Positions 1 to 20,247 of a DNA stretch of 20,247 nt are shown one piece after another. The notes beneath the pieces were generated by a model that worked only from the letters and a program-made list of their open reading frames with translations, was not told where the DNA came from and ran no database searches. Within the stretch, counting starts at the first letter, position 1; the number at the start of each line of letters is the position of its first letter. The position numbers were made by a program, and so were the translations under genes. The DNA lies in the IMG/VR virus record IMGVR_UViG_3300034418_003640, positions 1 to 20,247 of that record; one strand, given 5' to 3'. The DNA is from a virus.

Positions 1-1373
1 ATCGCCTTGTCTTCCTAACTCAGGATACAATTGCGATGAGTGTGGCAAAAGACTTTGAGAACTTCTTCTTTACTAGTGCTCAAACAGTCATTGCTTCTGA
101 CCCTGTAGACGTTGAGACATCAAGCTCTAAGGTAAGCAACCTTTACTGTGCTGTACCTCAAGCACAAGGTCTAGTCCTATTCAGTGAGTATGAACAGTAC
201 CTACTCTACTCAGAAAGTGGTATCATCTCACCTACTGATGTTATTGTACGTACAATCAGTCAGTATGAATCAGATAGGACTATTGCTGCACAAGACACAG
301 GTGACTTTATTGGCTTTGTGTCTAAGGTATCAGGTTCTACCAAGCTACTAGGTATGCAAGCACGTGGTAATCTAGCTGCTGCTGATGTATCAGAAGTTAG
401 TAGGGTTGTTGCTGGCTACCTACCAAAAGATCTACAACATCTTGTTGTTAATGTACAGGATTCATTGCTTGCTCTTTATACCATTGATTCTAATGAGATA
501 TTCCTGTACAAGTACTATGCTGCTGGTCAGGATACAGTTATGCAAGCTTGGTTTAAATGGCAGCTAACAGATCCCATTAAGTTCCTCACTGTTATCAATA
601 ACTACTTTGTTTGTGTTGTTAAGAGTGGCAGTGAATATAAGGTAGTCATTCTTGACATCATTCAAAACCTAGATCCAGCAGAAGTAGATGCTAGCCCTGC
701 TATCACTACGACACGATTGGATCAAGCATTTGTTGTTAAGTGTGGTGGTACTATTACGTACAACAGTGTCACTAAGAAGTCCACTATTCCTAAACCATAC
801 ACACACGTTACAGGTAAGACTCCTCTAGTCGTTACTGCACAAACCATGGAAGATGGTGCTGCAACTGATTACAGTACGCTGTATGGGTTGTCTGCTACTC
901 CAGATCCAGATGTTACACATGACTTCATCCTTGAGGTAGAAGTAGATGGTAGCGGTAATTGGTTAGTGCTTGGTGATTGGACAGGTAAAGAGTATGACCT
1001 AGTAGCTGGATATGAGTTTGACTTTGACGTAGATCTACCACGGTATTTCTATCGTTCACAGAACAACGTAGATTGGACATCTTCGTTGACTATTGCTCGT
1101 ATGAAGTTTGATGTTGGATTTAGTGGTTCTGTTAATTTCTACATTACTCGCTTCGGTGCTCCTCAATGGATCTATGTGGCTGGTGTACAGAATGCTGGAT
1201 ACTACCTATCTAACTCAACACCTACTATTGATCGGACAACTCTTACCGTGCCTATTCATCAAAAGAATACAAACTTTAATCTTAAGATAAACAGCACCTC
1301 ACCATTCCCGGTGTCTTTAAATAGCATGACTTGGGAGGGTCAGTATGCTCCACGTTATTATAGGAGGGCTTGA
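1..1373 (+). CDS. Tail tubular protein B (T7 gp12-like), 5' end missing
   Basis: This is the C-terminal part of a T7 gp12-like nozzle protein, which closes the tail tube below the tail adaptor (gp11). The first in-frame ATG is at 36, but the frame is open back to base 3 and reads RLVFLTQDTIAMSVAKDFEN. That is the family-like stretch in which a 'no sooner seen than set' loop is followed by an aromatic DFxNFF sequence (here DFENFFF). The true start therefore lies outside the window and the ATG at 36 is internal. About 457 residues are visible, against roughly 800 in T7 gp12. The chain is beta-rich with no membrane segment and ends YAPRYYRRA. The next gene starts 3 bases after the stop and has a good AGGAGG site inside the end of this gene. 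Family assignment rests on sequence style plus position before the core proteins. No gp13-like gene intervenes. Confidence 0.85.
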   Translation, partial: RLVFLTQDTIAMSVAKDFENFFFTSAQTVIASDPVDVETSSSKVSNLYCAVPQAQGLVLFSEYEQYLLYSESGIISPTDVIVRTISQYESDRTIAAQDTGDFIGFVSKVSGSTKLLGMQARGNLAAADVSEVSRVVAGYLPKDLQHLVVNVQDSLLALYTIDSNEIFLYKYYAAGQDTVMQAWFKWQLTDPIKFLTVINNYFVCVVKSGSEYKVVILDIIQNLDPAEVDASPAITTTRLDQAFVVKCGGTITYNSVTKKSTIPKPYTHVTGKTPLVVTAQTMEDGAATDYSTLYGLSATPDPDVTHDFILEVEVDGSGNWLVLGDWTGKEYDLVAGYEFDFDVDLPRYFYRSQNNVDWTSSLTIARMKFDVGFSGSVNFYITRFGAPQWIYVAGVQNAGYYLSNSTPTIDRTTLTVPIHQKNTNFNLKINSTSPFPVSLNSMTWEGQYAPRYYRRA

Positions 1374-1376
1374 TAG

Positions 1377-2480
1377 ATGGCATTTCCTGTAGGATTAGCC
1401 ATTGGTTTAGGTGGATCAGTACTTAGTGGCATCTTTGGTGGTGCTCAACAGAGTGCTCAAAATAGAGCAGCTGAACGTCAAGCTCAACTTGCGTATGAAG
1501 CCAACCTAGCTAATTGGAAATTTAATAAGACAAGTGCTCGTCGTCAGTATAAGTATGACAAGCAGACTGTCGCACTTCAACGGCAGAACACTGAACAAAA
1601 CCTAGCTTATCAAGAAGCTACAGCCAATCAATCTTGGCGTTATCAGATGCAGATTCAAGCATTTGATTATGCCAATCAGATGCGTGCCTTTAATAAGTCA
1701 CAGCAGACTGCACAACAACAACTTGGTTTTAACAACCTTGCTTATGACTTTGCATTGCAAGATGCAGCACGTTGGGAGCAGGAACAAAGTGTAATGCTTG
1801 ACTTTGAAGAGAAGTCAACTATGATGGAGTTTCGCTACAATCAACGTGGTGAAGTTCTAAACATGCAACAAGCTGAAGCTGTGATGCAGCAGACCCGTGG
1901 CATGGGTCAATTGCAACAGCAGAAAGCTTATGTTGATGGTCTTAAGCAGATGGGTGCTGCTCAAGCAAAAGGTGCTATGGGCATCAGTGCTGAGAAAGCT
2001 GCACAAGCTGCTATTGCAGAAACTGGAGCTGTGACTGCTGCTATCATTCAAGATGTTATCAATGGTGAGCAGAACTATGCTCTTACCTCTGAAGCTATCA
2101 ACATGAAGCTTGAGCAGCTTAACGATAACTTCTACATGGATAAAGCACAGCTTGCTGCATCTCGTGTTAGTCTTGCTAACCAAGCTAAGGTTATGCAACG
2201 TCAAGCTTCTCTTAATAAGTATCAAGCTGATCTCAATGCTATTGCTAATATCATGCTTGAGCCTATTATGCCTCCTGCTATGCCTAAGCCTTTGGCACTG
2301 CCTCGTCCTGAGCTTCAAGATCCTCTTGAGTTCGATAAGAAGTTGTGGAACAGTGTACGTCCCAAGAAAGGTTATGTTGGTGGCATGAGTCCTGTTATGG
2401 CTGGTCTTGGTCAGTTTGCCTCAGGTGCATTTAATGCTGCACTTGGTTCATGGAATCCCGCTACTAGTTCGTTCACATAA
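1377..2480 (+). CDS. Internal virion (core) protein, T7 gp14-like
   Basis: A 367-residue protein in the position of T7 gp14, the ejected core protein thought to form the outer-membrane part of the DNA-ejection channel. The N-terminus (about residues 1-25) is glycine-rich and hydrophobic (MAFPVGLAIGLGGSVLSGIF), as expected of a membrane-inserting ejection protein. Residues about 25-290 are Gln/Ala-rich and probably long helices or coiled coil with many Q and A heptad-like runs. The C-terminus (about 290-367) is proline-rich and then glycine-rich. T7 gp14 is shorter (about 196 residues); cyanophage and marine relatives are often longer. The start is supported by AGGAGG at 1363-1368, one of the few clear Shine-Dalgarno sites in the window. 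Its TAA overlaps the next ATG by one base, implying translational coupling. Family membership is inferred from order and composition rather than from a diagnostic motif. Confidence 0.75.
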   Translation: MAFPVGLAIGLGGSVLSGIFGGAQQSAQNRAAERQAQLAYEANLANWKFNKTSARRQYKYDKQTVALQRQNTEQNLAYQEATANQSWRYQMQIQAFDYANQMRAFNKSQQTAQQQLGFNNLAYDFALQDAARWEQEQSVMLDFEEKSTMMEFRYNQRGEVLNMQQAEAVMQQTRGMGQLQQQKAYVDGLKQMGAAQAKGAMGISAEKAAQAAIAETGAVTAAIIQDVINGEQNYALTSEAINMKLEQLNDNFYMDKAQLAASRVSLANQAKVMQRQASLNKYQADLNAIANIMLEPIMPPAMPKPLALPRPELQDPLEFDKKLWNSVRPKKGYVGGMSPVMAGLGQFASGAFNAALGSWNPATSSFT

Positions 2481-5400
2481 TGGCTAAATTTAAAAGTTAT
2501 GCAAGTCCGACTGGATTCCAACCTATTCAGGCACCTGATGAATCCAGAAAATATCTAGCACAAGGTCAACAACAACTGCAAGCAATGCAACGTGCTATGC
2601 AGTTTGATCTAGCTAATCGAGATCGCTACGCCAATGCTATGCAGAATGCACAGCAGATGGAGATGCAGAATCGAGATATGATCTTTAAGCAAGATCAACG
2701 TAATCGTGCTGCTGTTCAAGATCAAATCAACAACAACTATCAGCAAACTATTCGTGATGCTGATCGTCAAGGTAGGCAAGAGATAGCTACTCTTCAAGCT
2801 CTTTCTACATTCTCTGAGACAGCATTTAATGCTCTTGGTGAATTCAATAAAAAGAGAGAAGAAGGCATTAAGCTTGGTGTTCAGAAATCTCTATATGCAC
2901 TTGGTCTTGATACCAAAGGCTTGATGGAGATCCATAAACTAGATCGCAACCTTACAGACCAAGCTCTTAGCGAAAACCAATTCGTTCAGAATCTACTTAA
3001 GCAAGGTGGCTCCATTCAGGATGTCCGCTACTTGATGAAGAACAGTAATGCTAAATACTGGTCTGAGTCTAGGCAACTAGCTGAAGGTATTGGTGTTGGT
3101 TACGGTAATTTTGTCAACGAAAACTACGAGACAAAGTTCAAGGTTCGTGAAGGACAGGAGATTAGCTATGCTGAAGCTCGCCAAACTGGTGACATAGAAG
3201 CACAGCAGACGATTCTTTCTCAGCTTCGTTCTCAGTACATCAAAGATTCTGGTGCTCTGAATCTTAGCCCTCAAGTAGCTGCATCGTACATTCACCCTTC
3301 GATGCGTGCTTTTGAGAACCAGTTGCAACAAGCAGCTAATGCTGAGTACCGTAAGCTGGCTGATGCTGAGACTCAAAACAACATCACTCGTGCTATTCAT
3401 CAAAAGATTAGCACTGAAGGTGCTCTAGGTGCTGCTCAGTGGTTGTCTTCTCTTCCTGCAGGCGCTCAGCGTCGTGCTGGTAAAGCTAATCTTTTAGGTT
3501 ACTTTGCATCCGCTGCTGCTGGTGATGGCTGGCAGGAAGCACAAGCTGTGTGGCAAGATCTACTCAATCAACCTATTACCTTAGGCGATGGTACTACTAC
3601 AACCTTTGGTGAATTCAATAGAAATGATCCTGCTGTTATTGAAGTAACTCGTTCTTTTGTACAAGCTCGTGCTCGCAGCATTCAAGACTTCAACCTTCAA
3701 CAAAATGAAATGATGACTCAGCGCAACATGGCTGAGAATGACATCATTAAGATGCTTGAAGAACTACCTGGTGGTTATACCGATGCTGATATTGAAGCAG
3801 CAGAAGCACGTCTTGATGAGATTGCTCCTGGTATGGATAGCCAGCGGCTCAATAGCATGATGAAGAACGAGTCTACCAACGCTCTTTATCGTAACAAGAT
3901 TACCAAGCAACTCCAAGACCTTGCTGATCGTGGTCTATTGACTGAGGAACGCCTCAATAGTATGGGTATTCCTGGTACTATTGCTGCACAGTTCAGGGGT
4001 CTTGCAAAAGCTACTAGTGATGACCGTGCTGCTAATGGTAACTTCAAACCTCAGATGGAAGCTTTGGCTGCACTTGCTAAGTCTCCTCCGACTATTCAAG
4101 CTAAGCCTGATGGTACTTATCACTGGTCAGTACCTTTGATGACGCAACAGCTTCAGAATAGGTTCTTGACTAAGTACTCTGAGTTGAAAGCTGCTGGTGA
4201 TCCTAATGCTGTGAATGCTGCTCTATCTTTTGTACAGCAGGAATTTGCAGCACAATCTAAGAACCCTCAGTTCTTCTCTACTGATAGTACTAACCTTGGT
4301 GGTTACTCTCAATTCACTAGGGCTACAACACCTTCTACTGCTTCTTCTGCACGTATGCAGTGGGTGCAAGGTAGTGTTGCAAAACTTGGTGTTAAGGCTT
4401 TGGACAGCAATGGTTCTATCTTCACTATCTCTGAGCTCAATCAGATTGAAAAGGATATGAAGAAGCCTGGATTTAAAATGGATCCAATGGCTGAGTATAT
4501 TGGCAGACAGATGGGTGTTGATCCGTTGACTGTTATCAATAGACAACGTATTGCTGCTGGTCTTCCTCCTGCTCAACTTCCTGAGTCTACCGTTACCTTC
4601 AGTCAGACTGTTAATCCTCAACTGAAGCGGATGCTGGATGCCTATCAGACACCTATGTTGTCTACACGGGCTATGACATCTACTCGTACCTTTAATCCTA
4701 CACTTGTTCCTAAAGGGTTTGGTCCTCTTGTTGTAGAAGCTGCACAGAAGGCTGGTATTTCACCAGTGTTTGTTGCTGCTTTTGCTGAAGCTGAGAATCA
4801 AAACTGGGATCCTAATGCGTTGTCTATGGGTGGCGCTGCTGCAGGTGTTGGTTTGATGCAACTCAGTCAGGAGTATCATGGTCCTGGTGCTACAGTTGCT
4901 GAACGTGAACGTGCTCTTAAAGATCCTCGTCTTAACTTAACACTTGGTGCTGGTATTCTCAAAAATATCTATCAAAAGTACGGTAACTGGAAGGACTCTA
5001 TCTATGTGTGGAACATGGGTGAGACTGGTTACAAGAACTGGGTAGATGCTGGTAGACCTAATACAGCACAAGCTGGTTATGCAAAGGGTCTATATGAACG
5101 CTTTGAAAAGGCACGTGCTAAGTATGGTGATGTGTCTGCATTGCAAAGTCGTGGTACAATGCGTACTAGTATGCAACGTTTAGGTCGTGCAAGCTTTGAG
5201 AAACCATCTTCTGTTGTCTTTGAGACAGCAAGTGGTCAACCTGGTGTAGACCTTTTCTTTGAAAGCAAGCGTTTTCCAGCTGTACTAGACGGTGTAGTTA
5301 AGGACATTAGCCGTGAATCTGGTTACGGTAACTATGTAGTTATTGAATCAACTGATCCTAGTACTGGACAAAAGGTAGATGTTCTGTATGGTCACCTTGC

Positions 5401-5605
5401 AGACGGTATCTCACTACGTCCTGGGCAACGCATTTCCGCTGGTGACATTATTGGTACCCAAGGTGGTACAGGTAATGTACGATCAGCTGATGGTACTATT
5501 GCTTCAATTGACTTCCTTGCTCCTGCACCACGTGGTAGTAAGAGCATGACACCTTATGCTAATTTTGATAATCTAAGACGGTTTATTGTCTCACAAATGC
5601 AATAG
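2480..5605 (+). CDS. Internal virion protein (gp15-position) with lytic transglycosylase and M23-like domains
   Basis: A 1041-residue ejection protein. Residues 1 to about 740 are helical and Gln-rich, in the position of T7 gp15. Residues about 745-870 form an SLT-type lytic transglycosylase domain: the likely catalytic Glu is E772 (AEAENQNWDPNALS), followed by the GVGLMQL motif and the C-terminal YVWNMGETGY stretch. Residues about 915-1041 align with M23 endopeptidases (LysM/LytM type): PGVDLFF, GYGNYVVIES, the YGHL motif (H972), and SAGDIIGTQGGTG. The usual first His of HxxxD is Q920, and the HxH pair is replaced by S1009 and D1011, so classical zinc chemistry is doubtful. The expected job is local cell-wall opening during genome ejection. 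In T7 the transglycosylase sits at the N-terminus of gp16; here it is on the upstream protein. Start ATG overlaps the previous TAA by one base; no Shine-Dalgarno site is visible. Confidence 0.85.
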   Translation: MAKFKSYASPTGFQPIQAPDESRKYLAQGQQQLQAMQRAMQFDLANRDRYANAMQNAQQMEMQNRDMIFKQDQRNRAAVQDQINNNYQQTIRDADRQGRQEIATLQALSTFSETAFNALGEFNKKREEGIKLGVQKSLYALGLDTKGLMEIHKLDRNLTDQALSENQFVQNLLKQGGSIQDVRYLMKNSNAKYWSESRQLAEGIGVGYGNFVNENYETKFKVREGQEISYAEARQTGDIEAQQTILSQLRSQYIKDSGALNLSPQVAASYIHPSMRAFENQLQQAANAEYRKLADAETQNNITRAIHQKISTEGALGAAQWLSSLPAGAQRRAGKANLLGYFASAAAGDGWQEAQAVWQDLLNQPITLGDGTTTTFGEFNRNDPAVIEVTRSFVQARARSIQDFNLQQNEMMTQRNMAENDIIKMLEELPGGYTDADIEAAEARLDEIAPGMDSQRLNSMMKNESTNALYRNKITKQLQDLADRGLLTEERLNSMGIPGTIAAQFRGLAKATSDDRAANGNFKPQMEALAALAKSPPTIQAKPDGTYHWSVPLMTQQLQNRFLTKYSELKAAGDPNAVNAALSFVQQEFAAQSKNPQFFSTDSTNLGGYSQFTRATTPSTASSARMQWVQGSVAKLGVKALDSNGSIFTISELNQIEKDMKKPGFKMDPMAEYIGRQMGVDPLTVINRQRIAAGLPPAQLPESTVTFSQTVNPQLKRMLDAYQTPMLSTRAMTSTRTFNPTLVPKGFGPLVVEAAQKAGISPVFVAAFAEAENQNWDPNALSMGGAAAGVGLMQLSQEYHGPGATVAERERALKDPRLNLTLGAGILKNIYQKYGNWKDSIYVWNMGETGYKNWVDAGRPNTAQAGYAKGLYERFEKARAKYGDVSALQSRGTMRTSMQRLGRASFEKPSSVVFETASGQPGVDLFFESKRFPAVLDGVVKDISRESGYGNYVVIESTDPSTGQKVDVLYGHLADGISLRPGQRISAGDIIGTQGGTGNVRSADGTIASIDFLAPAPRGSKSMTPYANFDNLRRFIVSQMQ

Positions 5606-5610
5606 AACTA

Positions 5611-8292
5611 ATGAACGAAGACGATCTCACGCAAGAGATCCTGTTTGGTACGCCAGACATGACGGCAGAAGAGGAGCAGCAGATGATGCTGCAAGCAGAG
5701 CAGACGCAACAAGACATGCAGCTCATGGAGAACATGGCTCGTCGGCAAATGCTACAGCAAGCGGCTCAAGAAGCTGCTCCTCAACAGCCTCAAGGATCGA
5801 CGCAACAACCTGCTCAACCTACGGGTCAAGAGCAACAACAGAAGCCTAAACAAGAAGGCGGTATTGACATTGGTGGTCTTGCTAGGCAAACACTAGAAGG
5901 TGCGATGACTGTACCTGCTGGTATTATTGATTTTGGTGTAGACCTTATCAACCTTCTTCCTAGTAAAGAAGTACCTGGTATGGCTAATCCTTTCCGTCCT
6001 GACGGTAAGGTGCCTAAACTTCCTAAGTTTCAAAGTGACATCACTCAAACACTTAGAGAAATTAGTAGTGTAGTTGCTCCTACACTTCTTTTGACTGGTA
6101 TTGGTGGTGGTGCTCTTAAAGGTGCTGCTAGTGCTAGTAAAGCAAAGATGCTGCAAGACCCGTTTGTTCAATGGGTAGCACCTAAGCTATTTGCTGCTGG
6201 TGCTGGTGCTGCAGTTGACTATACTGTTCAGTTTAACCAGACTGATGACAACCTAACTGGTACACTAAAGAAATCCTTTCCTGCTCAATTTGGTTGGATT
6301 CCTGATAATGTTGCTACACTTGATAGTGATAGTCCTGATGTAAAGCGTGCTAAGAACGTCACTGAAGGTGTTGGCCTTGGTCTCTTTACTGACTTTGCTG
6401 AAGGTGTTGGTAAGCTTGTCAAAGGTGTACGTGGAGTACTTCGCTCTACTCAATGGGTACCCGAGTCAGAAAAGGCTACACAGTGGTTCTCGAAGAACTT
6501 AGGTACCGAGGCAGCTGATGACATTGAGGAGGCTATTGCAGAGTCTGCTGCACGCCGCTCAGACGCTTTAGACGAGCTTGGTGAGTACAACTTCTCTAAG
6601 AATGCTAACCTTGACGAACCTATGCTTGGTGTACATGACCTTTATGGTTATGAAGAATCAGGCATTCGTTCTGTAGATAACCTTGGTGTTGTAGGTGCTG
6701 CTGTTGATGTGGCACGTATTACTAACAACATTGATAGTGTCTATGGTCGAGTAGGTAGCGTTATCTCTGAACCTGCTCTTAAGTTTGGTCTTGAAGTACC
6801 TGAAGGTATGGAGACCATTATCCGTGGTCTTGCTTCTCAACTGCAAGATGCTGGTGAGTATGGCTACAAGACTGCTTCTGGTAAGTACATCTCCCATAAA
6901 GAAATCATGACTGCTGGTGAAGAACTGGCAATGAATTTCTATAAGATGGATACACCTGAACTTCAACAAGCAATTAAGAAGTGGCAGGGTGTTGATGTAG
7001 ATACAGGTGCTCCTGTACTGAAGAGTGAGGCTTATGCCGCTGTCTTCCAAACCATCAATAAGCTGATGGATGACTACGCTAACATGGATGTTATGCGTGC
7101 TCAAGCATATGTTGGTACTTCTTTTGCTGGTCAAGTCTCTGACATGGCTCAGGGTGTACGTTTGATGGACGGTACTGCTGCTGTTGATCGAGCACAAGAA
7201 CAGATCCTAGATCGTCTTGAATTCTTGATGGCACAAAAGGGTATGACTTCATACTCTCGTGGTCGTGCGTTGAATATGCTCAACCTTTGGAATCGTTTGA
7301 CTGCCAAAGGTAGTGATGCAGCAGATGCAGCGTATGCTAAGCGTATTCAAAACACCATTGCAAATGAGGAGAATGCTACTCTACAAGCTATTGAACGTAT
7401 CAAAGCTGAAGCTAAGCAAACTATTAATACCCTTCGTGAAGTAAAAGCTGAGCGTCCTGAGATGCTTGCTCCACTGATGATGGCATATGAGTTTACTGAT
7501 GGTAAAGTAGACACAATCTCTAAGCTTAACAACTACGTTCGTGGTTCTCTTGGTACACTTAGCAAAGCTTTCTTTGATGGTGAACCTGAGATTCCTTCTG
7601 TTGTAATGCGTGGATTCTGGTCTAACCTTTATAACTCTACTCTTTCTGCTATCGGTACACCTATCAAAGCAGGTGTTTCCAACATTGCTCTACTTGCTGA
7701 GCGTCCTATTGCTCAAGCAGCTGGTGCAATTATTAATGGAGATATTGCTACCTTCCGTAAAGGCTGGTATCAGTATTCTGCAGCTTGGGATACTTTGAGC
7801 AATGCACTTGGTTATATGAATCAGGTCTTCCGTAGGTCTGCTTCTGACCCTTATGTGATGGCTCTTCGTGAAGATACTGGTGTAGCAGATCAACAGCAAA
7901 TTGAACTTCTTAAGACCTTTGCTGATGCTAAAGCACAACAAGGTGAATATGGTCCTCAAGTCATGATGTCTATTGTAGAGGCACAAAATGATCTTGCAAT
8001 GCACCCATGGTTGCGCTTTGGTCAGCGTGGTATGCAAGCATTTGACGGATTTACTCAGTCAGTTGTTGCTAACTGGGAAGCACGTGGTCGAGCTTGGGAT
8101 ACAGTCACTAAAGGTGGTGTGATTCCTCTTGATAAACAAGCGTCTGATCAGCTGGCTAAGGAAGTTTATTCTGCAATGTTTGACGAAAACGATAACATTA
8201 CAGACTCTGCTGTACGTTATGCATCTAGTGAGATCTCAATGGCTTTGGATAATCCAGCCAACGATTCCTTCTCTTTACTAAGACTCCACTGA
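5611..8292 (+). CDS. Internal virion protein, gp16-like, N-terminal part (frame ends early)
   Basis: An 893-residue open frame giving the first two thirds of a large gp16-type ejection protein, which in T7 builds the inner-membrane part of the ejection channel. Residues about 20-90 are strongly Gln-rich and probably disordered. Then come short hydrophobic or glycine-rich stretches (GAMTVPAGIIDFGVDLINLLP near 100-120; ISSVVAPTLLLTGIGGGALKG from 151) and long helical regions. The frame terminates at TGA 8290-8292 after an uncharacteristic tail (SFSLLRLH). The next frame continues the protein style at once, and the two parts together total about 1300 residues, close to T7 gp16 (1318). I therefore read 5611-9536 as one gene interrupted by a -1 change of frame near 8253-8290. 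There is no lysozyme domain, because that function sits in the preceding protein. The start is 5 bases after the previous stop. Confidence 0.8.
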   Translation: MNEDDLTQEILFGTPDMTAEEEQQMMLQAEQTQQDMQLMENMARRQMLQQAAQEAAPQQPQGSTQQPAQPTGQEQQQKPKQEGGIDIGGLARQTLEGAMTVPAGIIDFGVDLINLLPSKEVPGMANPFRPDGKVPKLPKFQSDITQTLREISSVVAPTLLLTGIGGGALKGAASASKAKMLQDPFVQWVAPKLFAAGAGAAVDYTVQFNQTDDNLTGTLKKSFPAQFGWIPDNVATLDSDSPDVKRAKNVTEGVGLGLFTDFAEGVGKLVKGVRGVLRSTQWVPESEKATQWFSKNLGTEAADDIEEAIAESAARRSDALDELGEYNFSKNANLDEPMLGVHDLYGYEESGIRSVDNLGVVGAAVDVARITNNIDSVYGRVGSVISEPALKFGLEVPEGMETIIRGLASQLQDAGEYGYKTASGKYISHKEIMTAGEELAMNFYKMDTPELQQAIKKWQGVDVDTGAPVLKSEAYAAVFQTINKLMDDYANMDVMRAQAYVGTSFAGQVSDMAQGVRLMDGTAAVDRAQEQILDRLEFLMAQKGMTSYSRGRALNMLNLWNRLTAKGSDAADAAYAKRIQNTIANEENATLQAIERIKAEAKQTINTLREVKAERPEMLAPLMMAYEFTDGKVDTISKLNNYVRGSLGTLSKAFFDGEPEIPSVVMRGFWSNLYNSTLSAIGTPIKAGVSNIALLAERPIAQAAGAIINGDIATFRKGWYQYSAAWDTLSNALGYMNQVFRRSASDPYVMALREDTGVADQQQIELLKTFADAKAQQGEYGPQVMMSIVEAQNDLAMHPWLRFGQRGMQAFDGFTQSVVANWEARGRAWDTVTKGGVIPLDKQASDQLAKEVYSAMFDENDNITDSAVRYASSEISMALDNPANDSFSLLRLH

Positions 8293-8294
8293 AT
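8253..8294 (+). other. Frame-change zone between the two gp16-like frames
   Basis: The upstream frame (to TGA 8290-8292) and the downstream frame (open from 8253, after TAA 8250-8252) overlap here by 40 bases. Moving from the first to the second needs a -1 shift, equivalent to restoring one missing base. I see no canonical X XXY YYZ slippery heptamer in the upstream frame. The bases are short pyrimidine runs (TTCC, TTCTCTTTA at 8265-8277), where a one-base deletion or an under-called run would be plausible. Confidence 0.6.
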
Positions 8295-9536
8295 ATGGCT
8301 GCCTATTTCGGTACCCATAATCCTGTTGGTGCTTTTATTGATAAGGTGAATGCCTTTGACCGTGAGTTCTATGAAATGAGTGGTCAAGAGGTAGAGCAAC
8401 TTCTTTCTTCTCGTGGTATTGACTACTCTCTAGACAACATTGAAAGTGTCTACACTACTGTACGTGCTGAACTAAAGGGACGTAAAGCTATTGGTACTCT
8501 TTCTGTAATGGGAGCTGTTGGTCTCTTCATGAGTGACCGTATCACTGGTGATGGTCTTTACGACAAAGAAAAGCAACGTCTACGTCGTGATGCTAATTGG
8601 CAACCTCGTTCTATTCGTGTACCTGGTGGTCAGTGGGTTAGCTATGACGGTATTCCTGGTGTAAGTGATTGGGTTGCTCTGACTGCTAACATCATGGATA
8701 ACTTTGATTCTCTTAACTCTGCTGAGTTGGCTGAGAATCTACGTGCTGCTGGTTTTGTTCTTAGTGCTACTATCACTGATAAGTCTATGCTGGCTGCTCT
8801 GGAGCCGCTTAATGACGTTATTCGTGGTGATGTTGGTGCTATTAATCGTTGGACATCTTCTTTTGCTACCAGCGCTTCTATGCCTGGTTCTAGTCTGATG
8901 GCTGAATTTGGTCGTCTTCTAACTCCTAACAAGAAAGAGCTTGAGAATAACTTCTTTGATCTTGTTGCTAACCGTAACCCGATCATGAAGCAAACCTTGC
9001 CTGATGCACATGACTGGATTGATGGTGGTCTTGTTGGTGAACCTCCTAACTTCTTTGCAAGAGTATGGAATACTTACCTACCTTGGAAAGTGAATGGTGA
9101 AGTGTCTCCTGAAAAGCAGTTCCTTATGGACATTGAATACGATGCACGTCCCACACTTAAGACCAATGGTCGTGGTGTCGAGTACAGCAACGAAGAACGT
9201 TCTGAAGTTACTAGCATGATGGGTAAGCAACAGATCTTTAAACGTGAGATCCAACGTATCATGCAGACTGAAGAAGGTAAGATGTTCCGTAAGGAATTCA
9301 AGAAGGCACGAGATATGGGTCTTCAGCCTGAAGTAGAGAAGTTCAAGAACATTCATCTTTATCTAGATGCTGCTCTTCGTTCTTCCATGCGTTATGCAGA
9401 AGCACAAGTTTCTACACGTGATAGTATCCAACAAAAGGTGTACAAGAATCAAACAGTTGAAAACTTCCTGCAAGTTGGTGACCTTGATGGTGCCAAACGC
9501 TTCCTTGACAATATGAAACAAACAATGTCTTACTAA
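8295..9536 (+). CDS. Internal virion protein, gp16-like, C-terminal part
   Basis: A 413-residue frame from ATG 8295, directly after the previous stop and shifted by -1. The same frame is open upstream from 8253 and reads QRFLLFTKTPLNMAAYFGTH across the ATG. This is a hydrophobic continuation that looks like real protein, so the ATG may not be a genuine start. No Shine-Dalgarno site precedes it. The body has family-like features of podoviral ejection proteins: GQWVSYDGIPGVSDWVAL, LTANIMDNFDSLN, LPDAHDWIDGG and FFARVWNTYLPWK, followed by a charged helical C-terminus (residues about 300-413). It may be a natural second subunit, the product of ribosomal frameshifting, or the result of a one-base deletion (mutation or sequencing error) in a single gp16 gene. 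I favour a single ancestral gene. Confidence 0.75.
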   Translation: MAAYFGTHNPVGAFIDKVNAFDREFYEMSGQEVEQLLSSRGIDYSLDNIESVYTTVRAELKGRKAIGTLSVMGAVGLFMSDRITGDGLYDKEKQRLRRDANWQPRSIRVPGGQWVSYDGIPGVSDWVALTANIMDNFDSLNSAELAENLRAAGFVLSATITDKSMLAALEPLNDVIRGDVGAINRWTSSFATSASMPGSSLMAEFGRLLTPNKKELENNFFDLVANRNPIMKQTLPDAHDWIDGGLVGEPPNFFARVWNTYLPWKVNGEVSPEKQFLMDIEYDARPTLKTNGRGVEYSNEERSEVTSMMGKQQIFKREIQRIMQTEEGKMFRKEFKKARDMGLQPEVEKFKNIHLYLDAALRSSMRYAEAQVSTRDSIQQKVYKNQTVENFLQVGDLDGAKRFLDNMKQTMSY

Positions 9537-9544
9537 ATGTAACC

Positions 9545-12238
9545 ATGGCTTTAACTGAAATTACATACACAGGAGACGGCTCGGACGTTACATTTGGTCC
9601 GATTCCGTTTGATTACCTAGAAGACACTGATGTAAAGGTCAGTCTTGATGGTGTAGTTACTACTGCATTTACTATTGATCCTTCTACTAAGATCATCACG
9701 TTTAGTTCTGCACCTGGTGATGGTGTCAGCATTCGTGTCTTTCGTCGTACTGACTTTGAAGACCTAAGTGCTACGTTTATCTCGGGTTCTGCTATTCGAG
9801 CACAGGATCTGAATGATAACTTTAACCAGAACCTATACGTTACCCAAGAGATCTCTAACTACGCCATTACCAACGATGGTCTTGTGGCTATGGAAGCTGA
9901 TCTTGATATGGGTGGTTATAAGGTTACAGACCTTGCTACTCCTATAGCTTCAAGTGATGCATCCACTAAGGGATATGTTGATAGTGTTATAGCTACTGGA
10001 GCTGCTAATGCCGCTGCTGCAGCTAACAGTGCTTCGGCTGCTGCTGCTAGTGCTAGTGCTGCCGCTACCACGCTTGACTCCTTTGATGATCGTTACCTTG
10101 GGGCGAAGACAAGCGATCCATCAGTAGATAATGATGGGAATGCACTGCTAGTTGGTGCTATCTACTTCAATTCCACATCCAAAGTAATGCGGGTATGGAA
10201 TGGTGCGAACTGGCAAGACTCATCTGCTAATGCCAATGTTCTCCGTTGGAGGAAGACTGCCGCTGGAGGTGAGACCAGCCTTACTGGGAATGACGATAAC
10301 AGTCAGACACTGACGTATCCCGTCAATCTTGAAGCTGTCTTCTTGAACGGTGCTCTACTGCAACGTGGTGTTGATTATGTCGCCACTACTGGTAATAGCA
10401 TCACTGGTCTTGTTGCTTTGACTGCTGGTGATGTTGTTGAGGTTCTTGCTTTCAGTCAAGTTAGTCTGCTTGCTATCCCATCCAATACTGTCACTTTTAC
10501 CCAGTCTGGTACTGGAGCAGTGCAAAGGACGCTTGAAAGCAAGCTAAAGGATGTTGTCTCCGTTAAGGACTTTGGTGCTGTTGGAGATTCCGACTTTTCT
10601 GGAAATGGTACGGACGATACGGCTGCATTTCAAGCTGCTATCAATACTGGTAAGACTGTTTATGTGCCTAAAGGTACATACAAAATTACAGCAACCCTAA
10701 ACCTTCTTGACGGGTATAAGGCGCTTATCGGCGACGAGAATATGCCTGTCTTGGTTAAGACCACGGCTGGCCCTGCTATTAAGATTGGAGCAACAGGTTC
10801 AAACCTCAATGAGTATTCAAGGGTTGAAAATCTCTACTTACGTAAGACTGGAACACCAACCTTCGTTACAGATCCTGGACCAAACGATTCTGGTGTTGTA
10901 ATCAGTGGTGGCGATTCCAGCGTTGCAGCTGCAGTTCAGAACGCAAGAGTGTACAACATCAGAGTCGGTGGTTGGGATGCAGGGTTCTTTATTACGGATA
11001 CTGTTGGCACCCGTGTAGAGGGATGCTTTGTTCAAGTTCTATTTGATCATACTGCTCTCAGTGGTTTGACCAGTAGCAATAAGTTTGCAGGGTTCGTACT
11101 TGAGGCCGTTCCATTTACTCCAGGAGGTATTTCTCCGCAAGCAAGCATCGAACTCGTTGACAACGATGTTACTGGTGTAGGCACCCCAACCTCTATTACT
11201 TCTGTTGGATACTACATTATCGGCTCTGATATTAGAGACATTTTCTTTGATAGGTGTGAGACTAGCCAGACTTCGTATGGCTTCTGGATTATCGCTACAG
11301 GCAACGACTTTAATTGGGATGTTCAGATCAGGCGTCCTATTATTGATGCGTTTAAAATGCATGGCATCTACATTACTGGTGCTGATGGTCCAGGATGTAT
11401 AACTATTGACGGCGGTTACTTTGTCGGAACTGGAGCAAGTGCTGGAGCAGCAATTTATGGTGTCTCTTCTACTGGCATCACTGTAACTGGTGGTTGTCAG
11501 ATTCTAGGCATCGCGAACAACACCTCAACTGATGATGGAGTCCGACTGGATGCTTGTTCTTCTTGTACTATCAACGCTAATAGTTTCCAGAATCTGAACT
11601 ATGGTGTTTCCCTTAATGGATCATCATATTGCACTGTCACAGGTAATCACATCTTTGCTAGTGCAACAGATACTGAGTCAACGCCAACTCTTAACGCCGG
11701 TGTGCGTGTATTTGGGGCTGCGAATAATAATACCATTGTTGGTAATACCATTCGCGGCAAGGATTCTGTGGATAAATACGGTAATGGAGTATTGGTAGTT
11801 GCTTCTTGCCCTAACAATGTTATAGCCCATAATACTATTGACTCAACCAGTGTTACTACTGCTTACAACATCTCCGATGCATCAACCAACCTAATCGGTG
11901 CAAGTACGGTTACGCTCAAGGCATCAAATATCACAATAGATGCTTCATCAGCACTGACTCTTAACTCTTCTGGCGGAGTTGCAACAATTAAAGGAAATAG
12001 CGCAAGCAATCCAGTGCTATTTCAAGATGGAGGTGGGAATAGTCTAGCCCGTATCGACAATAACGGCGATTATCTCTTTCGAGGTAGTAATCGTGGTCTG
12101 TACCACGGAGCTGGAACGCCAGAAGGGTCCATTACCGCAGCGCCAGGGACTATCTATCTAAGGACAGATGGTGGAGCTTCCACTACTCTATATGTAAAAG
12201 AAACAGGAACTGGAAACACAGGTTGGGTAGCTAAGTAA
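9545..12238 (+). CDS. Tail fibre / tailspike: T7 gp17-type anchor plus beta-helix
   Basis: An 897-residue receptor-binding protein. Residues 1 to about 110 match the T7 tail-fibre N-terminal anchor (Phage_T7_tail type): TEITYTGDGSDVTFGPIPFDYLED, then SAIRAQDLNDNF and the LYVTQEISN stretch. Residues about 115-147 (MEADLDMGGYKVTDL, STKGYVDS) are a common fibre motif. An Ala/Ser-rich linker covers about 151-175. Residues 183-224 (DRYLGAK to MRVWNGANWQ) and about 232-303 (beta module with VFLNGALLQRGVDYVATTG) are adaptor modules. From about 322 (GTGAVQRTLESKLKDVVSVK, then DFGAVGD and GTDDTAAFQAAI) begins a pectate-lyase-3-like right-handed beta-helix running to about 810. The C-terminus (TIYLRTDGGASTTLYVKETG, then TGNTGW) is a widespread fibre cap. 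It probably binds or degrades host surface polysaccharide; no enzyme activity can be proven. Codon use from about 10,460 onward looks less GCT/GGT-biased than upstream, suggesting exchange of the distal part. Confidence 0.9.
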   Translation: MALTEITYTGDGSDVTFGPIPFDYLEDTDVKVSLDGVVTTAFTIDPSTKIITFSSAPGDGVSIRVFRRTDFEDLSATFISGSAIRAQDLNDNFNQNLYVTQEISNYAITNDGLVAMEADLDMGGYKVTDLATPIASSDASTKGYVDSVIATGAANAAAAANSASAAAASASAAATTLDSFDDRYLGAKTSDPSVDNDGNALLVGAIYFNSTSKVMRVWNGANWQDSSANANVLRWRKTAAGGETSLTGNDDNSQTLTYPVNLEAVFLNGALLQRGVDYVATTGNSITGLVALTAGDVVEVLAFSQVSLLAIPSNTVTFTQSGTGAVQRTLESKLKDVVSVKDFGAVGDSDFSGNGTDDTAAFQAAINTGKTVYVPKGTYKITATLNLLDGYKALIGDENMPVLVKTTAGPAIKIGATGSNLNEYSRVENLYLRKTGTPTFVTDPGPNDSGVVISGGDSSVAAAVQNARVYNIRVGGWDAGFFITDTVGTRVEGCFVQVLFDHTALSGLTSSNKFAGFVLEAVPFTPGGISPQASIELVDNDVTGVGTPTSITSVGYYIIGSDIRDIFFDRCETSQTSYGFWIIATGNDFNWDVQIRRPIIDAFKMHGIYITGADGPGCITIDGGYFVGTGASAGAAIYGVSSTGITVTGGCQILGIANNTSTDDGVRLDACSSCTINANSFQNLNYGVSLNGSSYCTVTGNHIFASATDTESTPTLNAGVRVFGAANNNTIVGNTIRGKDSVDKYGNGVLVVASCPNNVIAHNTIDSTSVTTAYNISDASTNLIGASTVTLKASNITIDASSALTLNSSGGVATIKGNSASNPVLFQDGGGNSLARIDNNGDYLFRGSNRGLYHGAGTPEGSITAAPGTIYLRTDGGASTTLYVKETGTGNTGWVAK

Positions 12239-12249
12239 GCATTCTTATT

Positions 12250-13635
12250 ATGACAAAAACACGTGACTTAGCCGACCTGGGTGGAGGTTTCATCCAGGCC
12301 GGTTCTGGTGCTGTGCAGCGCACCGTTGAATCAAAGCTGCAAGATGTGGTGAGTGTTAAAGACTTCGGAGCGGTTGGTGACGGGGTTACTGATGATACAG
12401 CAGCTTTCCAAGAAGCTATAAATGCGGGTGGTACTATTATTGTTCCAAGCCCCTCAGTAGAGTATCTGATCACCGGTCAGCTCACAATAACACAAACCGG
12501 CACTACACTTTGGGGCGAAGGGATGCCAACTATTAGGGTGGCAACCGGAGCAAGCAGCTTACTTAGAATTAGAGCTAGCTTCTTTACTTTAGAAAACTTC
12601 AGGTTCTATGCAGGTTCTCCTCTTTCGGAAGCAGCAATCCTAGTAGACACTATTAACTCAGCCCTTACTAACCTAAGAGTAGCAAACATTAGAGGAGAAA
12701 ACTTGTTCGGTTTTTATGCCGACAACGGTGGCTCCAATACTGTGGTCAATGCTGTCATTACAGACATCTATCTTAATGCACATCGCGGTTATGGGATCTA
12801 CACTCGCAAGCATTTCGCTTACTTCTATGTCGATGGGTTTGGTGTAACCCGAGTAGGCTTGTCTGGCGTCGATTACAACTATGCCGCCGCTAGAATTGAA
12901 AACGCTGAAGGTGTATTTGTACGAGATGCTTCACATGATGGGACAAATGCTACAAGCATACAGCCCGATCAACACGGTTATCACTTCATCTTGTCAAGCT
13001 TCATACAACTAGAAAATGTCATACCTGACCATGTTGGAGGACATGCTTTCTATTTCCAAAACTGTGCAAATGCTAGGGTTCTGCAGTGCTCCTGTCCTAA
13101 CAGCAATCTCTCTTCGCTAATGGCAGCTGATAGCAGCTATATTGCTGTGGACAATAGCACCTTTAACACCTACACCTCTGGTAGTGCTGGAGCTTGTGGG
13201 GTAGAAATTACTTCTTGCAATAGGGTTGTACTGGCTAATAGTACTTCTTATGTTACCAAGAACGATGGGTTCAGAGTTACCTTGTCACAGGATGTTGTTC
13301 TATCTAATTGCACAGCCTATCTCTGCGGGGGCAACGGGTTTGCCTTTAGTAGCTGTTCACAGGTCTCAGCGTCTTCTCTGATTTCTCGGTCGAACACTCT
13401 TGCAGGTCTTTATACTATTGGTTGTCAGAGAGTCTCTACAAGCTCCTGTATAATCACTGACAATACTGGTAGAGGCATCGTAGGAAATAGCGACCTTGCT
13501 CAAATACATAATGCGGCTATTATAGCATCTAATGTCGCTGGCAACTACGATATTAGTGGCATAGTGTCTTACCTGGTCAACTGTATGCTGGACTCCGGCT
13601 CTCTTGTAAATGTGACTGCACCATCTACAGGCTAA
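12250..13635 (+). CDS. Second beta-helix fibre or tailspike protein, no virion anchor
   Basis: A 461-residue protein starting MTKTRDLADLGGGFIQ, a short leader often seen on phage fibre proteins. Residues about 18-58 (GSGAVQRTVESKLQDVVSVK, then DFGAVGDGVTDDTAAFQEAI) are a near copy, at protein level, of residues about 322-366 of the preceding fibre. At DNA level the copies are clearly diverged, so this is an old shared module rather than a recent duplication. The rest is a repetitive beta-helix with many short N/S/C-containing rungs (for example the turns near SCNRVVLANS and SCSQVSASSL) and notably frequent cysteines. It lacks both the T7-type anchor and the C-terminal RTDGG cap. It therefore probably attaches to another tail protein, perhaps as a branched fibre or depolymerase, or chaperones or competes with the first fibre. 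The start is 11 bases after the previous stop, with no Shine-Dalgarno site. Confidence 0.8.
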   Translation: MTKTRDLADLGGGFIQAGSGAVQRTVESKLQDVVSVKDFGAVGDGVTDDTAAFQEAINAGGTIIVPSPSVEYLITGQLTITQTGTTLWGEGMPTIRVATGASSLLRIRASFFTLENFRFYAGSPLSEAAILVDTINSALTNLRVANIRGENLFGFYADNGGSNTVVNAVITDIYLNAHRGYGIYTRKHFAYFYVDGFGVTRVGLSGVDYNYAAARIENAEGVFVRDASHDGTNATSIQPDQHGYHFILSSFIQLENVIPDHVGGHAFYFQNCANARVLQCSCPNSNLSSLMAADSSYIAVDNSTFNTYTSGSAGACGVEITSCNRVVLANSTSYVTKNDGFRVTLSQDVVLSNCTAYLCGGNGFAFSSCSQVSASSLISRSNTLAGLYTIGCQRVSTSSCIITDNTGRGIVGNSDLAQIHNAAIIASNVAGNYDISGIVSYLVNCMLDSGSLVNVTAPSTG

Positions 13636-13719
13636 ACTACTAACACTTAAACGCCAATGACCTTCCCGGTAAATACGACTCTTGCTACTAATACTACACT
13701 TTAATTATAAGTAACTATT
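13636..13719 (+). promoter_or_regulatory. Intergenic promoter-like region before the lysis genes
   Basis: An 84-base noncoding gap, one of only three sizeable gaps here. Bases 13671-13687 match the T7 promoter core TAATACGACTCACTATA at 12 of 17 positions, including the unbroken AATACGACTC at 13672-13681. A second overlapping element at 13689-13705 (TAATACTACACTTTAAT) matches at 11 of 17, in register 18 bases downstream. A sigma70-like pair is also visible: TTGCTA (13682-13687), an 18-base spacer, and TATAAG (13706-13711). The matches could be chance in an AT-rich gap. The single-subunit RNA polymerase of this phage is outside the window, so specificity cannot be checked. Confidence 0.4.
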
Positions 13720-13917
13720 ATGTTAACTATTCTCGGCATCAAAATGTCCTATGAGGCACTCATTTTCTTTGCTCTTTTTATTGGCTCTGAAGTAGTTGCT
13801 GCTTCTAAGCTGCGTGAGAACAGCATCGCTCAACTCTTTGTACGTGTTGTAGAGGCACTAAAGCCTCACCGTACTGAAGATGACAAAATCCAACGCATTA
13901 AGGATACATTCAAATGA
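13720..13917 (+). CDS. Small single-span membrane protein, candidate holin
   Basis: A 65-residue protein with one hydrophobic segment at about residues 10-28 (SYEALIFFALFIGSEVVAAS) and a charged, basic C-terminal half (KPHRTEDDKIQRIKDTFK). Small size, one membrane span and an ATGA overlap with the endolysin gene make it the best holin candidate in the window. I recall similar short proteins in cyanophage podoviruses annotated only as hypothetical, so function is inferred from position. The alternative start at M9 (ATG 13744) would give a protein beginning MSYEALIFF, more like the relatives I remember. Neither start has a clear Shine-Dalgarno site. If 13744 is right, the leader of this gene is 24 bases longer. 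Confidence 0.65.
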   Translation: MLTILGIKMSYEALIFFALFIGSEVVAASKLRENSIAQLFVRVVEALKPHRTEDDKIQRIKDTFK

Positions 13918-14477
13918 GCATTAAACTCCTTGACGTTATTAAAAACTACAAGGGGTTACCTCATCAACAGCAAGCCATTGAGGCTCTAGAGCACCTTCTA
14001 GGGTCCTTTGGCTTATCTGATGATGCGGAGTGGGTAAAGATCTGGCGTACACCTGCTCCTGTAGCTCCTCAACAATTTGATAATACCTGGGAAGGTATTG
14101 AAGCTGCTGCTCGTGCTGCTGGAGCTAAATATCCAGAAGTAGTTGCTGCACAATGGGCACTTGAATCAGCATTTGGTACTGCTACAAGCGGTAAAAATAA
14201 CTACTTCGGTATCAAAGGTACTGGTACTGTAAAGACTACCTGGGAAGACTACGGTAACGGTCCAGTAACAATCAAGGCATCGTTTAAGGACTTCGCTACT
14301 CCGTACGACTGTGTAGATCACCTTGTCACTCAGTGGTATAAGGACTACAAAGGTTATAAAGGCGTCAATCGAGCCACCTCTCGTGAAGATTGTGCATACC
14401 TCCTAAAAGCTGAAGGTTATGCCACAGACCCAATTTACGCACAGAAGTTGATTCGATTGATGGAGCAACATGAGTAG
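13914..14477 (+). CDS. Endolysin, GH73-like N-acetylglucosaminidase
   Basis: A 187-residue peptidoglycan hydrolase. Residues about 55-187 match the FlgJ/GH73 glucosaminidase fold: VVAAQWALESAFGTATSGKN with the probable catalytic Glu at E84, followed by NYFGIKG, a region with YGNGPVTIKASFKDFATPYD, and a C-terminal AEGYATDPIYAQKLIRLM. The latter matches the conserved 'YATDPxYAxKL' end of the family. Residues 1 to about 48 form a small N-terminal domain (KNYKGLPHQQQAIEALEHLL) that I recall from cyanophage lysozymes and that could bind cell wall. No signal peptide is present, so export would need a holin. It overlaps the small membrane-protein gene by 4 bases (ATGA) and the next gene by 8. This differs from T7, whose lysozyme is an amidase (gp3.5) encoded in the middle region. 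Confidence 0.88.
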   Translation: MSIKLLDVIKNYKGLPHQQQAIEALEHLLGSFGLSDDAEWVKIWRTPAPVAPQQFDNTWEGIEAAARAAGAKYPEVVAAQWALESAFGTATSGKNNYFGIKGTGTVKTTWEDYGNGPVTIKASFKDFATPYDCVDHLVTQWYKDYKGYKGVNRATSREDCAYLLKAEGYATDPIYAQKLIRLMEQHE

Positions 14478-14868
14478 TACCACTTACAACATTGTACCTG
14501 GTAGGTACGATAGAGATCTACCTATTTCAACTAAAACTCATTTTATTAGTTCAGCTGCTTCTACTAATGCAACGTTGGTAAAATCTAGTCCTGGTACAGT
14601 TTTTAGTATTCTAGTACATAATACAGGCAGCGGTGTTGGTCATGCACACCACCTCCGTCTTTATGATAAAAATACAGCACCTGTTGTAGGTACAGATGTA
14701 CCATTTGCTATTATCCACTTACCTGCTAGTCAATCTAAAGAGATTAACTTTACCAGTGGCATTACTTTTAACACTGGTATTGCATATTCTATTACAGAAG
14801 ATGATGATCTACTAGATGCTACACCTATTGAAGCGGATTCTGTTCAACTATTTATAGGGTACATGTAA
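14470..14868 (+). CDS. Small beta-rich phage protein of unknown role
   Basis: A 132-residue protein with no membrane segment. Its pattern (FISSAASTNATLVKSSPGTV, then a LRLYDKNTAPVVGTDVPF stretch and HLPASQSKEINFTSGITF, GIAYSITEDDD) resembles short beta-sandwich proteins found near structural genes in many phages. These are usually labelled hypothetical or putative structural. It sits between endolysin and a membrane-anchored coiled-coil protein, overlapping the endolysin gene by 8 bases and the next gene by 1. It could therefore be part of the lysis set or a minor virion or decoration protein. Alternating hydrophobic and polar residues and many T/S/G residues fit a beta fold. I cannot assign a function. 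Confidence 0.7.
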   Translation: MSSTTYNIVPGRYDRDLPISTKTHFISSAASTNATLVKSSPGTVFSILVHNTGSGVGHAHHLRLYDKNTAPVVGTDVPFAIIHLPASQSKEINFTSGITFNTGIAYSITEDDDLLDATPIEADSVQLFIGYM

Positions 14869-15101
14869 TGATTGAAGCAGGTGTAGCAGCAGGTATTGCC
14901 CTTTTAACTGCCATTATCTCAGTCCATAACCGTCTTCATACAAAGATTAGCGAAGTGGATAGCCGTGTAGACAAAGTAGAACTCCGTGTAGCGGAGCACT
15001 ACGTCCAAAAGCAAGAGCTATCTACTGCTCTTCAGAAGATGGAGGATCACATGATCCGTATTGAAAACAAATTAGATCAAATCGTCCTTAGAAATGGCTA
15101 A
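14868..15101 (+). CDS. Membrane-anchored coiled-coil protein, candidate spanin or holin partner
   Basis: A 77-residue protein with an N-terminal hydrophobic segment at about residues 2-19 (IEAGVAAGIALLTAIISV), then a predicted coiled coil from about 24 to 73 (ISEVDSRVDKVELRVAEHYV onward, with regular V/L/I heptads). This layout is that of an i-spanin (Rz-like) or XhlA-like lysis accessory. T7 places its Rz gene (18.5) between terS and terL, whereas here the candidate is just before terS. No lipoprotein Rz1 partner is visible in or beside it. Start overlaps the upstream TAA by one base (TAATG) and its end overlaps the terS start by 8 bases. Function is inferred from architecture and location. 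Confidence 0.65.
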   Translation: MIEAGVAAGIALLTAIISVHNRLHTKISEVDSRVDKVELRVAEHYVQKQELSTALQKMEDHMIRIENKLDQIVLRNG

Positions 15102-15345
15102 CAACAAAGCTACTGAGGATATGTTTAACGAGTTACACAACCTCGTTACTACTGAATTCCTTAAGAGAATCAAGAGTGGTGAAGCAACTGCTCAAGAACT
15201 TAAAGCGGCTTGTGATTGGTTAGCTAAAAATGACATCAGTGGGGTTGCCTATGACGGTAACCCTCTTGATAAACTAGCTAACGTCCTCCCTAAAGTAGAC
15301 CCTGAACTCGTACAGAAGAGGCTTTATGGCAAGTCGTACCTCTAA
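15094..15345 (+). CDS. Terminase small subunit (T7 gp18-like, DNA maturase A)
   Basis: An 83-residue soluble helical protein (EDMFNELHNLVTTEFLKRIK, then a SGEATAQELKAACDWLAKND stretch) of the size of T7 gp18 (89 residues). The pattern of an N-terminal helix, 'SGEAT..EL.AA..WL..N.I', and a C-terminal PLDKLANVLPKVDPE segment is that of podoviral and other phage small terminase subunits. These recognise the packaging site and load DNA to the large subunit. The large subunit lies 2.0 kb downstream, separated by four other genes, which is more than in T7. It overlaps the previous gene by 8 bases and the next by 20. Confidence 0.8.
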   Translation: MANNKATEDMFNELHNLVTTEFLKRIKSGEATAQELKAACDWLAKNDISGVAYDGNPLDKLANVLPKVDPELVQKRLYGKSYL

Positions 15346-15571
15346 ATACTACAAAGACAACCCGGAAGCACGAAAGAAGCGTCTTAAACAGCAAGCACGC
15401 TACAATCGTCAATCACTTCAAATTGAAAAACGTGTTGAACTTAATCGTGAAAACAGAAAACGTGGCACCTATGGTAATGGTGACGGTAAAGACGTATCAC
15501 ACAAGAAAGATGGTTCAACAGTACTTGAAAAAGCCTCAAAAAATCGAGCTAGAAACCGATCTCGGAAATGA
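15326..15571 (+). CDS. Small, very basic protein conserved near cyanophage terminases
   Basis: An 81-residue, strongly basic, low-hydrophobicity protein: MASRTSKYYKDNPEARKKRL, then NRENRKRGTYGNGDGKDVSH, ending KNRARNRSRK. Lys, Arg and Asn are very frequent, and the NPEARKKRLKQQARYN stretch should be helical. I recall near relatives in many marine cyanophages, annotated as hypothetical. Nucleic-acid binding is a reasonable guess from charge and from its place inside the packaging module, but nothing shows a catalytic site. An AGAGG site 5 bases before the ATG gives a usable ribosome binding site. It overlaps terS by 20 bases and shares ATGA with the endonuclease VII-like gene that follows. Confidence 0.75.
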   Translation: MASRTSKYYKDNPEARKKRLKQQARYNRQSLQIEKRVELNRENRKRGTYGNGDGKDVSHKKDGSTVLEKASKNRARNRSRK

Positions 15572-16050
15572 CACCGCAAAGAAAACCATGCAAACAGTGT
15601 GGGGTTGAGAAACCTTTTTCACAATTCAGAACCTGCAATACTAAGCATGGATTCTATCAAACTTGTAAGGAATGCTGTAAAGCAAAGGTATCACCTGAAA
15701 CCTTAGCCTTTTACTATTGGAAAGCCGACCTAAAGAAAAAATACAAGTTAACACCAGATCAATATTACTCCATGCTGGAAGAACAGGGTGGAGGTTGCGC
15801 TATTTGTGGTATCACTAATCCTGGAGCCAAAAAATCATACTTTTGTGTGGATCATTGTCACCACACAGGAGATGTGCGCGGTCTTTTATGCTCATCTTGC
15901 AACATTGGAATAGGAAATTTAAAAGACTCTAGACTGTTACTCCAAAATGCTCTAAGGTACTTACATGGAAAACCCACAAGCGATGATGCAAAATCTCCAA
16001 GCACTTCGTTCCAGCGAAGCGAAGAAAATGTGGAGAAATTGGATACATGA
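15568..16050 (+). CDS. Endonuclease VII-like nuclease (recombination endonuclease VII family)
   Basis: A 160-residue His-Me finger nuclease. Residues about 1-37 hold a small zinc-finger-like part (C8, C11, C33, C36). The nuclease core follows: C77 and C80 (GGGCAICG), VDHCHHTGDVRGLLC with D95 and H96 at the active-site turn and H98/H99, then C108, C111 and N112 (CSSCNIGIG). C77/C80 and C108/C111 are the structural zinc ligands expected of T4 gp49-type enzymes. These cut Holliday junctions and branched DNA before packaging, although many phage copies are stand-alone homing enzymes. Everything after about residue 135 (KPTSDDAKSPSTSFQRSEEN to the end) is polar and is encoded inside the start of the next gene. 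It is probably an overprinted tail without its own function. Confidence 0.85.
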   Translation: MTPQRKPCKQCGVEKPFSQFRTCNTKHGFYQTCKECCKAKVSPETLAFYYWKADLKKKYKLTPDQYYSMLEEQGGGCAICGITNPGAKKSYFCVDHCHHTGDVRGLLCSSCNIGIGNLKDSRLLLQNALRYLHGKPTSDDAKSPSTSFQRSEENVEKLDT

Positions 16051-16270
16051 GAGGGATCATTTTCAGTGTGTTTACTGCGGGTCTGAACAAAATCTTACTA
16101 TAGATCACTGCCGCCCAAAATCTAAAGGTGGTCAGACTCTTTCTTCAAATTGTGTTACAGCCTGTCGTAGCTGTAATCAGGCTAAAGGAAGTCAAAATTG
16201 GTTATCATGGATGAGGCGAACCTTCGGGATTACTCCTAGAGAAGGACTTATTTTACAACATATACAGTAG
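15965..16270 (+). CDS. HNH endonuclease
   Basis: A 101-residue HNH nuclease of the short phage type: C35/C38 (FQCVYCG), LTIDHCRPKSKGG with D47 and H48, SNCVTACRSCNQAKG with N62, C67, C70 and N71. This is a complete set of active-site and zinc residues. It overlaps the endonuclease VII-like gene by 86 bases in another frame, an unusually long overlap for this compact genome. AAGG at 15954-15957 gives a weak ribosome binding site 7 bases upstream of the ATG. Location between terS and terL fits HNH proteins that assist terminases in some phages, or a free-standing homing nuclease. The sequence does not decide between these. Confidence 0.88.
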   Translation: MENPQAMMQNLQALRSSEAKKMWRNWIHERDHFQCVYCGSEQNLTIDHCRPKSKGGQTLSSNCVTACRSCNQAKGSQNWLSWMRRTFGITPREGLILQHIQ

Positions 16271-16272
16271 TT

Positions 16273-17310
16273 ATGGCTCAATGGTGGGACGATTACGAAA
16301 AAACTGAATTATCTTGGACCAATTGGAAACAAGAATCTAAAAAGTTAAGAGCTGAAGGTCTTAGCAAAGAAGAAATTTTTCAAAAGATAGGCGTTCCCAC
16401 CAAAGATGGGCAAGTTATTAAGGTGACTAGCGACGGCGCTGGTGGGTACAAAGAACGCACAGGTAAGAGGGCTGAACAAGCGTCTCGTCGTACACAACGT
16501 ATTGGCAGTAGCCGACAACAAGTTAATAAACTTATCAGAGAAGAAGCTACTGCTCAATGGGACGAACTTGTCGGTGATCGTGATGCCACTGTTAAAATTG
16601 GCAAACGTGATTATACTTTTGATCAGTATTTAAATAAAGAAGTACGAGATCACAGTAAACTTACTAAGCAAAAAGCGATAGAAGCTGTTGATCTAGGTAA
16701 ATCACTTGGCCACGGTACACCAACTACTGATGTTGGTCGTTATGCTGAGTCCTACACACAACAGTTTGCTGAAGATCCGGCAAGTAATTTTGCTACTCAA
16801 GATTACATACCGCCAGATCAAACTGAACGCTTACGTCAAGCTGGTCTTGCAGGGTCTCCTCAAGAAGCAGCTAAGATGCATGTTGGTACTACTCGTGTTG
16901 GTGGTAGACTTCCTGATCCTGAAATTGAGAGCGTCCTTAAATTTAGTGGAGGATCTGCTCGATTTAAAGCAGGAGCTGGTACAGCTATACCTTTAATTGG
17001 TTTAGGTGCGACTATTTTAAGTGCTGGCCAAGCGTTTGCTGCTGGTGACGTACGTGAAGGTACTGCTAGAACTCTTGAAGGTGTTGCTGGTGAAATCCCA
17101 ATTGCTGGTGATGTAGTCCAACCTGAAGCTGTTGCTGGTGGTACTTTTGAAGATGTTCAACGTAGAACTGCAGAAGGATTGCGTGCTAAAGAACTTCAAC
17201 AACGTGCTGCTATGGCTAGACAACGAGGCGGTAAAATGTCCTTTGGTTTAGGTGGTGTACGCTTTACTTTACCTGAACTTGGTCTATCAGAACTCATGGG
17301 AATTAACTAA
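16273..17310 (+). CDS. Unrecognised 345-residue protein with hydrophobic segment, between terS and terL
   Basis: I do not recognise a family. The N-terminus (about 1-40) is aromatic and charged (MAQWWDDYEKTELSWTNWKQ) and contains LRAEGLSKEEIFQKIGVP, which resembles a short helix-turn-helix-like segment. Residues about 55-140 are basic and helical. Residues about 232-258 are hydrophobic and glycine/alanine-rich (AGAGTAIPLIGLGATILSAG), long enough to enter a membrane. They are followed by LEGVAGEIPIAGDVVQPEAV with a second weak hydrophobic stretch, and a basic C-terminus ending in SELMGIN. This glycine-rich hydrophobic layout occurs in ejected internal virion proteins and in pre-toxin domains. 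An extra ejection or virion protein is the guess I favour. It starts 2 bases after the HNH stop, and a 68-base noncoding gap follows it. Confidence 0.6.
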   Translation: MAQWWDDYEKTELSWTNWKQESKKLRAEGLSKEEIFQKIGVPTKDGQVIKVTSDGAGGYKERTGKRAEQASRRTQRIGSSRQQVNKLIREEATAQWDELVGDRDATVKIGKRDYTFDQYLNKEVRDHSKLTKQKAIEAVDLGKSLGHGTPTTDVGRYAESYTQQFAEDPASNFATQDYIPPDQTERLRQAGLAGSPQEAAKMHVGTTRVGGRLPDPEIESVLKFSGGSARFKAGAGTAIPLIGLGATILSAGQAFAAGDVREGTARTLEGVAGEIPIAGDVVQPEAVAGGTFEDVQRRTAEGLRAKELQQRAAMARQRGGKMSFGLGGVRFTLPELGLSELMGIN

Positions 17311-17378
17311 TCCCTCACCAGAGGCGTCTACAAGCTCCTACAAGGCGCCTCTTTACCCACTTAGGTATATTCTACCAC
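17311..17378 (+). promoter_or_regulatory. Noncoding gap before terL with hairpin and direct repeats
   Basis: Bases 17320-17352 form a GC-rich hairpin: AGAGGCG (17320-17326) pairs with CGCCTCT (17346-17352) around a 19-base loop. The loop contains an exact direct repeat, CTACAAG, at 17328-17334 and 17338-17344. The three T residues that follow are too few for a convincing intrinsic terminator; an RNase III-type processing site or weak attenuator is as likely. A lone TATATT (17366-17371) resembles a -10 box, but no matching -35 is seen. Confidence 0.45.
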
Positions 17379-19109
17379 ATGAACGTTTTAGACGCCCTTA
17401 AAGACGATTTTAAGATCTTTCTTCAAGCTCTATGGCAGCAGCTAGATCTACCCTCTCCTACACGAGCACAATACGCTATTGCTGACTACCTTCAACACGG
17501 TCCTAAACGACTACAGATCCAAGCATTCCGAGGAGTCGGTAAGAGCTGGATTACTGGTGCTTTCGTTCTATGGACACTCTTCAATAACCCAGAAAAGAAG
17601 ATCATGATCATCTCTGCCTCTAAAGAACGGGCAGACAACATGAGTATCTTCCTACAGAAACTAATTATTGAGACACCGTGGCTATCACATTTGAGACCAA
17701 AGAGTGATGATGCCCGATGGTCTCGTATTAGCTTTGACGTTGCCTGTAGCCCTCACCAAGCACCTTCCGTTAAGTCAGTTGGAATCACAGGTCAGTTGAC
17801 TGGTAGCCGTGCAGACCTGATGATTCTAGACGATATTGAGGTACCTGGTAACTCTATGACAGAGATGATGCGAGAGAAACTCCTTCAACTCTGTACTGAA
17901 GCTGAGTCTATCCTTACACCAAAGAAAGACTCACGTATTATGTACCTGGGTACACCTCAGACAACCTTTACTATTTACCGTAAACTAGCTGAACGTAACT
18001 ATAAACCTTTTGTCTGGCCAGCACGTTACCCTCGTAAACTATCTAACTACGAAGGTCTACTTGCTCCACAAATACAAGAAGACATTGAAGCTGGTGCTGA
18101 ATCATGGGATGTAACAGACCCTGATCGTTTCTCTAACGATGATCTAGTAGAACGTGAAGCATCAATGGGTCGTAGCAACTTCATGCTACAGTTCATGCTA
18201 GACACTAGCCTTAGTGATGCTGAGAAGTTCCCACTTAAGATGGCAGACCTTATCGTTACAGCAGTTAACCCTAAGGAATGTCCTGATGCTGTAGTCTGGT
18301 GTTCAGATCCATCTAATGTTATTAAAGACCTACCAACAGTTGGTCTACCTGGTGATTACTTCTACTCACCAATGGTCATGCAAGGTGACTGGTTACCTTA
18401 CACAGAAACAATCTGCTCAGTAGACCCATCAGGTAGAGGTACAGACGAAACAGCAGCTTGCTTCCTTAGTCAACGTAATGGTTTTATCTACCTTCACGAA
18501 GTACGTGCTTACCAAGACGGTTATAGCGACAACACTCTCTTAGACATCCTTAGAGGTTGTAAAAAATACGGTGTTACTAAACTCCTCATCGAAACTAACT
18601 TTGGTGATGGTATTGTCGGTGAACTTTTTCGTAAACACCTCCAACAAACGAAACAAGCTATAGACATTGAAGAGGTGCGTGCTAATGTCCGAAAAGAAGA
18701 CCGTATTATTGATACCCTTGAGCCTGTTCTTAATCAACATAAGCTTATTGTTAATAGGTCTGTGGTGGAATGGGACTTCAACTCGAATAAGGAAGCCGCA
18801 CCCGAAACTAGACTCCTTTATATGCTGTTCTATCAGATGTCGAGGATGTGTCGTGAGAAAGGTGCCGTAAGACATGATGACAGATTAGACTCACTAGCTC
18901 AAGGTGTTAAATACTTCACAGATGCACTAGCTATTAGTGCCTATGAAGCAATGAAGACACGTAAACAAGAAGACTGGAATGATCTAATGGAAGAATGGCT
19001 TGATGACCCTCAAGCAGCTGCTTCTCATATGGCATTTGGCTTTAATTTAGACCAAAGAAAACAAGCTAGAATGTTAGATGGTAAAAAGTCAGTTCCCACC
19101 TGGGTTTAA
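17379..19109 (+). CDS. Terminase large subunit (T7 gp19-like, DNA maturase B)
   Basis: A 576-residue ATP-driven DNA packaging motor with nuclease. ATPase part: Walker A at 49-56 (AFRGVGKS, K55), Walker B at 147-152 (LMILDD) with the following I-E, and coupling-type YLGTPQTT at about 189-196. Nuclease part, RNase H-like: first acid D349 (CSVDPSGRGTDET), second E405 (LLIETNFGDG), third in the VRHDDRLDSLAQG stretch (D501 or D504). Length is close to T7 gp19 (586 residues). It acts at the portal, cutting concatemeric DNA and pumping it into procapsids with the small subunit encoded at 15094-15345. No Shine-Dalgarno site precedes ATG 17379. Transcription probably ends at the terminator starting 51 bases after its stop. 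Confidence 0.95.
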   Translation: MNVLDALKDDFKIFLQALWQQLDLPSPTRAQYAIADYLQHGPKRLQIQAFRGVGKSWITGAFVLWTLFNNPEKKIMIISASKERADNMSIFLQKLIIETPWLSHLRPKSDDARWSRISFDVACSPHQAPSVKSVGITGQLTGSRADLMILDDIEVPGNSMTEMMREKLLQLCTEAESILTPKKDSRIMYLGTPQTTFTIYRKLAERNYKPFVWPARYPRKLSNYEGLLAPQIQEDIEAGAESWDVTDPDRFSNDDLVEREASMGRSNFMLQFMLDTSLSDAEKFPLKMADLIVTAVNPKECPDAVVWCSDPSNVIKDLPTVGLPGDYFYSPMVMQGDWLPYTETICSVDPSGRGTDETAACFLSQRNGFIYLHEVRAYQDGYSDNTLLDILRGCKKYGVTKLLIETNFGDGIVGELFRKHLQQTKQAIDIEEVRANVRKEDRIIDTLEPVLNQHKLIVNRSVVEWDFNSNKEAAPETRLLYMLFYQMSRMCREKGAVRHDDRLDSLAQGVKYFTDALAISAYEAMKTRKQEDWNDLMEEWLDDPQAAASHMAFGFNLDQRKQARMLDGKKSVPTWV

Positions 19110-19128
19110 GACCGATAACACCCGTATA

Positions 19129-19159
19129 CAGGAGAAGGGAAGGGTGGACCCGACTCCTG
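19129..19159 (+). other. Stem-loop directly before the terminator
   Basis: CAGGAG (19129-19134) is complementary to CTCCTG (19154-19159). Inside, GGG (19142-19144) can pair with CCC (19149-19151) around a short GGA-containing loop. It lies 20 bases after the terL stop and abuts the terminator stem with no gap. It may protect or process the 3' end of late mRNA, or belong to a larger fold. Its function is unknown. Confidence 0.5.
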
Positions 19160-19203
19160 GAGGAAAGGACTCGTCTCTAACGAGACAATCCTTTCCTTTT
19201 TTT
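19160..19203 (+). terminator. Rho-independent terminator after terL
   Basis: GGAAAGGA (19162-19169) pairs perfectly with TCCTTTCC (19189-19196). An inner stem (CTCGT with ACGAG, or GTCTC with GAGAC) caps the hairpin, and seven T residues (19197-19203) follow. This is a textbook intrinsic terminator on the + strand, placed to end the late virion and packaging transcript. Pairing could extend one base further through A19161 and T19197. Confidence 0.9.
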
Positions 19204-19205
19204 CT

Positions 19206-19265
19206 TTAATGAACAGTGAGGGAACAAAGGTTCCAAAGACAAACATCTCCCTCTTAGTTCATTAA
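19206..19265. repeat. Long interrupted inverted repeat upstream of thyX
   Basis: TTAATGAAC (19206-19214) is the exact inverse of GTTCATTAA (19257-19265). Inside it, GAGGGA (19218-19223) is the exact inverse of TCCCTC (19248-19253), leaving a 3 by 3 internal loop and a 24-base apical loop. A competing hairpin, GGAAC (19221-19225) with GTTCC (19230-19234), shares bases with the inner stem, so the two folds exclude each other. It could act as an RNA element, a protein-binding dyad, or a genome-end feature. It ends 14 bases before the first thyX ATG. Confidence 0.65.
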
Positions 19266-19279
19266 TCTACTCTACTACT

Positions 19280-19978
19280 ATGAATCTAGTGAGTACTGAT
19301 TCTCTCCATCCTTCTGAATCCCGTCACTACTTATACTACTGTATGCATACCGCCACCCTCGTACACATCACTCCTGATGCTGAAGATCTAATTGCTTACA
19401 TGGCTAGGGTATCTAATCCAGCTAATCAACATAACACTGAGACCAGTGCTAAGCTGATTAAATACCTCATTAACCATAACCATTGGTCACCCTTTGAAAT
19501 GGTGAACATGTGTGTTTCTATTGAGACAACTCGTAGTATAGCAGCACAGATCCTTAGGCATCGTAGTTTTAGCTTTCAAGAGTTTAGTCAACGGTATGCT
19601 AAGGTAGAGAAGCAAGCATCTATTCCTGAGCTACGTAGACAAGATCAGAAGAATAGACAGAACAGTATTGATGATCTAGATGAGGTGTTGAAGAAACACT
19701 TTCAATTCCGTATAGGGTCACTGTATTCTGATTGTTATGGACTGTATAAAGAACTGGTAGCAGCCGGTGTAGCTAAGGAGTGTGCAAGAGAAGTGCTTCC
19801 AATGGCAGCACCAACTAAGTTGTACATGAATGGTACGATTAGGTCGTGGTTGCACTATTGTGACCTGCGAACTAGTAATGGTACGCAAAAAGAACATGCA
19901 CAGATAGCAGCACGTATTCAAGACATCTTGTATCAGTTTCTTCCTAATGTTTGTGAAGCAATGTGGAATTATGATTGA
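19280..19978 (+). CDS. thyX: Flavin-dependent thymidylate synthase
   Basis: ThyX makes dTMP from dUMP using methylene-tetrahydrofolate, FAD and NADPH, supplying thymidine for phage DNA synthesis. The ThyX signature RHRx7S is intact: RHRSFSFQEFSQRY, R93-H94-R95 to S103. Flanking family features are AYMARVSNPANQ, HWSPFEMVNM (about 69-76; many cellular enzymes have FEH where this has FEM), ECAREVLPMAAPTK and LRTSNGTQKEHAQIA. The 232-residue frame starts at ATG 19280, but most family members begin only a few residues before the equivalent of LVHITPDAED. M22 (ATG 19343) is therefore a strong alternative start, and the first 21 residues may be leader. Neither ATG has a Shine-Dalgarno site. The gene follows a terminator, so it needs its own promoter or readthrough. 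It overlaps the next small gene by 8 bases. Confidence 0.93.
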   Translation: MNLVSTDSLHPSESRHYLYYCMHTATLVHITPDAEDLIAYMARVSNPANQHNTETSAKLIKYLINHNHWSPFEMVNMCVSIETTRSIAAQILRHRSFSFQEFSQRYAKVEKQASIPELRRQDQKNRQNSIDDLDEVLKKHFQFRIGSLYSDCYGLYKELVAAGVAKECAREVLPMAAPTKLYMNGTIRSWLHYCDLRTSNGTQKEHAQIAARIQDILYQFLPNVCEAMWNYD

Positions 19979-20138
19979 AGTGTGGCAGTTGTTTTCTCAT
20001 AACCTTTATAGTGCCACTATATTCAGACTTGAATTTGATGACCCTTGCTTTGGCTTGATCTTTCAACGCGCTTTCTGGAATGAACTGAATACTGGTTGGT
20101 TAGAGATGAGTCGTGATGAGTACTTTAAAACTGAATGA
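19971..20138 (+). CDS. Small hypothetical protein after thyX
   Basis: A 55-residue protein, MIEVWQLFSHNLYSATIFRL onward, ending DEYFKTE. I chose ATG 19971, which overlaps the thyX stop by 8 bases, in keeping with the tight gene joints here. A further in-frame ATG at 19947 would make it 63 residues and push it deeper into thyX. It is rich in aromatic residues and Leu/Phe (FDDPCFGLIFQRAFWNEL) but has no obvious membrane segment and no motif I know. Coding status is supported only by position between thyX and the next start, so it is moderately sure. Confidence 0.5.
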   Translation: MIEVWQLFSHNLYSATIFRLEFDDPCFGLIFQRAFWNELNTGWLEMSRDEYFKTE

Positions 20139-20247
20139 GTTTAAAGCTCTTTATAAGGCATGGAAGACTAAGATACCGTGGGTAGATTACCTACTTCTTG
20201 GTCTTCTTGTCTTTATTGAGAATGTTCTCATTAATAATCGTGTTAAA
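20116..20247 (+). CDS. Small membrane protein, 3' end outside the window
   Basis: An open frame from ATG 20116 to the right edge (44 codons seen, no stop): MSTLKLNEFKALYKAWKTKI, then PWVDYLLLGLLVFIENVLIN. A charged, amphipathic N-terminus is followed by a clear membrane span at about residues 22-39. It overlaps the previous small gene by 23 bases. The reading frame, the absence of stops to the edge and the coherent hydrophobic segment make it a plausible gene. Because it is incomplete I cannot say what it is. Confidence 0.5.
   Translation, partial: MSTLKLNEFKALYKAWKTKIPWVDYLLLGLLVFIENVLINNRVK

Follow-up and report, generated by a model that had tools for sequence, protein, structure and literature searches.

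A predicted phage-polymerase promoter and a conserved RNA fold behind the terminase gene of T7-like cyanophages

What is a noncoding stretch that folds into three consecutive hairpins doing between a terminase gene and a thymidylate synthase gene? The window, i.e., the whole stretch of DNA analysed here, is a 20,247-base IMG/VR virus fragment from the genome of a T7-like cyanophage. Among named phages, Synechococcus phage S-CBP4 (Poseidonvirus) is closest to it, with 91% identity across terL–thyX, and the fragment ends about 1 kb past the spacer element, before any terminal repeat. The features that matter for the interpretation of this locus are the following:

17379–19109, + strand: terL, the gene of the T7 gp19-like terminase large subunit (Pfam Terminase-T7_RNaseH-like, E 1e-36), directly 5′ of the spacer
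19113–19127, + strand: predicted promoter of a phage single-subunit RNA polymerase, positions −15 to −1 in Syn5 numbering, with the core CACCCGTA at 19119–19126 (core identity, 19-mer scan, promoter-pair test)
19128, + strand: predicted transcription start (+1), from Syn5 numbering
19129–19159, + strand: hairpin 1, a covarying stem with the conserved loop AAGGGTGGA at 19140–19148 (z −2.9, 2 of 200 shuffles as good; covariation; covariance-model hits)
19160–19203, + strand: hairpin 2 (19160–19198) with a seven-T tract (19197–19203), resembling an intrinsic terminator (z −4.2, 0 of 200 shuffles as good; kept in most relatives, T tract often short)
19206–19265, + strand: hairpin 3, a long inverted repeat TTAATGAAC...GTTCATTAA with an inner stem and without a T tract (z −4.0, 1 of 200 shuffles as good; inverted repeats in relatives)
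19343–19978, + strand: thyX, the gene of a flavin-dependent thymidylate synthase, start revised (Pfam Thy1, E 2.6e-47; N-terminal alignment)

The three stem-loops that a sequence-only reading had placed at 19129–19159, 19160–19203 and 19206–19265 are indeed present. As a unit, the spacer folds at −54.5 kcal/mol, against −40.2 ± 3.8 kcal/mol for dinucleotide shuffles (z −3.8; none of 200 as good), and each hairpin taken alone also beats its own shuffles, which was the comparison proposed for judging the two outer ones. The first 18 bases, on the other hand, are more than mere spacer, since a phage promoter is predicted there. The noncoding stretch is also longer than first noted. Translation of thyX probably begins at ATG 19343 rather than at ATG 19280: the latter, which opens the long thyX reading frame, is not conserved in the ThyX alignment, and the 21 codons ahead of ATG 19343 are not matched in the aligned ThyX proteins, with the exception of an unrelated extension in P60. 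With this start, the noncoding stretch spans 19110–19342. A search for tRNA and tmRNA genes found none, and a sigma-70 promoter scan around the spacer gave matches no more than expected by chance.

The core CACCCGTA has no other exact match in the window and is identical to the core of the Syn5 RNA polymerase (RNAP) promoter, ATTGGGCACCCGTAA (PMC3950665); the upstream half of the window promoter is unlike that of Syn5. Syn5 RNAP has two promoters only (PMC3950665). In the Syn5 genome we found exact copies of ATTGGGCACCCGTAA at two sites, one within the RNAP gene and the other 5 bases past the terL stop, and the window copy sits at the post-terL site, equivalent to the second promoter of Syn5. 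According to Syn5 numbering, for which positions −8 and −6 were taken from PMC6395800, +1 would fall at 19128, which puts the first base of the RNA directly 5′ of hairpin 1.

A post-terL motif that serves the phage's own polymerase as a promoter should resemble the copy in the cognate RNAP gene even where phages differ from each other. We therefore compared, in 29 phage genomes, the post-terL spacer with the homologous RNAP-gene segment and scored their best match over 15 bases. The mean was 14.4 of 15 with a phage's own RNAP gene and 11.2 of 15 with those of other phages, and the largest mean among 20,000 permutations was 12.4. The motif is strongly variable between the 29 phages, yet it is matched within each genome, the pair being identical at both sites in S-CBP4 (GTAACCACGGGTGTATACAGG), P60 (AATTGGTGACAGTAAGCAGGG) and SS120-1 (TCATTACAGGGATGTAAACAG). 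Four genomes did not rank their own pair first, having either a CACCCGT core common to other phages or a weak copy. The window itself holds no RNAP gene, and the two-copy layout of its own phage is read from contigs sharing the 19-mer GATAACACCCGTATACAGG. An exact scan of all IMG/VR contigs found this 19-mer in six of them, behind terL in three and within the RNAP gene in the other three, where it occurs in the frame MVRRGDNTRIQG; metagenome 3300034374 contributed one contig of each kind. Full-length scans of five genomes revealed no third promoter copy that came close to these two in quality.

Cyanopodovirus RNAP genes contain their own promoter within the coding sequence, at approximately nt 803–860 and near codons 270–285, and both this motif and the residues it encodes differ between phages, changing together with the post-terL copy. 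In the S-CBP3 record (KC310803.1), the RNA polymerase gene sequence is present at about 13564–15901 but unannotated.

Behind the promoter, hairpin 1 is conserved at the RNA level. Three scans yielded 253 terL loci with 206 distinct spacers, and the hairpin 1 loop motif was found post-terL in 192 of the latter: as GGGTGGA in 144 spacers (clade B, the group of the window) and as GTGGTG in 48 (clade A, the group of Syn5). The loop is nearly fixed, i.e., AAGGGTGGA in clade B and GTGGTG in clade A. The stem, on the other hand, varies with compensation. In clade B, which presents 103 distinct stems, 906 of 1133 stem cells are paired, compared with 664 ± 13 (maximum 705) when 3′ arms are swapped among phages, a null that ignores relatedness, the stem registers having been chosen sequence by sequence; slid registers leave 53–56% of cells paired. 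Relatedness was partly controlled for by disjoint nearest-neighbour contrasts, which gave nine compensatory double changes against 0–4 in slid controls. A smaller aligned clade B set agrees (369 of 454 cells paired versus 294 ± 6, and as many as five standard pair types found at a single position), as does clade A (279 of 297 versus 189 ± 9), where in most cases the hairpin is followed by a near-fixed linker, GTGTGGATATGCGGT or GTGTGGAAACAGCGGTCAAA. The compensatory changes that the sequence-only reading had proposed to look for in relatives are, hence, present in hairpin 1 of both clades.

Searched with the clade B covariance model of hairpin 1, each clade B genome has a single significant site, which is always post-terL, and the clade A and outgroup genomes have none. 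Likewise, the nine-base loop AAGGGTGGA occurs exactly once in nine of ten clade B genomes, the tenth having a one-base variant. Hairpin 1 is missing from about ten clade B spacers in which promoter and hairpin 2 are present; the sub-clade without hairpin 1 and its loop retains the promoter position and a hairpin 2. No Rfam family matched the window at the gathering threshold, and relaxed searches gave only far sub-threshold matches on the opposite strand, none of them credible.

A conserved unpaired loop suggests that the RNA is bound by something, and we would suppose this partner to be most likely a protein, of the phage or of the host. Pairing with a phage RNA was considered and set aside: the loop complement TCCACCCT is absent from nine of the ten clade B genomes and falls at unrelated places in the tenth, so that no conserved phage RNA partner was found for the clade B loop. 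A partial complement match, CCACCCT, is located at 19353 of the window, near the thyX start.

Hairpin 2 is kept in nearly all relatives, with a variable T tract. The window has seven T in a row versus three or fewer in most of the 190 spacers, so that conservation of the T run was not observed, and SS120-1, P-SSP10 and S-CBP2 have no T tract at all. In the window, the GC-rich hairpin followed by seven T (19160–19203) is what is expected of an intrinsic terminator; a terminator scan did not report it, presumably because hairpin 2 has an internal loop disallowed by the scan rule. It differs from an ordinary intrinsic terminator in having a promoter about 75 bases upstream, as well as in the poor T tract of most relatives. 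Furthermore, the T7 terminator does not halt Syn5 RNAP in vitro (PMC3950665), and hairpin 2 may therefore not stop the phage polymerase. Hairpin 3 is less uniform: similar inverted repeats with changed yet matching arms (AATGAAC, AATGTCC, AATATCC, AATGTTC and others) occur in 61 of 142 clade B spacers versus 2.5% of shuffles. RNA processing sites are possible within the element, and hairpin 3 above all is a candidate for one.

The identity of the predicted promoter and its pairing with the RNAP-gene copy, together with a conserved, covarying RNA fold, its fixed loop and its position, can be read from the sequences themselves, and jointly we consider promoter, fold and loop to be very well supported. 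We hypothesize, with a lesser degree of confidence that still favors it over the alternatives below, that the spacer serves a T7-like cyanophage as a transcription module at the right end, yielding a structured RNA of about 76 nt with some read-through. The phage's own RNA polymerase would bind 19113–19127 and start at 19128; the first RNA made would fold at once into hairpin 1, burying the 5′ end and displaying the conserved purine-rich loop; hairpin 2 would fold next, with seven U behind it. Since hairpin 2 is followed by these seven U in the window phage, a sizeable fraction of transcripts should terminate at this point, which we judge somewhat probable, and the product would be a noncoding RNA from 19128 to about 19203. 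The remaining transcripts may read through into thyX and toward the concatemer junction, as T7 phiOR transcripts do. The idea of a structured or small RNA, raised when the spacer was first described, thus gains support from the fold z-scores and from covariation. A stable 3′ UTR, proposed alongside it, puts the emphasis in the wrong place, because the element lies behind a phage promoter and begins at the predicted +1.

The main rival to a discrete RNA is a structured 5′ leader, and it owes this place to the passage of Syn5 RNAP through the T7 terminator and to the weak T tracts of many relatives. According to this explanation, the promoter makes the right-end mRNA, from thyX or talC onward; hairpin 1 protects the 5′ end, read-through is tuned or the transcript processed at hairpins 2 and 3, and no stable short RNA accumulates. 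Hairpin 1 starts at +1/+2, which is ideal for protecting a 5′ end, and hairpin 3 is located 3′ of the terminator, as would suit a longer transcript. However, a fixed loop sequence is unnecessary for pure 5′ protection, and hairpin 1 and its loop stay constant while the downstream gene changes. Moreover, the RNAP-gene promoter, which would be the expected source of long late mRNA, has no such hairpin in most phages. We regard a pure leader as rather unlikely, though it is the alternative to be taken most seriously.

The position of the element bears on its role as well. The downstream gene may be thyX, talC (P-SSP7) or another ORF (SS120-1, P-SSP10), and the element keeps its place; the gene context of cases other than thyX is given in PMC4646655. 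It follows that the element belongs to the right-end promoter and not to thyX. Cis-regulation of thyX is disfavored on the same ground, as the element is retained ahead of talC or another ORF. Exact end repeats were confirmed in P-SSP7 (206 bp; see also PMC3350473), Syn5 (237 bp), S-TIP37 (150 bp) and S-SBP1 (180 bp), and they start about 0.8–1.2 kb downstream of the element. The suggestion that the spacer marks the border of a terminal repeat can, therefore, be excluded. In all four of these phages, and also in T7, a promoter lies between terL and the right terminal repeat. The annotated end repeat of S-B28 (1–127 and 45298–45424) overlaps the 5′ part of terL, unlike in other cyanophages, and is possibly an assembly artefact.

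This location invites a second alternative, by analogy with known systems: the RNA, or transcription through the module, may help to package DNA or to cut concatemers, much like phi29 pRNA or the transcription that T7 phiOR directs toward the concatemer junction. The element lies directly behind terL, the right terminal repeat being no more than about 1.2 kb away in every cyanophage whose ends are mapped, and this is the same location as that of T7 phiOR, a phage-polymerase promoter at 39229, between genes 19 and 19.5, which is its positional analogue. Nevertheless, no hairpin pair or fixed loop is found right behind T7 phiOR, and we know of no packaging RNA in T7-like phages. The pRNA of phi29 is similar in that it is short and structured and is encoded by a phage close to a genome end; it is transcribed by the host polymerase, and no sequence or structural link to it was found (no Rfam match). 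We consider a packaging role improbable.

Less probable still is an element that acts as DNA (an origin, a cruciform or a protein site), the transcript being irrelevant. Inverted repeats beside a promoter near a genome end can function as DNA; however, palindromic DNA sites retain their arms, whereas here the arms vary freely with compensation and the loop is fixed, which is the pattern of an RNA, and the genomes contain no further copy of AAGGGTGGA. Finally, hairpin 2 with its seven T is a textbook intrinsic terminator and could be the plain end of a late operon, stopping transcription that arrives through terL, with hairpins 1 and 3 incidental, but the promoter-pair test, the covariation and fixed loop of hairpin 1, and the conserved order of promoter ahead of hairpins leave this as the least credible of the explanations.

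The right-end promoter is already known in Syn5, and the window promoter resembles it in its identical core, its place directly behind terL and its pairing with an RNAP-gene copy. The difference is that the Syn5 study treats the site as a promoter only, the word “hairpin” being absent from that paper (PMC3950665), in which T7 is credited with about 15 promoters. Conserved structured RNAs do occur in cyanophages, namely manA, wcaG and PhotoRC-II (PMC2864571), but the first two belong to T4-like cyanophages, the third goes with psbA, and the element described here has no Rfam match. We found no description of the spacer RNA fold in Rfam or in the literature searched, in which coverage of key papers was incomplete, and within that coverage the conserved folded RNA seems previously undescribed.

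Marine T7-like phages infect the most abundant photosynthetic cells of the sea. Of the two own-polymerase promoters in these phages, one would start straight into a conserved RNA fold beside the terminase gene. A discrete RNA, if one is made, would, as far as our search went, be the first conserved small RNA described for this group of phages. Going one step further, we tentatively advance a view that we hold with less than even confidence: these may be a new family of small RNAs made by the phage polymerase in both main marine cyanopodovirus clades, with a fixed loop that binds a factor of either the phage or the host (polymerase, terminase or a host regulator) and has a trans-acting role in late infection. 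The cultured models Syn5, P-SSP7 and S-TIP37 allow direct testing. The self-matching promoter pairs also constitute a natural series of RNA polymerase/promoter specificities, which is useful for in vitro transcription.

Outside the cyanophages, three outgroups (roseophage CRP-118, uncultured S45-C18 and Desulfovibrio phage ProddE) gave no covariance-model match and no core common with the RNAP gene. ProddE has an exact repeat, TAGGTTCCACCTATCGGA, just past its RNAP gene (8633) and about 190 bases past terL, which suggests something like the two-promoter layout in a distant T7-like phage.
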